A program made the translations under genes and the position numbers. Shown one piece after another: positions 1-64,000 of a DNA stretch of 64,000 nt. This stretch comes from Methanocorpusculum sp. (lineage in GTDB: Archaea; Halobacteriota; Methanomicrobia; Methanomicrobiales; Methanocorpusculaceae): contig JAFOFB010000001.1 in NCBI GenBank assembly GCA_017387505.1, positions 62,001 to 126,000 on the forward strand. Direction: 5' to 3'. The notes beneath the pieces were generated by a model. The model was not told where the DNA came from. It did not search any database and saw only the letters and a program-made list of their open reading frames with translations. How positions within the stretch are numbered: the stretch's first letter is position 1; every line of letters starts with the position of its first letter.

Positions 1-200
1 CAGACTCTCTCTGCAAGGAACATGGTCTCCTGCCATGGGCGGCCTACCATAATCTTCTCGATTCCTTTCTTGACGTATCCAAGTTCTACCTCGGTTCTTA
101 AGATACGCTCGCCTGCGGTTTCGCATTTGATACGAAGCGGTTCTTTAAAGCATGGGTGAACCGGCCCTACCGGAAGCGAGACATCAACTACTTTCTTCAT
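1..200 (-). CDS. ehaO: Energy-converting [NiFe] hydrogenase Eha, large subunit (partial, N-terminus only)
   Basis: Only the first 66 or so codons are present; the gene runs off the left edge of the window. The visible protein begins [18 protein letters not shown], continues with an LGYVKKGIE motif and GRPWQET, and reaches the residues just before the first nickel-binding cysteine motif. This is the pattern of NuoD/EchE-type hydrogenase large subunits. The ATG overlaps the ehaN stop by four bases and has a good GGAGG ribosome site eight bases upstream. In the Eha complex this subunit would hold the Ni-Fe active site facing the cytoplasm and pass electrons from H2 to ferredoxin. The assignment rests on the motif and on operon position. 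Confidence 0.85.
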
Positions 201-658
201 TTCTTCGCCTCCTTTTCCTCATAGTTTTTGAAGAGAATATCAGCCGCGGAGAGAATTGCGTTGATAATCTCTGTCGGTCTTGGCGGACATCCCGGAACTG
301 CGGCAGTAACAGGAATGTATTTGCTCACCGGCGGGTCGATGACACATCCTGGTCTGTTGAAGACACAGCCTGAAATCGGGCAGTTTCCAATAGTAACAAC
401 TGCTTTTGGTTCAGGCACTCTGTCGAAGAGATCGGGAAGTTTGTCAATCCACTGCGGGGACATGCCGCCTGTGACTAAAATGACATCTGCCTCACGCGGA
501 TTGTTGTGGACGTAAATTCCGTACTGTTCGAGATCGTATCTTGGGGATAAGCATGCAAGAATCTCGATATCACAGCCGTTACAGGAGCCGGTATTTACGT
601 AACATACATGAATGGAACGTTTGCGGACGCTGTTTTTAATGCTCTGCAGAAGACTCAT
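197..658 (-). CDS. ehaN: Eha hydrogenase small subunit (NuoB/EchC-like)
   Basis: A 153-residue protein of the 20-kDa NuoB family. The proximal [4Fe-4S] ligands are visible as [11 protein letters not shown] near residue 25, then GNCPISGC near 95 and PGCPPRP near 125. It lacks the signal peptide and the extra cluster domain of uptake hydrogenase small subunits, which fits the short energy-converting type. It would relay electrons between the nickel site of EhaO and the ferredoxin-like subunits. It overlaps both ehaM and ehaO by four bases, so translation is probably coupled. The assignment as EhaN follows from family and gene order. Confidence 0.92.
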
Positions 659-1005
659 GCGAGTACCTCCATTATTGCTTTTTTCACTGAATCAACACTT
701 TCTCCTGCTTCAACACGGGAGATGAATGCTTTTCCTTCCTCATCTGAGAGAAGTCCTAAAGCGGTTGTAAGATGCGGGATGGATAATACATCAGAGATTC
801 CTTCTGCTGCCTTGTCTGCGGCAAGAAGGCGAGGTACGATGTTTTCCAAAGTCATCATATCGCATCCGTTAATCAGGATTTTTCTCATATGCTGCCTTGA
901 GATTCCGAGGCGTCCTGCAAGGGATAAGACTGCTTCATCCTGGCTTGTTCCCTTGAGGATTAAGAGTTTCATTGAGCGAAGGTCACGTTCATAGACTAAC
1001 TCCAT
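655..1005 (-). CDS. ehaM: Eha hydrogenase accessory subunit EhaM (DUF1959 family)
   Basis: A 116-residue soluble, helix-rich protein with no membrane segment. It has the [16 protein letters not shown] and LLSDEEG stretches that I associate with the DUF1959 family found only in eha operons. Its position between ehaL and the small subunit ehaN is the expected one. The biochemical role is not known; it may help assemble the hydrogenase module or be a peripheral subunit. The start is an ATG overlapping the ehaL stop by one base. Confidence 0.82.
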
Positions 1006-1262
1006 TAGAACACACCTCCGATGAAGAAGAATACAAGACCATATGCTGCAAAGAGCAGAATCATGGTCCAGAGGATGATAACTTCACCAACGTGTACTGT
1101 GTGTTCGTTTTCCCAGATGAAAACGGTTGCAAGAAGTCCGAGAATCACAGCCCCAACGGCTGCAGCAGGCAGGATTGCCGGATGCAGAGCTCCTTCGAGA
1201 ATCATCAGTGCGATGTAGAATACAGCACCGATAAGTACAGCTTTAAAGATAGGGTTCTTCAT
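1005..1262 (-). CDS. ehaL: Eha hydrogenase small membrane subunit EhaL
   Basis: An 85-residue protein with three hydrophobic helices, around residues 7-22, 30-50 and 62-83. I chose the ATG that makes a four-base overlap with the ehaJ stop, reading MKNPIFKAVLIG. The longer open frame upstream is antisense-like reading through ehaJ and has no membrane-protein character. Size, topology and position between ehaJ and ehaM match EhaL (DUF2104-type). ehaK, which lies between J and L in some methanogens, is not present here. Confidence 0.78.
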   Translation of the reverse strand: MKNPIFKAVLIGAVFYIALMILEGALHPAILPAAAVGAVILGLLATVFIWENEHTVHVGEVIILWTMILLFAAYGLVFFFIGGVF

Positions 1263-2131
1263 AATCCCATCACCACCCATACGATTACAGCATAGATACA
1301 GACAACTGCAGTCCAGATGGTCTGGATTGTAACTGTCTGATATGGTGTCAGCATCGGAGTTGTTGCACAGACAAAGGAGATTACAACCATTAAGATAATC
1401 ATTACGATTAAGAACAGCCACCACGGGAGAGCTCCAAAGAAGAGCATGACAAATACCGAGAGAAGTACGACTGTCTTTAATGCGTTTGCAATGTTTAAGA
1501 CTGCTCTCCATCCTCCGAAGTGTTCAGTCCAGTATCCGGAGACCAGCTCTTTTGCCTCAATTACCGAGAACGGGCCGTAGTGGGCTTTCGAGAGGATAAT
1601 CAGGAAGAGAGACACAGCGGCAGGGATTGCAATCAAGAAGAGAGGTCCATTTACTGCTTCCCATGCGGTGATTCCAGATAAGGAAAGAGTTCCGGTGAAG
1701 AGATATACAACAACTACTGTGACAAGCAGCGGAAGCTCTGCTGCTGCAGACATTACAGAACGAATTGCTCCAAATTTGGTGTACGGGGAGCCGGATGAAA
1801 GACCGGTTCCATGCTCAACAATTTTGTGGAGCATGTAGCATGCGAAGATGATAAGAAGGCTTCCGCCTGTCCATACAGTAAAGAGTGCTCCAATCCAGAT
1901 TGCAAGGGACAGACAGATTACTGCAACGTAAACGGTCTGACTTGCGGTTTTTGGAATCCAGGTCTGCTTGAAGGCAAATTTGAGAGTGTGTAATATCTCC
2001 TGCCATACAGGCGGTCCAGGTCTTTTCTGGATTCTTGCGATGACTTTTCTGTGCAGTCCGTGAAGGAGAAGGCCAAAGATAACTGCTGCTATGAGAAGCG
2101 GTATAAAGGCCAGATTAAGCATAAATGTCAT
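1259..2131 (-). CDS. ehaJ: Eha hydrogenase integral membrane subunit (NuoH/EchB-like)
   Basis: A 290-residue polytopic protein of the NuoH family, with about eight membrane helices. The cytoplasmic loop RIQKRPGPPVWQEI near residue 37 and SVIEAKELVSGYWTEHFGG near 190 are the conserved loops that contact the quinone or hydrogenase module in complex I and Ech enzymes. It should anchor the EhaN-EhaO module and take part in ion translocation. It overlaps ehaL by four bases. An in-frame ATG three codons downstream is an alternative start; neither has an obvious ribosome site. Confidence 0.92.
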   Translation of the reverse strand: MTFMLNLAFIPLLIAAVIFGLLLHGLHRKVIARIQKRPGPPVWQEILHTLKFAFKQTWIPKTASQTVYVAVICLSLAIWIGALFTVWTGGSLLIIFACYMLHKIVEHGTGLSSGSPYTKFGAIRSVMSAAAELPLLVTVVVVYLFTGTLSLSGITAWEAVNGPLFLIAIPAAVSLFLIILSKAHYGPFSVIEAKELVSGYWTEHFGGWRAVLNIANALKTVVLLSVFVMLFFGALPWWLFLIVMIILMVVISFVCATTPMLTPYQTVTIQTIWTAVVCIYAVIVWVVMGL

Positions 2132-2137
2132 AATATA

Positions 2138-2320
2138 TCAGTACCCCACGAAGGGAATGTCTCCCTCTTTTCTTCCGGCGCAAACTCCGAGCATAAGTAA
2201 TACAAGAGCTGCCGGGAATCCAATTAAGGTAAGCACTAATGCATATCCTGAAAGGACAAGGCCGAGAACCCCTGCTGCGAAGGCAAGCAGGGCCAGTAAA
2301 TAATATCCTGTTTTACTCAT
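2138..2320 (-). CDS. ehaI: Eha hydrogenase small membrane subunit EhaI-like
   Basis: A 60-residue protein with two tightly packed hydrophobic helices (about residues 5-26 and 28-47) and a short charged tail, GRKEGDIPFVGY. It sits between ehaH and ehaJ with gaps of three and six bases, exactly where the tiny EhaI subunit is found in other methanogens. Sequence alone gives little; the name rests mainly on size, topology and position. Confidence 0.7.
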   Translation of the reverse strand: MSKTGYYLLALLAFAAGVLGLVLSGYALVLTLIGFPAALVLLMLGVCAGRKEGDIPFVGY

Positions 2321-2323
2321 GAT

Positions 2324-2965
2324 TTACACCGTCAGAAGAATTTCAACTACACGCAGGAAGAGCAGTAAGGAACTTACGTGAATCATTAAGATGTACGGAG
2401 CTCCCGGGGCTCTTGTGATTTCTGCTTTTCCGATATAGAATGGAGCCATACCTTCTCCTAAAACTCCAAGGAGAATGAGGAGTTTGGAGATTAATGGAAC
2501 TGCTCCAAGACCTGCCAGTTCCCAGATGGATAAGGTTCCGGTTGCGGCAACGGCGATGGCTGCCCCTGCAAAGAGAGGAACAGTTCCCATCATGACAACC
2601 AGACCGTAGGAGAATGCAGAGTCTAAGACATGCCGGTTCTTTACGCCTGCAACGATTCCGATGTTTAAGATACCAATTAAGGCAGCAAACAGGGTAAAGT
2701 TGAAGAGATCTCCTGAGATGATTGCACCAACGGTGGCAACTCCGCAGGCAATCGCCATGAAACGCTGGAATTTCATGGTGTCTTTCGGAATCTCTTTTAA
2801 CGTGTATCCGTCTGTACCAAAGACGATATCAACCGGCTTTTCCGGCAGGGAAACGATGGCTAAGACTACGAACAGGGCAGCAACTGCGAAAAGCAGAACC
2901 GTGTATCCTGAGAGGTAGTGAACCATATCTCCGAACGGAATCTGAACTAGAATACTCTCCATCAT
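2324..2965 (-). CDS. ehaH: Eha hydrogenase membrane subunit EhaH (proton-translocating antiporter-like)
   Basis: A 213-residue membrane protein with about six helices. The segment GEGMAPFYIGKAEITRAPGA resembles the helix-loop carrying the lysine and proline residues of NuoL/M/N and Mrp antiporter subunits, in shortened form. ISGDLFNFTLFAALIG near residue 85 is the other family-like segment. It would form part of the ion-pumping membrane arm that lets Eha use a sodium or proton gradient to reduce ferredoxin. Its start overlaps the ehaG stop by four bases. Confidence 0.8.
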   Translation of the reverse strand: MMESILVQIPFGDMVHYLSGYTVLLFAVAALFVVLAIVSLPEKPVDIVFGTDGYTLKEIPKDTMKFQRFMAIACGVATVGAIISGDLFNFTLFAALIGILNIGIVAGVKNRHVLDSAFSYGLVVMMGTVPLFAGAAIAVAATGTLSIWELAGLGAVPLISKLLILLGVLGEGMAPFYIGKAEITRAPGAPYILMIHVSSLLLFLRVVEILLTV

Positions 2966-3570
2966 TCTTCATCACCTCTCATTGTTCCAACGAGTGCCAT
3001 CTTTGCCATGACCTTAATCATGATACCGACAGCGGCCATCATGACTGCAAGGAACCACTGAGCCGGGAAGACCATGAAGACAAGGAATGCGATGACCCAT
3101 AATCCCCATGCGTAAACGCTGGCGTTCTCGATGACTGCAAAGCGTTCGCGAACGTTTTTGCCGAGGAAGAAGAGCATCATTCCAAGTCCTGCGAGAAGAC
3201 CGCCGGTAAATCCTGTACAGAAGATACCGTATGCTACAAGGATTGCTCCAAGGATTGGCGGTGCTGTTTTCATTACTTCGATGTCGAGGGTTCTTGCCGG
3301 TTTCTGGTTCTGAAGGCCTTCTTTTGCAAGCCAGAGTTCAGAGACTGCGAGAATTTCTGCGATTCCAACTACAAGGCCCGGAAGGATTAATGCTTCTGCT
3401 AAGTCGGTTGCGATGAGGGCAATTACGACAAGTCCTGTTATCTCGATTAAGTCTACGAGAATCAGTTTGTGGACATCCTCTTTTTCGCGGAACATTGCAA
3501 AGAATGCAATGATAATGGCGGCAAAGGCAACCGCCAATCCTACAGGGTAGAGAGATACGATGTCAATCAT
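2962..3570 (-). CDS. ehaG: Eha hydrogenase membrane subunit EhaG
   Basis: A 202-residue protein with about six or seven membrane helices. The ATG reading MIDIVSLYPVG is preferred over longer starts because it is preceded by a strong GGAGGT seven or so bases upstream and makes the usual four-base overlap with ehaF. LILVDLIEITGLVVIALIATDL and the preceding REKEDVHK are Mrp/Mbh-like. Order and topology support EhaG. The exact role in the membrane arm is not known. Confidence 0.78.
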   Translation of the reverse strand: MIDIVSLYPVGLAVAFAAIIIAFFAMFREKEDVHKLILVDLIEITGLVVIALIATDLAEALILPGLVVGIAEILAVSELWLAKEGLQNQKPARTLDIEVMKTAPPILGAILVAYGIFCTGFTGGLLAGLGMMLFFLGKNVRERFAVIENASVYAWGLWVIAFLVFMVFPAQWFLAVMMAAVGIMIKVMAKMALVGTMRGDEE

Positions 3571-4025
3571 GTTCTCGACCTCCGGTAGAGGAAGGATGCG
3601 ATTGCAAAGGCACAAAGGAGAATGCTTGCCTCAACGATTGTATCAAATCCTCTTGTGTAGTAGAGAATCTCATCGAGGATTCCTCCAGGGTGGGCAGCGA
3701 TTGTTGTTCCAAGGTATAAGGTATTGTCTGCAAGCCACTGTGATGCCGGGGTTAAGTATGCAGTAACAAATCCGATTGCCGGTGAGTTTTCCGGATACTG
3801 GGCAACAATTTCTGCCGGCTCTTCGAATGGCACTCCTCCTCTGTCATATGGAGAAAGAGAGCTTGTCATGTCAACGCTCTTTGGATAGAGCTGATCTGCA
3901 TCGTAGGTGATTGCCGGAATCATGCAGAGTCCAATCACCGCTACAAGACAGACGGCAAGAGCATATACCTTTGGCAGGTTGTCAGTCTCAGAGAGATATC
4001 CTGCAAGTTTTTGTATGATGTTCAC
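3567..4025 (-). CDS. ehaF: Eha hydrogenase membrane subunit EhaF
   Basis: A 152-residue protein with a membrane helix near residues 20-40, a long external loop rich in Pro, Tyr and acidic residues (about 40-95), and one or two C-terminal helices ending YRRSRT. DTIVEASILLCAFAIASFLY near the end is typical of MbhE/MrpB-like small subunits, which carry a DTxxE motif. It overlaps ehaE and ehaG by four bases each. The name follows gene order. Confidence 0.77.
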   Translation of the reverse strand: MNIIQKLAGYLSETDNLPKVYALAVCLVAVIGLCMIPAITYDADQLYPKSVDMTSSLSPYDRGGVPFEEPAEIVAQYPENSPAIGFVTAYLTPASQWLADNTLYLGTTIAAHPGGILDEILYYTRGFDTIVEASILLCAFAIASFLYRRSRT

Positions 4026-4264
4026 TGCATGTCCCTCCCTTCTTTCTTTTCGATTAAGCGGACGAAGATGAATGTGGAGACTACGTTGACCGCAACGAAG
4101 GTTACAAGTGCTAAGACTTCGCTGAAGGACAGCATGATAAGTACAAGTCCGAACTCGGCAACTTCGATGTTGATGAGCCTTGTGATGTATCTTCTGTCAC
4201 GCGGAAATGCTGTAAATAATCCACCTGCAATTAAGAGGATGCATCCTAAGATGAACTCAATCAT
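4022..4264 (-). CDS. ehaE: Eha hydrogenase small membrane subunit EhaE
   Basis: An 80-residue protein with two hydrophobic segments (about 3-20 and 36-68) separated by a basic loop, FPRDRRYITRLINIEVAEFG. Loops of this kind occur in MrpF/MrpC-like (NuoK-like) subunits, and E36 within a hydrophobic helix is a plausible ion-path residue. It overlaps ehaD by eight bases and ehaF by four. Assigned by position and topology. Confidence 0.75.
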   Translation of the reverse strand: MIEFILGCILLIAGGLFTAFPRDRRYITRLINIEVAEFGLVLIMLSFSEVLALVTFVAVNVVSTFIFVRLIEKKEGRDMQ

Positions 4265-4496
4265 TTGCTGCCTCCTTCTTTTTTCCCATCAGGAAGAGGA
4301 TGAAGAGTGTTCCAACCGGCATCAGAAGAGATACTGCGATTGCTGCATCCAGGTATCCGTTTTTGACAAAGAGCATTACAGCTCCTGCTGTTAATACGCC
4401 AAGCAGGATTAGTTTGTTGAATGCTGATTTGGAGATGAGGGCTGCGATTCCTCCGATAAGGATTAAGAATGCGGCCATGAGTGTTAAGATATCCAT
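4257..4496 (-). CDS. ehaD: Eha hydrogenase small membrane subunit EhaD
   Basis: A 79-residue protein with three predicted membrane helices (about residues 3-20, 26-45, 50-70) and a basic C-terminus, GKKKEAAND. The central KLILLGVLTAGAVML and KNGYLDAAIAVSLL segments resemble the MrpB/MbhB-like family in which D-A-x-A follows a short polar turn. It overlaps ehaC by one base and ehaE by eight. Assigned as EhaD by order. Confidence 0.75.
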   Translation of the reverse strand: MDILTLMAAFLILIGGIAALISKSAFNKLILLGVLTAGAVMLFVKNGYLDAAIAVSLLMPVGTLFILFLMGKKKEAAND

Positions 4497-4735
4497 TATT
4501 CTTCACCTCCAACAGCGAGAGTGCTTGCAATGGCGTTTGATTCGAGTGTTGCTCCAACGAAGTATGCAACAGCCGCACCGATTGTTATCGGATGCGGGAG
4601 GAGAAGCACGATTGCTCCGGCTACTGCGAAGTTTAAGACGTTTAAGTATGCAAGTTTCTTAAACGTACTCTTCTCTAAGAGGACGCGGATTACAGAGTAG
4701 ACCGCGGCAAGGGCACAGATTGCTTCAACAATCAT
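4496..4735 (-). CDS. ehaC: Eha hydrogenase small membrane subunit EhaC
   Basis: A 79-residue hydrophobic protein with two or three helices. EKSTFKKLAYLNVLNFAVAG near residue 20 is followed by a helix containing PHPITIGAAVAYFVGATLESNAIAS. The short length and the location between ehaB and ehaD fit EhaC. It overlaps ehaB by four bases and ehaD by one. The sequence gives no independent functional clue. Confidence 0.74.
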   Translation of the reverse strand: MIVEAICALAAVYSVIRVLLEKSTFKKLAYLNVLNFAVAGAIVLLLPHPITIGAAVAYFVGATLESNAIASTLAVGGEE

Positions 4736-5220
4736 GTTCTCTTCCCCCAGAGTTTTCCGATGATTTTCGAGGAGAACTTTAAGGACAGTACTTCGACAAT
4801 CAGGATTGCAAGTACGATTCCGGCGATGAATGTTTCAGGGGCGAATCCAAGAAATGTTGTGCATGCCCAGATGACAGCTGTTGCAGCGAGGGCTCCGGTG
4901 AGTCCTGCGTATCCTTTGTCTGCACAGATTCTGGCTCCGATGAAGACAAGGACTGCTGCGACAACCGCGCCGATTACGCCGTAGATAAAGAATCCGCATG
5001 CGGCAAGAAGCGTTCCGGCTGAGGCGTCCGGAGAGGTTATGATGTTGCCTATCATGTACCCTCCGTGTTTGTTACCGCCGGTTGCTTCGATATCATTTGC
5101 GATTGCTTCCGCTCCGCTGACGCCTCCTTTTTTCGGAAGCTTCCATAATATGTCGATTACTACAAAGAGCACCAGACATATGACGGTTGCGGCAGCAATG
5201 TATGGCAGTTGTTCCAGCAT
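4732..5220 (-). CDS. ehaB: Eha hydrogenase membrane subunit EhaB, first gene of the operon
   Basis: A 162-residue protein with an N-terminal membrane helix, a polar loop (about 28-60, KKGGVSGAEAIANDIEATGG) and three or four further helices, ending in a basic tail. It is the most upstream gene: only a promoter region lies to its right, so ehaA is not at its usual place. Its ATG follows a leader of about 20 bases and has no clear ribosome site. Assigned as EhaB by size and order; this is less certain than the catalytic subunits. Confidence 0.7.
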   Translation of the reverse strand: MLEQLPYIAAATVICLVLFVVIDILWKLPKKGGVSGAEAIANDIEATGGNKHGGYMIGNIITSPDASAGTLLAACGFFIYGVIGAVVAAVLVFIGARICADKGYAGLTGALAATAVIWACTTFLGFAPETFIAGIVLAILIVEVLSLKFSSKIIGKLWGKRT

Positions 5221-5225
5221 AGATT

Positions 5226-5275
5226 TAATCTCACGAGATTAGCTAAATGATTTAGCTAGTGTTATTATAGTTTGT
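5226..5275 (-). promoter_or_regulatory. eha operon promoter with two adjacent palindromes
   Basis: Reading the minus strand there is a TATA-like box (TATAATAA, 5262-5269). Between it and the ehaB ATG lie two perfect inverted repeats: AGCTAAATGATTTAGCT (5241-5257, 8-base arms) and AATCTCACGAGATT (5227-5240, 6-base arms). With transcription starting about 25 bases below the TATA box, the first would cover the core promoter and the second the start site. This is where a repressor would bind. No regulator has been identified. Confidence 0.6.
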
Positions 5276-5408
5276 CAGGAAAGGATATTAATTGTACTCT
5301 CTTGAGGTTTCCCATTGGGTGGAAAAAGAGTGTGAGAGATATATTTGAGTGTTCGTATTGATATAACAAAAGAAACCTTTTGATACAATAAAAAACAAAA
5401 AACAAACC

Positions 5409-5795
5409 ATGCAAAAACGCGGCATCCTACTTATCGGACATGGAAGCAGAAACAAAAACAGCAGTGACGTCCTGGAAAAAACAGCCGCAATAATGGAGGA
5501 AAAAACACAAATCCCGGTACAGCACTGCTTTCTCGAATTCAATCACCCCGATGTAAAAGAAGGACTTGACCTCCTTATACAAAAAGCTGACACAATATCA
5601 GCAGTCCCGATGCTTCTCTCATCCGGCACACACACGGAAAAAACAATTCCCGAACTCTTAGACATAAAAATAGGAGAGACAAAGACCATCGAAAAGGATG
5701 GAAAAATAATCACACTCACATACACCGGAGAACCGATTGGAGCAGAGGAAGCCTTAGCTGACATCCTCATAAGAAAAACTAATTTCCCCGCATAA
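5409..5795 (+). CDS. cfbA: Sirohydrochlorin nickel/cobalt chelatase (CfbA/CbiX short form)
   Basis: A 128-residue single-domain chelatase. The N-terminal LLIGHGSR motif places the metal-binding histidine at residue 11, and the second is in GTHTEKTIPEL near residue 75. Short forms of about 120-145 residues act as homodimers in archaea. They insert nickel into sirohydrochlorin, the first step toward coenzyme F430, and can also insert cobalt for cobalamin. The gene is convergent with corA and its 3' end overlaps it by 17 bases. A short inverted repeat (CAAAAG/CTTTTG, 5366-5381) lies upstream, next to an A-rich TATA region. Confidence 0.88.
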   Translation: MQKRGILLIGHGSRNKNSSDVLEKTAAIMEEKTQIPVQHCFLEFNHPDVKEGLDLLIQKADTISAVPMLLSSGTHTEKTIPELLDIKIGETKTIEKDGKIITLTYTGEPIGAEEALADILIRKTNFPA

Positions 5796-6723
5796 ACTTC
5801 GCGTAAATAAAAATCATCGAAAACGCAGACAAGCCAAGAGATACCGCAAGAACAATCCAGAAAGCATAAGGATCCCCTGTCAGAGGCACTGCCACATTCA
5901 TCCCGAAAAAGCCCGCAATCAAAGTCGGCACTGCCAGAAGAACTGTTGCGAAGGTAAAAATCCGCATAATATCATTCACATTATTATTAATAATCGACGC
6001 AAAAGTCGACATCGTAGAGGAAATCGTCTCCGAATAATTCCCCGCCATCTCATAAGCCTGCCTGTTTTCAATAATCGTATCATCCAAAAGCTCAACGTCC
6101 TCATCGCTTAAATTACGAAAAGCCGATGGAGAACGGGAGAGCTTTTCAAGAACAGCAGTATTCCCTTTTAGAGAATTTGTAATATAGACTAGAGACTTTG
6201 AAAGATTCAGCATCTGAAAAAGCTCCTCGTTTCTTGTAGCTCTTTTAAGATGCTTCTCAATCTCAACTGTCCTCTTATCAATCAGACGCAGATTCTGCAC
6301 AAAAAGACCTGCATTCGCATACAAAAACCGAAGCAGAAATCTCTCGCGCCTCTCAGTTGAAAGATTCCTGTACTTACCGTCCGCAAATGCATCAAGAACA
6401 GGATTTATCCGAAGCGAAATCGTCACAATATAATCCCTCATCAAAACAAAACCGGCAGGTACAGTCTGGTATGATGTAATATCCTCCGCATCGCTCTTAT
6501 ATGGAGTATCGACAAGAATCAGAGTATAATCATCCTCAATTTCAAGACGGGGAAGCTCCTCTTCATCAAGAAGCACTTTCAGGTCAGACGGATTTAAACC
6601 AAGCTCCCTGCATACATAGTTTAACTCATCATCGGTCGGGAAAACAAGCCGAACCCAGCACCCGGGTTTAATCATCTCCTCTGTATGGATTTTGCCGGAT
6701 ACAGTGGAAAAGATCTCTATCAT
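5779..6723 (-). CDS. corA: CorA-family magnesium/divalent cation transporter
   Basis: A 314-residue protein with the CorA layout: a cytoplasmic alpha/beta domain (1-170), a long helix with polar and charged repeats (about 175-245), and two C-terminal membrane helices. The first membrane helix ends in the signature GMN (FFGMNVAVPL), which forms the outer mouth of the pore. The C-terminus is basic (IYAKFMRGN), as usual. It should form a pentameric Mg2+ channel. It overlaps the 3' end of cfbA. A TATA-like tract (TAGTATAAAAAAAT on the minus strand, near 6780) precedes it. Confidence 0.9.
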   Translation of the reverse strand: MIEIFSTVSGKIHTEEMIKPGCWVRLVFPTDDELNYVCRELGLNPSDLKVLLDEEELPRLEIEDDYTLILVDTPYKSDAEDITSYQTVPAGFVLMRDYIVTISLRINPVLDAFADGKYRNLSTERRERFLLRFLYANAGLFVQNLRLIDKRTVEIEKHLKRATRNEELFQMLNLSKSLVYITNSLKGNTAVLEKLSRSPSAFRNLSDEDVELLDDTIIENRQAYEMAGNYSETISSTMSTFASIINNNVNDIMRIFTFATVLLAVPTLIAGFFGMNVAVPLTGDPYAFWIVLAVSLGLSAFSMIFIYAKFMRGN

Positions 6724-7002
6724 ATCTTTTGCTTTGTATTCAGCGGTTAAAATGATGAAGAACGAGGCACTATTTTTTTATACTAATACGTTCTATAGAA
6801 ATAACGGGTCGATGTTTCGCCCTAAACCCTCTCATATGGGAAAACCAATTGAGTGGTTTAAGATGAAATTGGAAGGGCATCTGGCCGTGTCATTCCATAC
6901 CTGATTTTGAATCTGTTTTTTGTTTTATTTTGAAAAAAGCAAATTACAGAAACCTAAATTAAAACAAAGCATACGCTCTTTTACCAAAACATAAAAAGAC
7001 AG
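6724..7002. other. Intergenic region without a recognised gene
   Basis: About 280 bases between corA and tRNA-Ala. The right half is A/T-rich and probably holds the corA promoter and terminator sequences for the tRNA. A weak inverted repeat (CCAATT near 6843, AATTGG near 6868) is visible, but there is no convincing coding frame or RNA gene. Confidence 0.5.
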
Positions 7003-7074
7003 TGGACCAGGCGGAAATTGAATCCGCGGCCTCTACAATGCCAATGTAGCGATCTACCACTGATCTACTGGCCC
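7003..7074 (-). tRNA. tRNA-Ala (anticodon GGC)
   Basis: On the minus strand the acceptor arms GGGCCAG and CTGGTCC pair over seven positions. They include the G3-U70 wobble that identifies alanine tRNAs. The anticodon stem is CTACA/TGTAG around loop TTGGCAT, giving anticodon GGC. The T arm is GCGGA/TCCGC with TTCAATT. The discriminator is A, and CCA is not encoded. A TATA box (TATATATTAAAG, minus strand, about 7090-7101) lies about 25 bases upstream, so it has its own promoter. Confidence 0.95.
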
Positions 7075-7130
7075 GCACTAAGTGCTTTAATATATACTAC
7101 TCTACACCATAAAAAGGTGTTGATTCAATT

Positions 7131-10100
7131 TCAGTCTTCACTGAAATAAGCAGCAAGGGACTGGAAAAGACCCATCTCGAACTTCTCATCAAAGTTCTTG
7201 TAGAGACCATCTCCGATACGCTCTGCGTGTCCCATCTTACCAAGAACTCTTCCGTCCGGAGAAGTGATACCCTCGATTGCCAGAACAGAGTTGTTCGGGT
7301 TGAAGTGGATATCTGACGTCGGGTTGTTCTCGAGATCAACATACTGTGTTAAAACCTGACCGTTTGCGATTAACTCTGCAACAACTGCATCGTTTGCAAG
7401 GAATCTTCCCTCACCGTGAGAGATTGGAACTGCAAACACATCATCCACATTTACCTTCGACATCCACGGAGACTTAACAGATGCAGCTCTCACAGGCACA
7501 ATTCTGGACTGGTGGCGTCCGATTGTATTGAAGGTTAAAGTCGGAGAGTTCTCATCAGTATCGCAGATTTCACCGTACGGAACAAGTCCGAGCTTGATTA
7601 ATGCCTGGAATCCGTTGCAGATACCGCACATTAAACCATCTCTGTTCTTTAACAGGTCATGTACTGCGTTTTTGATTGTCTCGTTTCTGAAAAATGCAGT
7701 AATGAACTTTCCAGAACCGTCCGGCTCATCTCCTCCGGAGAATCCGCCCGGAATAAAGATTGCCTGAGAGCGGGAAACTGCCTCTGCGAACTTTTCTGCA
7801 GACTCGGCAATTCCTGCCGCGGTTAAGTTGTTGATAACGAAAATCTCCGGAACAGCTCCTGCTTTTGCGACTGCTTTTGCACTGTCGTACTCACAGTTGG
7901 TTCCAGGGAAGACCGGAATTAACACACGCGGGGTGTTGGTTCTAAACTTCGGGCGTGCCTTGTTTCTCTCGGTGTATGAAATCTTCTCAATTACATCTCC
8001 GCCCTGCTCGATGTTGCACGGGTAAACAGGTTCTAATACTCCTTCGTATGCCTCCTGAAGTTTCTCAAGAGAAACAGTTTCGCCATCGAATGTGAACTCG
8101 AACTTTTCGGTGGTCTCTCCGATAACAGTGCCTGCAGTTCCTTCTGCCATCTCTAAGATGAAAGAACCGTATGCATATCCGAAGAGCTCCTGAATGGAGA
8201 TTCCCTCAAAGGAAACACCAACACCGTTTCCAATAGCCGCCTTAAAGACCGCTTCTGCAACTCCGCCGAATGCAGGAGTACTGCATGAGAGAACCTTTCC
8301 ATCACGCATGAGTTTTGTAACCTCGGCAAAGACTTTGAGAAGAGACTCTGCTGTTGGGAGATTCTCCTCATCGTAATCCGGTCTAATCCAGCAGAGCTTG
8401 TGGCCTGCACCTTTGATGTCGTTGGAGATGATGTTTGCAATCTTTTCGGTGGTTACTGCAAACGAGACTAATGTCGGCGGGACATCGAGCTGTTCGAAAG
8501 AACCGCTCATAGAGTCCTTTCCGCCGATTGCACCAATGCCTAGTCCCATCTGTGCCTTGAAAGCACCAAGGAGTGCTGCTGCCGGCTTTCCCCAGCGTTT
8601 CGGGTTCTGTCCAAGCTTCTCGAAGAACTCCTGGAACGAGAGGTAAACATCAGTAAACTCTGCACCTGTTGCGACAAGCTTTGCGGCACTCTCGACAACT
8701 GCGAGGTAGGAGGCATGGTACGGACTCTTTTCTGCGATGTACGGGTTGTATCCCCATGCCATTAAGGAACAGTCCTCGGTGTCTCCCTTCTCAACAGAAA
8801 TCTTGTTTACCATTGCCTGAACCGGAGTCTGCTGATACTTTCCGCCAAACGGCATCAGAACAGTTCCGGAGCCGATGGTAGAATCGAAACGCTCGGAAAG
8901 ACCGCGTCTGGAACATGCATTGATGTCGGTAACAATTTTCTCCATGTTCTCGGCAAATCCGCCATCAACTTCGCGGAGGAATGCGGATGGTGCCTCCATC
9001 TCGATTTCGGTGTGTTTTGCAGCACCGTTGGAGTTTAAGAACTCACGGGAGATGTCAACAATCTTGTCTCCGTTCCAACGCATGATAAGCTGAGGTTCTT
9101 CAGTTACGCGGGCAACAATTGTTGCTTCGAGGTTTTCGGTTCTGGCGAGCTCGATGAATGCTTCTGCATCCTTTTCCTCGACAACAACAGCCATTCTCTC
9201 CTGAGATTCACTGATTGCAAGTTCAGTGCCGTCTAATCCGTCATACTTCTTTGGAACTGCGTTTAAGTCAATGTCAAGACCATCTGCGAGCTCTCCGATT
9301 GCAACAGATACTCCTCCTGCTCCAAAGTCATTACAGCGTTTGATTTTGGTGGATGCCTCAGGGTTTCTAAACAGACGCTGAATCTTTCTCTCTTCCGGTG
9401 CGTTTCCTTTCTGAACCTCGGAACCGCAGGTCTCAATCGATGATGCAGTATGTGATTTGGATGAACCGGTTGCTCCACCGCATCCGTCACGTCCTGTTCT
9501 TCCTCCAAGAAGAATTACAACATCGCCTGCAGCAGGAGTCTCGCGGCGGACATTGGCTGCCGGAGCAGCTCCAATGACAGCTCCAAGCTCCATGTGCTTT
9601 GCAATGTATCCTTCGTGATAGATTTCGTCAACGATTCCGGTTGCCAGACCAATCTGGTTTCCATATGAACTGTATCCGGCAGCAGCAGTTGATGCAATCT
9701 TTCTCTGCGGAAGTTTTCCTGGAAGAGTTTCAGCAATCGGTGTAAGCGGGTTTCCGGAACCGGTTAAACGCATTGCCGCATAGACATATGCTCTTCCGGA
9801 TAACGGGTCGCGGATCGCACCGCCAACACAGGTTGCAGCCCCTCCGAATGGTTCGATTTCTGTCGGGTGGTTGTGGGTTTCGTTCTTGAAAAGTAAAAGC
9901 CAGTCCTCGTCTTTTCCGTCAACGGTGATTGTAATCTTTACAGTACATGCGTTGATTTCGTCAGACTCATCGAGTTTGTCAAGCTGTCCGTTTGCCCGGA
10001 GATATTTTGCGGCAATGGTTCCCATATCCATTAAGGAGACAGGTTTTGTGCGGTTAAGCTCTTTTCTGACAGCTAAGTATTCATCGAATGCCTTCTGTAA

Positions 10101-10823
10101 AAGCGGGCTTTCGGTTTTGACGCTGTCGATTTCGGTTAAGAATGTGGTGTGTCTGCAGTGGTCCGACCAGTAGGTGTCAATCATCCTGATTTCAGTGATA
10201 GTCGGATTTCTTCCAATCTCTTTGAAGTAGCTCTGACAGAATGCAATGTCTGCGGCATCCATTGCAAGGCCGCGGGATTTTACAAAGTCAGAAAGACCTT
10301 CTGCATCAAGAGTGATGAAGCCTTCGATGATTTCGACTGCTTCCGGTTTTACATAGCATGCGGCTAAAGTTTCCGGCAGGTCTAAGGATGCTTCGCGGCT
10401 TTCGACAGGATTTATGAGGTAGTTTTTGATTGCAGCAAACTCTTCTTCAGAGATATCGCCTTTGACGATATAGACTTTGGCAGTCTTTACAGTCGGGCGT
10501 TCCTTCTGGCTGATTAACTGAATACACTCGGCAGCGGATGCAGCTCTCTGGTCGAACTGACCTGGAAGTGCTTCGATTGCAAAGATTCTTTCACCAAAAG
10601 CTGCCTCTGCAGTATCAGAGATGATGTCGAGCTGCGGTTCGGAAAAGACAGTTTTCTTTGCATATTCAAAGAGTGCCTCTTCGATGTTTTCGACATCATA
10701 GCGGTTTAGGAGCCTTACTGAGTCGATGTTTTTGATACCAAGTAAGGTACTGAGTTCATTTTTCAGGGCTGCCGCTTCGTTTGCGAGTTCAGGCTTTTTT
10801 TCTACAAAGATTCGATAGACCAT
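7131..10823 (-). CDS. purL: Phosphoribosylformylglycinamidine synthase, single-chain PurL
   Basis: A 1230-residue protein that converts FGAR, glutamine and ATP to FGAM in purine synthesis. It combines a PurS-like N-terminal domain (1-80), a linker with DTYWSDHCRHTTF (about 235), two AIRS-type ATP-binding halves (FKNETHNHPTEIEPFGGAA near 320; GGKDSMSGSF near 790), and a C-terminal class I glutaminase (FPGTNCEYDSA near 1000, GICNGFQALIKLG near 1090, ISHGEGRF near 1150). I chose the ATG reading MVYRIFVEKK because GGAGAG lies nine bases upstream. Most archaea use separate PurS, PurQ and small PurL, so the one-chain form suggests bacterial acquisition. Confidence 0.95.
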   Translation of the reverse strand: MVYRIFVEKKPELANEAAALKNELSTLLGIKNIDSVRLLNRYDVENIEEALFEYAKKTVFSEPQLDIISDTAEAAFGERIFAIEALPGQFDQRAASAAECIQLISQKERPTVKTAKVYIVKGDISEEEFAAIKNYLINPVESREASLDLPETLAACYVKPEAVEIIEGFITLDAEGLSDFVKSRGLAMDAADIAFCQSYFKEIGRNPTITEIRMIDTYWSDHCRHTTFLTEIDSVKTESPLLQKAFDEYLAVRKELNRTKPVSLMDMGTIAAKYLRANGQLDKLDESDEINACTVKITITVDGKDEDWLLLFKNETHNHPTEIEPFGGAATCVGGAIRDPLSGRAYVYAAMRLTGSGNPLTPIAETLPGKLPQRKIASTAAAGYSSYGNQIGLATGIVDEIYHEGYIAKHMELGAVIGAAPAANVRRETPAAGDVVILLGGRTGRDGCGGATGSSKSHTASSIETCGSEVQKGNAPEERKIQRLFRNPEASTKIKRCNDFGAGGVSVAIGELADGLDIDLNAVPKKYDGLDGTELAISESQERMAVVVEEKDAEAFIELARTENLEATIVARVTEEPQLIMRWNGDKIVDISREFLNSNGAAKHTEIEMEAPSAFLREVDGGFAENMEKIVTDINACSRRGLSERFDSTIGSGTVLMPFGGKYQQTPVQAMVNKISVEKGDTEDCSLMAWGYNPYIAEKSPYHASYLAVVESAAKLVATGAEFTDVYLSFQEFFEKLGQNPKRWGKPAAALLGAFKAQMGLGIGAIGGKDSMSGSFEQLDVPPTLVSFAVTTEKIANIISNDIKGAGHKLCWIRPDYDEENLPTAESLLKVFAEVTKLMRDGKVLSCSTPAFGGVAEAVFKAAIGNGVGVSFEGISIQELFGYAYGSFILEMAEGTAGTVIGETTEKFEFTFDGETVSLEKLQEAYEGVLEPVYPCNIEQGGDVIEKISYTERNKARPKFRTNTPRVLIPVFPGTNCEYDSAKAVAKAGAVPEIFVINNLTAAGIAESAEKFAEAVSRSQAIFIPGGFSGGDEPDGSGKFITAFFRNETIKNAVHDLLKNRDGLMCGICNGFQALIKLGLVPYGEICDTDENSPTLTFNTIGRHQSRIVPVRAASVKSPWMSKVNVDDVFAVPISHGEGRFLANDAVVAELIANGQVLTQYVDLENNPTSDIHFNPNNSVLAIEGITSPDGRVLGKMGHAERIGDGLYKNFDEKFEMGLFQSLAAYFSED

Positions 10824-11035
10824 ATTCTTTCTCTCCGGGAGGGATGCAGACAATTCAAGAATAGGTATACTATTGGTTGTCCTGCGATTTAATAGTAGGG
10901 AGCATGAACGCACAAACAGGCAAATGCAGGAGAGACATTACCACGGTTTTTCCACGGAAAGCACAGCAACTATTTTTCAATTCAGATTGGAGCCACGCAG
11001 AAAATCAGCAGAAAAAAAAGAGTTTTGTTGGTTGT

Positions 11036-11605
11036 TTATGCAAAGAGGTTTGCAACGAACTTCATCGAGAAGATGAAGACAAACGGCAGGAAAATCCATC
11101 CGATAACCGGAATCAGCACTGCGATGGAACCAAGGATTGCAACAACGATGAAGAAGACTAATACGGATAAGATGTACTGATCCCATCCGATCTTCTTAAT
11201 CTTTGCAAAGTGGTCGCCGAATGCAAATGCTGCACCGAATCCCTTCTGTGCGAATGCATACTCTGCCGGGATTAAAATGAGCACGAATGCAATGGTAACG
11301 ATTAAAGAGATAATAGAGCCAACTAATCCAAGACCGCCGACAAGAACATCAACGATTGCCGGAATAATCATGTAGATAATGCCGATAATACAGAGGAGTA
11401 AACCGTCAATGAAAGCCTTGCCGATGTTTTTAACGACCGGTTCTTCTCCGCGGTAGATTTTCAGATAGATACCATTTCCGATTAAGTTTACAATCGGAAT
11501 GATGGTTACGATGATAAGAAGAAGCCAGTTGAGCCACTTGCCAATCAGGCTGTCTTTTGCAAATCCAAAGGATTTGCCGAGATTGTCTCCAATTCCAATA
11601 GACAT
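11036..11605 (-). CDS. DUF4013-type membrane protein
   Basis: A 189-residue membrane protein with about five hydrophobic segments. It has a repeated architecture in which a polar DNLGKSFGFAKD or FGDHFAKIKKIGWDQY stretch precedes paired helices. This pattern fits the DUF4013 family common in methanogens. Function is unknown. It stands alone, with purL downstream on the same strand after a gap of more than 200 bases. The ATG at 11605 begins MSIGIGDNLG. Confidence 0.7.
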   Translation of the reverse strand: MSIGIGDNLGKSFGFAKDSLIGKWLNWLLLIIVTIIPIVNLIGNGIYLKIYRGEEPVVKNIGKAFIDGLLLCIIGIIYMIIPAIVDVLVGGLGLVGSIISLIVTIAFVLILIPAEYAFAQKGFGAAFAFGDHFAKIKKIGWDQYILSVLVFFIVVAILGSIAVLIPVIGWIFLPFVFIFSMKFVANLFA

Positions 11606-11723
11606 TTATATCACCAATTTTGTGATATTGTAACATAAGAGTTGAGAATATAAAAAAGTATCCCAGCAACAATCTCAAATATGCCCCTGATTTCAAATCA
11701 GAGGGTGAAAAATATAGTTGAGG

Positions 11724-12911
11724 TCAGTACTTAACTTTCCTGTAAACAGGCTGACCGTTTTTGATACTATCTGCTTCAGCCTCTTCCTGCATAATCTTTT
11801 CAAGACGCCTGGCTTCCATCTTCTTCTGGAATTTTGGACGCAGATAGATACCAAGGAAAGCAACTAAAAGACCTCCGATGGTCATACTGATAATTGCCAT
11901 AATTCCCTCGGTTGAAGTGAACGGGAACGGTTCAAGCGGAGAGATTGCAAGGAAGTAAATCATGAATCCATAGCTTAAAAGCCCGATTGAAACCGCAAAG
12001 AACGGGACAACAAACATCCGGTAAAGCGTTTCCGGATTGTTCTGAGCTGAATCAATGATTTTTCCGGCAACAGCCACGAGACAGGCTATGATAAACCATA
12101 GACACGAACCGAACAGGAACGTGATGAAATTATAGATGAAACTTACGTTCCCGGTGTCCGGGTAGTAGGTCACAATACTCATCAGACCGGAAACAAATCC
12201 TGCAACGATTAAAATGCCGGCTCCAAGATAAGAGATAGCAGACATTCTTCCATTCTTCAAAGAGTCAACCAGACCATGATAGAACATCGAGAAGTAGTCA
12301 TCGATACCAAATCCTTTGAAGAGGAGATAAAGACCGATGATTGCCAAAACCACAAGGAGTGCAGAAATTCCAGGGAGGAACAGTGCTGCCAGTGCTGCTA
12401 AGAGAAGAAGACCTCCAAGCGGCACAAGGAAAGTGCGGGCAATCTTTGGATCGTTCATCAGTTTTTTGATGATATAGTAGGTTCCTTCGATGTTTGGAAG
12501 CTGCTTGATTACCACGCGAACTATTCCTGCGATTTTAAGTCTTGACTGTATGATTGGAAGGATATATTCATCCTCTGCCCCGTCTGAGATGAGAATACAC
12601 TCGGTGACACCTGTTTTTTCGATGACCTCTTCTAAAAGATCGGCGATTCTTCTGTCACCTTCGAGCAGATTCAAATGGTTTCCGGAGATTACTGCAACCT
12701 CGACGTCTTCGCCTTTCGCAAGCTGATCGTCATAGGTTTTAATTGCCTGGAAAATAGCGTTGGTATCTGAATCCTCGGGGTCTGCCGTTCCAAGTTTTAC
12801 GGCCGCCTCAAGACAGGCCTCACGCCCAATAGCAGGAGTGGTTACTCCTGCCTTATATCCTACATCGTCATCTCTGTCGACGCTGAGAATAAGAGTTCGT
12901 GGCGTATTCAT
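11724..12911 (-). CDS. DUF373 family membrane protein
   Basis: A 395-residue protein whose soluble N-terminal half (1-150) has LILSVDRDDDVGYKAG, VAVISGNHLN and CILISDGAEDEYILP. These are typical of the archaeal DUF373 family and suggest a nucleotide- or metal-binding alpha/beta fold. The C-terminal half has about six or seven membrane helices and a charged tail (KFQKKMEARRLEKIMQEEAE). The reaction and partners are unknown. It is followed by the DUF4013 protein on the same strand and preceded by the Thg1-like gene, but with gaps that suggest separate transcripts. Confidence 0.78.
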   Translation of the reverse strand: MNTPRTLILSVDRDDDVGYKAGVTTPAIGREACLEAAVKLGTADPEDSDTNAIFQAIKTYDDQLAKGEDVEVAVISGNHLNLLEGDRRIADLLEEVIEKTGVTECILISDGAEDEYILPIIQSRLKIAGIVRVVIKQLPNIEGTYYIIKKLMNDPKIARTFLVPLGGLLLLAALAALFLPGISALLVVLAIIGLYLLFKGFGIDDYFSMFYHGLVDSLKNGRMSAISYLGAGILIVAGFVSGLMSIVTYYPDTGNVSFIYNFITFLFGSCLWFIIACLVAVAGKIIDSAQNNPETLYRMFVVPFFAVSIGLLSYGFMIYFLAISPLEPFPFTSTEGIMAIISMTIGGLLVAFLGIYLRPKFQKKMEARRLEKIMQEEAEADSIKNGQPVYRKVKY

Positions 12912-12938
12912 TCTGTATTACCTTTTGATTCTGAATCG

Positions 12939-13685
12939 TTATATATCTGTGGTGGGAGATATTTTTTCGTTAATCCATTTCCGTCCTGATTCGGTTTTGA
13001 ACAGAGGAAGGTCTTTGTCGACTACAGCTATGTTTCTTGTAACAGGAGCGGAGTCTCCTGTTTTGGGGTTGTAGCCCATCTTTTCGATTTTACCTCTGTA
13101 AATGGCAATACCGCGCCTCTGCCAGGCAGGAGTTGCCGCGAGGTTTATGCCGTTTGAAAAGGCAAGTTCGTGAAGAGCTCCGGCGTTCATTCCATCAAGT
13201 TTTCTCTGTGCCTGAGTGCCGGAAAGCCCGCTGTCTGTTAAGAGCTTCTGGCAGTAACCGTTTATGTGGTTTCTCCAGGCCTCAGCCTGACGCCATGCAA
13301 GATATGCAGGGAGCTGGTCCTTTGCAATCGGTACAATTCTTGCATCAAAGGATATCGGGGCTTTCACATCCGCATAAAGTGTGAAGGCTGATGCGGCATG
13401 GGCAGCCGCGACTGATACGAGTTTTTCGACACGGCAGTCGAAGACTGGGTTTTGCATAAAGATGCTGATTTCATCAGAGAACGTGTAGATAAAATCAGGC
13501 GATAGACCGCTTTCGCTAAAGAGCGATTCAGCAGTTTTTACAAAACATGCGGAAAAACAATCATCAAACGGTTTTTCGTACCCTGATGTGAACGTATGAA
13601 ACGCTCTCCCGTCAAGACGAAGTACGAATGGAAGAGTTGTTGTGAGACGAGAGTATATCTCACGATTCTTCATTTCGTTGTACAA
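12939..13685 (-). CDS. thg1: tRNA(His) guanylyltransferase-like 3'-5' polymerase (Thg1 family)
   Basis: About 248 residues. The N-terminus has LPFVLRLDGRAFHTFT, with the first metal-binding aspartate, and YTFSDEISIFM near 70, with the second metal-binding motif. Both belong to the palm-like catalytic core of Thg1, which adds nucleotides to RNA 5' ends. Archaeal forms repair tRNA 5' ends or add G-1 to tRNA-His. Two starts are possible. A TTG at 13685 has GGAG five bases upstream within the end of the PRC-barrel gene. The first ATG at 13673 lacks a ribosome site. I prefer the TTG. It follows the PRC-barrel gene by two bases, so they are co-transcribed. Confidence 0.88.
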   Translation of the reverse strand: MYNEMKNREIYSRLTTTLPFVLRLDGRAFHTFTSGYEKPFDDCFSACFVKTAESLFSESGLSPDFIYTFSDEISIFMQNPVFDCRVEKLVSVAAAHAASAFTLYADVKAPISFDARIVPIAKDQLPAYLAWRQAEAWRNHINGYCQKLLTDSGLSGTQAQRKLDGMNAGALHELAFSNGINLAATPAWQRRGIAIYRGKIEKMGYNPKTGDSAPVTRNIAVVDKDLPLFKTESGRKWINEKISPTTDI

Positions 13686-13687
13686 AT

Positions 13688-13957
13688 TTACTCCAGAGAT
13701 GAGTCTTCCGCGGATCTGAAAGCTCCCGGGATGTGACGGACTAAGATAATGTCTCCAACTTCCTTTACGATGCGGTACGGAATGATTACTCCGGTGTAGT
13801 TCTTTGTGTCAATTGCATCACGGTTGACATTTGTAAGGGCGAGGCTGCTTACCTTTTTATTTGTGACATCAAGGACGACGTCCTCTACTTTACCCAGATA
13901 GACTGCTTTGTCAGAATAAACGTTCATGCCGAAAAGCTGTGAGATCTGCCACTTCAT
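13688..13957 (-). CDS. PRC-barrel domain protein
   Basis: An 89-residue protein consisting of one PRC-barrel domain. It has MKWQISQLFGMNVYSDKAVYLGKVEDVVLDV followed by beta strands ending in GVIIPYRIVKEVGDIILVR (described in parts). Such small archaeal PRC-barrel proteins are thought to bind RNA or partner proteins, by analogy with the PRC domain of RimM; no specific role is established. It is the first gene of a two-gene unit with the Thg1-like enzyme, consistent with an RNA-processing context. Confidence 0.8.
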   Translation of the reverse strand: MKWQISQLFGMNVYSDKAVYLGKVEDVVLDVTNKKVSSLALTNVNRDAIDTKNYTGVIIPYRIVKEVGDIILVRHIPGAFRSAEDSSLE

Positions 13958-14072
13958 AGTACTGATTCATATTTAACTTCAGATATAAATAGATTCCTAT
14001 GATTTGTGCCATCCTCTTCAGAGGGTGAAACAAACATATTAACAATCTATAAGACCAATATAGATAGACTAC

Positions 14073-14516
14073 ATGATAACCATCCGGAATTTTGAAGACA
14101 GCGACCATCATTCTTTATGTGAGCTTGACGCTCCGCTGTTTTCCGGCATGGGAGGTCCGATTCTTTTCCGCCACATTCAGGAGATTTTCGGAAATCTGTT
14201 TTTTGTTGCAGAGTGCAATGGAAAAATTATCGGATATATTTTAGGCGGAATCCACCTTGAGGATAAGACAAGAGGCAAACTTATCAGAATCTGGGTTGGA
14301 AACGGATATCAGAGAAAGGACTGTGGAACCAAACTCACAGAGGCTCTTTTCGGAAAGATGAGAGAGCTTGGTGTAAAAAGCGTTCACTTAACTGTTGCAG
14401 AGGACAATATCCCGGCCCTTTCATTCTACAAAAAAATCGGATTCATTCAGACAGACGCAAGGGAGAATTACTTCTACCCGGATATTCCGCGTCTTATGCT
14501 TGAAAAGATGTTATAA
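14073..14516 (+). CDS. GNAT family N-acetyltransferase
   Basis: A 147-residue single GNAT domain. Strand/helix landmarks are IRNFEDSDHHSLCEL at the start, AECNGKIIGYILGG near 50, then IWVGNGYQRKDCGTKLTEAL (acetyl-CoA pyrophosphate loop, slightly divergent from Q/RxxGxG/A) and AEDNIPALSFYKKIGF near 115. The substrate cannot be told; the RimI-like C-terminus suggests protein N-termini or small amines. It is convergent with the next gene and overlaps it by six bases. Confidence 0.82.
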   Translation: MITIRNFEDSDHHSLCELDAPLFSGMGGPILFRHIQEIFGNLFFVAECNGKIIGYILGGIHLEDKTRGKLIRIWVGNGYQRKDCGTKLTEALFGKMRELGVKSVHLTVAEDNIPALSFYKKIGFIQTDARENYFYPDIPRLMLEKML

Positions 14517-14990
14517 GAGAGTATCTCCCTTTTTCTTTTCGAAACGGGAGAGTACGCTTTTTTTCAAATCAATTGCTGCCTCTTTAAGCGGTACGGTAAA
14601 GACAAACTTCGGGACATCAGCATATCCGTGAAGTCCTATTACGACATACACAGGATATCCCTCCTTTTTTTCCCAGTCGAGAAGTTTTGCATAGGTCTCT
14701 TCCGTTGTCCACGGAAGGTATGCCTCTCCGTCTTCTCCAATAAACATCTGACTGCGGTAACAGGTTACAATGTCGAACCGTTTCTCGTCCTTGTTTCGAA
14801 GGGCGATTAAATCCGGTTCTCCAAGTTTCCTGTCTTCGCGTGATGCACATGAATAGGCACTTCCAAGCCTGTTTTCGATGTACATCCTAAAAGCAGCGGT
14901 AACTGCGGGGTTTGTGTCGTCTGGTTTGTCATCCGGGTCAGGATACCAGACGCCAAGCGCCCGCTCAATGTTGCCGAGGAATTTTTTCAT
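14511..14990 (-). CDS. Uncharacterised protein, possibly nuclease-like
   Basis: A 159-residue soluble protein directly downstream of glutamine synthetase, with start and stop touching (no gap). SREDRKLGEPDLIALRNKDE followed by FDIVTCYRSQMFIG resembles the D...(E/x)xK strand pattern of restriction-endonuclease-like folds. The lysine of the motif is replaced, so this is only a suggestion. No signal peptide or membrane segment. The tight spacing suggests co-transcription with glnA. Confidence 0.55.
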   Translation of the reverse strand: MKKFLGNIERALGVWYPDPDDKPDDTNPAVTAAFRMYIENRLGSAYSCASREDRKLGEPDLIALRNKDEKRFDIVTCYRSQMFIGEDGEAYLPWTTEETYAKLLDWEKKEGYPVYVVIGLHGYADVPKFVFTVPLKEAAIDLKKSVLSRFEKKKGDTLL

Positions 14991-16472
14991 TTATGCTACG
15001 TGGACGTACTTATCAACGAGTTCGGCGAACTTCTCTTCGTTGCCGAGTAAGCTGTCGGATAAGCCTTTGTCTCCGTATGCCTTGAGTTTCTTAATCTGGG
15101 AGTCGATGACTCCTGCCGGGAAGATGCCGTCTCTTTCGAAGAGTGCACGCTTTGCGTCAAGGACATCTGCGGACTCGTCACAGCAGGTTGGAAGCTGGTC
15201 GAGGGTTGCAAGGAAGTCTTTGTATGCCGGGTCAAAGATGTTTCCGGATGCATAGAGTTTGTCTGCGAGCTCTAAGGCATTGTTCATCTCAAGTCCGTGC
15301 ATTGCTCCCATGATTAATGCTGCAACAGTTTCGTAGAGGTCTGCAGAACCGTCTGCTACACGGTACTCGAAGGTCTGCTTGCAAATCTTGTCTGCCTTTC
15401 TCTTGAGGTCGAAGTTTGCTTCTGCTGCCATGTCGGAGGAACCGGTCCATCCAAGCGGGACACGGACTACGACGGAGCGGTTTCTGTCTCCCCAGCAGAT
15501 GTAGGTTGGTGCTTCCTGGTGTGGGACTAAGCGGAGGTAGGAGGTCGGGATGGTGTTTCCGAATGCGGTTACTGCATCTCCGACGTCGAGGATTCCGGCA
15601 ATCATGCGCTTTGCGATGTCAGATAAGACTCCGTCTTTAATCATAACGTTCTTGCCGTTCTTCTCTGCCATCATGTGGAAGTGCATTCCAGAGCCTGCCT
15701 TGCCGACGGTAATCTTTGGTGCGTAGGAAACAGTGACGCCATACTGGTTTCCAAGGTTTCTGAGAATCCACTTTGCGAGGATGAGCTCTTCTACTGCGAG
15801 TCTCGGGTCAACCGGGAGGAACTCGATTTCGTGCTGTTCGTAGTAGAGTCCGTCTTTGGTGAAGCATCCGACTTCAGAGTGGCCGTACTTGATTTTTCCG
15901 CCTGCTCTTGCGATTAAGCGCATTGCTTCAACTCTCATCTCTTCGAACTTGCAGAACGGGGCAGATTCGTGGTATCCCTTCTGGTCACGTCCCGGGTAGA
16001 AGTCATCCTGGTCACAGATGACGTAGTATTCAAGTTCTCCTAAGCACTTGAAGTCCATTCCGGTGTTCTTGCGGAATGCTGCTGCTGCCTGGGTTAAGAT
16101 GTACTCAGGTGCAGAGGCGAGCGGTTTTCCAGTGTTGTCGTAGTAAGAACAGAGGATTCCAAGGGTTGGGGTCTCTGCGAACGGGTCAACGAATGCGGTT
16201 GCGTAGCGCGGGATGACGTATAAGTCAGAGCTTCCTGCTTCGATGAACGGGAAGATGTTACTGCCGTCAACACGCTCTCCGTCAGAGAGAATAGTGTCTA
16301 AGTATTCTTTGGAAGATATGACGAAGTTCAGTGTCTTGAGTTTTCCATCGGCTGCTGCGTAGTGGAAGTTTACCATTTCGATGGCGTTTTCTTCGCAGAA
16401 GCGAATGATATCGTCCTTGGTGAAGTACTCTGGACTCTTTTTCAGGAACTGTACTAAGTCGTTAGGATTCAT
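14991..16472 (-). CDS. glnA: Glutamine synthetase
   Basis: About 493 residues. The active-site motifs are all present: LGELEYYVI, HSEVGCFTKDGLYYEQHEIEF, GKAGSGMHFHM, NRSVVVRVP and FEYRVADGSADLY. It should make glutamine from glutamate, ammonia and ATP. I start at the ATG at 16472 because GAGG lies five bases upstream. A further ATG seven codons earlier (16493) has no ribosome site but would suit a nearly leaderless transcript from the TATA box at about 16524-16533. It is somewhat longer and more divergent than typical archaeal GlnA and may be of a different subgroup. Confidence 0.88.
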   Translation of the reverse strand: MNPNDLVQFLKKSPEYFTKDDIIRFCEENAIEMVNFHYAAADGKLKTLNFVISSKEYLDTILSDGERVDGSNIFPFIEAGSSDLYVIPRYATAFVDPFAETPTLGILCSYYDNTGKPLASAPEYILTQAAAAFRKNTGMDFKCLGELEYYVICDQDDFYPGRDQKGYHESAPFCKFEEMRVEAMRLIARAGGKIKYGHSEVGCFTKDGLYYEQHEIEFLPVDPRLAVEELILAKWILRNLGNQYGVTVSYAPKITVGKAGSGMHFHMMAEKNGKNVMIKDGVLSDIAKRMIAGILDVGDAVTAFGNTIPTSYLRLVPHQEAPTYICWGDRNRSVVVRVPLGWTGSSDMAAEANFDLKRKADKICKQTFEYRVADGSADLYETVAALIMGAMHGLEMNNALELADKLYASGNIFDPAYKDFLATLDQLPTCCDESADVLDAKRALFERDGIFPAGVIDSQIKKLKAYGDKGLSDSLLGNEEKFAELVDKYVHVA

Positions 16473-16599
16473 CAGAACCTCGGCGTCGTTCATAATGTTT
16501 AATTATTTTTGCTGTATTAGGATAAAATATCTGTGATGGGTATTGAGAGGGAGGGGTGTTTTGGTTTGGGTTTTGGTTGATTTTCTTTTGAGTGGATCT

Positions 16600-16993
16600 G
16601 ACAGCCCGCCTGGGCGACTGCTTATCGCGTCGCCCTATTCGGCGGGGCAATCTTAAAGGAGAACTATTCTTTTTTCAGATTTAGTTTGGGCTGTGTCTGC
16701 TCTTTTTCTGTTTTTCCGTCGGGCTAAAAATATCCGACTGCTCCATCGCCTTCGGCTCATTCCGACTAACCGTCGGAATTTCGCCTGCATGCTCGGCGCA
16801 CTCGTCTATTTTCCCACGCCCTCCTTAATAGCGTGAAAGAGAGCGGGGCACAGGCGTTTACCCGCGAGAGGATAACCTCGTCGGTCTGTTTGCTCGGTAG
16901 ACCTCGCTCCCATCCCGCCAAGGATATCGTCTCGCGGTTTACACGCCAGCTATGTAAGCCCGCCTGGTTTCCCGGTTGGCTTCGGAGCGAAGT
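16600..16993 (+). ncRNA. GC-rich structured element upstream of GxxExxY gene, left copy
   Basis: A non-coding stretch clearly richer in G and C than its surroundings. In order it contains: a nested hairpin (CCCGCC 16605-16610 with GGCGGG 16641-16646, enclosing GGCGAC 16613-16618 with GTCGCC 16629-16634); conserved block A (16733-16758); a perfect hairpin ATTCCGAC/GTCGGAAT (16759-16779); block B (16791-16807); block C GCGGGGCACAGGC (16843-16855); and a long-range helix (CCGCGAGA 16862-16869 with TCTCGCGG 16930-16937). It ends at the ribosome site of the GxxExxY gene. The inverted right copy (24743-25110) shares block A at 25 of 26 bases and the same order, with two helices preserved by compensatory changes. 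Whether it acts as RNA or DNA, and on which strand, is not shown. Confidence 0.6.
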
Positions 16994-17371
16994 ATGAAGA
17001 TGTTAGATTCAAACTCGGATATGTATAGAATTGTTGGATGTGCGTTTGCTGTTTACAATACGCTGAAAGCGGGTTATCTGGAATCGGTGTATGAGAAGGC
17101 TCTTGAGTGGGAACTCTTAGATGCAGGTTTTTCTGTTCGTCGGCAGGTTCGGATTCCGGTTTTCTATAATGGTGTTGACCTGAAACGGGATTTTTACGCG
17201 GATATAGTTGTAGATGGGACAATCATCATTGAACTGAAAGCAGTTTCCTCTCTGCGGAAGGAACACGAGGCACAGCTCCGCAGTTATCTGAAGGCAACGA
17301 ACCGCACAGAAGGTCTGTTGATTAATTTCGGCAACCTGAGAAGGGTTGAGTGGAGAGCAGTCAGTTTGTGA
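16994..17371 (+). CDS. GxxExxY family protein, left copy
   Basis: A 125-residue protein. The signature GYLESVYEKAL (G-x-x-E-x-x-Y) is near residue 28, followed by GFSVRRQVRIPVFYNGV. The strand pair DFYADIVV...IIELKAVSS (about 70-90) matches the D-(x)n-ELK core of PD-(D/E)XK nucleases. The family's function is not known. I chose the ATG giving MKMLDSNSD because GGAG is seven bases upstream and the protein then equals the right copy in length (125) and start. It is preceded by the left structured element, and it brackets the accessory island with the inverted paralog at 24362-24739. Confidence 0.85.
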   Translation: MKMLDSNSDMYRIVGCAFAVYNTLKAGYLESVYEKALEWELLDAGFSVRRQVRIPVFYNGVDLKRDFYADIVVDGTIIIELKAVSSLRKEHEAQLRSYLKATNRTEGLLINFGNLRRVEWRAVSL

Positions 17372-17420
17372 CTGCTTTCTCCCACTCTTCCCTCATATTT
17401 TCTGAAAATCGGGGTGCGTA

Positions 17421-17513
17421 GCCGCGACTCCGGCGTGGAACGAGAGCCGTAAGGCTCAAGCCATAAGCAAGGCTCGAAGAGACTTGCAGTGGTGGCTCGC
17501 GGGAGGATATCGT
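17421..17513 (+). other. Multi-stem structured sequence downstream of left GxxExxY gene
   Basis: An outer helix CCGCGA (17422-17427) with TCGCGG (17497-17502) encloses a hairpin GAGCC-GTAA-GGCTC (17444-17457, GNRA-type loop) and a second stem GCAAG (17467-17471) with CTTGC (17483-17487). The ten-base string AGGATATCGT at 17504-17513 repeats one at 16921-16930 on the other side of the gene. No such sequence follows the right copy. Confidence 0.45.
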
Positions 17514-17528
17514 AAATAACGTGGATGA

Positions 17529-18335
17529 TTATGACTGTTCTTCAACAGTATTTTCAATAGGAGAATCAATACAGATGGCACAGAATGCTCTTCCAAAAGG
17601 TGTCATATCAATAAAACTTTCGACATATGCAACTTTATTCAGATCTTGCTGCATCTCAGCACTCTTAGCCGTATCAATTACAAATGGATGTTCTTTTAAT
17701 ACGTCGTATTTACTTTCATCTACAAGTTTGCTGAATAATTCTCCACCTTTAACAAGGCCCAATCTCATTAGATTATCAAAGTATTTACTAACATCCAATG
17801 GCCTTTCACACTCTGCTAGTTCACCCACATTGGAAAAGTTAACCAGTACAGTAATTCCTGCCCCATCTTCATTATTATATCTCATCGATATAGTAGGAAG
17901 AGTGCCATTTTTATAAATATACCTCAGTATTTTTGCTTCATCTGGACTTAGTTGTTTTATAATTTCAACAAATGCTGGATGTACACCATCTTTGGAGAAA
18001 CTGAGCATAGAATTAGCGAGCAGGTTAGCATACATTTCTTTCAGTTCGATGTTATCAATACAATAACTGATATACTGTATTGCTGGAACAGCAATATGTG
18101 CCTCTGGAGATACAATCTGTTCTGGACTGAAATGATTCAGTTTTTGCTCGAGCATCTGTTTTGTTTCAGCAAGATTATACTCTCGTCCTAAAACCCATTT
18201 TTCTACAGGAACTAATACTGCATTAATTGTTCTTGGAATGAGACTAACTGTCTTACTTACTGGCTCTAAGATGGGTTGTACTACATCTTTGTAGATTGAC
18301 GGAGCAATAGATTCAACAATTTTTTTCCCAAACAT
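17529..18335 (-). CDS. DUF4393 / Abi-alpha-like protein
   Basis: A 268-residue protein with a short hydrophobic patch near residues 25-45 and the central stretch ELKEMYANLLANSMLSFSKDGVHPAFVEIIKQLSPDEA. I recognise this pattern in the DUF4393 (Abi_alpha) family. These proteins are often encoded near phage-defence genes and are suspected abortive-infection factors; this rests on family association, not on activity seen here. The gene is A/T-rich relative to the housekeeping genes and lies at the left end of the island. Confidence 0.7.
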   Translation of the reverse strand: MFGKKIVESIAPSIYKDVVQPILEPVSKTVSLIPRTINAVLVPVEKWVLGREYNLAETKQMLEQKLNHFSPEQIVSPEAHIAVPAIQYISYCIDNIELKEMYANLLANSMLSFSKDGVHPAFVEIIKQLSPDEAKILRYIYKNGTLPTISMRYNNEDGAGITVLVNFSNVGELAECERPLDVSKYFDNLMRLGLVKGGELFSKLVDESKYDVLKEHPFVIDTAKSAEMQQDLNKVAYVESFIDMTPFGRAFCAICIDSPIENTVEEQS

Positions 18336-18479
18336 GTAGCAATTCTAAATTAGGACGGCGTAAATATATTATTTACTATCTACCTTTGAGTCTGGTTTAT
18401 TGTTATAATATGTATGATACCATACAAGTGAAAATAGTAATAACACTAGGTATTTATCTTCTGACCATTAACTCATGAT

Positions 18480-18842
18480 ATGATGATTCAAAGAAAAAAG
18501 AAATCTGATATTGCTGAATTAATACAAAAAATAGACGAATGTAATTCTCATCTTGCTGTTATTCAGGAGAGATTAATAGATTTAGGAAATGCGTATACTA
18601 TCCATTCAGCTAGTTCATCAATTGAAAGTGTACGTTCTCATTCTGTTGGCATCTCCACTATTTGCATATCTCTTCTTGCCCTAATAATGTCTATGGTATC
18701 TGTTTTTGATATCATTGGATTGGAAGGAATGTTTCTGATTCTGGGCTGTCTTTTTCTGATACTATTGTTATTGATATATGTAATTCCTGTCCATTCAGAA
18801 AAGAAAGTAAAAAGGCTTCTTAAAAAAAAACCGGGCTTTTAA
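18480..18842 (+). CDS. Small two-helix membrane protein, unknown
   Basis: A 120-residue protein. Residues 1-55 are polar and likely a coiled coil (KKSDIAELIQKIDECNSHLAVIQ, partly quoted). Two membrane helices follow (about 55-78 and 82-103), then a basic tail, SEKKVKRLLKKKPGF. Two adjacent ATGs are possible starts and no ribosome site is visible, which suggests a leaderless transcript. The coding sequence is A/T-rich and lies alone on the plus strand between minus-strand island genes. A helical bundle next to membrane helices is common in defence effectors, but nothing here proves such a role. Confidence 0.6.
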   Translation: MMIQRKKKSDIAELIQKIDECNSHLAVIQERLIDLGNAYTIHSASSSIESVRSHSVGISTICISLLALIMSMVSVFDIIGLEGMFLILGCLFLILLLLIYVIPVHSEKKVKRLLKKKPGF

Positions 18843-18900
18843 AAGATAAATACGTGTAGCCTAAAATAAAAGTAGAGGATAAATTATCCAAACTCCTCTA

Positions 18901-19383
18901 TTACTTCTCCCCATTCAAAAGTTCTCTGACAATAGGTTCTAATGTTTCAATGATTGGTTTTTTCTTAAGGAGCTTCTCATATGCTTCTCGTTGAGATGTG
19001 TACTTTGTACTTAATCCAATGCAGTCATCCCATAGAACTTCTATTTTTGGGATTGAGAATCCACCTTCGAGAGAGAATGGTAATGTAAATCCACCTTCTG
19101 GTTTAGATATGCTGATTAGTTGAGCTTCATGCTTCTGCAAATTGTTCGCAAACTTCAAGGCCAGAACTGTTTCTGTTTCACTCATACATCCAACTTTTAT
19201 CAAACGTTCAACGTAGGAAATAATCGCATTTAATGTGGCACTAAGATAGGCATTGATATAGCGAATCTCTCTCTTATGATACCCATATTTAAAAAAATCT
19301 TGAATTGAAGAATCTAGTTGAGAATACAGTATCTCAATATTACTTCTAAGTACATCTTCAGCACGCTTATCCAATTCAGCCAT
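18901..19383 (-). CDS. Unknown protein in the type I modification operon
   Basis: A 160-residue, mostly helical soluble protein. It starts three bases after the hsdS stop on the same strand, so it is the last gene of the modification operon. KYGYHKREIRYINAYLSATLNAIISYVERL near residue 35-65 (described, not quoted in full elsewhere) suggests a helical bundle. I do not recognise the family. A role in modulating the specificity subunit or in defence is inference from position only. Confidence 0.6.
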   Translation of the reverse strand: MAELDKRAEDVLRSNIEILYSQLDSSIQDFFKYGYHKREIRYINAYLSATLNAIISYVERLIKVGCMSETETVLALKFANNLQKHEAQLISISKPEGGFTLPFSLEGGFSIPKIEVLWDDCIGLSTKYTSQREAYEKLLKKKPIIETLEPIVRELLNGEK

Positions 19384-19386
19384 ATT

Positions 19387-20582
19387 TTATCCAAAATATT
19401 CCTGCATGAGTGATTTCTTCAATGTCTCAAGAGTGTCTAAACTCTGTTGTATGATGACTTTTGATTTGTCGGTCTGTTCGACAAAGGATGCAAACTGGCT
19501 TTGTAACTCAATGGGGGGTACAAGAACTTCAAGTTTTCTAATATCGCCCAATGAAATGAACTTTTGTGTTCCACCCCTTACCTTGCTTAAAATGGCATCA
19601 TCGAAATAATCCGACTGAAGCAAAGCACGAATGTAAATGCTCAAGACTCTCGAATTGGCTTTGAATTTGATTAGAGCGACATTCTTGATAGCGAAGTTAG
19701 GCTCTATATCAACGATTACAGGCTTTCCAACCGTTCCAATCATAGGCATTATGATATCGCCAATATCAACCTTTGACCTTTCGTTGATTTTATTGAAATC
19801 TGCTTCACAAATGAGAGAGCAATCTGTCAATTCAATCTTCCCACCTGTTACATTTTTTGAAGTAACCAACGGATAGCCTGTTTCGTAATACTTCGGAGAG
19901 TCGTGTGTTCCATCTCGAACATCGCAAACTGCCCCAAGACTATCTTTTTTCCAACCAAAAGGATTCAGAATTGTGTCACCAAACATCTCCACAAACCGCG
20001 CCTTCACCAGCTCGTCCAGCTTTTCGAGCTGCTTCTTCCGCAGGTCAATAAGCTCAGTTCCCTTGTCGAGGGTATCGGCAATCTGTCTCTGTATATCGAG
20101 AGGGGGAGGGGGAGTTCTATCTTACGTAACTCAGCCATAGGAATACTTTTGACAGTCCCACCTGCAACTTTTCTCATTATTTTTGCTCTGATAGTATCTG
20201 ATGTAAGAAGATACTTGAGATAATATGGATTCAGCTTTGAGGGATTCGGTTTTATTGTATATACTCCCTCTTTTATGTTCCAATTTTTTGGTTCGTCTTC
20301 AACAACTAATGTTTCTCCGATTGTTCCTGTTCCTGAAAAGAGAACATCACCCACCTCAAGATTAGAACGATTATTACACAGTTTTAACGCCTCATCATTA
20401 ATCCTATCTGTCCTTTCAGTAAATATGAGTTTACCACCATGAATTTCTCGAATTGTTACGTAGTAATTTGTTGCATCTTCAGTATTCAGTTTGAAAAACA
20501 TACGGGGATTAAGACCTGTGTTCAGAGATAAAATGACATCTTCTAATTTAACAAGCATACACGGCCAATCACGTTTACTCAT
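19387..20582 (-). pseudogene. hsdS: Type I restriction-modification specificity subunit, frameshifted
   Basis: Two overlapping frames together make one HsdS. The first (20004-20582) carries target-recognition domain 1, ending in the conserved ELRKIELPLP. The second (19387-20007) carries the central repeat, recognition domain 2 (FGWKKDSLGAVCDVRDGTHD) and the final coiled region ending KKSLMQEYFG. The frames join if one base is added within two adjacent five-base tracts (plus-strand G at 20102-20106 and 20108-20112). The restored frame then reads LDIQRQIADTLDKGTEL. The break falls exactly between the first recognition domain and the central spacer. It could be a phase-variable switch, a real defect or a sequencing error. 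Overlaps the HEPN-like gene by eight bases. Confidence 0.85.
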
Positions 20583-21075
20583 TTTTCACAACTCCTTTCG
20601 AACAATTATGACAATAATTTTTTAACGAATGAGCGAAAGCTCCCAAACACGTTGAATGTATTGACAATCTATCTGTTTTTTCCTCAAATGAATACCTGAA
20701 GTCTTGGAATATATTGTTATAATTTGTAAGGAATTCATCAAGGTTTCTGCCATATGGTTTTAAATATTCTTCAAACTCCGATTTGATAGCAGTTTGTACA
20801 TTATCCTTCAATCCATAAAACAATTCATCTAATTTATGTATACGCTTGTAATCAAGATTTGAATGTATAAATATAGCCTTCAAATATACTTCACAAGCAA
20901 AACTCAAGTTAACTACATAAGGTACAAGATATTCTAACCCATAAAAACCTGTAATCCTTCTACCATCGATATCGTTAGCTACATTGAAGAATTCATCGGC
21001 TTCCTGAATGGCCCTCTGATAATTTCCACGAGGTTGCGTATTACCATCCTTCTGCGTAACCTCTTCGTTAGTCAT
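20575..21075 (-). CDS. HEPN-like domain protein in the modification operon
   Basis: A 166-residue helical protein. LSFACEVYLKAIFIHSN near residue 60 and NIFQDFRYSFEEK near 120 resemble HEPN domains, which are frequent in toxin-antitoxin and defence loci, where they often act as RNases. The catalytic R-x4-6-H motif is not clear here, so it may be a non-catalytic HEPN. The gene overlaps the AlbA_2/ATPase gene by four bases and hsdS by eight, so it is translated with the modification genes. Confidence 0.6.
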   Translation of the reverse strand: MTNEEVTQKDGNTQPRGNYQRAIQEADEFFNVANDIDGRRITGFYGLEYLVPYVVNLSFACEVYLKAIFIHSNLDYKRIHKLDELFYGLKDNVQTAIKSEFEEYLKPYGRNLDEFLTNYNNIFQDFRYSFEEKTDRLSIHSTCLGAFAHSLKNYCHNCSKGVVKNE

Positions 21076-22733
21076 TTTATACTCTCCTTTGCCTCTTCTG
21101 AAACTTCCCAGTGTCCGTGTTGTACAGAGCCGACATGTACAACAAAGCCATCCACTTTCAGTCTCTTCATGATTTTCTCAACACGGTAACGGGAAAGCCC
21201 GGTCTTTTCTGAAACAAATGCATACGATGCCCTCGGATTTTCAACAAGCAAATGCAGTACTGTTATTTCAGTCTCATTTAATCCGCCACTTGCCTTAGAA
21301 TCATCTGGTAAAAATGTTATAGATTCTGCCTCTGATTTCAAATCAGACGAAGATTCTATAACATATTTTAAACCGCCATTTAATCCGCCACTTAAACCGC
21401 CAGTTGCCTGCCTGAAAACATCATAATCAACAACCCAGGACCCATCCTTCCTTGCCCCGTCACGGATAACAACCCCAAGACCTTTAAGCCTCGCTAAAAT
21501 CCTCTCAACCTTTCGAACAGCAAAACCGGTCTCTGCCGAAATACCCTTAACCGTCACAGAACCATCACGCTCGATTGCAGAAATAACCAGACGGTCATTA
21601 GAACTAAACTGCATAGAACCGGATGGAAGAGGGACAGAACTTACCGCATCCGCTTTCGTCAAAGGCTTTGCAAACGGCAAAACAACACGCACAAAACTCT
21701 CAGACACAACAAACGCATCGCGCCCGTAAACCTCTAAAATACGCGGAATACCAGAACCTAAATGCTCCACATAATCCAAATCACGGAAAACCCGCATCAG
21801 CTCAGGATTTCTCGGCAAAGACACACCAGAAAAGAAATCATCCCTCGTCATACCAAACGGCAGACCCCCGATTGACGTAATTTCCAAACGGTCAGAAAAC
21901 ATCTCAAACTTCGGAGAACCAGAATACGAATAATCATTATGCAAAATCGCATTCAAAACAGCCTCACGAAGAGCCACACTGTCAACCATCCTCCGCTCAA
22001 TACGGCGTCTGTCCGTAATCCTCGCATACGTCTTATTCTCAACAGAAAGCCTGTCAAACAAACGGTCAAAAGCCCGCATCAGAGAACAAAAACCAAACTC
22101 CTCATTCTCCAAAAGAACAACGCGGTTATCACCCTCATACTTAGCAAACCGAATCGAAACACCGGAACCATCAGACAACAAATAACCCGAATAATTCAAA
22201 TCACCATCAGGTGTCAACAAATTCAGATTCGAAAGGAAATTCGAATTAAGAGGCCTGCCTATACCCTCATAATAAATCTGAAGCTCGCGGAAAGAAACCT
22301 TCTGATTAGGTGAAGGAATCATTCGAAGCGTATTCTTCATACGCCCAGCATACATCCGCTCAATCAAATCCTCACGCATCGGCTCACATGAACTGCCCTT
22401 CCTGAAAAAACAACCCTGCGGAGACATCCCGAATTTACGGATATAATATGGTCTCTCAAGACCGCTTAAAACATCCACAGCCACAACCTCCAAACCATCA
22501 ACTACCTCAAGCGAAATCGTACAATACTCCAAAGCTGACGGCAGAATATTATTCTTAATCCTATCCTTAATCTGCAACTGATTCAAATCAGCATGAGGCA
22601 GCCCAACAGGATTTCCCAAATCATCAACCCCAATCAGAATCCGACCGCCTTCGCTGTTCAGAAACGAAACAACTTCCCGCTCAAAGGAATCATTCAGCTT
22701 AAACTTATACTCAACGCGGTCAGATTCAGTCAT
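21072..22733 (-). CDS. AlbA_2 / Schlafen-like ATP-binding regulator inserted in hsd operon
   Basis: A 553-residue protein. Residues 1-110 form an AlbA_2 (Schlafen-type) domain: VEYKFKLNDSFEREVVSFLNSEGG and ILIGVDDLGNPVGL. Residues 250-350 hold an HATPase_c_4-like part (LREAVLNAILHNDYSY, GLPFGMTRDDFF, HLGSGIPRILE). The C-terminal third has two winged-helix segments separated by low-complexity GGLSGGLNGGLK. Such proteins are often called transcriptional regulators, but several are linked to defence. It overlaps hsdM and the HEPN-like gene by four bases each, making it an integral part of the operon. Confidence 0.8.
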   Translation of the reverse strand: MTESDRVEYKFKLNDSFEREVVSFLNSEGGRILIGVDDLGNPVGLPHADLNQLQIKDRIKNNILPSALEYCTISLEVVDGLEVVAVDVLSGLERPYYIRKFGMSPQGCFFRKGSSCEPMREDLIERMYAGRMKNTLRMIPSPNQKVSFRELQIYYEGIGRPLNSNFLSNLNLLTPDGDLNYSGYLLSDGSGVSIRFAKYEGDNRVVLLENEEFGFCSLMRAFDRLFDRLSVENKTYARITDRRRIERRMVDSVALREAVLNAILHNDYSYSGSPKFEMFSDRLEITSIGGLPFGMTRDDFFSGVSLPRNPELMRVFRDLDYVEHLGSGIPRILEVYGRDAFVVSESFVRVVLPFAKPLTKADAVSSVPLPSGSMQFSSNDRLVISAIERDGSVTVKGISAETGFAVRKVERILARLKGLGVVIRDGARKDGSWVVDYDVFRQATGGLSGGLNGGLKYVIESSSDLKSEAESITFLPDDSKASGGLNETEITVLHLLVENPRASYAFVSEKTGLSRYRVEKIMKRLKVDGFVVHVGSVQHGHWEVSEEAKESIK

Positions 22734-24199
22734 TTAAGCATCCCTTCCAGCTCTTCCAAACCCTTAGCTGCCTGTGCTTCCAACGCCTTCAGCTCAGCCA
22801 GAATATCTTCTGTCGGCGGGTACTCAATAGCCTCGTAGATGACCTTCTTGTACTTATTAATCGACAGATCATAACCATTCTCAACAATCTCCGACTTATC
22901 AACAAAGAAAGACTTCTCAGTTCTCTCGCGTCTCTCCTCATCTGCAAGATTTCCAAAACGGGCAAGAATATCAGGAATATCATTCTCAGAAACCGGAGAA
23001 CGCTTATCATCCAGACTGAAACCATCAGCCTGCATATCATAGAACCAAACCTTATCAGTACCGCCTGCACCTGTCTTCGTAAACACAAGAACAGCAGTAG
23101 AAACCCCTGCATACGGCTTGAAAACTCCGGAGGGCATTGAGATAACGGCCTGCAGATGATGATTCTCCACAATCTCCTTCCGGATAGACTTATGAGCCTT
23201 CGAAGAACCAAACAAAACACCATCAGGAACAATACATGCACAGCGACCGCCCTTCTTCAGCATCCGAACAAACAAAGCAAGGAACAACAACTCAGTCTTC
23301 TTCGTTGGAGTAATCGCACTCAGACTTGGATGAATACCTGAAGCATCCACCGAACCAGTGAACGGAGGATTTGCCAGAATCACATCAAACATACCGGAAA
23401 TCTCATTCTGCTTCGAAATACTATACTTATACTCAATCCTTGGATGTGTTACTGAATGAAGCATCAGATTCATAGCCGAGATTCTAAGCATCGTCTGGTC
23501 AAACTCAAAACCGGTAAATGCACCCCCCTCAAACATCTCCCAGTCCTCAGGCGTCATCGAGTTTTCATAATTACTCCGGATAAACTCAACACTCGAAACA
23601 AGAAAACCCGCTGTACCGCAGGCCGGGTCACAAATCCTCTCTGACGGCTTTGGAGAAAGAATCGAAACCATCATATCACGAATATGCTTCGGAGTTCTAA
23701 ACTGACCATTAGTACCTGCCTGGGAAAGCTTACCAAGCATATACTCATAAAGGTCACCAAGCATATCCCTGTCCTTGATATCCTCCTCATACAAAATATC
23801 CAGACCGGTTACAACCTTCTGCAAAAGCTCCTTCTTCCCCTCCGGAAACAGAAACATAGCATCACGCATATAGTAAGAAAATGCTGTATCATCTCCTCCC
23901 ATGCTCTTAATAAATGGAAACACCTTCCGGCTTACAACATCATACATCTCGCGGCCGTCAAGATTCTTAAACCTGCTCCAGCGCATCTTCTGGGAATCAG
24001 CATCATCCGGGAAAATCTTTAGCTGCTTCTCACCGCTCAATGCCTCAAAAGCCTCCGCTTCCAGCTCCTTCTCATCGAGAGAACGAATAAACATCAGATA
24101 GGTAAGCTGTTCGATAACAGTAATCGGATTAGTAATTCCGCCTGCCCAGATATCGTCCCAGATTGCATCAACTTTATTGCGAATAGAACCGGTTAACAT
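22730..24199 (-). CDS. hsdM: Type I restriction-modification DNA methyltransferase subunit
   Basis: A 489-residue N6-adenine methyltransferase. The N-terminal LTGSIRNKVDAIWDDIWAGG is the HsdM helical domain. RICDPACGTAGFLVSS near 195 is the S-adenosylmethionine motif, and VILANPPFTG near 280 is the catalytic NPPF. I start at the ATG giving MLTGSIRNK because GAGG lies five bases upstream and this is where HsdM proteins normally begin. An ATG at 24223 adds eight residues without a ribosome site. It is the first gene of an operon with AlbA_2, HEPN and hsdS. No hsdR is present in the window. Confidence 0.93.
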   Translation of the reverse strand: MLTGSIRNKVDAIWDDIWAGGITNPITVIEQLTYLMFIRSLDEKELEAEAFEALSGEKQLKIFPDDADSQKMRWSRFKNLDGREMYDVVSRKVFPFIKSMGGDDTAFSYYMRDAMFLFPEGKKELLQKVVTGLDILYEEDIKDRDMLGDLYEYMLGKLSQAGTNGQFRTPKHIRDMMVSILSPKPSERICDPACGTAGFLVSSVEFIRSNYENSMTPEDWEMFEGGAFTGFEFDQTMLRISAMNLMLHSVTHPRIEYKYSISKQNEISGMFDVILANPPFTGSVDASGIHPSLSAITPTKKTELLFLALFVRMLKKGGRCACIVPDGVLFGSSKAHKSIRKEIVENHHLQAVISMPSGVFKPYAGVSTAVLVFTKTGAGGTDKVWFYDMQADGFSLDDKRSPVSENDIPDILARFGNLADEERRERTEKSFFVDKSEIVENGYDLSINKYKKVIYEAIEYPPTEDILAELKALEAQAAKGLEELEGMLK

Positions 24200-24361
24200 G
24201 ATTGCCTCGAGATAATCTACCATACAGAGGGGATGGTATTCTTATTTGATACTTTGTATTTTTAGAAGATAAGAGTGTTGGAATGTCTGCCAATCAAAAT
24301 AACACAAAACCAGCATGATAGATAGAAAAGACACAGTCACGCAACAAGCAGGCTGGAAAAA

Positions 24362-24739
24362 TCATGGAGAGAAAACTCTCCATTGTAGGCTTCTCACATG
24401 CCCGAAGTTCAGAAGCATCCCCTCCTTCATCCCCGTAGATTTCATATAGCTCACAAGCTGTCGCTCATGTGCCGCATTCAGCGAAGAGACAGCCTTCAAC
24501 TCTAAGAGAATGCAGTCATTCACAACCATATCTGCGTAAAAGTCCTTGCGAAGCTCAACACCCTTGTAGAAAACAGGAATCCTAACCTGACGGCGAACCG
24601 AAAAACCCGCCTGCAAAAGTTCGTATTCCAGAGCTGCTTCATACACCGATTCAAGATAACCAGACTTTAAAGTGTTGTATGTCTCAAAAGCACAGCGAAG
24701 GATTTTCAGTAAATCCGAGTTGTCATCTAATCTTTTCAT
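24362..24739 (-). CDS. GxxExxY family protein, right copy
   Basis: A 125-residue paralog of the protein at 16994-17371. Shared segments include GYLESVYE, QAGFSVRRQVRIPVFYKGVE, DFYADMVV and LLELKAVSS. The G-x-x-E-x-x-Y motif and the D...ELK nuclease-like core are intact. Identity looks like roughly 60 percent by eye. It is encoded in the opposite direction to the left copy, so the two modules form a large inverted pair around the island. The start ATG (MKRLDDNSD) follows the right structured element; GGAG is eight bases upstream. Confidence 0.85.
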   Translation of the reverse strand: MKRLDDNSDLLKILRCAFETYNTLKSGYLESVYEAALEYELLQAGFSVRRQVRIPVFYKGVELRKDFYADMVVNDCILLELKAVSSLNAAHERQLVSYMKSTGMKEGMLLNFGHVRSLQWRVFSP

Positions 24740-24742
24740 AGC

Positions 24743-25110
24743 ATAACTCCGAAGCCTGCCCGGGCAGTCCGGGCGGCAACGCCGCCTGCGTGACAGCCCA
24801 AGGATGATATTGCTTCTGGGATTGGAAGCCGAAGGCTGACAAGACCAGGGGCATTATCTTCCTTGGGGTGAAAAGCCTGTGCCCCGCCCCTTTCTGCATA
24901 TCAGCGAGCCGTTAAACAAAAAAGACGAGGGCGCCGAGCCGAAGGCGAAGGAGCAGTCGGAAGCAGGCATATGAAGCCCGCGTCAGTGGGCGGAATATGC
25001 TCTGCGATTTTTTGTAGGCGAGTCGGTCAAAACAGCCAATCCCAAACCTTTCTTAACTCTCCCCGCCGTCTCGGAGCACCGCGACAGCGAGTGCTCAGGC
25101 GGGGCAGTCA
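24743..25110 (-). ncRNA. GC-rich structured element upstream of GxxExxY gene, right copy
   Basis: This is the inverted, diverged partner of the element at 16600-16993. Plus-strand landmarks: a helix CCCAAGGA (24797-24804) with TCCTTGGG (24860-24867) enclosing a near-symmetric hairpin (CTGG/CCAG, TTG/CAA, AGCC/GGCT, 24816-24848) with GA/GA internal loops; block C (24875-24887); blocks B and A contiguous (24923-24961); and a nested hairpin CCCCGCC (25061-25067) with GGCGGGG (25098-25104) enclosing AGCAC/GTGCT (25075-25079, 25091-25095). The outer-helix and hairpin stems differ from the left copy by paired changes that keep pairing. A small inverted repeat TGCCCGGGCA lies near the gene. The remaining sequence to about 25240 shows no gene. 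Confidence 0.6.
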
Positions 25111-25253
25111 AGCACACACAAACACCAGAAACACATTCAACAGCCCGCCGGGGGCACAACGCTGTCGCTGCAAAAAATCAAAGAAACAAACAAACAAAGC
25201 AAAACGCTCAAACGCACTTTCGCAAATACTGAGTATCAGCTCATCTCAAAAAA

Positions 25254-26242
25254 TCAAAAAATCCCTTCAATCTTTCGTCCACACTTAGCACAGCACCCAT
25301 CCTTCACACCTGGCATCCTGCACACATAACCCGTCCTGAAAAGCAAACGCTCCTCACACTCAGGACAATATGTAGTACTGCCTTCAACATGCATCACATT
25401 ACCAACATACGGATAATAAAGCCCTGCCTCCTTTGCCATCCGAAAAACCACATCAACATCATCACGTGTTGCAGCACGAATGTCTGTCATCTCATACATA
25501 GGAGTAAAAGCAGTGAAATGATGAGGCACAGCAACCCCCAGGTTTTCAACCTCCCATGAAAGCATCGAAGAAATTTCATCCTTCGAATCATTCAGACCAG
25601 GAATAATCAAAGTCACAAGCTCCAGATGCCTCTTCAGCTCAGACACGAGCATTACAGCATCCAGAACATGAGAAATCTTAGCCCCTCCGCAGACTGAATT
25701 GTAAAACGAATCAGAAAACGCCTTCAAATCCACACGAAAAGCATCCATGTATGGAGCAATCTCGCGTATGGCATCCTCAGTCATATACCCGTTTGTAATA
25801 ACAGCAGTCTTTAACCCCTCATCTTTTGCAAGCTTTGAGACATCATACATGAACTCATAAAACACAGTCGGCTCATTGTAAGTAAAAGAAATACTCTTCG
25901 CCCCGGACTGCAAAGCAGCAAACACAATATCTTCAGGCTCAGCACAAACAGCATCATGCCTGAACTCCTGAGACAAAGTATAATTCTGGCAATGCAGACA
26001 CGTAAAATTACAACCGAAACTGCTGACTGACACAGTCTGCGTTGCAGGCAGAAAATGATTAAGAGGCTTTTTTCTACAGGGTCGAGCCCGCAGGCTGTAA
26101 CCTTTCCGTAGGTCAAAGTCAAAAGATTACCTGAAACATTCTCGCGGACATTACAAAAACCCCGCTTTCCATTCGGAATAACACATCGTCTTGCACAAAG
26201 ATTGCAAGTCTCAGTTAAAGAATCAAACAGGCGTGCCTGCAT
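25254..26242 (-). pseudogene. amrS: AmmeMemoRadiSam system radical SAM enzyme, frameshifted
   Basis: Two frames together make a protein of about 329 residues. The first (from 26242) begins MQARLFDSLTETCNLCARRC, a zinc- or cluster-binding N-terminus, and breaks after GLDPVEK. The second (to 25254) has GCNFTCLHCQNYTL, the radical SAM C-x3-C-x2-C motif, then ISFTYNEPTVFYEF, AFRVDLKAFSD and a cysteine-rich tail (CPECEERL, CCAKCGRK). The frames join if the six-base run at 26068-26073 (A6 in the transcript) had one more base, restoring VEKKPLNHFLPATQ. The family is conserved and usually intact, so sequencing error or slippage at the A-run is as likely as true decay. Confidence 0.85.
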
Positions 26243-26265
26243 AAAAAGAGTATTTGGAAGAGAAT

Positions 26266-26970
26266 TTATTCAGTCTTCTCTTCTGCTGCCGGCTCTTCGA
26301 CTGCCTTCGGGCGTGGGAAAGACTCAACGAACTTGACAGACTCTGCTGCCGGGAAGAGCTCGAGTGCTTCCTGCATGATAAGGTACTGGGTCATGAACCA
26401 GTTCTGGTTGTACATTGCAATCATGGTCGGGACTTCGACGGAGACAAAGTTCTCGTGCTTGGTTCCAATCTTCATGTCGCGGCCGGTGATGAGCTTGATA
26501 GTACCTGCAAGGCACTCTGCTGCATCGGTGACTTCCTCAATGATAGTGAAGGTGTAGACAACTTCCTGTCCTGCAAGCGGGTGGTTGAAGTCGACGATGT
26601 ATCTGTTTCCGATCTTCTGAACGACAACACCTTCGCGTCCCTCAACGGTTAAGCGCTCGAAGAGTTCCGGCTTGTGGTCGAATGCCTTCTTGTCGACTGC
26701 CTTCATCTCTTCTGCCTTGTGCTCACCGAATGCCTTCTCTGCCGGAAGGGTGATGGTGTATTCCTGACCGATTTCCTTGCCTGCAAGTTCCTCATCGAGT
26801 CCCTTTAAGAGTCTGCCTGCGCCAACCTTAACGATTGCCGGAGTGTACTCGAAGTTCTCGCGGAAGATGTTTGCATTCTTTGCAGCCTCTGCATCGGTGG
26901 TGTCGAATGCGACGCCGTTGATGGTACCGGTGTAGTTGAGTTTGATATATGTGCCGTTTTCGATAGCCAT
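26266..26970 (-). CDS. FKBP-type peptidyl-prolyl isomerase, long archaeal form
   Basis: A 234-residue protein. The N-terminal FKBP domain reads YIKLNYTGTINGVAFDTT, and an inserted IF domain carries AFGEHKAEEMKAVDKKAF. FNHPLAGQEVVYTFTI near 130 is the SlyD-like signature. A further C-terminal region (160-220) is typical of long methanogen FKBPs that act as both chaperone and proline isomerase. The very end is acidic and Glu-rich (EEPAAEEKTE). It is cytoplasmic, with no signal peptide, and stands 23 bases upstream of amrS on the same strand. Confidence 0.9.
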   Translation of the reverse strand: MAIENGTYIKLNYTGTINGVAFDTTDAEAAKNANIFRENFEYTPAIVKVGAGRLLKGLDEELAGKEIGQEYTITLPAEKAFGEHKAEEMKAVDKKAFDHKPELFERLTVEGREGVVVQKIGNRYIVDFNHPLAGQEVVYTFTIIEEVTDAAECLAGTIKLITGRDMKIGTKHENFVSVEVPTMIAMYNQNWFMTQYLIMQEALELFPAAESVKFVESFPRPKAVEEPAAEEKTE

Positions 26971-27149
26971 ACGAATTCCTTATTATATGGTCGTTCTAAG
27001 TTTATAATCTCTGTTACATGTTGCGGCAAAAAAAAGATAGAAAGAACTATAGACAGAGAAATGGTTCCGCACCAAAACATCCATACAGAAAATCAGATAT
27101 TTGGAGATGGAGATGAGCCGACAGAAGCAGCACGGAACCAGTATAATTA

Positions 27150-27620
27150 TTGGCACAGGTTCGAACAGCAGGCTTTGATGTACTAAGTCTCTACCGCACG
27201 TCTTTTCCAAAAGAGGAGAGGTTTCCGTTTTTATTCCTGCATGCAATAAAACTCAGGCGTTCCTGCAAATTTCTATCTTACTGCAAAAACGGATGCCTTG
27301 CAGGTATGTCCTTCACAGTCGAAGGACCAGACATGGATGAGAATGCAGACAATGCAGATGAGAGAAGAAGACGGTTTGCATTCTACGAAAGAAACGGTTT
27401 TTATGATACAGGATATCTTCTGCGGGACACTCAGATGACTTATACAGTTCTTTCAACTGCAAAGGATTTCAAACCTGATGTATATTATGAAACTCTAAAA
27501 GGACTTCACCCAAGCGGTGTCGGCGTGCCTGAAATTCTTAAAAAAATAGTTTTGGTCAAAGAGACGCATCAGACAAATGGATGTGGACTACTTTCCATTG
27601 GTGTCTGCGTTTTTCTCTAA
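27150..27620 (+). pseudogene. Decayed GNAT acetyltransferase (internal deletion)
   Basis: The frame starts only at a TTG and shows both ends of a GNAT enzyme but not its middle. LYRTSFPKEERFPF near the start and DENADNADERRRRFAFYERNGFYDTGYLL later are typical. The segment between (about 50-60 residues, holding the acetyl-CoA loop) is missing and replaced by CKNGCLAGMSFTVEGPDM. After VPEILKK, where such proteins end, the frame reads on into the antisense of the next gene. I take it as a non-functional remnant. A 7-base inverted repeat (GGTTCCG 27063-27069, CGGAACC 27133-27139) lies upstream. Confidence 0.6.
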
Positions 27621-27909
27621 ATACTGCACTAAAGTGCATTACTTCATTTTTCCTTCTAATCGTTCCGTAACTCCACCCTACATGTCCGTCAGCCTTTACT
27701 GAATACTTTGACAGTACAAACCGCTCTGGTTCATATATGCGGAAGAATGCGGATCTTCCATACAAATCAAGTTCATGAATGTGAATATCAACATCCCTGG
27801 ATATAATATCCTGAAGTTTTGGGATGTCAGCTATTTCATAAGCATTCAGCAGGCTTAGGAGTGTCTGAGAAATCTCCTCTTCTGATCGAACAGGGGGTTT
27901 CATAATCAT
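27556..27909 (-). CDS. SnoaL/NTF2-like small protein
   Basis: About 117 residues, using the ATG at 27909 (MIMKPPVRSEEEIS); a second ATG two codons later is possible. RSEEEISQTLLSLLNAYEIADIPKLQDIISRDVDIHIHEL is the helical start of an NTF2-like cone fold, and the sequence ends in strands like YGTIRRKNEVMHFSAVF and WKVVHIHLSD. Such domains can be enzymes or ligand binders; no active residues can be named. The 3' end overlaps the decayed GNAT on the other strand. Confidence 0.65.
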   Translation of the reverse strand: MIMKPPVRSEEEISQTLLSLLNAYEIADIPKLQDIISRDVDIHIHELDLYGRSAFFRIYEPERFVLSKYSVKADGHVGWSYGTIRRKNEVMHFSAVFREKRRHQWKVVHIHLSDASL

Positions 27910-28083
27910 AGTTGATGTGAGATAATCTGTCGGTTCAGATAATAATAGTAATTGTAGAGGCAATAAATGTATGAATAACACCCACATTTAACTAACATAT
28001 AGAGTAATACATGGAATGATGACAAAAACAAAAGTGTACATGAAAATTATGTTACATGTACACCCCATAAAGGCGCGTATAAA

Positions 28084-29496
28084 TTATTCTGTATGATCTC
28101 GTACAATAAGAGACAGAATAACTCCTGCAACAGATATGACGGCTCCAATAATCATTGCCAGGTGGAATCCATAGAGGAAAACATCTGTTGGAAGTTCCGC
28201 AAATGAGATGACATGCCCGCCACTGCTTGTAAGCAGAGTAAATATTGCAGCATAGAGAGCAGTTCCAAGAACTCCTCCTCCGTAAACGCATGTCATCATA
28301 ATAGTAGAGCCGAGTTCTTTATCTCCTTTTGGCATTACCTCAACTATTTTGCCGGGTCCAGGACCGCTTATTGCGGCAATCGAAAATCCCATGAGAATCA
28401 GGGCTGTGATTAACGGAATAGCCCCGAACTCCGGAACAATTACCGAGTAGATAAGACTGATTACAACAAGCATAGCAGAAGATGCAGCCATAAACCACCT
28501 GCGTCCGCCAACATTGTCTGAGATTCTGCTTGCCGGAATACTTGCAACCGCTGTTACAAGAGGAGGGATTAAGAGATAAATTCCGGAAACCAGAGAATCT
28601 ACTCCTGCCGCGTTTGTCAGATAGAATGGAATCAGATACAGCAGACCGCAGTATATGACCTGCACAATAAGGAAGGCTGAGATTACTGCATTTACTTTAA
28701 AGTACTTGAACACTCTGATGTTAATCAAAGGACGCGGGGTTTTTAGCTCGTAAACGCAGAGAAGAACAGCTGACACAATACAGACAGCAAGAATTCCGAT
28801 AATCAGAGGACTTGAAAGACCTGCATGCGGGAAGCGTTCAAGAACATAAGTTCCGCATGCCATAGCCGCGAAGAGAAGAACCGAACCAATCCAGTCGAAA
28901 GGTTCAGAGTTTACAGTATCTCCTTTCGGGATGACCTTTAAGCAGTAGAGAACTGCAAAAATTCCAATCGGGATGTTGATGAAGAAAATCCAGTTCCAGG
29001 AAAGGAAGTGTGTTAAAACTCCACCGATAGCAGGCCCTGCCGCAAATCCGACTGATGTTGCCGCAGTCAGCACTCCAAATGACAGGCCGATGATTTCTCT
29101 TGGCATGAACTTTACGCAGATGATTGGAGCACAGGCAATAATCATCGAAGCCCCAAGTCCCTGAACTCCGCGTGCGAAGATAAGCATAGGAAGAGACACT
29201 GAAAAACCGCAGGCAATAGATGATATTGTAAACAGAGCAAAGCCTGTAATCAACGTCTTTTTGATGTGCCCTCTTGATGCAATGTTTCCGAAGATGAGAA
29301 TCGTTCCGGCAACCATCAAGAGGTAGATGATAACAATCCAGGAAACAGATCCGGTGTCAGCTCCGAAATCCGAGGCGATTATTGGAAGAGCGATATTTAC
29401 AATAGAACCGTCAAGGCCGTCCATCAGACCGCCTAAGGCAACAGCTATAAGGAGGAGAATGGAGTGTTTATTTATTTTTGAGTTTTCTGTATTCAT
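28084..29496 (-). CDS. MFS drug-type efflux transporter (DHA2/EmrB-QacA family)
   Basis: A 470-residue polytopic protein with about 14 helices. LDGSIVNIALPIIASDF near residue 28 is motif D1 of the 14-helix drug:H+ antiporters. ARGVQGLGASMIIACAPII is motif B, and VGFAAGPAIGGVL is motif C, the antiporter signature. It should export a toxic or unwanted compound; the substrate is unknown. It overlaps the upstream small membrane protein by four bases, so the two are co-transcribed. Confidence 0.9.
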   Translation of the reverse strand: MNTENSKINKHSILLLIAVALGGLMDGLDGSIVNIALPIIASDFGADTGSVSWIVIIYLLMVAGTILIFGNIASRGHIKKTLITGFALFTISSIACGFSVSLPMLIFARGVQGLGASMIIACAPIICVKFMPREIIGLSFGVLTAATSVGFAAGPAIGGVLTHFLSWNWIFFINIPIGIFAVLYCLKVIPKGDTVNSEPFDWIGSVLLFAAMACGTYVLERFPHAGLSSPLIIGILAVCIVSAVLLCVYELKTPRPLINIRVFKYFKVNAVISAFLIVQVIYCGLLYLIPFYLTNAAGVDSLVSGIYLLIPPLVTAVASIPASRISDNVGGRRWFMAASSAMLVVISLIYSVIVPEFGAIPLITALILMGFSIAAISGPGPGKIVEVMPKGDKELGSTIMMTCVYGGGVLGTALYAAIFTLLTSSGGHVISFAELPTDVFLYGFHLAMIIGAVISVAGVILSLIVRDHTE

Positions 29497-29777
29497 TCTG
29501 TCTTTTTTCTAAACCCGGTAACCGTAGCGTAGATGATAGACACGGGAAGAGCAATTGGAAGATAAATAATTCCAATACTCCATATGAGAAGAACTGCAAC
29601 ATCAAGTAAATCACCGACAAGCCCGTTCAATGAATATACAAGAGCGAGAACTCCAAAGACCACAAGTCCTAAAATGAACCAGAAAGGTTTTTGGAGGCAG
29701 TAGTAAAACCGCTCGTTCCAGTTCATATCATCTAAAGTTGCCCCTTCGCGTAATCTCGGCACCGGATTTAATCCCAT
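29493..29777 (-). CDS. Small membrane protein upstream of the MFS transporter
   Basis: A 94-residue protein with a polar, cytoplasmic N-terminus (VPRLREGATLDDMNWNERFYY) and two hydrophobic helices (about 33-50 and 56-80), ending in a basic GFRKKTE. It overlaps the MFS gene start by four bases. I do not recognise the family. It could be an accessory subunit of the transporter, but that is inference from the arrangement. Confidence 0.6.
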   Translation of the reverse strand: MGLNPVPRLREGATLDDMNWNERFYYCLQKPFWFILGLVVFGVLALVYSLNGLVGDLLDVAVLLIWSIGIIYLPIALPVSIIYATVTGFRKKTE

Positions 29778-29844
29778 AGTACTTACTTATACGCTTCCCT
29801 CACAAAAGAGGCTTATGCAAATACATTCAATATATTAGATAACT

Positions 29845-32604
29845 GTGCCTCACGAATACAGACCTCCAAAATACCGGCAGAAAAAAAGAAAGCCGGAACA
29901 TAAAAAAACAGAGCGAAAAGAAAAGCCGAAGTCCTTAGGACTTGAGGTTACAAGAAAGGACAGCATCAGAGCAAAACTCATGAAACAGCTCTACTGGTGT
30001 CCTGTATGTAACATACCGCTTTTAGCAAAAACATGTGCCTGCAAGACAGAGTCGATAAAAATCGACCTCCAGCAGCCGTACGACGTACGCCCTGCATTAA
30101 AAGGAGATTATGAATTAATCAGAAACCTGATTCAGGAACGTTTCGGAGAAAAAGTCACCCTTCCAAACATCCTTGTCTTAAACAAGGCAGGCGGAATGGA
30201 CAGAAATGACTTAATCATAGCAAACGGAGTACGCTTTGCATGGCTCAGCTTTGACCAGTCCAGAAGACGTTTCTCACTCGATATCGAAGCAGAGGCTCTT
30301 CCATGGCTTATCGGAAAAGCCGACCGCGGAATTGTAAGATTAGAGGACGCTGCAGTCTCTGTCCCTGAAGGAAGACTTGGAGGCAAAAAGATTGCCGTAA
30401 AACCGCAGGCAATAGAAGACGGCGTTGTTATTGTCCGCTACAAATCAAAGTACGGAACAGGAATTCTTAAAGGAGAATCCTTAAAGATTAAGGAACTTGG
30501 AGCAGTCGAGCCTGCAAAACAGCTTCCAAACCCGACATGGAATGACGCAGTCGCCAAAAATGCGTTCCACTTAAAGAATATGGAACGTACCGCAGTACGC
30601 GAGATTCGCCAGAATTTAAGCCTTAAGCCTACCATTAACTGTTCCTTCTCCGGCGGAAAAGACAGCACAGCAGTCTGGCACATCGCACAGAAAGCCGGAG
30701 TTGAGAAGGCATTCTTTATCGACACCGGACTTGAGTTCCCAGAGACCATTGAGTTTGTAAAAGCTCAAAACGTCGAGTTCATAAGCAAAGCAGGAAACTT
30801 CTGGCAGGCTGTGGAAAAAGCAGGACCGCCTGCAAAAGACCACCGCTGGTGCTGTAAACTCTTAAAACTCAACCCGTTAAAGGTTCACTTAAACGAAACC
30901 GGTGAATGCTTAACCGTTCAGGGTAACCGCTGGTACGAGTCATGGAACAGAGCAGAGCTCGAAGCTGTAACCCAGAATCCAAACAACCCATTACAGCTCA
31001 ACATCTCTCCGATTCGTTCATGGAGAGCACTTGATGTCTTCTTCTATCTCTGGTTAAAAGAAGTTCCGTACAACCCGCTTTACGAGATGGGATACGAGAG
31101 AATCGGATGCTACTTATGTCCTGCAATGCTCGAAGCAGAACAGGAGAACATGCATAAAACCCATCCTGAGATGGCAAAAAGATGGGACGATTTCTTAAAC
31201 CGCTGGGCAGCTGACCGTGGTCTTCCTGAAGAGTTTATCTCATGGGGACTTTGGAGATGGAAGGAGCTTCCGCCGAAGATGAAGGAGCTTGTCCGCGAGA
31301 AGGGTCTTGATTTAACAGAAAAACCTGTGAAAAGAAGTACTCCTGCATCCGTTGCCCATTTGATGCCTGAACACCAGAGAGAGAATCTGGTCGATGACAC
31401 CGTACCGGAAGTTCCGGCAATCAAAGAGATTGATGTCGAAAAGGTCAGAGCAGATTTCCCGATGATAGGGGATATCATCTACATGGACAACGGAGCTACA
31501 TCGTTTTCGCCAAACCAGGTAATCTCAGCAGTTTCAGAGTTTGACCAGAACTTTAGAGCAAATGTTGGCCGCGGTATTCACAGACTTTCAAAGATTGCAA
31601 CCCAGAAGTACTGGCATGCCCACCAGAAGGTTGCAAAGTTCATCAACGGAGAGGAGGGAACTGTTGTCTTTACCAAGAACTCGACCGAGGCGTTAAACAT
31701 CGTAGCCAAAGGTTTCCCGTTCAACGAGGGTGACACTGTTGTCTTAACACAGCTCGAACATCACTCAAACATTCTTCCGTGGCGTGCATTAAAGGGTGTA
31801 AACATCAGGATTGTAAAAATCAAAGATGACTTTACTCTCGATATGGATGAGTTAAAACGCATCTTAGAAGAGGACAAAACTGTTCGCCTCGTCACTGTCA
31901 CCCATGCATCAAACGTCACAGGAACTGTAAACCCGGTTGAAGAGATTGGAAAACTCTGTCGCAAGGCAGGAGTTTCTTTCTGTATTGACGGAGCACAGGC
32001 AGTCCCTCACATGAAAGTCGATGTGGAAAAAATCTGTGCCGACTACTACATCTTCTCAGGACACAAGATGTTTGGTCCGACCGGAACCGGTGTTCTCTGG
32101 ATGCGTGAGGAAAACCTCGAGCCGCTGATTCTTGGAGGCGGCATGGTTGAGAGTGTATCAGACGATTCTTATGTGCCGGCAAAAGGATATGCTAAGTACG
32201 AGTCTGGAACTCCAAACATCTCCGGCGGAATAGGTCTTGCGGCAGCTGTTGACTACCTCGAAGCTCTTGGAATGGATGCAGTCCATGCCCGCGAAAAGAA
32301 ACTGACCGATCTCTTAATCGAAGGTCTCGAAAAGATTGAAGGCGTTGAGCTTTTCGCATGCAAAGACGCCAATTCCCGCGTTGGAGCTGTCTCGTTTAAT
32401 GTATCGGGAGTTCACCCGCACGAGCTTTCCGCATGGCTTGATGAAGAACACGGAATCGCTGTAAGGTCCGGAATGCACTGTGCAGAACCGTTGATGAGAC
32501 GCCTTGGAGCATCCAATGGAACGGTTCGTGCTTCACTTTCATTCTACAACACTGAAAGCGAAGTAAATACGCTGGTCTCTGTTATTAGAGAACTGCTTGT
32601 ATAA
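29845..32604 (+). CDS. Fusion of PAPS-reductase-like and class V cysteine desulfurase domains
   Basis: A 919-residue protein. Residues 1-45 are very basic, followed by a zinc-ribbon-like WCPVCNIPLLAKTCAC (about 51-66) and a PUA-like region (150-215). The PAPS-reductase/ATP-pyrophosphatase domain spans about 260-480, with CSFSGGKDSTAVWH (PP-loop), KDHRWCCKLLK and GCYLCPAMLEAE. Residues 540-919 form a SufS-like cysteine desulfurase: YMDNGATSFSP, THASNVTGTVNPVEEIG, FSGHKMFGPTGTG (PLP lysine) and RSGMHCAEPLMRR (catalytic Cys). The combination suggests a sulfur donor fused to a thiolation or sulfur-reduction enzyme, perhaps acting on RNA. The GTG start is uncertain; the promoter lies very close. 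Confidence 0.88.
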   Translation: MPHEYRPPKYRQKKRKPEHKKTERKEKPKSLGLEVTRKDSIRAKLMKQLYWCPVCNIPLLAKTCACKTESIKIDLQQPYDVRPALKGDYELIRNLIQERFGEKVTLPNILVLNKAGGMDRNDLIIANGVRFAWLSFDQSRRRFSLDIEAEALPWLIGKADRGIVRLEDAAVSVPEGRLGGKKIAVKPQAIEDGVVIVRYKSKYGTGILKGESLKIKELGAVEPAKQLPNPTWNDAVAKNAFHLKNMERTAVREIRQNLSLKPTINCSFSGGKDSTAVWHIAQKAGVEKAFFIDTGLEFPETIEFVKAQNVEFISKAGNFWQAVEKAGPPAKDHRWCCKLLKLNPLKVHLNETGECLTVQGNRWYESWNRAELEAVTQNPNNPLQLNISPIRSWRALDVFFYLWLKEVPYNPLYEMGYERIGCYLCPAMLEAEQENMHKTHPEMAKRWDDFLNRWAADRGLPEEFISWGLWRWKELPPKMKELVREKGLDLTEKPVKRSTPASVAHLMPEHQRENLVDDTVPEVPAIKEIDVEKVRADFPMIGDIIYMDNGATSFSPNQVISAVSEFDQNFRANVGRGIHRLSKIATQKYWHAHQKVAKFINGEEGTVVFTKNSTEALNIVAKGFPFNEGDTVVLTQLEHHSNILPWRALKGVNIRIVKIKDDFTLDMDELKRILEEDKTVRLVTVTHASNVTGTVNPVEEIGKLCRKAGVSFCIDGAQAVPHMKVDVEKICADYYIFSGHKMFGPTGTGVLWMREENLEPLILGGGMVESVSDDSYVPAKGYAKYESGTPNISGGIGLAAAVDYLEALGMDAVHAREKKLTDLLIEGLEKIEGVELFACKDANSRVGAVSFNVSGVHPHELSAWLDEEHGIAVRSGMHCAEPLMRRLGASNGTVRASLSFYNTESEVNTLVSVIRELLV

Positions 32605-32616
32605 TATTGAGAAATA

Positions 32617-32647
32617 CAAGGACTCTATAGTTTTTATAGAATCCTTG
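32617..32647. promoter_or_regulatory. Inverted repeat over the promoter of the PhoU-like gene
   Basis: CAAGGA (32617-32622) pairs with TCCTTG (32642-32647) and TCTATA (32624-32629) with TATAGA (32635-32640), with one mismatch between and a GTTTT loop. The TATA-like TTTTATAG lies inside the right arm, about 25 bases before the ATG at 32662, implying a leaderless transcript. It can serve as an operator for the downstream regulator or as a terminator for the upstream gene. Confidence 0.5.
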
Positions 32648-32661
32648 CATAATACTATTTT

Positions 32662-33666
32662 ATGGAAATCAGAAAGATTCAGGTGACCGGTGGGTCGTCA
32701 TATGTTCTTTCTCTGCCGAAGTCATGGATTCGCGAAAGAAACATCCAGAAAAACGATCCAATCGGTGTTGTGTCTCAGGCTGACGGCACTCTTCTTATCA
32801 CTCCAAATATCCAGTACGACAGAACAAACAAGGTCAAAGAATTTCCGTTAAAGGATTACCCTGACCCGCAAATGCTTCTCCGTTCATTAATCGGAGCATA
32901 CATCAGCGGATTTACCGTAATTAAGATTACATCCGCAGGACGCATTCCTCCAAAAGTTCGCCAGGTTGTCAGGAAATTTACCCAGATGACAATAGGTCAG
33001 GAAGTAGCAGAAGAGACAGACAACAGCATTACCTTAAAGGATATCTTAAATCCAAGCGAGATGCCTTTTGAAAATACAATCCGCCGTATGTATGTGATTG
33101 TAAAGGCAATGCATGAAGACGCAGTCTACGCCTTGGAGCAGGGAAAACGAGAGTTGGCCGAAGATGTTGCAGCCCGCGATACTGATATCGACCGCCTTCA
33201 CTGGCTTATTCACCGTCAGTTTTCGCTGATTATTGATAATCCTGCATTATCTCTTCGGATGAATATCACACCGAGCATGGCTTCGACGTATTATCAGATC
33301 TCACGCATCATTGAGCGTGTCGGAGACCACGCTGTTTTGATTGCTGAATCAGTTCTTGTCTTAATTGACAAAGGAATTGACCGTTCTCTTATCCAGAAGC
33401 TTTCAGGTCTTAATGCTGAGTCTCTTGATGTCTTCTATAGAAGTATTCAGGCTGTGTTTTCCGGAAGCATTGTCAAAGCAAATCAGATAATTACTGACGC
33501 TGACGAACTTGAACCTAAGTATCATCAGTTCGGAGATACAACACGCAAGATGAAAGCTCAGGAAGCAATTGCCGTGAATCAGATTGTTCAGAGTATGCAC
33601 AGAATTACAGAGTACAGTTCTGACATCGCAGAGATTCTGATTAACAGAATGGTTGCGGAAGATTAA
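32662..33666 (+). CDS. phoU: Phosphate uptake regulator, AbrB-PhoU fusion
   Basis: A 334-residue protein. Residues 1-50 form an AbrB/SpoVT-like DNA-binding swapped hairpin (RKIQVTGGSSYVLSLPKSWI). The rest contains two PhoU helical bundles, with AARDTDIDRLHWLI and RIIERVGDHAVLIAE in the first and HRITEYSSDIAEILIN in the second; these carry the E/D-rich metal motifs of PhoU. Archaeal proteins of this form are thought to sense phosphate status and regulate directly by DNA binding. It is alone on the plus strand with an inverted repeat over its promoter, so autoregulation is plausible. Confidence 0.88.
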   Translation: MEIRKIQVTGGSSYVLSLPKSWIRERNIQKNDPIGVVSQADGTLLITPNIQYDRTNKVKEFPLKDYPDPQMLLRSLIGAYISGFTVIKITSAGRIPPKVRQVVRKFTQMTIGQEVAEETDNSITLKDILNPSEMPFENTIRRMYVIVKAMHEDAVYALEQGKRELAEDVAARDTDIDRLHWLIHRQFSLIIDNPALSLRMNITPSMASTYYQISRIIERVGDHAVLIAESVLVLIDKGIDRSLIQKLSGLNAESLDVFYRSIQAVFSGSIVKANQIITDADELEPKYHQFGDTTRKMKAQEAIAVNQIVQSMHRITEYSSDIAEILINRMVAED

Positions 33667-33678
33667 AAAAAAGTAATT

Positions 33679-34386
33679 TTATTTTTTCGTATACGTCTTT
33701 CCCATATACTGGTGCTTATCAGAATCTCCGCCTTTGGCAACCACATAGAACCACTGGAATGCAGAGCGGAAAAGACCGAAATTGATATACCGTCTCATCG
33801 AGAATCCGACAATCATCTTCATATCAAGGTGAACCTTTCCGAAATGCTTCATACGCTTTGGAAGCTCCCAGTCATCTCCTGCATCACAGACGCGGTACAT
33901 TCCAGCCTCAATGAACTCCTTCTTTCTAAAAGCAGTGTTTACTCCAAGAGTTGCATAGAAAATACCAGTCTTTCCTCCAAGCCAGACAACTCTGTTGTAG
34001 AGGAAAACCTCAATCTTATGCTTTAATCCAGGCTCAAGAGGATAAATCGGACCATAGAAAGTGGAAGCCTCAGGGTGGTTCTTGAAATCGTTTACGATTG
34101 TCTCAAGCCAGGTACGCGGGAAGAAACAGTCTGCATCAGCTGTTACAATCCAGTCATACTTTGCTTCCATCACACCATCGTTCCTGGCACCTCCTACCTT
34201 CTTGCTTGTCTGAATGAAAACCTTGTCCGCATACTTTGCGGCAATTTCTCTGGTGTTGTCCTTGGAGTTTCCATCAACAACAATCACCTCATACTGGTCA
34301 CGCGGAAGTGTCTGGTCGCAGACACTCTTTAAACAGGCTTCGATTCCTTCACCTTCGTTAAATGCCGGGATAACAACTGAAATCAT
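33679..34386 (-). CDS. Glycosyltransferase family 2
   Basis: A 235-residue GT-A enzyme. MISVVIPAFNEGEGIEACLKS starts the nucleotide-sugar fold, VIVVDGNSKDNT follows, and TADADCFFPRTW near 85 holds the metal-binding DxD. AGDDWELPKRMKHFG near 175 is in the place of the catalytic ED motif. There is no clear membrane helix, so it is probably membrane-associated through a partner. It overlaps the FAD protein by four bases, and the pair suggests surface glycan or lipid-linked sugar synthesis. Confidence 0.85.
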   Translation of the reverse strand: MISVVIPAFNEGEGIEACLKSVCDQTLPRDQYEVIVVDGNSKDNTREIAAKYADKVFIQTSKKVGGARNDGVMEAKYDWIVTADADCFFPRTWLETIVNDFKNHPEASTFYGPIYPLEPGLKHKIEVFLYNRVVWLGGKTGIFYATLGVNTAFRKKEFIEAGMYRVCDAGDDWELPKRMKHFGKVHLDMKMIVGFSMRRYINFGLFRSAFQWFYVVAKGGDSDKHQYMGKTYTKK

Positions 34387-35696
34387 GATTTATTCTCCAC
34401 AAAATTCAAAACACTTCTGATACATCCATCCATATTCAGATACTCAAACTGAGAGAAGCGGCCGACTAAATCAAGTCCTAAGCCCTCGAGATATTCGCGG
34501 GCAATTTTGATGTTTTCGAGATAGTCAACATCATAGACCACATACGCATACTTGAAGCGGTCAACTGCTGTGTGGACAACATTGTCTCCAGCAAGTCCCA
34601 TCTCGCGAAGACCGGATACAGTGTGCTCAATGATTTCCTCATCAGTCATCTTCGAGATGTCATCACCCTCGTTGTAGGTAATCTCTGCAAGGATAGAGGA
34701 ACATCCCTCAGGAGCTACCTTTGTTGAGAAGTTGGACGGGAAGGATAAACGGTTGAAAGCTCCCCACTTCATCTCAGGAACATACATCCAGGATATGTCC
34801 GGAATCTCTCCTTCAATTCCAACAGAGATACATGCAATCGAGTTGTAGCGAAGAGCACCTACTGTATCTTTGATATTCTGCGGAATATCAGAAAGCATTG
34901 GAAGAAGAACATGGAGCGGCACGGTAGAAATTACACGGTCAACTTCATATACATCTCCGCCTGCAGTAACCTTCCAGCCGTCACCTGCACGCTCAACCTT
35001 TGTGACCTCGCATCCTGTCTTGATTTTATCCAGAACAGGTGTCTCAATAGCTCTGACCAGAGCCTCAATACCTCCAACAACAGGATAGGAGAACACAGAC
35101 TGGTGAGTGTAGCCTTCCGTCTCGATACCTACAGCAGACTTGATGATGTCTTCAACCGGCGGACGCGGCACACGTCCATCCATCCAGTGCTTGGACATCT
35201 TCTCTGTTGGATAGTTCCAAATCTTCTCATTGTAAGGAACAAGATAACACTCAGCAATTCCTTTGCCGAAGGTGTAGTAAATCCACTCCTTGAAGTTCTG
35301 AGGCTCTGCAACCTCACCCTTTTCCACTGCAACGAGATTTTTCACATACTCATTGATACAGAAGAAAAGGTCTTCTTTTGGAAGGTCGGATAAACCGTTT
35401 TCGAATGGATACTTCAGGAAAAGGTCTTTGTAGAAAATCTTGGTATTGCGGTTTCTAAACTCACGGTTCTCTTCCAAGACATTCTGCATAAACTCGAGAA
35501 CTTCAGTGTCACGAGAGAAGATAATGTGAGAACCTCCGACATCAAAAGTAAATCCATTTCTTTCTTCGGAGATACAAAGACCTCCGGTCTTTGCTTCCTT
35601 TTCGAATACACAAACCTCATCTCCTTTTTCAGAAAGGAGGCGTGCGAGGGTGACACCGGTCAGCCCTCCACCCAGAATTGCCCATTTGGTAGACAT
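34383..35696 (-). CDS. FAD-dependent amine-oxidase/UDP-galactopyranose-mutase-like protein
   Basis: A 437-residue flavoprotein. The dinucleotide fold is AILGGGLTGVTLARLLSEKG, followed by VFEKEAKTGGLC and FTFDVGGSHIIFS, as in protoporphyrinogen oxidase and UDP-galactopyranose mutase relatives. VDRVISTVPLHVLLPML is the second FAD-contacting segment. Related genes in archaea sit next to glycosyltransferases and are thought to modify nucleotide sugars or glycans. It is co-transcribed with the downstream GT2 gene and follows the DUF362 protein by five bases. Confidence 0.82.
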   Translation of the reverse strand: MSTKWAILGGGLTGVTLARLLSEKGDEVCVFEKEAKTGGLCISEERNGFTFDVGGSHIIFSRDTEVLEFMQNVLEENREFRNRNTKIFYKDLFLKYPFENGLSDLPKEDLFFCINEYVKNLVAVEKGEVAEPQNFKEWIYYTFGKGIAECYLVPYNEKIWNYPTEKMSKHWMDGRVPRPPVEDIIKSAVGIETEGYTHQSVFSYPVVGGIEALVRAIETPVLDKIKTGCEVTKVERAGDGWKVTAGGDVYEVDRVISTVPLHVLLPMLSDIPQNIKDTVGALRYNSIACISVGIEGEIPDISWMYVPEMKWGAFNRLSFPSNFSTKVAPEGCSSILAEITYNEGDDISKMTDEEIIEHTVSGLREMGLAGDNVVHTAVDRFKYAYVVYDVDYLENIKIAREYLEGLGLDLVGRFSQFEYLNMDGCIRSVLNFVENKS

Positions 35697-35701
35697 TGGT
35701 A

Positions 35702-36853
35702 TTACCTGATAATTGAGTGTACAAGTGTTCCAATCGCAGAACGCTTCATATCGATTGCGTCATACTGACACATCTCGTGACAGCAGTAACAGCGGATACA
35801 GTTGGTTAAGTCAAAGCTTGCTTTCTTCTGAACAATCTTTACTGCCTTTACAGGACAGATTCTAACACACTGGCCGCAGCCGACACATTTTTTGTTGTTG
35901 ATAACCGGAGACGGAGCATAAATTTTTCCAACTCTCTGAAGTCTGCGGTAGATGTTTTTCTTATGCCACGACTCCTTGACCGCGACACGGTAAGTGGACG
36001 GGGGAGCAAAATCCAACACAGGAATTACTTCATCTCCGGATGTCTCCACCTCATCATCGATTAATCCGCGGCGAAGTGCAGAGATTGTTGTGGCAATGGA
36101 CTCAGGGGCCATTCCGATTAAGGTCAGGGCAGTTACATCAAGACCATAAACGGATTTGGATGCTAAAATGTATCCAACCTCCTTCGGGCTTCCTCCCATA
36201 GGACCATTGCCTTCCATACCAACAATTGCATCCATGATAACAAAGTCAGGTTTGATGAGCTCATTTAAGTCCACAAGCATCTCGGCAAAATCCGTGAAGT
36301 CCTGGAAGCGGGAATGGAAGACCGGTTTGTCAAGACCCGGAACCACTCCAAATGTGTTCTTAACAGCTCCGGAGAAGTGTGCAAACATGTGAGTCTTTAA
36401 CTTACAGACCGAAATGATAACATCAGCATCGCAGACCTGGTTGATAACGGTAAACCGTTTCATGACAACGCCTTCAGGGATGGAACGTTCCTGGTAACCT
36501 GTATCATAGTTTAACTCGATGCCGAGCTCTTTTGCAACATCTTCGATGCCGCATTTATGATAAACCCGCTTTAAGGAACGCTGGTTGTACATAATTCCAG
36601 CTCCCGGACTGTCTGCTATCGTTAAGATTCCGCCTGCATCGATAATCATCTTTCCAACCGCATAGATTACCGCAGGGTGAGTAGTTACAGCTCTGTCAAT
36701 GGCCGCGTCAGATAAAAGATTCGGCTTGAGAAGAACACGCTTTCCGTTGACATTGGGAAGTCCTCCCGCCGCTTTTACAGCCTTTTCAACTGCTTTGAAG
36801 ACTGCGTCTTTCTCATAAGAGGAACATTTTGCCGAGCCGGTTATGGATTTCAT
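35702..36853 (-). CDS. DUF362 family protein with C-terminal 2[4Fe-4S] ferredoxin domain
   Basis: A 383-residue protein. The DUF362 part (1-290) begins GKRVLLKPNLLSDAAIDRAVTTHPAV and includes DADVIISVCKLKTHMFAHFSGAVKN. The C-terminal ferredoxin has CVGCGQCVRICPVKAV and CIRCYCCHEMCQYDAID, i.e. ligands for two [4Fe-4S] clusters. The function is not established. I use the ATG giving MKSITGSAKC, with GAGGAG about 12 bases upstream. The TTG at 36889 lies next to the predicted transcription start (TATA near 36911-36925). It heads a unit with the FAD protein and GT2. Confidence 0.83.
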   Translation of the reverse strand: MKSITGSAKCSSYEKDAVFKAVEKAVKAAGGLPNVNGKRVLLKPNLLSDAAIDRAVTTHPAVIYAVGKMIIDAGGILTIADSPGAGIMYNQRSLKRVYHKCGIEDVAKELGIELNYDTGYQERSIPEGVVMKRFTVINQVCDADVIISVCKLKTHMFAHFSGAVKNTFGVVPGLDKPVFHSRFQDFTDFAEMLVDLNELIKPDFVIMDAIVGMEGNGPMGGSPKEVGYILASKSVYGLDVTALTLIGMAPESIATTISALRRGLIDDEVETSGDEVIPVLDFAPPSTYRVAVKESWHKKNIYRRLQRVGKIYAPSPVINNKKCVGCGQCVRICPVKAVKIVQKKASFDLTNCIRCYCCHEMCQYDAIDMKRSAIGTLVHSIIR

Positions 36854-36987
36854 GGTTGGATAAAACTCCTCGAAGCAGACTGCCGTCAAATGGCGGCATA
36901 TATGATATAGTATTTGATTTTTATCTTATAATAAGGAGAAGGGTTTTTCGGCATAAGACGAAAGATACCCCATCTCACTCTAAGAAC

Positions 36988-37245
36988 TCATGCAATGATA
37001 TTTCCAATACTGGAAAATCCGTCACCGCGGCTTTCAGCGCATCCGACAGCTGTTGCACGAAGATATTCCACTTCCTTTACAGTTCTTTCACGAAGACAGA
37101 AAGCAAGTGATGGAGAACGTTCCTGCTTTCCGTCGATTACGAAATATCTGGAATGAATACAAAACCTGCAATTCTCAGTGCTTCGAAGACGGCCATCTGT
37201 GCAGGTTACTTTGCCGCCTGATACCGGCAGTTCATTCACCGTCAT
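36988..37245 (-). CDS. Small four-cysteine protein downstream of YkgJ-like gene
   Basis: An 85-residue protein hidden inside a longer frame. I start it at the ATG giving MTVNELPVSGGKV, which has GAGGT about nine bases upstream and overlaps the YkgJ-like stop by 14 bases. It has cysteines at 15, 26, 29 (CRFC), 50 and 69 and a basic middle segment, suggesting metal or Fe-S binding. No known family is recognised. Coding is supported by the ribosome site, the coupling and the absence of another gene in this 250-base gap. Confidence 0.5.
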   Translation of the reverse strand: MTVNELPVSGGKVTCTDGRLRSTENCRFCIHSRYFVIDGKQERSPSLAFCLRERTVKEVEYLRATAVGCAESRGDGFSSIGNIIA

Positions 37246-37717
37246 AGAACAAAACCTCAAAGCCTGAATTAGCGAGAACTGATGCGATGTACTCACGCCC
37301 AGGATCATCTGCTGATGTAATCTTTTCACGCCAGAGTTCCAGGAGTGCTTCATCTTTGGATTCCAGAGACACACGTCCTTTGACCTTTCCAACCTCGACA
37401 CCGTCTTTTGATATACGGGCAGAACAGCAGTGATACGAACTGCAAATAAGAAGTCTGTACGGGTGAATTGTGCAGACATATTTTCCGGTTGGAAGACGTC
37501 TTACAAAGAAGCATGCTGACGGATGCTGTTCCTGAACCGAGTGGTCATTTTCAAAAATCTCGCGATACTCAGGTGTAATTAAAGCCTGACGCATCTCTTT
37601 TACAACATCATTTTTGACCACATATCCGAATTTAGACAGCTGACGTTCCATCTTTACAATAGAACCTATTCCAAGACAGCACTTTCCGCACTGGATACAT
37701 TCAAAACTTCCAGCCAT
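37232..37717 (-). CDS. YkgJ-type cysteine cluster protein
   Basis: A 161-residue protein. FECIQCGKCCLGIGS at the N-terminus, then CFFVRRLPTGKYVCTIHPYRLLIC and the SSYHCC that follows, give the Cx2CxxCC...C...C pattern of the YkgJ (CxxCxxCC) family, which binds zinc or an Fe-S cluster. The biochemical role is not known. I use the ATG at 37717; the upstream in-frame TTG at 37765 would overlap the promoter region shared with the divergent upp gene. It is coupled with the small cysteine protein after it. Confidence 0.75.
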   Translation of the reverse strand: MAGSFECIQCGKCCLGIGSIVKMERQLSKFGYVVKNDVVKEMRQALITPEYREIFENDHSVQEQHPSACFFVRRLPTGKYVCTIHPYRLLICSSYHCCSARISKDGVEVGKVKGRVSLESKDEALLELWREKITSADDPGREYIASVLANSGFEVLFYDGE

Positions 37718-37804
37718 TAAGAGTAAATGGCTGTCTGGATATTTATGTGTTCGGCTTTCCTCCAAAACATATTAGTAATCGCAGAACAAATACTCAAAAC
37801 AGGC

Positions 37805-38434
37805 ATGAGTGAAGTTCATATCTTAGACCATCCGCTGATTTTACATAAGCTCAACATGATGCGTGAAAAAAACACCAACACCAAAAGTTTCCGCGAACTC
37901 TTAACCGAAATCTCAATGCTTATGGGATATGAAGTTACCAGAAACTTCCCGACAAAAAACATCCGCATCGAAACACCGATTCGTGAAATGGATGCACCAT
38001 TTCTGGCAACCGAAGATATTGTAATCATTCCGATCTTAAGAGCAGGACTTGGCATGACTGACGGTCTTCTGCAGTTGATGCCGACTGCAAAAGTAGGGCA
38101 CATAGGCCTTTACCGCGATGAGACTACACATCAGCCGGTTGAGTATTACTGCAAGCTTCCAAAGGAATCTGTTGATGCTGAAGTGATTGTAGTCGATCCC
38201 ATGCTTGCAACAGGCGGCAGTGCCGCAGCTGCTCTTACATTCCTGAAAGAACGTGGATGCAAACATGTCAGATTCATGTGCCTTGTTGCAGCACCGGAAG
38301 GTATCCGTGTGTTACAGGAAGAACACCCGGATATTGATATCTTCACTGCATCCATTGATGAATGTCTAAACGAGAACTGTTACATTGTTCCAGGTTTAGG
38401 CGATGCCGGAGATAGAATCTTTGGTACAAAGTAG
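37805..38434 (+). CDS. upp: Uracil phosphoribosyltransferase
   Basis: A 209-residue enzyme that makes UMP from uracil and [20 protein letters not shown] is a typical Upp start. [16 protein letters not shown] near 80 and [16 protein letters not shown] near 130 form the PRPP-binding loop, and [14 protein letters not shown] at the end is the uracil-binding and C-terminal signature. I chose this ATG over an upstream one because it matches the family start. The uracil permease gene follows on the same strand, so this is a salvage operon. Confidence 0.95.
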
Positions 38435-38540
38435 ACCTACAGAATAAATACTTTCAACCGCCCGGAATCCCGCGACGATTAATGGGCATATGGCTATTAA
38501 AGCCATAGCCCAAAAGTAGACAGACAGAATAAATACTTTC
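38430..38540 (+). promoter_or_regulatory. upp-uraA spacer: duplicated promoter-like repeat and hairpin
   Basis: A 26-base sequence containing ACAGAATAAATACTTTC occurs at 38430-38455 and again at 38515-38540, differing at two bases. Between them is a stable hairpin (TGGGC, a bulged A and TATGGCT pairing with AGCCATA and GCCCA, about 38483-38512). The AATAAATAC part is TATA-like, so each repeat may be a start point for uraA transcription. The first overlaps the last codon of upp. Confidence 0.5.
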
Positions 38541-38558
38541 GGGTTCAATATACCATAC

Positions 38559-39815
38559 ATGGTGCGTGAATCCTCCAAACTTAAGGAGGGAGGGAAGACG
38601 ACCGTACTTGGCATTCAGCATGTATTTGCCATGTTTGGTTCGACCATCCTCGTCCCTATCCTGACAGGACTTCCGGTCTCTGTCGCATTGTTCTGTGCCG
38701 GTATTGGTACACTGATTTTCCATCTTGTCACAAAAGGCAAAGTACCTGTTTTCCTTGGTTCAAGTTTTGCATTTATTGCTGCAATTCAGGTCGTTTCTGC
38801 AACTGAAGGAATTGAGTTTGCAACAGGCGGTATTGTAGCTGCAGGATGTGTGTATCTGCTTCTTGCAGTTCTTGTCTTCTTCTTTGGTGCAGACAGAATC
38901 AGAAAACTCTTCCCGCCGGTAGTTACCGGTCCTGTTGTGATGATTATTGGTCTGATGCTTGCAGGAACTGCAATCAGTTACTTCACCAACGGCTGGTCTT
39001 ACCTTGTCGGAGTTATTGTAATTGCAACCGTCATCATCGTGAGTCTGTTCTTCAAGGGATTCCTCAAGATGCTTCCGATTCTCTTTGGTCTGATTGTAGG
39101 ATACATCTCCTGTATGATTCTCAATGCAGTAGGCATTGATATTGGACTCAACTATGCAAAGATTACTGAAGCAGCATTCCTTACAGTTCCTGAGTTCTTC
39201 CTCCCGGCATTCAGCCTTTCTGCAATCTTAATGATTGCACCAATCGCAATTGTAACCTTCATTGAACACTTAGGAGATATCTCCGCAAACGGCGCAATCG
39301 TTGGAAAAGACTTCTTCAAAGATCCTGGACTTCACAGAACCCTTATTGGTGACGGTCTTGCATCTATCTTCGCAGGTCTTGTTGGAGGTCCGGCAAACAC
39401 CACTTACTCTGAAAACACCGGTGTTCTTGCAGCAACCAGAAACTACAATCCAAGAACCTTAGAGATTGCAGCAGTCTTTGCAATCGTTATCAGTTTCATT
39501 GGATACATCAGCGGATTCATCAGCTCGATTCCAAACGCAGTTCTTGGAGGTATGTGTATCGTCCTCTTCGGAATGATTGCAAGCGTTGGTCTGAGAACTC
39601 TTGTTGAGAATCAGGTTGACTTCAAGAACCAGAGAAACGTCTTAATTGTAGGTATCATGCTGATTATTGCAATCGGCGGTCTTGCAATTCCAATTATGCC
39701 GGAAGCAGACCTCTACCTCTCCGGTGTTGCATTATCAGCAGTCGTTGGAATTATCTTAAACCTCATTCTTCCAGAACGTCTTGGAAAACTTGACACGGAC
39801 GAGAAGGAAGAATAA
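38559..39815 (+). CDS. uraA: Uracil permease (NCS2 family)
   Basis: A 418-residue protein with about 12-14 membrane helices. GIQHVFAMFGSTILVP and FLGSSFAFIAAIQ near the start are UraA/PyrP signatures. FIEHLGDISANGAIVGKDFF (the E carrying uracil contacts) and GGPANTTYSENTGVLAATR near 275 are the central NCS2 motifs. It would import uracil with protons for the adjacent Upp. A T-rich terminator follows at 39822-39828. Confidence 0.93.
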   Translation: MVRESSKLKEGGKTTVLGIQHVFAMFGSTILVPILTGLPVSVALFCAGIGTLIFHLVTKGKVPVFLGSSFAFIAAIQVVSATEGIEFATGGIVAAGCVYLLLAVLVFFFGADRIRKLFPPVVTGPVVMIIGLMLAGTAISYFTNGWSYLVGVIVIATVIIVSLFFKGFLKMLPILFGLIVGYISCMILNAVGIDIGLNYAKITEAAFLTVPEFFLPAFSLSAILMIAPIAIVTFIEHLGDISANGAIVGKDFFKDPGLHRTLIGDGLASIFAGLVGGPANTTYSENTGVLAATRNYNPRTLEIAAVFAIVISFIGYISGFISSIPNAVLGGMCIVLFGMIASVGLRTLVENQVDFKNQRNVLIVGIMLIIAIGGLAIPIMPEADLYLSGVALSAVVGIILNLILPERLGKLDTDEKEE

Positions 39816-39821
39816 TTCCTC

Positions 39822-39828
39822 TTTTTTT
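39822..39828 (+). terminator. Oligo-T terminator after uraA
   Basis: Seven T residues occur 7 bases after the uraA stop, with no strong hairpin before them. This fits archaeal intrinsic termination at U-tracts. Confidence 0.45.
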
Positions 39829-39853
39829 AATAAATTAACAAAACAAAAAAAAG

Positions 39854-41914
39854 TTATTTTGCGGTCCAGGTCAGGTTACCTAAGACACGGTATGTGAACT
39901 CGAGTTCTTCGAATACCGGGATGTTGTGCTCATTTAAGAGGTCAACTCCTGGCTTTAAGCTGTCTCCGCCAACGAAACATCCAACAAGGAGGTTGTCAGT
40001 CTTCTTATGGTAGTCGATGATAACCTGACTGACCTGTTCCGGAGAGAGAACTTTGTTCGGGAAGTTGACAAGGATTGCGATATCCCAGAGGTTCGGGTTT
40101 GCGCAGAGGACATCGTATACACCGCGGAAGCGGGCTTCGTCTGCATCTCCGAGTAAATCAATCGGATTGTTCTTGTTCCAGAACGGCGGGAGGAAAGCAT
40201 CCATCTCATCGATGATTTCCTTTGGAAGGTCGCAGATGTCAATTCCCCAGGTCTCTGCATAGTCGTTGGAAAGAACTGCGAAACCGCCTGCGTTGGTGAT
40301 AACAACTGCGCGCTTGCCGGTGAGCGGCTTCTTTAAGCCTCCAAGAATCTTTGCAATCTGGAATGCATCCTCAAGAGTCTTTGCTGGGACTACACCGCAC
40401 TTTCTGAATGCTTCCATGTAGACCTCATATGCTCCGGATAAGGAACCAGTGTGAGATGCTGCTGCTGCCTGACCTCTCTTGGAGGAACCTGCCTTGATTG
40501 CGATAATTGGCTTGGACTTGGTAACTTCTTTTGCCATCTCCATGAAGGCAACACCGTTCTTAATCTCTTCGATGTAGAGGATGATGGATTTGGTGTGCGG
40601 GTCACGGGCTGCGTAGCTCATGTAGTCAAGGAAGTCAAGGTCACACTGGTTACCGACAGATACAACTTCAGAGTAACCCATCTCTGAACCTTCAGAGAGA
40701 GAGATACCGACAACTGCATTTGCGATTGCTCCGGACTGGGAGATGAATGCGATGTCTCCCGGAAGCGGGGAGGTTGCGACATAGGTGGTATCTAACTTGT
40801 ACGGCGGAAGAATCAGACCAAGACAGTTTGGACCAACGATTCTTACACCATAGTTTCTTGCGATAGAAACCATGCGCTCTTCAAGTGCCTTTCCTTCCTC
40901 GTTCATCTCCTTGAATCCGGCGGTGATGACGACTGCCATCTTGACACCTTTCTTACCGCACTCGTCCATGATTCCAGGTACTAACTGTGCCGGAACGGTG
41001 ATGACAACCATGTCAACCGGTCCTGGAATGTCACCGACAGACGGGTAACACTTGACACCCTGAATCTCAGCACGCTTGTTATTGACCGGATAGACATCAC
41101 CCGGGAACTGAAGCAGGTTGTGTAATGCTGCGTATCCCATCTTGGTTTTATCGTCAGATGCTCCAATTACTGCAACACTTCTTGGCTTGTAGTAGTCGAG
41201 CGGAACAATCTTTTCAGGGTCGTAGTGCGGCGGAAGAACAACCGGTTCGTCCTGAACGATAACACGTGCATCAACTGCGCATCCTCCTTTCTCGTAGAGT
41301 CTAAGCGGGTTGATATCGAACTCAACAACATTCTCATTGTCTTCAAAGAAGCGGCATGCATTCTTTAAGACATGGAAGAGGAACTCTTCATCCTTTGGTG
41401 CATCTCCTCTGTATCCCTTGATTAAGGTGTAACCTTTAATCTCACGGATTAAGGAGCGGAGTTCATCATCAGATGCCGGAAGAAGACGGATTCCAACATC
41501 CTTGTGGAACTCGACCATGGTTCCGCCAAGACCGAAAGTTAAGACACGTCCAAATGCCGGATCAATCTTTCCGCCGACGATGAGTTCAAGTCCCGGCTTT
41601 GCCATCTCTTCAACGATGACACCTTTGATTTCTGCAGATGCATCGTAGTTCTTTGCGTTTGCAACGATTTTATCAAAAGCTTCCTTTGCTGCTGCGTCAT
41701 CTTTGACGCCGACGATAACTCCTCCTGCATCACTCTTGTGAATAATCTGCGGGGAGACAATCTTCATTACAACAGGATAACCTATCGATGCGGCGGCTTT
41801 TGCGGCATCGTCTGCGGACTGCACAATCTCAAAAGCCGGGGCTGGTACGTCATACTGGCGCAGAAGGGCATAGCCGTCTGCCTCAGATAACATCTTGGTA
41901 AGTTTAGAGGACAC
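39854..41914 (-). CDS. acd: ADP-forming acetyl/acyl-CoA synthetase, fused beta-alpha chain
   Basis: A 686-residue protein. The first third (1-225) is the ATP-grasp beta part (YPVVMKIVSPQIIHKSDAGGV, FGLGGTMVEFHKD). The rest is the alpha part with CoA-binding (SVAVIGASDDKTKMGYAALHN, GPNCLGLILPP) and ligase domains; AAASHTGSLSGAYEVY near 490 carries the histidine that becomes phosphorylated. The enzyme interconverts acyl-CoA plus ADP and Pi with acid plus ATP. In a methanogen it may serve acetate or amino-acid-derived acids. The beta-then-alpha fusion is a known arrangement. The TATA box on the minus strand lies near 42000-42009. Confidence 0.92.
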   Translation of the reverse strand: MSSKLTKMLSEADGYALLRQYDVPAPAFEIVQSADDAAKAAASIGYPVVMKIVSPQIIHKSDAGGVIVGVKDDAAAKEAFDKIVANAKNYDASAEIKGVIVEEMAKPGLELIVGGKIDPAFGRVLTFGLGGTMVEFHKDVGIRLLPASDDELRSLIREIKGYTLIKGYRGDAPKDEEFLFHVLKNACRFFEDNENVVEFDINPLRLYEKGGCAVDARVIVQDEPVVLPPHYDPEKIVPLDYYKPRSVAVIGASDDKTKMGYAALHNLLQFPGDVYPVNNKRAEIQGVKCYPSVGDIPGPVDMVVITVPAQLVPGIMDECGKKGVKMAVVITAGFKEMNEEGKALEERMVSIARNYGVRIVGPNCLGLILPPYKLDTTYVATSPLPGDIAFISQSGAIANAVVGISLSEGSEMGYSEVVSVGNQCDLDFLDYMSYAARDPHTKSIILYIEEIKNGVAFMEMAKEVTKSKPIIAIKAGSSKRGQAAAASHTGSLSGAYEVYMEAFRKCGVVPAKTLEDAFQIAKILGGLKKPLTGKRAVVITNAGGFAVLSNDYAETWGIDICDLPKEIIDEMDAFLPPFWNKNNPIDLLGDADEARFRGVYDVLCANPNLWDIAILVNFPNKVLSPEQVSQVIIDYHKKTDNLLVGCFVGGDSLKPGVDLLNEHNIPVFEELEFTYRVLGNLTWTAK

Positions 41915-42033
41915 TTTTCGATACTCCTTATTTTATGTTGTGCAATCATCCGTGCATACCTGCAGGGTTAATTGAACATTATTTATTGTGTATGATTAGT
42001 ATAAATACCTTATGTTTTACAGTTGGCAAGTGA

Positions 42034-42047
42034 ACTCTTCGAAGAGT
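42034..42047. promoter_or_regulatory. 14-base palindrome upstream of acd promoter
   Basis: ACTCTTCGAAGAGT is a perfect palindrome. It lies about 30 bases upstream of the minus-strand TATA box of acd and downstream of the trm1 stop, in a position fit for an activator. No partner is known. Confidence 0.4.
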
Positions 42048-42093
42048 ATTGCGGTGAATTAACAAACTAAACAGATGATTCTGTCAAAAAAAG

Positions 42094-43218
42094 TTATTGT
42101 TCCCAGTCTTTGAGGACTTCGGTCAGCACACCAAGAGATGCGGATGTCTTGATGCCTGTTGGATGGAAGTGGGTTCTGGCAGTAACATAACCCATATCAT
42201 TGAGTTTTGCAACAAAGTCTTCCATCTTTGGAGGGGAGACACGAATATCACGGCAGATTGCATGATAATCATAGAAGAAACCACAGTCCGGCTCATCTTT
42301 TAAGATGTTAAGGAACTTCTCCATCTGGCGTCCGGTTCCAAACTGCATGGAGGGAAGGTTCTCGAGCATAGCATCGATAATGCCCTCGCCCTGCAGTTTG
42401 CCCATCCAGAGAGGGCCGATTGGCAGTGTCTTTGCTCCGCAGTACGGACAGACTTCTTCTGTTGGAAGAAGAGCGCCCTTTTCTTCTGAGCGGTAGAGAC
42501 AGTTCGGGCATTCGTGGATGAATCCAATCTCACCCATTGTTGCATCGGCCGCAGGAACTTTGGCGATGATTTTTACGTGAGATCTGTAGTAGTGATTCTT
42601 CGCAAAGGAGAGAATAGGTTCCATGCCGCGGTCATACTTTACTAACTCCCGGGCCATAGCTCCCATCATCATACGAAGACCGACTTCAGAATGGTACTCT
42701 GTATTAATCGGAGTTGAGAAGTATCTGCGAAGACCTGCTTTTAAGTGAGCTCCGCAGAGAGGGGCAGTATCTGTTGCAGTGACGAAGAGATACCGTTTTG
42801 CGGCACGGGATGCAGCATCTAAAAACGGCATTGGAGTTCCAAACGGATCTAAGTCAACCGCATCATATCTGCCGGAACACATCAGACGGTTTGCATCATC
42901 ACATGTGACTTTGATGTCTTCATCAAACCGCTTTGCATTCTCCTCAATGATTTTAACAGCAGTCGGATTGAAGTCATTGATGATTGCCGGAACATGAGTC
43001 TCATTTGCAACACGAAGACCTCTGATTCCTGTTGCCGCCATAGAGTCCAGATACTCTTCAGGTTTTATGACGCTCATCAAAAGAATCGTCATGTCACGGT
43101 TGAATTCCATTCTGGTATTGTAAAAGACAGGGGCTGAACCTGGCGGGAACTCAGCGTTCTCATCCTGAACCGGTGCGTAAAAAGTAGTACTTCCTTCAGT
43201 TATTTCATGCAGATCCAT
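42094..43218 (-). CDS. trm1: tRNA (guanine-26-N2)-dimethyltransferase
   Basis: A 374-residue archaeal Trm1. NTRMEFNRDMTILL, LDSMAATGIRGLRVANE (S-adenosylmethionine site), VDLDPFGTPMPFLDAA (catalytic DPFG) and a C4 zinc motif (CPNC...CPYCG) near 235-260 are all present. It methylates G26 of many tRNAs. An upstream ATG at 43233 lies inside the tRNA-Arg gene, so I use the ATG giving MDLHEITEGS at 43218, only eight bases after the tRNA. No hairpin separates them. Confidence 0.95.
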   Translation of the reverse strand: MDLHEITEGSTTFYAPVQDENAEFPPGSAPVFYNTRMEFNRDMTILLMSVIKPEEYLDSMAATGIRGLRVANETHVPAIINDFNPTAVKIIEENAKRFDEDIKVTCDDANRLMCSGRYDAVDLDPFGTPMPFLDAASRAAKRYLFVTATDTAPLCGAHLKAGLRRYFSTPINTEYHSEVGLRMMMGAMARELVKYDRGMEPILSFAKNHYYRSHVKIIAKVPAADATMGEIGFIHECPNCLYRSEEKGALLPTEEVCPYCGAKTLPIGPLWMGKLQGEGIIDAMLENLPSMQFGTGRQMEKFLNILKDEPDCGFFYDYHAICRDIRVSPPKMEDFVAKLNDMGYVTARTHFHPTGIKTSASLGVLTEVLKDWEQ

Positions 43219-43226
43219 AAAAATCA

Positions 43227-43301
43227 CGGACATGTAGGGATTCGAACCCTAGATCTTCAGCTTAGGAGGCTGATGCCATATCCTGACTTGGCTACATGTC
43301 C
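43227..43301 (-). tRNA. tRNA-Arg (anticodon CCT)
   Basis: On the minus strand, acceptor GGACATG pairs with CATGTCC (discriminator G; CCA not encoded). The anticodon stem TCAGC/GCTGA encloses loop CTCCTAA, giving CCT for AGG codons. The T arm TAGGG/CCCTA carries TTCGAAT. The D arm is GCCA/TGGC. Position 26 is A, so it is not itself a Trm1 target. TATA-like CATATAAGCA lies about 24 bases upstream (43322-43331). Confidence 0.95.
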
Positions 43302-43477
43302 AAAATGTATGCTCATAATTTGCTTATATGTAATATTATTCTTTTCCATAGCCCACATATCCTTCGGTCATGCTCAAGCCTGAAATGCTTCAGCAGTCCG
43401 AATGTAAAGAACCACAGGTAATACACTTATTAGGATGTAAGTAAAAGGAATAGTTAAGAATACTTTCAGGGATAGAT

Positions 43478-43897
43478 ATGAAAATATTTGTACAAGATTC
43501 ACTGCATATGGCAGAAGCCGGCTCATACTTCGAGAAATCGGTAAAAATCGACGGTGATTTTCTGGTTCCGCCGCGCACAGAGTTCTGGAAAGACATTGTT
43601 GTATCAGGCAATATCTATCTCTGTCCTGAATCACATGTGAAAGGCAATATCACCTGCAAAGGCGGAGTTATCTGCCGCGGATGCGTCGTTGAAGGTGACA
43701 TCATCGCAGGGGAAGATGGAGAACTTCGCATCTGTGACGGTGCATCCGTAAACCGCATCTTAAGTACAGGAGATGTCTACTTAAGAAAAGATGTTTCTGC
43801 CGCAGAAGTTAGAGGAAACAACATCTTAGTCCTTGGAAAAATACAGTGCGGAAAACTCATGGGTAAAAATACCCGTGTTGTATCCGGCGAATTCTAA
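43478..43897 (+). CDS. Polymer-forming (bactofilin-like) protein
   Basis: A 139-residue beta-rich protein made of repeating short strands: GSYFEKSVKIDGDFLV, GNIYLCPESHVKGNITCKGGVICRG, VEGDIIAGEDGEL and so on, as in right-handed beta-helix bactofilins. Cysteines recur at helix turns. No membrane segment. The role in archaea is unknown and it could be cytoskeletal or a scaffold. It has its own promoter, being preceded by 150 non-coding bases after the tRNA-Arg. Confidence 0.65.
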   Translation: MKIFVQDSLHMAEAGSYFEKSVKIDGDFLVPPRTEFWKDIVVSGNIYLCPESHVKGNITCKGGVICRGCVVEGDIIAGEDGELRICDGASVNRILSTGDVYLRKDVSAAEVRGNNILVLGKIQCGKLMGKNTRVVSGEF

Positions 43898-43945
43898 TCA
43901 CTTTTTCATACCTTTTTTATCCGCCAAACGCCGACATATAAGCAT

Positions 43946-44515
43946 ATGGCAGATGTTGTTTTAATCTCCGGAAGCCCGCGTGCAAACGGAAATACCGAAT
44001 ATGCATTAAACATATGCAAAGAAGAAATCGAAAAGCACGGATTAACTGCTGAAATCATCTCCCTTCGCGGAAAGCAGATTCACGGATGTATCGCATGCGG
44101 AAAATGCGGCACCCAGGACTGCTGTGCATTACAGGATGACTTAAACGAGATGCTCCCGGCAATCAAGGAAGCAAAGGGATTCATTATTGGAGCTCCGGTT
44201 TACTTTGGAACTGCAAGAGGAGATGTCATGAACCTTCTCCAGAGGGTCAGCATGGTCGCCAGAAAGAACGGAAACTGGCTTGCAGGAAAAGTTGGAGGTC
44301 CGGTTGTTGTTGCACGCAGAGGCGGACTTACATCCACCTTACAGGAGATGCTTATGTCCTTCTTCATCTCCGGAATGACTGTGTGCGGTTCAACCTACTG
44401 GAACATCGCATTCGGAAATGCACCTGGAGAAGTTGGAGAGGATGCAGAAGGAATGCAGACCTTACAGACCTTCGCGGCAAACGTATCTGAGCTTATCATT
44501 CAACTCAGAAAATAA
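43946..44515 (+). CDS. Iron-sulfur flavoprotein / NADPH-dependent FMN reductase family
   Basis: A 189-residue protein. VLISGSPRANGNTEYAL is the FMN phosphate loop, and the cysteine motif GCIACGKCGTQDCC near residue 50 is the compact [4Fe-4S] site of archaeal iron-sulfur flavoproteins. GAPVYFGTARGDVMNLLQR follows as the flavin-contacting loop. Such proteins transfer electrons or detoxify oxygen species in methanogens. A T7 tract (44522-44528) after the stop may end transcription. Confidence 0.88.
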   Translation: MADVVLISGSPRANGNTEYALNICKEEIEKHGLTAEIISLRGKQIHGCIACGKCGTQDCCALQDDLNEMLPAIKEAKGFIIGAPVYFGTARGDVMNLLQRVSMVARKNGNWLAGKVGGPVVVARRGGLTSTLQEMLMSFFISGMTVCGSTYWNIAFGNAPGEVGEDAEGMQTLQTFAANVSELIIQLRK

Positions 44516-44521
44516 ATCTCC

Positions 44522-44528
44522 TTTTTTT
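44522..44528 (+). terminator. Oligo-T tract after flavoprotein gene
   Basis: Seven T residues shortly after the stop at 44515, before the argD promoter region. A likely archaeal U-tract terminator. Confidence 0.4.
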
Positions 44529-44597
44529 CTGAAAGCGAACGACGCATATAAACGCTTTCAACACAAAATTATACACATAAATTGGAAAGCACTTGAC

Positions 44598-45728
44598 ATG
44601 ACATACAAAGAACTTGATGCAAAATACTTCATGCCCTGTTTTGGACGGTCTATGCAGATTGTTAAAGGAGAGGGATGCACAGTCTTTGATGATGAAGGAA
44701 AATCCTATCTTGACCTTGTTGCAGGAATCGCTGTCTGCAGTACAGGTCACTGCCACCCAAAAGTTGTGGAAGCAATCTGCAATCAGGCACAGAAACTGAT
44801 TCACTGCTCAAACCTCTACTATGTTGAAGGTCAGGCAGAGTTTGCAGAAAAACTCTCCAAAGCATCAGGAATGGGAAAGGTATTCTTCGGAAACAGCGGA
44901 GCTGAGGCAAATGAAGCCGCCATGAAGCTCGCACGCGTACGTTCCGGACGCAAAAACTTCGTTTCCTTTAGCCATGACTTCCACGGAAGAACCATTGGTT
45001 CTCTTGCAGTAACACACAAACCTGCAATCCGTGAGCCGTTTGAGCCGCTTGGAACCCCATGCAGTTTCGCAGAATACGGAGACCTCGAAAGCCTCAAGAA
45101 TCTTGTAAACAAAGACACCGCAGCAGTCATCCTCGAACCAATCCAGGGTGAGACCGGTGTCATAATCCCGGATGATGACTTCCTTCCAGGAGTTCGTGAT
45201 ATCTGTGATGATACAGGAGCTTTCATGATTGTTGATGAAGTCCAGACCGGAATGGGAAGAACCGGAGAATGGTTCGCATTCCAGCACAGCAAAGTAATGC
45301 CTGACATCATCTCAATCGCGAAAGGCATTGCATCAGGATTCCCAATGGGGGCAATTGTCGCACGTGAAGGACTTGAATTTACCAGAAGCGAACACGGAAG
45401 CACATTTGCAGGAGGACCGGTTGCATGTGCCGCAGGTCTTGCAACATATGATGTAATCGAATCCATCCTGCCGGAAGTGTCCATGAAAGGTGAACTCTTC
45501 CGCGAAGGTCTCTCACGCTTCAACCCGCGTGTTAGAGGATTAATGGTTGGATTCACCATTGGTGACCGTGCCGCAGAACTTTCTGCAGAATGTCAGAAGA
45601 ACGGAGTTCTGATTAACGTTGCAGCAGATGGAAACATTCGTTTAGTACCGCCGCTTGTAATCAGTAACGAAGAAATCGCACGTGCTGTTGAGGTCATCAA
45701 TGAAGCCGCAGATACGCTCGGAATATAA
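44598..45728 (+). CDS. argD: Acetylornithine/related class III aminotransferase
   Basis: A 376-residue PLP enzyme. DLVAGIAVCSTGHCHPKVVEAI and FGNSGAEANEAAMKLAR form the cofactor cup. FMIVDEVQTGMGRTGEWFA holds the aspartate, and ISIAKGIASGFPMGA the PLP lysine. GSTFAGGPVACAAGLA completes the site. It most likely makes N-acetylornithine for arginine synthesis. The ATG giving MTYKELDAKYF matches family starts. hisC begins inside its last codons, overlapping by 29 bases. Confidence 0.88.
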   Translation: MTYKELDAKYFMPCFGRSMQIVKGEGCTVFDDEGKSYLDLVAGIAVCSTGHCHPKVVEAICNQAQKLIHCSNLYYVEGQAEFAEKLSKASGMGKVFFGNSGAEANEAAMKLARVRSGRKNFVSFSHDFHGRTIGSLAVTHKPAIREPFEPLGTPCSFAEYGDLESLKNLVNKDTAAVILEPIQGETGVIIPDDDFLPGVRDICDDTGAFMIVDEVQTGMGRTGEWFAFQHSKVMPDIISIAKGIASGFPMGAIVAREGLEFTRSEHGSTFAGGPVACAAGLATYDVIESILPEVSMKGELFREGLSRFNPRVRGLMVGFTIGDRAAELSAECQKNGVLINVAADGNIRLVPPLVISNEEIARAVEVINEAADTLGI

Positions 45729-46758
45729 CGGAAAAGGATATGTCTATGCCGCATCAGCATCAGACATCGCCAAAGAAACCGGATTTGATAAAATCGCACG
45801 GTTAGCCTCCAACGAAAACCCGTTTGAACCGTCTCCAGCCATCCGCAAAGCAGCACAAGAAGCACTTGCATACATAAACAGATACCCTGACCCGTCATCA
45901 GCAAAAATCCGCGAAGCAATCCGCCGTAATATATACGATGCCCCGGTTGTAGTATCTGGTTCAGGAATGGATGGAGTAATCGAGACAGTCATCCGTGTAG
46001 TAGTAGCCCCGGGAGACAAAGTCGCTGTTGCCGCACCAACATTTTCAGTCTACGGGCTTGCCGCAAAAGCTGCGTCTGCTGAGATTGTCAACATCCAGTC
46101 AAAAGAGGATTTTACAATCGATGTAGATGCATTTATCGAAGGTGCAAAGGACGCTAAGCTTTCCTTCCTCTGCACTCCAAACAATCCAACCGGAACCACT
46201 GTCCCGGCAGAAGATGTAAAACGCATCCTTGAAAACATAAGCGGATTCCTCTTCCTCGACTGTGCATACATCGAGTTTGCTGATGAGGATTACTACCAGC
46301 TTCTTTCATACGACAATCTCATCATCGGAAGAACGCTTTCCAAAGTTTACGGATTAGCCGGTCTTCGCATAGGCTATGCCTTTGTTCCTGAATGGTTTGT
46401 TGGACCATACATGGCAGGAGTAACGCCATTCTCACTGAACTGTGTCTCTGAAGCGGCAGGTGTTGCAGCTCTTGAAAATCCAGAGTGCAAAGATGCTCTT
46501 GTCTCTCACGTACGCTCATGGAGAAAACGCTTCGGAGAGGAAATCCCGTTCCCTGTTCTTCCAAGCGGAGCAAACTTCGTCTTAATCAACACAGCACCGA
46601 TTAAGAGTGATGATGCAGTAAAGCAGTTACAGAAGATGGGAATCTTAGTCCGCTCATGTTCGAGCTTCCCGGGACTTGGCGAGACTTATGTCAGAGTATC
46701 TATTGGAGACGACTGGGAAAACGAGCGCTTCCTTGAAGGAGTGAAAAAGCTGTGTTAA
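45700..46758 (+). CDS. hisC: Histidinol-phosphate aminotransferase
   Basis: A 352-residue fold-type I aminotransferase. LASNENPFEPSPAIRKA is the HisC N-terminal signature, and CTPNNPTGT is the substrate-contacting loop. TLSKVYGLAGLRIGYAF holds the PLP lysine. It would transaminate imidazole-acetol phosphate in histidine synthesis. GAGGT lies six bases before the chosen ATG. It overlaps argD at its start and the AK6-like gene at its end (seven bases), indicating one operon. Confidence 0.9.
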   Translation: MKPQIRSEYNGKGYVYAASASDIAKETGFDKIARLASNENPFEPSPAIRKAAQEALAYINRYPDPSSAKIREAIRRNIYDAPVVVSGSGMDGVIETVIRVVVAPGDKVAVAAPTFSVYGLAAKAASAEIVNIQSKEDFTIDVDAFIEGAKDAKLSFLCTPNNPTGTTVPAEDVKRILENISGFLFLDCAYIEFADEDYYQLLSYDNLIIGRTLSKVYGLAGLRIGYAFVPEWFVGPYMAGVTPFSLNCVSEAAGVAALENPECKDALVSHVRSWRKRFGEEIPFPVLPSGANFVLINTAPIKSDDAVKQLQKMGILVRSCSSFPGLGETYVRVSIGDDWENERFLEGVKKLC

Positions 46759-47261
46759 TTGGAATCACAGGAACTCCAGGAACCGGAAAGACCTCTGTTG
46801 CTGAAGCTCTTCGAAGACGCGGAATTGATGTCTTAGACCTCAAGACAACTGTTGCCCCGTATGTTCTCGAGCATGACGATGAGATGGGTGCAGATATCGT
46901 TGATGTTGAGGCATGGGCAGAAGCAAATCAGTTCCTCGAAGGATATGCAGAAGGAGCAATTGCCCATTTCCTTCCATGCGAGAAGATTATTGTTCTAAGA
47001 TGCAGACCAGATGTCCTTTCAGAGCGTCTTGCCCCGCGCGGATACTCTGAAGCAAAAATCCGTGAGAACGCAGAGGCAGAAGCACTTGATGTAATTCTGA
47101 TTGAAACAGCAGATGCTTTTGTGGCAGAACAAATATATGAAATTGACACTACATCTATAGATAGTGAAACCGCGGCAGAACAGATTCTTTCCTTTGCAGA
47201 AGGAAAAATCCCTGCATCGTTTGGTTCTATTGACTGGTCGGAATACGTGATGTCCTTATGA
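46752..47261 (+). CDS. Adenylate kinase-like NTPase (AK6/Fap7 family)
   Basis: A 169-residue P-loop NTPase. GITGTPGTGKTSVAEALRRRG is the Walker A and neighbouring helix, LRCRPDVLSERLAPRGYSEAKIRENAEAE carries the lid arginines, and DTTS near 150 is characteristic of the AK6 group. Archaeal and eukaryotic members phosphorylate AMP and take part in small-subunit rRNA maturation. The start is a GTG, preceded by the end of hisC. It overlaps the CDP-alcohol transferase by four bases. Confidence 0.85.
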   Translation: MLIGITGTPGTGKTSVAEALRRRGIDVLDLKTTVAPYVLEHDDEMGADIVDVEAWAEANQFLEGYAEGAIAHFLPCEKIIVLRCRPDVLSERLAPRGYSEAKIRENAEAEALDVILIETADAFVAEQIYEIDTTSIDSETAAEQILSFAEGKIPASFGSIDWSEYVMSL

Positions 47262-47893
47262 GTCTTGAGTCCCTTCGCCCCAAAATCCAGTGGTTTTTAA
47301 CCCCTACCGCACGGTTCTTTTCAAAGCTTCCAATTACGCCGAATATGTGGAGTGTTATCTCACTCTTCTGTGCGTTTGCTGCAGGAGTATTCTTTGCATT
47401 CGGATATCCGCTTGCCGGAGTTCTCTTCGTTGTCTTAAACGCCTGTCTGGATGTTTTAGACGGAGCACTCGCCCGTTATATGGGCATTGCAAGTCCGGTT
47501 GGAGATTATCTGGACCATGTATTTGACCGCTATGCAGATACAGCGATTGTTATCGGAATTCTTGTGTGGGGAGTTCAGGTCTGGAACTGTCCGGTTCCGG
47601 CATGGGTTATTGGAATGTTTGCCATCACCGGTGTTCTTCTTTCCTCATACATGGGAACTCAGGCACAGGCTGTTGGTATGAAGAGAAACTATGGAGGAAT
47701 CCTTGGACGTGCAGACCGTCTGATTCTCTTAACTGTGCTTGGTGTTGCTGAGTTTATCTTCCCGAACCCGATCTTCTTCGGTCTGACCTTCCTTGGATGG
47801 CTTCTGGTGATTTACGGTCTCTTTGGACACATCACCGCAATCCAGCGGTTTGTTCTGGGCATTAAGGAACTGAATGCCCAGAACAAAAAATAA
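47258..47893 (+). CDS. CDP-alcohol phosphatidyltransferase (archaetidylinositol phosphate synthase-like)
   Basis: A 211-residue membrane enzyme with about six helices. The CDP-alcohol motif DVLDGALARYMGIASPVGDYLDHVFDR (read as D-x2-D-G-x2-A-R-x8-G-x3-D-x3-D) is complete, so it joins a CDP-archaeol lipid to an alcohol. The closest role in methanogens is archaetidylinositol phosphate synthase, with glycerol or serine phosphate as alternatives. It is the last gene of the argD-hisC-AK6 run. Confidence 0.85.
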   Translation: MSLESLRPKIQWFLTPTARFFSKLPITPNMWSVISLFCAFAAGVFFAFGYPLAGVLFVVLNACLDVLDGALARYMGIASPVGDYLDHVFDRYADTAIVIGILVWGVQVWNCPVPAWVIGMFAITGVLLSSYMGTQAQAVGMKRNYGGILGRADRLILLTVLGVAEFIFPNPIFFGLTFLGWLLVIYGLFGHITAIQRFVLGIKELNAQNKK

Positions 47894-47896
47894 TTC

Positions 47897-47917
47897 TTTT
47901 TTAAAAAAAGGTTTTTT
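47897..47917. terminator. Convergent T/A-rich terminator
   Basis: The sequence CTTTTTTAAAAAAAG followed by TTTTTT lies between the stops of two convergent genes. Read from either strand it gives a U-tract, so it may terminate both transcripts. Confidence 0.45.
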
Positions 47918-47923
47918 GAGAGT

Positions 47924-49258
47924 TTACTCTCTAAGCTGTACATCGATTGCACGGGCTGCGTCTTTTGCGGTTCCCATTGCAAGGATAACAGTTGCTGCCC
48001 CGGTTGCAACATCTCCGCCTGCGTAAACTTTTGCAATGGAGGTCTGGCCGTTTTCATTTACAGTAACGCTTCCGTTTCTGTTTCTTGCAAGCTCCGGCAT
48101 CATGCGGAGAAGAAGCGGGTTTGGACCCTGTCCGATTGCTTCGACAACGACGTCTGCTTCGACGATGAAGTTGCTTCCCTCAATCTCCCTGATGGAGCTT
48201 CTGCCGTCCTCTCTAGGCTCTCCGATTTCCATCTTGATTGCTTCAACACCGCAGACTGCGTTGTTCTCGCCAACGAATCTGACCGGGTTAGTTGCAGTCA
48301 TGAAGTTGATTCCTTCTTCCTTTGCGTGGCGGACTTCATCAAGACGTGCCGGCATGTCTGCTTCGGTTCTGCGGTACATTAAGGTAACGTCTGAACCCAT
48401 GCGTTTTGCAACACGTGCGGCATCCATTGCTACGTTTCCGCCTCCAATTACAACAACCTTCTTTCCGCGCTTGACCGGAGTGTCAAAGATTGGGAAGTTG
48501 TTTGCACCCATTAAGTTTACACGGGTTAAGAACTCGTTTGCAGAGTAGATACCAGGTAGGTTTTCGCCTTCGATTCCCATGAAGTATGGAAGACCTGCAC
48601 CGGTTCCAAGGAAGACTGCATCATAGGAGAGAAGTTCTTCAACGGAGACGGAGCGTCCGACAACGTGGTTGGTCTTAATCTCAACACCGAGGCGTTTGAC
48701 TGCATCAATTTCTGCCTGTACGATGTCTTTTGGAAGACGGAATGCAGGAATACCGTACATTAAAACTCCTCCTGCTTCGTGGAGTGATTCAAAGACAGTG
48801 ACTGCGTGTCCAAGGCGTGCAAGCTCTGCGGCTGCGGAAAGTCCTGCAGGTCCGGAACCAACGACCGCAACTTTCTTTCCTGATGGTTCTGCCGGGATAG
48901 GGCACTCGCGCTTTTCTTCGACGTCTGCAACGAAGCGCTCTAAGTGTCCGATGGAAATCGGCTGTCCTTTCTTGCCTAAGATACAGACACCCTGACACTG
49001 GGTTTCCTGCGGACAGACACGGCCGCAGATTGCAGGAAGCATGTTGTCCTTCTTGATGATGGTAACAGCACCCTTGAAGTCTTCTTCTGCGATTGCTTTG
49101 ACGAATGCCGGAATGTCAATTCCAACAGGACATCCTTCGACACACTTTGGTTTTTTGCACTGGATACAACGCTTTGCTTCTGCGACTGCCTCTTCTGCGG
49201 TGAATCCAAGATCAACTTCACTGAAGTCTCTGATTCTCTCTTCTGCTGTTCTATCCAT
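47924..49258 (-). CDS. gltA: NfnB / glutamate synthase small-subunit-like flavoprotein
   Basis: A 444-residue protein. The N-terminal cysteines CIQCKKPKCVEGCPVGID and CGRVCPQETQCQGVC bind [4Fe-4S] clusters. KVAVVGSGPAGLSAAAELARLGH is the FAD fold, and KVVVIGGGNVAMDAARVAKRMG is the NADPH fold. AGGDVATGAATVILAMGTAKDAA closes the site. Together with the adjacent FAD/[2Fe-2S] protein it matches the NfnAB electron-bifurcating ferredoxin-NADPH transhydrogenase. As a GltA-type subunit it could instead serve glutamate synthase. It starts directly after the nfnA stop. Confidence 0.9.
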   Translation of the reverse strand: MDRTAEERIRDFSEVDLGFTAEEAVAEAKRCIQCKKPKCVEGCPVGIDIPAFVKAIAEEDFKGAVTIIKKDNMLPAICGRVCPQETQCQGVCILGKKGQPISIGHLERFVADVEEKRECPIPAEPSGKKVAVVGSGPAGLSAAAELARLGHAVTVFESLHEAGGVLMYGIPAFRLPKDIVQAEIDAVKRLGVEIKTNHVVGRSVSVEELLSYDAVFLGTGAGLPYFMGIEGENLPGIYSANEFLTRVNLMGANNFPIFDTPVKRGKKVVVIGGGNVAMDAARVAKRMGSDVTLMYRRTEADMPARLDEVRHAKEEGINFMTATNPVRFVGENNAVCGVEAIKMEIGEPREDGRSSIREIEGSNFIVEADVVVEAIGQGPNPLLLRMMPELARNRNGSVTVNENGQTSIAKVYAGGDVATGAATVILAMGTAKDAARAIDVQLRE

Positions 49259-50113
49259 TTAGTTCACCTTCCGGCATCTGCATTCGTGGTGTTCTTCGTG
49301 ATATTCGAGGGACTGTTTCTCTTCGGCCATGTACATTCTCTGTCTTGCCATTAAGTCATCCCAGTCAACGATGTGTGCATCAAACTCAGGTCCGTCAACA
49401 CATGCGAATTTCATTTCTCCGCCAACGGTTACACGGCAGGATCCGCACATTCCGGTTCCGTCGACCATAACCGGGTTTAAGGAGACGAAGGTCTTGATAT
49501 TGTATGGGCGGGTAACTTCGCTTGTGACCTTCATCATCATTCCAGGGCCAATGATCCAGACTTTGTCAATCTTTCTTCCACTCTCGCAGAGGTCCTTTAA
49601 CGGTCCGCTTGCAAAGCCTTTGATTCCGTAAGAACCGTCATCAGTTGTGACGTAGAGTTCGTCACAGAGTTCCTTCATGTCGTCTTCGAAGATTAAGAGG
49701 TCCTTGGTTCTTGCGCCAATGATTCCAATGACGTAGTTTCCTGCTTTCTTTGCGGCTTCAGCAAGGATTGGAGTACATGCAACACCAACACCCCCTCCGA
49801 CGATTACAACAGTTTCGTTTCCTTCTGAGATTTCGCTCGGGCATCCAAGCGGTCCTACAACATCACGAAGGACATCGCCTGCTTTTAAGGTTGAGAGGAG
49901 TTTGGTGGTGGTTCCAATTGCCATGAATGCGATTCTGATGTTGTCGCCTTCAGTTCCCGAGATGGTCAAAGGAACACGTTCGCCTGCCCCGTCCGGGTGG
50001 ATAATACAGAACTGTCCGGCTTTTGCGTTTCTTGCAACCTGCGGTGCATGAATCCACATCTCAAAGACTGCGTCAGAGAGAGCCTGTGCCTGAATTATAG
50101 TATATTCTTCCAT
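49259..50113 (-). CDS. nfnA: NfnA / sulfide dehydrogenase beta-like FAD-[2Fe-2S] subunit
   Basis: A 284-residue member of the dihydroorotate-dehydrogenase-electron-transfer/SudB family. RVPLTISGTEGDNI holds the FAD site, VVIVGGGVGVACTPILAEA the NAD site, and GMCGSCRVTVGG with FACVDGPEFDAH the [2Fe-2S] ligands. A cysteine-rich tail (HHECRCRKV) is present. Directly abutting its partner without a gap suggests a 1:1 complex. In the cell it would couple NADH, ferredoxin and NADPH. Confidence 0.9.
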   Translation of the reverse strand: MEEYTIIQAQALSDAVFEMWIHAPQVARNAKAGQFCIIHPDGAGERVPLTISGTEGDNIRIAFMAIGTTTKLLSTLKAGDVLRDVVGPLGCPSEISEGNETVVIVGGGVGVACTPILAEAAKKAGNYVIGIIGARTKDLLIFEDDMKELCDELYVTTDDGSYGIKGFASGPLKDLCESGRKIDKVWIIGPGMMMKVTSEVTRPYNIKTFVSLNPVMVDGTGMCGSCRVTVGGEMKFACVDGPEFDAHIVDWDDLMARQRMYMAEEKQSLEYHEEHHECRCRKVN

Positions 50114-50242
50114 GGTCTGTTCCTTTGATATTTGCAGGGTATGTATTGGTCTTTAACTACCTTAATTGTAGCGGACACCATAGAGAAAGACACCCTGAAA
50201 AACCGTTTCCTTCATCTTACATCCCATCCAATATAATAGCTA

Positions 50243-50704
50243 ATGAACAACAGCTTTGAGCGGGAAATGGTGATGTGTATGAACCGGTTCTTTACCGAGA
50301 ACCGCAAGCGCGGTTTTGCCTACCGCTTAAAGCAGTCCACTTTTAACACGCAGTACGTTGATATCATCGTTGACTCAAAAGAGCCAGGATACTATCTGGC
50401 GATTGAGTGTAAGTCACTCAAAGGAAAGAGGCTGTCCTTTTCGAGTAACTTCCACAAAGACAAAGACGGAGTTCACCAGATAGACAACATATCCGGATTC
50501 ATCAGTTATACAGGGCGCAGAGGATTTCTCGCAGCAGAGTTTCGAGGAGGTCCAAAAAACGAAGCATACCTAATGCCCTGGGAGCTGGTCTTGGAATATT
50601 TTGATTCAGCGGCAAGCATCCCAATTGAAGCATTCCGTGAGTGTGTTGTTTTAGAGCGGATTACAGGAGGCTACAGACTTCCTGCGGGTTTGCCGGAAGA
50701 GTAA
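50243..50704 (+). CDS. Holliday junction resolvase-like (Hjc/PD-(D/E)XK) protein
   Basis: A 153-residue protein. SFEREMVMCMNRFFTENRKRGFAYRL is the N-terminal helix, and QYVDIIVDSKEPGYYLAIECKSL has the D-(x)n-ECK catalytic pair of PD-(D/E)XK nucleases, as in Hjc. QIDNISGFISYTGRRGFLAAEFR resembles the substrate-binding strand. It is somewhat longer than typical Hjc and may be a paralog. It has its own promoter, and a T9 run follows the stop. Confidence 0.7.
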   Translation: MNNSFEREMVMCMNRFFTENRKRGFAYRLKQSTFNTQYVDIIVDSKEPGYYLAIECKSLKGKRLSFSSNFHKDKDGVHQIDNISGFISYTGRRGFLAAEFRGGPKNEAYLMPWELVLEYFDSAASIPIEAFRECVVLERITGGYRLPAGLPEE

Positions 50705-50705
50705 C

Positions 50706-50714
50706 TTTTTTTTT
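50706..50714 (+). terminator. T9 tract after resolvase-like gene
   Basis: Nine T residues start one base after the stop codon at 50704. This fits an archaeal U-tract terminator. The 290 bases from here to tRNA-Glu are A/T-rich and show no gene. Confidence 0.5.
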
Positions 50715-51004
50715 ATATCTCATTTAATCACACATACAAAACCAAAATACAAAGAATGAAGCAGAAATAAATTCTGCCTCAATATATCTTATATTATGTT
50801 TTAATGAACATACTACAAGGAAAACCACAAAGAATTGAAAATCTAAGATAGATTTCAACCCCATAAAAAATATGAAGTTATTCCATATAATACCAGCGAT
50901 AAATCATAGATAAAAATGAATAGCAATTCAAATCTTATTTCATACAAAACCAAAATTGAAAAATCAATTACTATTTTAGAAACTTAAGAAACAAAGAAAA
51001 AGAG

Positions 51005-51077
51005 TGCTGATATCGGGATTCGAACCCGAGTCGCTGGCGTGAAAGGCCAGCATGATTGGCCTCTACACTATATCAGC
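51005..51077 (-). tRNA. tRNA-Glu (anticodon TTC)
   Basis: On the minus strand, acceptor GCTGATA pairs with TATCAGC (discriminator A; no CCA). Anticodon stem CTGGC/GCCAG holds loop CTTTCAC, giving TTC for GAA/GAG. T arm CGGG/CCCG with TTCGAAT. A small inverted repeat (AGTTGT/ACAACT, 51088-51104) lies in the upstream region. Confidence 0.95.
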
Positions 51078-51244
51078 CTACATGCTTAGTTGTCTTACAC
51101 AACTGCCAATAATAGTCTACCTTTGAACATAAAAACATTGCGTTTTAAAATAGCAAAAATAGCCCTAAAACATCCCGCACCACACCAAAACCATATCCAA
51201 CCGCACAAACGCGGGAAAAAACAACGCGGAGGAAAAACAAGCAA

Positions 51245-51265
51245 GTTCGAATCCCCATATCAGCA
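51245..51265 (+). repeat. Fragment of tRNA-Glu 3' end in inverted orientation
   Basis: The 21 bases at 51245-51265 match the 3' end of tRNA-Glu (minus strand, 51005-51025) at 20 positions, from the T-loop GTTCGAAT to the discriminator. It lies 180 bases from the tRNA and on the opposite strand, with no other tRNA parts around it. It may be a left-over attachment site. The surrounding 51078-51360 region has no convincing gene. Confidence 0.55.
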
Positions 51266-51363
51266 TTACAAACTGACTGCACAAAAATCAACAGACAACA
51301 GAAAAAGAAACTAACAGAACAACAAAGGAAAAAATATTGATTGAGAGAATAATTCTCTCTAAC

Positions 51364-52251
51364 TTAGATAAGCTTGGAGCGCTGAAGCTTTAAGAGGTCT
51401 TCAGTGGTGAGCTTACCCCCGCTCTTGAAAGCGTTGAAGATAGTCTCTGCTTCCTTGCGTGCGGACTTGTTCTCTTTCACGGTCTTGACCTTCTTCTGCT
51501 TGTTGCGGACACCAGTGATAACCTTATCGTAGTCACGGAGCTGCTTCTGGCACTCGATGAACTTCTTGTGCTCTGCGTCTGCTGCTTCCTGTGCTTCGAC
51601 AAACTGCTTGTGCTTTGCGTCTGCTCCCTCGCGTGACTTGTCTGCCTTTCTGTAGCACTCGACCATTAAGTCGTGGTGCTTCTGTGCAAGTTCAGCCTTC
51701 TCGGTAACTTCTGCGTGCATTGCAGATGCCTGCTTTCTGGATTCGCGTGCCTCAACTAAGCGGGTGCGAACCTCTTTGTTCTGCTCGTGCTCGACTTCCT
51801 GGTCCTTGAGTTCTGCCTTGAGCTGCTTGATCTTGTCAACAATCTCATTCTCCTTCTCTTTGGACATCTGTTCAGTCTGCTGCTTCTCCTCGAGCTGGTC
51901 AATCTGGCGCTTGATATCTTTTGCGGACGGCTTCTTCTCGTGTGGTGCTGCAGCAGCTGCTGCGGTTCCACCCTGCTCTCCGCGGAGTGCGTCGATTTCT
52001 TCAAAGAGGGCATTTGCCTTGTCGTTTAACTCGTTTCTCTTCTCTTTCAGTGCCTGAACATCGTGGTTAGACTGGTCACGGAGCTCTTTGTTCTTCTGAG
52101 CATCCTCGACGTACTGGCGGGTTGCGTTGTTTAACTCGTTTCTCTCGCGAGCAAACTGGCTTGCCTGTGCGTTTAACTCATTGCGTTTTGCCTTGTGTTC
52201 TTCAGACTGTTCAAGAAGTGTTTTTCTCTTTTCGACAAGATCTTCGGTCAA
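51364..52251 (-). CDS. Archaeal coiled-coil protein with KRNELN repeats (COG1340-like)
   Basis: A 295-residue, highly charged, almost entirely helical protein. RNELN occurs three times in the first 80 residues (about 23, 37 and 72), followed by a low-complexity alanine stretch (TAAAAAAP near 96), a long coiled coil and a C-terminal helical part (SGGKLTTEDLLKLQRSKL). It belongs to the uncharacterised archaeal coiled-coil proteins. The start is a TTG preceded by AGGT about nine bases upstream. It is the next gene downstream of ftsZ on the same strand. Confidence 0.75.
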   Translation of the reverse strand: MTEDLVEKRKTLLEQSEEHKAKRNELNAQASQFARERNELNNATRQYVEDAQKNKELRDQSNHDVQALKEKRNELNDKANALFEEIDALRGEQGGTAAAAAAPHEKKPSAKDIKRQIDQLEEKQQTEQMSKEKENEIVDKIKQLKAELKDQEVEHEQNKEVRTRLVEARESRKQASAMHAEVTEKAELAQKHHDLMVECYRKADKSREGADAKHKQFVEAQEAADAEHKKFIECQKQLRDYDKVITGVRNKQKKVKTVKENKSARKEAETIFNAFKSGGKLTTEDLLKLQRSKLI

Positions 52252-52464
52252 CGTTCTTACCTTTCCTGAGTAGTCGTCTGATGATTTCCGATGAAATAGA
52301 ATTACGGCGCGGTTATCTTATATACAAAATACTGAATAATGAAGGAAAAACAAGTTCAACTTTTCAATAAGTGTATTCAGACTCCCATACCGGTTTACCA
52401 TCTCATCGGTTTTTGTCAAACCATCAGATGTACGACTTTCCTATAATTAAAGGCGGTATTAGAA

Positions 52465-52565
52465 TTTAAATATATTGTAAAACAGCCCCGGAAACGGGGG
52501 GTGGTCGTATGCGAAGCTCTTCCACTTCTTCGCATACAAGGTGAACCAGGTGGTGTAGCCCCCTG
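52465..52565 (+). ncRNA. Candidate small RNA downstream of ftsZ
   Basis: Between ftsZ and the coiled-coil gene is a 388-base non-coding gap. On the plus strand, TATA-like TTTAAATATA (52465-52474) lies about 25 bases before a run of G (52496-52501). From there a compact fold is possible: GGGGG with CCCCC (52559-52563), TGGT with ACCA, and a 10-base stem GTATGCGAAG (52507-52516) with CTTCGCATAC (52527-52536). This suggests an RNA of about 70 bases. A GAAA-loop hairpin (52486-52499) overlaps the 5' end. No known RNA class is recognised. Confidence 0.4.
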
Positions 52566-52639
52566 TAATATTGTATTGATGTGAATCCTGTATTATTGGT
52601 GTATGGACTGATGTAGTACGTCTGTGTAAGACTATGACC

Positions 52640-53797
52640 TTAGATAATCCAGTCAAAGTTACCGCCGCTGGTGCGGATCGGCTCCGGATTTGCATGAGAG
52701 GCTGGTGATGGGGCGGCGTAGGACTGCTGAACCTGCGGCTGAGATCTGCCGATGACTCTTGGCTCGGAGCTTCCACCGATAATCTGAGGGCTGTGGATAC
52801 CAGTCATGATTGCCATAACAGAGACCTTGCCTTCGAAGTCCTTTCTAACGCGCGCACCCCAGATGACATCTGCGTGCGGGTCAAGCTCATAGGTGAGCTG
52901 CTGTGCAATCTCTTCTGCATCGTGCAGAGTTAAGTCGTTTCCACCAGTGATGTGGATAAGACCGCCGGTTGCGCCTCTGAAGTCGATGTCAAGAAGCGGG
53001 TGTGCAAGACAATCACGGATGACAGACTCAGCTTTGTTCTGCTGCTTGGACTCTCCAATAAGCATAACTGCAAGACCACCCTTGCTCATGATTGCGCGGA
53101 CATCTGCGTAGTCGATGTTGATTAAGGACGGCTCAGTGATAGTCTCAGAGATACCCTTAACAGTCTCTGCAATAATCTGATCCATGACAGAGAATGCCTG
53201 TCCAAGCGGGAGGTTTGGAACGAAGTTCTTGAGTCTGTTGTTGTCGAGAACGATAACAGAGTCTGCAGCCTGGCGCATTGCCTCAAGACCATCCTCTGCT
53301 TTGAGCATTCTTGCTCTCTCAACCTGGAACGGATAGGAAACCATTGCGATAACAATTGCCCCGTGCTCCTTTGCAATTTGTGCAACAACAGGTGCAGAAC
53401 CAGTTCCAGTTCCACCACCCATACCGGCAGTGACGAATACAAGGTCAGCATCCTTTAAGAGCTCTTCTAAGGTCGGGCGTGCCATCTCTGCTGCACGGCG
53501 TCCTACATCCGGGAATCCTCCGGCACCAAGACCGCGGGTTAAGGATTTTCCGATTAAGACACGCTTGTCTGCCTGAATCATGTCAAGGTGCTGCTTATCG
53601 GTGTTGATTGCGATAGTTTCAGCACCACCGACTTTCATGTTGTGGAGACGGTTGATAGTGTTGTTTCCTGCACCACCGCATCCAACGATGACAATTCTCG
53701 GCTGTCCGAGCATATCTTCATCGTCAACGATGGAGGTAGTCTGCATTCCTTTTTCGAGTTCAGCGTTTTTGAGCGCTTCGTTAATGATACTCTGCAT
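52640..53797 (-). CDS. ftsZ: Cell division protein FtsZ
   Basis: A 385-residue tubulin-like GTPase. [17 protein letters not shown] starts the nucleotide fold, [15 protein letters not shown] is the tubulin signature that binds GTP, and [15 protein letters not shown] is the T7-loop region that completes the site of the neighbouring subunit. After residue 340 the tail is rich in Ser, Gln and Pro, and ends in GGNFDWII, a short motif like those binding FtsA- or SepF-type anchors. It forms the division ring. It follows a ribbon-helix-helix regulator by 17 bases. Confidence 0.97.
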
Positions 53798-53814
53798 TTT
53801 TTAACACCCCTGAA

Positions 53815-54006
53815 TTAACAGTTGATTCCAATGTCAAAGGTAGATATCGAATCGCTGTCCCGTATAATCCGGTCACTCTTTTGTGAGAGGAAGTCGCGCA
53901 CGGCATAGCGCACTGCTTCGGAAACTGAGGGGAACTCACCAATTTCTACCAGTCTCTCAAGCATTTCAACCTGCTGCGGGGGTAAACGGATTGTAATTCG
54001 GTCCAT
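53815..54006 (-). CDS. CopG/ribbon-helix-helix transcription regulator
   Basis: A 63-residue protein. MDRITIRLPPQQVEMLERLVE is the beta strand and helix A of an RHH domain, and FPSVSEAVRYAVRDFL is helix B. It would bind DNA as a dimer through the paired strands. The ATG at 54006 has GGAG six bases upstream. Multiple TGAC/GTCA half-sites just upstream suggest it controls its own operon, which includes ftsZ. Confidence 0.88.
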   Translation of the reverse strand: MDRITIRLPPQQVEMLERLVEIGEFPSVSEAVRYAVRDFLSQKSDRIIRDSDSISTFDIGINC

Positions 54007-54017
54007 TTGTATCTCCA

Positions 54018-54085
54018 ATCTGACATTCGTCAGACATTTGTCTGACATTTAGCTGACGCACATAAGACGTTTGACTGACATCCTG
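54018..54085 (-). promoter_or_regulatory. Leader of the RHH-ftsZ unit with repeated GTCAGACA half-sites
   Basis: A perfect inverted repeat GTCAGACATTTGTCTGAC lies at 54029-54046 and is flanked by further TGAC/GTCA half-sites at about 54021, 54054 and 54075. A minus-strand TATA box (TTTATAATATAC, about 54110-54121) would start transcription near 54090, so the sites lie in the 5' leader. This is a typical RHH operator arrangement. Confidence 0.6.
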
Positions 54086-54222
54086 TTTTGGACAAAACAT
54101 AATTGTACTTAGTATATTATAAAGCTATCGCACGTGGAAACCCCCCTACCCTATAAAAATGACCACCCCAAATCCCGACTGAGAGACTATAAGACAGAAG
54201 AAGAACAATAATATATCAAGCA

Positions 54223-55212
54223 ATGCCGTCTGAATTTCCAAAAAAGGCAATCCATGGAGGTAAAATCCTGGAAATGAGAAGAAGGTTCAAAGGCTCGCTC
54301 CTTGATGTGAGCGCGAGCATGAACCCGTTTGTTCCTGAATTTACCTGCGCGTATAATCACGATGATTTAGCTGTATATCCTGATGATTCATATGCAGAAC
54401 TGAAGGAAAAAATTGCCAGAACATTTAACAGAAATGTTGATGAAATATGCGTTGGAAACGGCTCTGCGGAGATTATCCGCATTTTCTGCAAAGTAACAGA
54501 CGGCAAAACATGCAGAATCGACATGCCGACATTCGGAGAATACAGTCTTTCAGCAAGGCTTGCAGGAAAAACTGTTATTCAGAATGCCAAAGCCGATATA
54601 CGCTTTATCTGCAACCCGAACAACCCGACAGGAATACTCACCCCGCGCGATGATATGTTAAATCTCGTACAGGAAGCAGAGGATACCTCATCCATGCTCT
54701 TTGTGGATGAAGCATTCATGGAGCTTGCAGAAAAGGATGAATCAATCTCAGATGTCCGCTCAGAAAATCTGTTTGTGATGCGTTCCATTACGAAATGCTT
54801 CACAGTCCCGGGACTTCGATTCGGATTTGGATTTGGTGAGCCAAAGCTCATTGAAAAAATCGAGACAGCAAGAACCCCCTGGACCGTTAATGCATTTGCA
54901 GAAAAGTATGCAATTACTGCATTCGACCACTACGAAGAGCTCAAAGAATCTGCGGCAAAGATTACTGAAGAACGTAACTGGTATACAGCAGAGATTGAAA
55001 AACTCGGACTTTCCTGCTACCCGTCCCAGGTAAACTTCATCACAATCAGACTTGGGAAACCCGCATCCGAAGTATGGGCAAAGATGCTTGAGCATGGAAT
55101 ATCTGTTCGCGACTGCACATCATTCGAACTTCCAGAATGCATCAGAGTTTCAGTAGAAACCCGCGACAAAAACCGCCGTGTACTGGAGGCACTTTCCGAA
55201 TGCTTGCATTAA
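54223..55212 (+). CDS. cobD: Threonine-phosphate decarboxylase (cobalamin synthesis)
   Basis: A 329-residue fold-type I PLP enzyme. IHGGKILEM and SASMNPFVPEF at the start are the CobD rather than HisC signature. CNPNNPTGILTP, VDEAFMELAE, RSITKCFTVPGLRFGFGF (PLP lysine) and RVSVETRDKN follow. It would make (R)-1-amino-2-propanol phosphate for the cobalamin side chain. It overlaps cobY by 13 bases, supporting the assignment over the related HisC. Confidence 0.88.
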   Translation: MPSEFPKKAIHGGKILEMRRRFKGSLLDVSASMNPFVPEFTCAYNHDDLAVYPDDSYAELKEKIARTFNRNVDEICVGNGSAEIIRIFCKVTDGKTCRIDMPTFGEYSLSARLAGKTVIQNAKADIRFICNPNNPTGILTPRDDMLNLVQEAEDTSSMLFVDEAFMELAEKDESISDVRSENLFVMRSITKCFTVPGLRFGFGFGEPKLIEKIETARTPWTVNAFAEKYAITAFDHYEELKESAAKITEERNWYTAEIEKLGLSCYPSQVNFITIRLGKPASEVWAKMLEHGISVRDCTSFELPECIRVSVETRDKNRRVLEALSECLH

Positions 55213-55799
55213 TTCTCGCAGGCGGAGAAGGTTCAAGACTTCGCCTTGGAGAAAAAGCACTGGTAACTGTAGCAGGACGCCCCATGCTTTCCCGTGTAAT
55301 CGAAGCATTCGCACAGGCAGATGTTGAACCGGTTGTTGTTACATCACACAAGACACCGTTTACAAGAAACTTCTGCAGAGCAAATGATATCGAGTTCATC
55401 GACACAGAAGGAGCAGGATATGTTGAAGATATGTGCGAAGCAGTGTCATTATCAGGAGAAGACGGACCATTATTCACAGCTGCCGCAGACATTCCATACC
55501 TTACAGCAGACATCATAAACACCGTACGCGATGCATATTTTAGATCAGGAAAACCAGCATGCTCAACCTGGATTCCAATATCCATCTGCGAAGAGTTTGG
55601 AATGCTTCCAAGATACAAAGAAATAATCAATGGAGTTTGTGCAACTCCTTGTGCTTTGAATATCCTAACAGGCTCTCTTGCAGGCGAAGTGCAGGACGAA
55701 CTGGCAGTTCTCCTAAATGAACCGGGACTGGCATTTAATGTAAACACAAGAGAAGAACTTGCAGCAGCAGAAAAGATGTTCGAAGCTCTTGGAAAATAA
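55200..55799 (+). CDS. cobY: Adenosylcobinamide-phosphate guanylyltransferase
   Basis: A 199-residue nucleotidyltransferase. MLALILAGGEGSRLRLGEKALVTVAGRPML is the GTP-binding and metal region of the MobA-like fold, and FTAAADIPYLTADII near 95 carries the second acidic pair. Archaeal CobY replaces bacterial CobU and activates adenosylcobinamide phosphate with GTP. The ATG lies within the end of cobD, so the two are translated together. The C-terminal half is close to that of other methanogen CobY proteins. Confidence 0.9.
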   Translation: MLALILAGGEGSRLRLGEKALVTVAGRPMLSRVIEAFAQADVEPVVVTSHKTPFTRNFCRANDIEFIDTEGAGYVEDMCEAVSLSGEDGPLFTAAADIPYLTADIINTVRDAYFRSGKPACSTWIPISICEEFGMLPRYKEIINGVCATPCALNILTGSLAGEVQDELAVLLNEPGLAFNVNTREELAAAEKMFEALGK

Positions 55800-55805
55800 A
55801 AAAAA

Positions 55806-57295
55806 TCAAAGAAGAGGAGACATAAGTCTCGAAATACTCTCTTTTATCCGAACCATCACAGACCTGTTCTTATACATATCAAGAGTAATCTCCGTGCAGT
55901 TCGATTCAAGCTCTTTCAGATAAGAATCGCGTGCTTTTTCGCATACTGCTTTGTCATACACAAATGCATTAGTCTCAAAGTTCAGCTTGAAACTCCTGAT
56001 GTCCCAGTTAGCCGTTCCGACAGTCATAACTTTCCCATCAAAAACCGCCGCCTTGCTGTGAATGAAACCATCATTGTAAGTATATCCGCGAACACCAGCC
56101 CCAAGAAGCTCTCCAAGATATGAATGGTTTGCCCAGTAAACAAACGGATGATCCGGCTTGCACGGGATAACAATTCTCACATCAACCCCGGACTTTGCCG
56201 CAAGAATCAAAGCTGTATAGATTGGCTCATCAGGAATAAAGTACGGAGTATGGATATACACCGACTCCTTTGCCTGGCTTATCAGACTGAGATACCCGGA
56301 ATAGATTGCCTTCTTTGGTGAATCAGGACCTGAAGATGCAATCTGCACTTTTGACTGCCCGTGCTGTGAAATCAAATCAGACGGAAAATACACAGAATCA
56401 TCACCTGAGATTAAAAGCTGAGCATCCTTTGCCGAGTAGTTCCAGTCCATAACAAACCTTCTCTGAAGACTTGCAACAGCAGCCCCTCTTATCTTCAGAT
56501 GAGTGTCACGCCAGTACCCAAGCTCACCCTTTCCAAGATACTCATCACCGATATTAAATCCCCCAATAAATCCCACTTTGCCATCCACCACCAGAATCTT
56601 TCTGTGATTCCTAAAATGCAGACGGGTGTTTAAGAACGGAATTTTTAGAGGGAAAAAATCCGGACATCGCCGCCTGCTTTACAGATTGAACCAAAGAACT
56701 TCTTCTTACGGATTCTAAATGTACCGGCCGCATCAAAAATTGCGCGGACCTCAACCCCTTCTGCTGCCTTCTTTGCCAAAAGGGATACAATCTCACGACC
56801 CAACTCATCATCGCGGATAATGAAATACTCAATGTGGATATGATGCTTTGCTGAAAGAATTGCCTCACGCATCGAAGAAAACTTCATATCCCCGTCAGTG
56901 TATATCTCGACATCGTTGTTATCCGAAAAAATCGAGTTGTCGAGATTTAAGAGAAGGGCCGCAGTATTTTCAAAACCCTCTGCATCCAAGCTGTTCTCAT
57001 GATCCTCAAGCCATTCTGCAAGCTGCTCTCTTGCAATATTCTTGTAAACAACATCTGCTTCCGTCTTTTTGGAAAATATACGCGCACCGTACAAATGCCG
57101 CCCGAAGAACATATAGACGATAAACCCAAGAACAGGGAAGACCGCGAAAACCAGAACCCATGCGATAGCAACGGTTGGATTCTTACGCTCCAGAAAAACA
57201 ATGGTAACACACAAAGCAATATCCAAAAGGACGATTAGAATCACAAATGGAAGAGAAGCAGTGCCCAAAAGTAACCAGAGCAGAGAATCAATCAT
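55806..57295 (-). pseudogene. cls: Cardiolipin synthase (phospholipase D family), frameshifted
   Basis: Two frames together make a protein of about 495 residues. The first (from 57295) has two N-terminal membrane helices and the start of the first phospholipase D domain, ending AGGDVRIFSL. The second (to 55806) has the rest, with HRKILVVDGKVGFIGGFN and, in the second domain, FIHSKAAVFDGKVMTVGTANWD; both HxK motifs are intact. The frames join if the six-base run at 56653-56658 (T6 in the transcript) had one more base, giving VRIFFPLKIPFLNTRLHF. It would make cardiolipin-type archaeal lipids. Sequencing error is a fair explanation. Confidence 0.85.
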
Positions 57296-57358
57296 AATTC
57301 ACTTTATGACCTGAAGAATTATAAAACTTGATGTTCTCACGCTTCCAATAGATAAGAA

Positions 57359-57544
57359 ATGGTGCAGTCATACCGATTATTCTTCGAAAGATGGTCCAGA
57401 GGATTTCTGGTAGCAGCAATTATTGCCGCAGTAGCCGGACTTCTCTTCCAGATGGGTGTATTCTATATAATCGCAATTATATCTCTTCTGATATCCTTCG
57501 TAATCTTCTCAAAAGCACGTAAGTATCCGCCGGAGGAGAGATGA
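57359..57544 (+). CDS. Small membrane protein upstream of cofG
   Basis: A 61-residue protein with two hydrophobic segments (about 14-33 and 35-52) and a basic tail, SKARKYPPEER. It overlaps the cofG start by four bases (ATGA), so it is translated with it. I do not recognise the family and see no link to F420 synthesis beyond position. Confidence 0.6.
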   Translation: MVQSYRLFFERWSRGFLVAAIIAAVAGLLFQMGVFYIIAIISLLISFVIFSKARKYPPEER

Positions 57545-58512
57545 AAAAGATTACCTTCTCGAAAAATGTGTTCCTGCCGCTTACACATGTATGCGGGAAT
57601 GCATGCAGTTACTGCTCCTTCAAAGAACCTGTTGCAGACGGATGCGTCATGGAACCGTCCGAAGTCAAAGCAACCTTAGACCGCGGAGCAGAATTTTCAT
57701 GTACCGAAGCACTCTTTACCTTTGGAGAACGCCCGGAACTTGAGCGAGGCTTTAACGCCCATCTTCAGAAAATCGGATATGATTCAATTCTCGACTACTG
57801 TTACGACATGAGCAAATATGCTCTCTCCAAAGGAATTCTTCCGCACTCGAATGTCGGAATCATCAACGAAGAGGAGATGAGCCGCATGCGTACTGTTACC
57901 GCAAGCATGGGACTTATGCTTGAGACAACAGCAGATGTTCACGCACACCGGCACAGCCCTGGAAAAGATCCGGCTGTTAGAATCGAGATGATTGAGACTG
58001 CAGGAAAGCTGAAGATTCCATTCACCACAGGACTGCTTCTTGGAATCGGCGAGACACGCGAAGACAGAATCGAGTCGCTTCAGGTAATCGCTGACATTCA
58101 GAAACGCTTCGGACACATTCAGGAAATCATCATCCAGAACTTCTGCCCGAAACCGGGAACAGAAATGGCAGATGTACCTGGAGCTACCCTTGACACCGTA
58201 GCTGACACATTAAGCCTCGCAGCAGAAATTCTCCCGGACAGCATCTCAGTCCAGATTCCGCCAAACTTGGCAGATGCAGGACGGCTTCTTGCATACGGCG
58301 TAAATGACCTTGGAGGAGTATCTCCTGTAACCATTGACTACATCAACCCCGAACACCCGTGGCCTGCAATCGAAGAGCTCAAAACAATCGCAAAGGGATA
58401 CAAAGTCAGAGAAAGACTCTGCGTTTACGAAAAATACTGTACGTCAGAATGGATTGACGAAAGTATCCTGCCTCTTGTCCTCGACCTCAAGAAAAGAGTG
58501 TACGGGGCATAA
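57541..58512 (+). CDS. cofG: 7,8-didemethyl-8-hydroxy-5-deazariboflavin synthase subunit CofG
   Basis: A 323-residue radical SAM enzyme. HVCGNACSYCSFKEP near residue 16 holds the C-x3-C-x2-C cluster ligands. LETTADVHAHRHSPGKDP and IQNFCPKPGTEMADVPG are typical of CofG. With CofH it makes the deazaflavin chromophore of coenzyme F420, the main hydride carrier of methanogens. CofH is not in the window. Confidence 0.95.
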   Translation: MKKITFSKNVFLPLTHVCGNACSYCSFKEPVADGCVMEPSEVKATLDRGAEFSCTEALFTFGERPELERGFNAHLQKIGYDSILDYCYDMSKYALSKGILPHSNVGIINEEEMSRMRTVTASMGLMLETTADVHAHRHSPGKDPAVRIEMIETAGKLKIPFTTGLLLGIGETREDRIESLQVIADIQKRFGHIQEIIIQNFCPKPGTEMADVPGATLDTVADTLSLAAEILPDSISVQIPPNLADAGRLLAYGVNDLGGVSPVTIDYINPEHPWPAIEELKTIAKGYKVRERLCVYEKYCTSEWIDESILPLVLDLKKRVYGA

Positions 58513-58560
58513 CCCTCTTTTTAAACACCAAGAATCCTTTATACCTGCACGTCAACTATT

Positions 58561-58893
58561 TTGTACATGAAAAGAATACTTGGGGAATGGCACGGCAGAA
58601 AAACAATCCCGCTTCTTGCATCCGGTGAATGCATAATCACATTTTGCGAAGATGGAACTGCAAAAGCCAACAGGAAAGTAAAAATTTTAGGAGACACCAT
58701 GAACGTCTCGGCAGATGATATCTGCTGGGAACACTGCGGGGAAAACAGATTCGTTGGAAAATACAGAGACTATCAGATTGAATTCATCATCCAGAACGGA
58801 TGCCTGAAAACAACAGTCAACCCGTACAAACTCGGAGCAGTAAAAAATCCGAAGTACGACATGAACATCCCTCTTGAAATGAAACGCAGGTAA
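58561..58893 (+). CDS. Small lipocalin-like protein, tandem paralog 1
   Basis: A 110-residue, probably all-beta protein starting MYMKRILGEWHGRKTIPLL. It shares a pattern with the next gene: GxWxGxxxIP, DGTA near 32 and a C-terminal NPYKLG. No signal peptide, so it is likely cytoplasmic. No function is known. The tandem copy suggests duplication. Confidence 0.6.
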   Translation: MYMKRILGEWHGRKTIPLLASGECIITFCEDGTAKANRKVKILGDTMNVSADDICWEHCGENRFVGKYRDYQIEFIIQNGCLKTTVNPYKLGAVKNPKYDMNIPLEMKRR

Positions 58894-58950
58894 AACATAC
58901 TGCATACACAATCTTTTTTATCCTTTCAGGATGAGTATATTGTATGGCCT

Positions 58951-59490
58951 TTGATTTATTTTCCGCAATCATGGCAATTCTTTCCGTCCTGTCATTTGGA
59001 GCCAATCGGCGGGACAGATATCACAGATGATACACCGCAGATAGAATTGTCAGGAGTAACAGACACAAGCCCTGAAATACAAAACCCGGAAGTTCCAGAC
59101 ACAAACCCCAAGGCAGAACCTGAAAACACAGAACAGAAATACATAGACACTGCAAAACCGGGTGCGCATCTGATTGCCGGAAAATGGACAGGAACCTCAA
59201 GTATTCCATTTGTGGCATCTGTTGAGTTCTATGCTGACATAAAAGATGACGGAACTGCACGGTTCAGCGGCTCTTTAACATCATCCATGTTTGGAAACCA
59301 TGACTTCGAAAGCGGAGCCGAATGGGAATACCTTGGAGGGGACAAATTCAACGCAGTAATTTCAGGAACTGACACAGCAATTACCTGCAGCGGAGAAAAA
59401 CTCACATTCAAGCTCAATCCATACAAACTTGGACTAACTGACAACTCAATTGCAGACCAGGAATTCACAATAAACCTTCACAGAATCTGA
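58951..59490 (+). CDS. Small beta-rich protein, tandem paralog 2, with uncertain N-terminus
   Basis: Up to 179 residues. The C-terminal part (about 70-179) resembles the preceding gene: GKWTGTSSIPFVASVEF, DDGTARFSG, LTFKLNPYKLGL. Before it is a Pro/Glu/Thr-rich linker (about 25-65). The frame starts only at a TTG. A neighbouring frame offers an ATG followed by a hydrophobic stretch, as if a signal or lipoprotein sequence were one base out of phase; PSCHLEPIGG then looks like a lipobox. Start and frame near 58945-59000 are doubtful. Confidence 0.55.
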   Translation: MIYFPQSWQFFPSCHLEPIGGTDITDDTPQIELSGVTDTSPEIQNPEVPDTNPKAEPENTEQKYIDTAKPGAHLIAGKWTGTSSIPFVASVEFYADIKDDGTARFSGSLTSSMFGNHDFESGAEWEYLGGDKFNAVISGTDTAITCSGEKLTFKLNPYKLGLTDNSIADQEFTINLHRI

Positions 59491-59494
59491 TACC

Positions 59495-60130
59495 ATGATA
59501 GAATACCTTCTCCCGGTACTTTCCGCCTGGTTTACGATGATTATCATCTTAGACCCCCTGCTGTCGGTTTCGATGTTCATCAACTTAACCCATAACCTGA
59601 CAAAAGCAGAGGTCATCAAACAGGCATTTATAGCAACAGCCGTCGCCGGAATTCTGATGCTGTCTTTCCTGTTCTTCAATGACATAGTTTTTGACTTACT
59701 AAACATTGAACTCGAAAGCTTCAAAGTTGCAGGAGGTGTCATCCTCTTCATCTTAGGTCTGCAGATTGTATTGGGTATCGAAATCGGAGGGTCGTCTGCC
59801 GGACACAAAAGTCTGTCAAGTCCTGACCGTGTCGGAAAGAAGGCCATGGCAGGAGTTATCATTGGAACGCCAATTATGTGCGGTCCTGGAGCCATTACAA
59901 CAGTCATGATTCTTGGAGCACAGGATGGACTTCTTATAACATTTATCGCAATCCTCCTCGCTCTTGTCTGTATCTGGCTGATTCTTGTCTTCTCGACATT
60001 CATCAAGAAGATATTAGGAGAGACAATTCTTGTCATTCTCTCAAAGATTATGGGTCTTCTCTTAACAGCAATCGCAGTACATACCATCTGGACAGGAATT
60101 CTTGGTCTCATTGCTCTCTCGGTGATTTAA
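59495..60130 (+). CDS. MarC family integral membrane protein
   Basis: A 211-residue protein with six membrane helices. IIILDPLLSVSMFI near the N-terminus has the DP of the MarC family. AGVIIGTPIMCGPGAITTVMIL near 120 is the central signature (GP-x-A), and ILSKIMGLLLTAIAVH near the end matches the family's C-terminus. The substrate is unknown. Its stop codon shares a base with the ATG of the next gene. Confidence 0.85.
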   Translation: MIEYLLPVLSAWFTMIIILDPLLSVSMFINLTHNLTKAEVIKQAFIATAVAGILMLSFLFFNDIVFDLLNIELESFKVAGGVILFILGLQIVLGIEIGGSSAGHKSLSSPDRVGKKAMAGVIIGTPIMCGPGAITTVMILGAQDGLLITFIAILLALVCIWLILVFSTFIKKILGETILVILSKIMGLLLTAIAVHTIWTGILGLIALSVI

Positions 60131-60801
60131 TGGTAAAGTTCCCGACATCAACCGAGCTCCTCATTTTTGACCTGGAAGCATATGTCCCGGAGGCAGACCG
60201 CAAAAGAAAGACAGGAGCATCACTTGCAGTAAATCCATTCAAAGAAGGCCACACACTTCTTGGAGGAGTGTTCCATCTCTCACGCCCAAGACTTGGAGAG
60301 GTATTAACAAAACCGGAGTTCGAACACCACTGGGTATGGGACGAAGGAGATGAGGCAGAAGTAGTATCCTCCATTTACAAGATATTTTCAGGAATGAGAA
60401 AAAGAGCTGCGCTCAAAAAACAGCATCACGCAGACCCGGTGGTATCCGGTGTTGGAATCTCCATGTTTGATATGCCGTGTATTCTCTCGAAATGTCTGAC
60501 ATACGAGATAGACAGCCCTGATGAAATTTATGAAACAATCTGCAAATGCAGATTTGTAGACATGGCTGTTGCAGGAATAGGATTTATTCCATCAAACTCA
60601 CCTATGCTATATCCAAGAACGCACAACGCTTTAGCAGACTTTTTCATACCGGAACGTGACAAGAAACCGACAGGAAAAGTGGTCTGGGAGATGGCAGACG
60701 AAAAAGACTATGATGGAATCTCCAATAGATGCGAAGGAGAAGTTCGCGAGATGGTAACTCTTGCCAGACGCATGCTTGAAAAATCACAGGTAACAGAATG
60801 A
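60130..60801 (+). CDS. Predicted RNase H-fold exonuclease-like protein
   Basis: A 223-residue protein. ELLIFDLEAYVPEADR has the D-x-E start of DEDD exonucleases, and GVGISMFDMPCILSKC carries a second acidic residue in the expected place. DMAVAGIGF and YPRTHNALADFF follow. The pattern fits an archaeal 3'-5' exonuclease-like family, but not all catalytic residues can be assigned. It overlaps marC by one base and the next gene by four. Confidence 0.65.
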   Translation: MVKFPTSTELLIFDLEAYVPEADRKRKTGASLAVNPFKEGHTLLGGVFHLSRPRLGEVLTKPEFEHHWVWDEGDEAEVVSSIYKIFSGMRKRAALKKQHHADPVVSGVGISMFDMPCILSKCLTYEIDSPDEIYETICKCRFVDMAVAGIGFIPSNSPMLYPRTHNALADFFIPERDKKPTGKVVWEMADEKDYDGISNRCEGEVREMVTLARRMLEKSQVTE

Positions 60802-61736
60802 AAATTGTTGTAATCGAACCGCTTGGAGTTGAAACCAGCCTGCTCGAAGAACTCGCCGCAGGACTTTCTCCAAAGGCAGAACTTGTGTGTTATGACACAC
60901 GAAGCGAAGACACTGAAGAACTTATCAGACGCGGGGCTGATGCTGACATTATTGCTCTCGCAAATCAGCAGATCCCAGAAGAAGTCATCACCGGATGGAA
61001 ACAGGCAAAAATGATTGCTGTTGCTTTTACAGGAGTTGACCATATCCCGCTTGAGACATGCAGAAAGAAAAATATCACAGTATGTAACTGTGCCGGATAC
61101 TCAACTGCCGCAGTGTCTGATCTTGTCTTTGGAATGCTTATCTCTCTCTATAGAAACCTTGAATCATGCGGAAAAGGTGTTCGGGATAGAAAGACCAAGG
61201 ACGGGCTTATTGGATTCGAGCTTGAGGGAAAGAACTTCGGAGTTATTGGAACAGGAGCGATTGGAACACGTGTTCTTTCAATCGCACAGGCATTCGGATG
61301 TAAGACCTATGCTTATTCCAGAACCGAAAAGGAAATCGAAGGTGTCACATACACAGACCTTGAAACACTCCTGTCTACCTGTGACATTGTATCAGTCCAT
61401 GTCCCGCTGACAAATGAAACTCGCGGCATGCTTAATGCAGAAAATCTGAAGCTGATGAAACCATCTGCTGTTCTAATCAACACAGCAAGAGGTCCTGTTG
61501 TTGATGCTGAGGCACTTACTTCATGCTTAAACGATTGTTTGATTGCAGGGGCGTGTGTCGATGTCTTTGACATAGAACCTCCGCTTTCAAAAGACATGCC
61601 GCTTCTTCAAGCAAAAAATCTGATAGCAACCCCGCACATTGGATTTGCAACAAAAGAAGCACTTGTAAAGCGTGCAAAAATGGTGTTTGAAAATATTCAG
61701 GCGTTCGCGGATGGAACGCCGAAAAATGTTGTCTGA
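60798..61736 (+). CDS. D-isomer 2-hydroxyacid dehydrogenase
   Basis: A 312-residue dehydrogenase. The NAD fold is FGVIGTGAIGTRVLSIAQAFG near 150. INTARGPVVDAEAL near 230 carries the catalytic arginine, FDIEPPLSKDMPLL the glutamate, and TPHIGFATKEAL the histidine. This matches the SerA/glyoxylate reductase family. The substrate is unclear; no regulatory ACT domain is present, so it is not a full phosphoglycerate dehydrogenase. It overlaps the exonuclease-like gene by four bases. Confidence 0.88.
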   Translation: MKIVVIEPLGVETSLLEELAAGLSPKAELVCYDTRSEDTEELIRRGADADIIALANQQIPEEVITGWKQAKMIAVAFTGVDHIPLETCRKKNITVCNCAGYSTAAVSDLVFGMLISLYRNLESCGKGVRDRKTKDGLIGFELEGKNFGVIGTGAIGTRVLSIAQAFGCKTYAYSRTEKEIEGVTYTDLETLLSTCDIVSVHVPLTNETRGMLNAENLKLMKPSAVLINTARGPVVDAEALTSCLNDCLIAGACVDVFDIEPPLSKDMPLLQAKNLIATPHIGFATKEALVKRAKMVFENIQAFADGTPKNVV

Positions 61737-61786
61737 GAATTGACAACAACACTCATTTTTTATTTAACAGAATTCATCATACAAAC

Positions 61787-62680
61787 TTACATCAGCCGTT
61801 CAAGCTGCTGACATGCCGCACAAAGCCTGTTTGCCGTCGGCTCTCCGCACTTTTCGCATCGTCCAAGAATCTTCATCTCGCCTTCTGTTTTCGGCATCTT
61901 TGAGAGAAGCTCCTCCTGACCATCTGCAATCCGAATAAGAGTTCCAGGCTTTTCATACTCAAGCTTTCCAAGCCATGTACGCACATCCTTTCGAAGTGCA
62001 TAGCGTGTGTAAGGACACTCAGGAAGCGGAACAAGCAGATTATTGCAGAGACCGTAAGCCACAGTAGCCCGCTCTGTAGAACGGCAGAGAGGCTTAATTC
62101 TTCGAATGAACAACTCTCCTGAGTTCGAGTTAAAAGAAGCCGTTGCACGAGTTACATCGCCTCTAAGATAATTCATCACAACAGACTGTGACTCATCATC
62201 TAAACAGTGCCCTGTCGCAATCGAGTCCGCATCGATTTCACGTGCGGCAGCATTTAATGCGCGGCGTCTTAGAGTTCCGCAAACAGAACATACCGCCTGC
62301 GGGGAGTTTGCAAGGAGCTCATCCAATGTTTTTCCGCAGATGTCTTTGAATGAGACAATTCTGTGCTCAACTCCAAGACGCGATGCAGTATCTTTTGCAG
62401 CAAGAATTGTATCGTCGCGGTATCCTCCAATACCCTCATCAACGGTTACAGCAACAAGTTCAGCATCGAGATTCAAACGGCAGAGAGCCGCAAGAAGCAC
62501 AGTACTGTCCTTTCCGCCTGAAAAACCCACACAAATCCTGTCACCCGGATTTACCATCGAATAACGGGAAATCGCATTTGCAACCCCGTCCTCATACCAT
62601 TTCGAAAAGTGCCCGGCACATAAAGGCCCTGCCTCAGTCCTGAACACAGCACGCTTGCCGCAAAGATAACAGTCCGCCAT
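61787..62680 (-). CDS. ncsA: tRNA 2-thiolation enzyme (NcsA/TtuA family)
   Basis: A 297-residue protein. CYLCGKRAVF...CAGHF at the N-terminus and CEKCGEPTANRLCAAC at the end are zinc motifs, and GFSGGKDSTVLLAAL is the ATP PP-loop. CSVCGTLRRRALN with ATGHCLDDE holds the cysteines for an Fe-S cluster. It would thiolate uridine in tRNA using sulfur carried by a ubiquitin-like protein, which is encoded directly upstream with no gap (62681-62872). Confidence 0.92.
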   Translation of the reverse strand: MADCYLCGKRAVFRTEAGPLCAGHFSKWYEDGVANAISRYSMVNPGDRICVGFSGGKDSTVLLAALCRLNLDAELVAVTVDEGIGGYRDDTILAAKDTASRLGVEHRIVSFKDICGKTLDELLANSPQAVCSVCGTLRRRALNAAAREIDADSIATGHCLDDESQSVVMNYLRGDVTRATASFNSNSGELFIRRIKPLCRSTERATVAYGLCNNLLVPLPECPYTRYALRKDVRTWLGKLEYEKPGTLIRIADGQEELLSKMPKTEGEMKILGRCEKCGEPTANRLCAACQQLERLM

Positions 62681-62872
62681 TTATCCTCCGTGTACAATTG
62701 ATGTAAGTTTGAGTTCTACATCCTCTTCGCAGAACTCATCACCAAGCAGAAGACATCCGTCTGCTGTTGCCAGAACCTCGTACGGATTAAAGCCTAAACG
62801 GAAGAGAATCTCCTCAACAGTTCCAGCCTCTGTCTCAACAACATTTCCTTCGGGAAGAATTACCTTTGTCAT
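62681..62872 (-). CDS. Ubiquitin-like sulfur carrier (SAMP2/TtuB/MoaD family)
   Basis: A 63-residue beta-grasp protein, VILPEGNVVETEAGTVEEILFRLGFNP (in parts), ending in GG (SIVHGG). The exposed glycine pair is adenylated and loaded with sulfur. It lies adjacent to the tRNA thiolase with no intervening bases, which indicates that it supplies that enzyme. It overlaps the flippase-like gene by four bases. Confidence 0.88.
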   Translation of the reverse strand: MTKVILPEGNVVETEAGTVEEILFRLGFNPYEVLATADGCLLLGDEFCEEDVELKLTSIVHGG

Positions 62873-63903
62873 ACTTTTACCTCACGGTCTTTTGCCTCAC
62901 GGCGTAGGATAATCATTGTGGATATGAATCCGGATGCAAGATTGAAGTAGTAAATAATCAGACGCCAGAGAAGAACGAACACTCCAAGCAGATTTGCAGG
63001 CACGATTAATGCGAAAAATCCTGCCATAGATACCTCGGCAACTCCGGCACCTCCGGGGGTTAACGGCACCATAAGGATGACCGTGATTAAAATCATGAAG
63101 AGGAAGGACAGTGCAAAGTACGGTTCAAGACCAAGAGCCATTAATAGCACTGATACCAGAACGAACTCGTTTACCCAGAAAAGTGCTGTAAAGAACAGTC
63201 CGGAAAATGAACCGTAGCGTGACTTTACCATGAAGTATCCAATCGAATCATAGAACCTGTTGACTGAGTTCAGCAGTTTCTCGCAGGATGCCTCACGCTT
63301 TTCAGTGTCCTTCTTACGCAGAATAAATTCTGCAGCTTTCCTTGTTACTGCCTTTCCCCATGCAGGCTTTTTTGCAAATATTACAAAGAGAATAAGAACT
63401 GCAAGAAATACCGCAGACGAGAAGTATGAAAGCGTCATCATGTAGTCTGGAATCTCAATGCCGAATGATGTAACATTCAGCAGAACAAGACTGACCATAG
63501 CTCCGACTAAGAGAATTACAGCATCGAACACGCGTTCCATGATAACAACGGCTGTTGCGTCTGCGATTGGAACTTTTGCTTTTACAAGTTCATAAATGCG
63601 GATTGGTTCTCCTCCAACCTGTGAGGGAGTTACAGATGCTAAGAACTGGTTTGAGCATACCAGGTTGAATGAGTGCAGGAATGGTATTTTGTATCCAAGT
63701 GATTTGCTCATGAACTTGATTCTAAGTGCCCAAAATCCTATAGACACAATATGCATCAGAAGGGCTAAGAGAATCAGCCAGATGTTTGCGGACTCTAATG
63801 CCTGAAGAGTTTCCTTGTCTATTGTAAATAACAGGAAAAGGAAAAGAACAGTTATGCTGATTCCAAGAGAGATCAGCAGAAGACGTTTTTGTGTTTTATC
63901 CAT
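62869..63903 (-). CDS. Flippase-like / lysylphosphatidylglycerol synthase transmembrane-domain protein
   Basis: A 344-residue protein with about eight membrane helices, of the UPF0104 family. FLASVTPSQVGGEPIRIYEL near 92 and MVPLTPGGAGVAEVSMAGFF near 285 are the two conserved loops. The lysyl transferase domain of MprF is not present, so a flippase role is inferred by family. It has no partner suggesting a substrate, and its start lies 97 bases from the window edge, beyond which no gene is visible. Confidence 0.85.
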   Translation of the reverse strand: MDKTQKRLLLISLGISITVLFLFLLFTIDKETLQALESANIWLILLALLMHIVSIGFWALRIKFMSKSLGYKIPFLHSFNLVCSNQFLASVTPSQVGGEPIRIYELVKAKVPIADATAVVIMERVFDAVILLVGAMVSLVLLNVTSFGIEIPDYMMTLSYFSSAVFLAVLILFVIFAKKPAWGKAVTRKAAEFILRKKDTEKREASCEKLLNSVNRFYDSIGYFMVKSRYGSFSGLFFTALFWVNEFVLVSVLLMALGLEPYFALSFLFMILITVILMVPLTPGGAGVAEVSMAGFFALIVPANLLGVFVLLWRLIIYYFNLASGFISTMIILRREAKDREVKV

Positions 63904-64000
63904 CCGCTATCTGAGTTATATTTGGTTTTGAACCATATATGCTTTACAGAAAACTACTTACTAGACAAAACCCTATAAAAGGATAGAATGAATATCCTGT

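Follow-up and report, generated by a model that had tools for sequence, protein, structure and literature searches.

Paired GxxExxY nuclease genes with structured ends bound a putative mobile defence cassette in Methanocorpusculum

In a 64,000-nucleotide stretch of a Methanocorpusculum genome (contig JAFOFB010000001.1, here called the window), two GxxExxY genes of different nuclease types mark the two ends of an element that recurs and carries cargo. We favour, with moderate confidence, the reading that this stretch carries a single copy of a defence cassette that has two ends and is mobile or exchangeable; each end would contribute a Cas4-like nuclease together with a structured nucleic acid. 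The cassette seems to represent an undescribed class of mobile element; its novelty lies in the combination, the fold, the families of cargo and the composite arrangement each being known already. The data set consists of MAGs only, from a single genus of gut methanogens.

The two modules and the cargo of the window

A sequence-only reading had placed two paralogous GxxExxY genes in the window, and both are found where it put them, the coordinates having been re-read from the sequence (Table 1). Their family is confirmed by two profiles: the left and right proteins score 131.4 and 127.4 bits with TIGR04256 (curated cut-off 35) and 129.9 and 124 with PF13366 (PDDEXK_3; cut-off 22), and PDDEXK_3 is the sole family that Pfam reports for either of them. 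Both are predicted to adopt a Cas4-like, RecB-like PD-(D/E)XK fold. Across 19 aligned GxxExxY proteins of several types, D70, E80, K82, Q94 and Y98, which we take to be residues of catalytic type, are invariant, and no cysteine is. A sequence search of the PDB with GxxExxY returned lmo1582 at E 0.0015, which looks unrelated, and one more entry at 0.53. According to the ORF listing and Pfam, the modules of the window code for GxxExxY alone.

Table 1. Features of the cassette in the window, with positions given on the forward strand
Feature	Position	Strand	Basis
Left structured end, ~390 nt, antisense to left gene	16573..16993	-	Fold z -6.2 on this strand; wobble/stability strand signal
Left terminal hairpin CCCGCC...GGCGGG, nested GGCGAC/GTCGCC	16605..16646		Read from sequence; position matches other leaders
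Left core hairpin	16846..16950	-	Row of alignments A2 and A4, model R1
Left GxxExxY nuclease gene, 125 aa	16994..17371	+	TIGR04256/PF13366; long-branched type next to beta clade
Cargo Abi_alpha (PF14337)	17529..18335	-	Pfam, PADLOC
Cargo ORF, 120 aa	18480..18842	+	ORF listing
Cargo ORF, 160 aa	18901..19383	-	ORF listing; no Pfam family
Cargo Methylase_S (type I specificity), split ORF 1 of 2	19387..20007	-	Pfam
Cargo Methylase_S (type I specificity), split ORF 2 of 2	20004..20582	-	Pfam
Cargo HEPN-domain protein	20575..21075	-	Pfam; no PADLOC family
Cargo Schlafen AlbA_2 / RecG-C-like ATPase protein	21072..22733	-	Pfam
Cargo type I methylase HsdM	22730..24223	-	Pfam
Right GxxExxY nuclease gene, 125 aa	24362..24739	-	TIGR04256/PF13366; beta type
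Right structured end, ~370 nt + outer margin, antisense to right gene	24740..25165	+	Fold z -5.2 on this strand; wobble/stability strand signal
Right core hairpin	24784..24884	+	Row of alignments A2 and A4, model R1
Right terminal hairpin CCCCGCC...GGCGGGG, nested AGCAC/GTGCT	25061..25104		Read from sequence; position matches other beta leaders

The boundary of the left structured end falls between 16572 and 16605, with homology to module-free relatives stopping at 16554-16572; the outer boundary of the right one falls between 25104 and 25256, and homology to relatives picks up at 25238-25256. Both nested terminal hairpins described earlier are present, as is Block A, a 26-nt inverted repeat (96%). 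The leaders finish with GGAG or a similar motif ~8 nt ahead of the ATG, and the structured antisense strand spans the GxxExxY start. At the gathering score of Rfam 15 the whole window yields three tRNAs only, leaving the structured ends unmatched, and when 16500-25300 was scanned by E-value, the three matches all lay far below gathering.

Covariation and the strand that folds

In the left outer helix CCGCGAGA (16862-16869) pairs with TCTCGCGG (16930-16937), and in the right one, on the minus strand, CCCAAGGA (24860-24867) pairs with TCCTTGGG (24797-24804). The two differ at four of eight pairs, and all four differences are compensated, in agreement with the compensatory changes initially noticed. 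The covariation set comprised 31 homologous cores (30 distinct) from five genomes. Both-sided changes were found at 18 of 28 pairs and in 115 cells, a level reached by none of 500 shuffles, which argues for the selection on structure that had been proposed; the count of further pair types (26, shuffle mean 28.9) is a measure that does not exceed the shuffles. Homologues with broken helices, which would have told against the earlier reading, were not seen.

The structure had originally been read in the gene-sense orientation, and here the earlier view needs revision: the fold itself stands, but the complementary strand fits it better in both stability and wobbles. The gene-sense strand of the window leaders has a fold z of -4.5 (left) and -3.8 (right), to be compared with the values for the complementary strand in Table 1, and the complementary strand is the more stable one in 35/35 cores. 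On the complementary strand, the variable pairs comprise wobble and Watson-Crick cells in ratios of 32:479 (alpha) and 29:336 (beta), while on the gene-sense strand these are 0:491 (core), 1:461 (alpha) and 6:315 (beta). Since wobbles are nearly confined to the complementary strand and stability points the same way, we assign the structure to the strand antisense to the GxxExxY gene, as shown by comparison of the homologous sequences. Control tRNAs of the same genus (211 genus loci) have 15/248 wobbles, a rate that resembles the complementary-strand pairs; a wider tRNA control that includes viral-contig loci gave 19/285. Synonymous conservation in the first codons was 0.88 vs 0.55, based on 5 vs 43 codons.

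This strand is probably a structured RNA. A DNA-only hairpin was considered because the variable pairs of the gene-sense strand are almost free of wobbles, a reading that was weakened once wobbles appeared on the opposite strand. The single-stranded DNA of that opposite strand stays a rival: the conserved molecule might be the folded DNA of the end, as in the hairpin ends of other mobile elements. DNA parameters also prefer the complementary strand (35/35 cores, 31/31 leaders), and G-T pairs are tolerated in DNA. The tRNA-like wobble rate fits RNA without proving it, and we regard folded DNA as possible, if somewhat doubtful. That the leader is a mere structured 5' untranslated region controlling GxxExxY translation seems to us very improbable; the GGAG-like motif that closes the leaders would suit such a role, and the gene-sense strand too outfolds its shuffles, but by wobble pairs and stability it is the other strand that carries the conserved structure. 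No promoter from which the antisense RNA could start was spotted by eye. Of 232 fetched loci, 90 were listed with the tip motif CTAATCG; a REP-like dispersed repeat was rejected as an explanation, this motif not being enriched in the window (2 found vs 6.5 expected).

Facing pairs and their sites across the genus

Model R1 matches in five of 25 genomes of the genus, the same five that have facing pairs, and 44 of the 50 counted matches are followed, on the same strand and within 450 nt, by a GxxExxY gene. The association of structure and gene suspected from the window is borne out in these 44; it fails for two diverged or remnant cores without the gene, one before another small ORF. Facing GxxExxY pairs were found at 17 loci in the five genomes, with 17/17 pointing inward, and the bracketing of an accessory island by a paralogous pair is thus a repeated pattern. 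Wherever both genes could be typed, at 16 loci, their types differ (13 alpha/beta, 2 gamma/delta, 1 outlier/beta). The cargo of 13 of the 17 loci includes genes for restriction or for other kinds of defence, the remaining four having no recognised defence gene, and the cargo families across elements include type I, MmeI-type, DpnI and GmrSD systems. At least four contig-internal modules have no partner (G002 C17, G018 C3, G002 C40 and G000 C14). The five genomes also contain neighbouring genes that form no facing pair, namely two of the other subfamily in the same direction (G002 C43) and two of different clades in divergent orientation (G002 C14). Some of the genomes carry many GxxExxY copies.

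Outside these five Methanocorpusculum genomes, neither facing two-type pairs nor the R1 structure were seen; by eye, no other facing pair was noticed among the rows listed for the phylum, which cover 46 of 392 genomes. A protein profile search of viral contigs returned no relative, nor did phage records, and seven plasmid records have relatives, all below 60% identity. A 14-base pattern was unspecific in viral contigs and was dropped. In a sister subfamily, 24 of 28 genes lie between long inverted repeats, as compared with 0 of 300 random intervals. These repeats, and the unlike types in every typable pair, are not needed by a defence or addiction module in which nuclease and antisense RNA stabilise the island and take no part in movement. 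While a structured RNA antisense to the nuclease gene and spanning its start, with defence genes as neighbours, would be in keeping with such a module, we consider it improbable.

Comparison of orthologous sites shows, at the level of sequence, presence and absence of elements, one site with different cargo and one cargo at different sites, and in this sense mobility of the element. Three whole elements are missing at orthologous sites in relatives, consistent with the mobile-element option raised earlier: the window site is empty in G002, the G000 C6 site is likewise empty in G002, and the G009 C14 site is empty in G018, G000 and G023. At the G000 C6 site, G023 has a beta-type end that is cut by the contig end, and the G018 C11 site was left out of the count because only its right flank matched in four relatives. 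At the compared sites the flanks are too diverged to fix the ends, and neither precise ends nor a duplicated target site was found. One DpnI cargo occurs at three sites in three species with 90-96% DNA identity; the divergence of its ends differs from that of the cargo, a mosaic that would fit recombination as much as transposition. G009 and G018 have the metG-side flank in common and differ in cargo. G018 carries a related type I system at its glnA site and no modules there, so that ends and cargo may have arrived separately; the HsdM of the window is 93% identical in DNA to the HsdM region at the same, module-free site in G018.

The identity mosaic, the shared flank with unlike cargo, the type I system without modules and the partnerless modules are also what one might expect if the modules were independent selfish units inserting near defence islands, with no part for the nucleases in moving the cargo, which would be exchanged solely through ordinary homologous recombination where ends are similar. 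The uniformly inward orientation and mixed types are, however, hard to obtain by separate insertions, and complete elements are missing at orthologous sites of relatives; we therefore believe this explanation to be unlikely.

A possible mechanism and known systems

In the two-ended cassette that we favour, each end is a module of ~0.8-0.9 kb made up of a structured stretch of ~370-450 nt and an inward-pointing gene for a 125-aa Cas4-like GxxExxY nuclease, and the ends carry unlike nuclease types, usually alpha and beta, around mostly defence-bearing cargo. The antisense strand may be transcribed outward to give a structured RNA, or alternatively act as folded single-stranded DNA. The two nucleases, possibly joined in a mixed complex, might then work on the structured ends or together with them, and cutting could lead to copying or exchange of the cassette via host recombination, with the defence genes as passengers that would make it worth keeping. 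As a long shot, the antisense RNA could run past the element edge with its 3' end as a guide, so that two RNAs would direct the mixed Cas4-like pair to cut empty sites and import the cassette, a form of RNA-guided PD-(D/E)XK homing.

GxxExxY has been curated as a family without function, and a testable role can now be suggested for it: to form the ends of mobile cassettes by which defence genes spread. This would add a path for restriction systems to change sites in archaea without a recognised transposase. The ~370-nt covarying structure has no match in Rfam 15, and if antisense RNA and nuclease do cooperate, that would be a novel partnership between a structured RNA and a PD-(D/E)XK nuclease. 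We found no description of such a cassette in the literature, most subscription journals and all of bioRxiv being outside the scope of the search, and nothing that linked PDDEXK_3 with mobile elements; an RT survey (PMC8934634) notes one RT whose neighbouring gene has a GxxExxY domain.

Both window proteins are members of TIGR04256 and PF13366, for which we found no described function; here they occur in facing two-type pairs with the R1 structure. The predicted RecB-like PD-(D/E)XK fold is shared with SSO0001 (4ic1), which we take to be Cas4. Cas4 has four cysteines for an iron-sulfur cluster; GxxExxY proteins are shorter and lack this conserved set. The cargo belongs to the same ordinary families as defence islands with type I, MmeI-type, DpnI and GmrSD systems, but in the cassette the defence genes are enclosed by a fixed pair of modules, each with a nuclease gene and a structured stretch. 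As with IscB/TnpB and OMEGA (HEARO) RNA, a structured, RNA-like end adjoins a nuclease gene of a mobile element; unlike these, the window proteins have no reported HNH or RuvC family and are predicted to have a PD-(D/E)XK fold instead, and their structure lies antisense to the gene and has no Rfam match. The cassette resembles composite transposons such as Tn10 both in its inverted modules around cargo (17/17 facing loci) and in presence and absence at orthologous sites (three elements), whereas its modules have no recognised transposase, code for a Cas4-like nuclease and are of two unlike types.

Facing pairs of GxxExxY modules

The window corresponds to positions 62001-126000 of contig C5 in the MAG G000 (24 contigs totalling 1,425,001 bases; completeness 83.5%), and both of its GxxExxY genes give proteins of 125 aa; Methanocorpusculum MAGs are the majority among named relatives of the left protein. 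The sequence-only reading had described an inverted GxxExxY pair behind structured elements, which we confirm; the helices, nested hairpins and block A (a 26-nt inverted repeat) that it reported were likewise found when the sequence was re-read and checked for inverted repeats. TIGR04256 matches occur in 18 of the 41 genomes searched, the left protein giving 18 tblastn pieces in G000, and at 17 loci in five genomes two genes of a single clade face each other, their outer ends about 2-9.5 kb apart and all 17 pairs pointing inward; at three loci a contig end truncates one gene. Contrary to a pairing rule, at least four modules (a structured leader plus its gene) lie within contigs without a partner (G002 C17, G018 C3, G002 C40 and G000 C14), the last two beginning at a contig end and pointing into a long contig; there are degenerate copies besides (G000 C3 and C5:133065). 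Modules also occur in a MAG that bears the label Bacteroidaceae (RGIG9419), on contigs (L032, L040) that are probably misbinned Methanocorpusculum.

In a tree of 53 proteins we find an alpha clade (15 rows, support 100/100), a beta clade (16 rows, 100/99) and two small groups, gamma and delta; the left window gene is a long-branched row that joins beta at 87/82. Both genes can be typed at 16 loci: 13 combine alpha with beta, two gamma with delta, and the window the outlier with beta, with no same-type pair; by our own arithmetic, random pairing of 13 alpha and 13 beta genes would be all mixed with p ~0.0008, the loci being not wholly independent. An alignment of 19 proteins drawn from several types shows no variation at D70, E80, K82, Q94 or Y98, which suggests that neither nuclease type is inactive.

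Coordinates of facing loci and related features (cargo as called from the proteins scanned)
Genome	Contig or locus	Feature	Cargo
G000	C5 (window 16994-17371 +; 24362-24739 -)	facing pair	type I parts
G000	C6	facing pair	DpnI
G000	C4	facing pair	MmeI-type
G000	C22	facing pair, second gene a fragment	type I parts
G002	C58	facing pair	
G002	C37	facing pair	DpnI
G002	C48	facing pair	MmeI-type
G009	C31	facing pair	
G009	C5	facing pair, one gene truncated	cytosine methylase
G009	C13	facing pair	MmeI-type
G009	C14	facing pair	DpnI
G009	C25	facing pair, one gene truncated	
G018	C7	facing pair	HSDR_N (PADLOC: no match)
G018	C11	facing pair	cytosine methylase with type II enzyme
G018	C13	facing pair	type I parts
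G023	C155	facing pair	GmrSD-like
G023	C137	facing pair, one gene truncated	
G023	C287	core at contig end	
G018	C7:1-69	core at contig end	
G023	C110	core followed by beta gene start, truncated by contig end	
G000	C6:88852	diverged extra core, before a small ORF without GxxExxY resemblance	
G018	C11:87532	diverged extra core	
G000	C13 (L103 about 12600-13000)	element remnant, leader parts of both ends and neither gene; site occupied in G018 C7	
G000	C6 86.5-89 kb (L153 3500-6000)	distant GxxExxY paralog with core hairpin, near the second core copy; a DUF262-like ORF (by eye) adjoins	
G000	C15 (L010 1321-1497 and 2004-2179)	inverted-repeat arms, other subfamily	
	L010 1321-2179; L051-L080, L098, L111-L119, L154	other-subfamily inverted-repeat loci	

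The covarying core and its strand

The core, a hairpin inside the leader, was aligned on the gene-sense strand from 31 copies of ~100 nt each. The hand-drawn structure pairs 90.4% of cells, a share biased upward because it was drawn from the same sequences; slid controls pair 28-44%. Two-sided changes affect 18 of 28 pairs (115 cells), and none of 500 shuffles equals the paired share, double changes or covariation score; further pair types are no higher than in shuffles (26 vs 28.9). Mismatches are conserved at columns 31/85 (A-A in 31/31) and 26/90 (G-G in 20, A-A in 11). Small palindromic inserts were seen at leader hairpin tips or within the leader, with stems preserved (e.g. L007, L014, L086).

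On the complementary strand 93.3% of cells are paired with 125 double changes, values reached by none of 500 shuffles. An A-C mismatch on the gene-sense strand is a G-U pair on the complement, and the long core helix holds no G-U, 33 A-C cells and 42 other mismatches on the gene-sense strand. The complement is predicted to be the more stable in all 35 distinct cores (mean -54.6 vs -42.4 kcal/mol) and, with RNA parameters, in 26 of 31 leaders of 400 nt; it also has the better z-score against dinucleotide shuffles in both window leaders, and the better consensus fold for whole alpha-like leaders (-95.3 vs -76.7; n=16, the start pattern clipping the terminal hairpin in several rows) and beta leaders (-110.6 vs -89.0; n=12). 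The GxxExxY genes themselves show the opposite trend (complement better in 0/33), so composition matters in such comparisons. Counting G-U against A-C cells in variable pairs gives, for alpha, 32:1 on the complement and 1:23 on the gene-sense strand, and for beta 29:4 and 6:4 respectively, which makes the A-C excess clear in alpha and the core and weak in beta; once invariant pairs are added, the G-U totals of the two strands are close (61 vs 45 in alpha, 63 vs 63 in beta).

Fold stability, wobble counts and complementary-strand covariation point to the strand antisense to the gene, and we suggest that the selected molecule is most likely this strand, running away from the gene start and out to the element edge. 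The wobble rate favours RNA over DNA; as a control, tRNAs at 211 loci of the genus have wobbles in 15 of 248 variable acceptor and T-stem pairs. Single-stranded DNA, under whose parameters the complement is more stable in 31 of 31 leaders, seems to us a less likely though still plausible identity for the structured molecule.

A genus search with a model of the core gave 67 rows, and 50 were counted after excluding 17 opposite-strand echoes overlapping strong matches. These lie in 5 of 25 genomes, the same five that hold facing pairs; a phylum sample searched with stricter filters, and including G000 alone of the five, gave matches in 1 of 294. A same-strand GxxExxY gene follows within 450 nt downstream at 44 of the 50, the exceptions being listed in the table. 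Within the five genomes, 18 of 62 GxxExxY pieces have no core match: six are truncated at contig ends, one is a fragment, and of the 11 others the eight examined match the other GxxExxY subfamily best.

Sites, cargo and a simpler relative

The site of the G000 C6 element is empty in G002, and that of the G009 C14 element in G018, G000 and G023. G009 C31 and G018 C13 have one flank in common (87% over 5.0 kb) and different cargo, and the DpnI gene with its neighbour is found at different sites in its three elements, the copies being 90-96% identical in DNA over 2.0-2.8 kb. At the window site, which glnA and a radical-SAM gene flank, G018 carries a type I system, complete-looking by its ORFs, with an HsdM region 93% identical to that of the window and no module, so that the ends were either lost there or arrived later. 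This site (L146; window 16500-25260), unoccupied in G002, module-less in G018 and with a full element here, looks like a defence hot spot. Exact element ends and target duplications were looked for at the compared sites and not found, the flanks being too diverged to place the ends. In three elements (L088, L101, L109), two of which belong to a single genome, the neighbouring ORFs to left and right come from common families, a possible sign of a larger duplication.

Restriction or other defence genes were recognised in 13 of 17 elements from chosen proteins, a subset of ORFs (Pfam 10 + 10, PADLOC 10, plus window proteins), with two DpnI copies assigned through DNA identity. None was recognised in G009 C31, G023 C137 or G009 C25, with one protein scanned each; G002 C58, whose proteins lie outside the scanned set, is the fourth element counted without one.

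In the other GxxExxY subfamily, 24 of 28 distinct genus genes in the retrieved loci are flanked by inverted repeats (arms of at least 38 nt, within 450 nt on each side of the gene), with arms of up to 275 nt; 0 of 300 random intervals passed. Paired with each other, such long repeats would form a giant hairpin whose loop contains the gene. The same test found none around single genes of the paired clade, where inverted structured ends surround the whole element instead, and we infer that the paired form may have derived from the simple one through gene doubling and cargo uptake.

Whether the structured molecule is DNA or RNA is a question separate from how the element moves, so confidences in the rival readings overlap. 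Drawing on few genomes, all of one genus, and with unpaired modules counting against it, we suggest that the element is most likely a two-ended mobile or exchangeable defence cassette, each end of which would provide a Cas4-like nuclease together with a structured nucleic acid.
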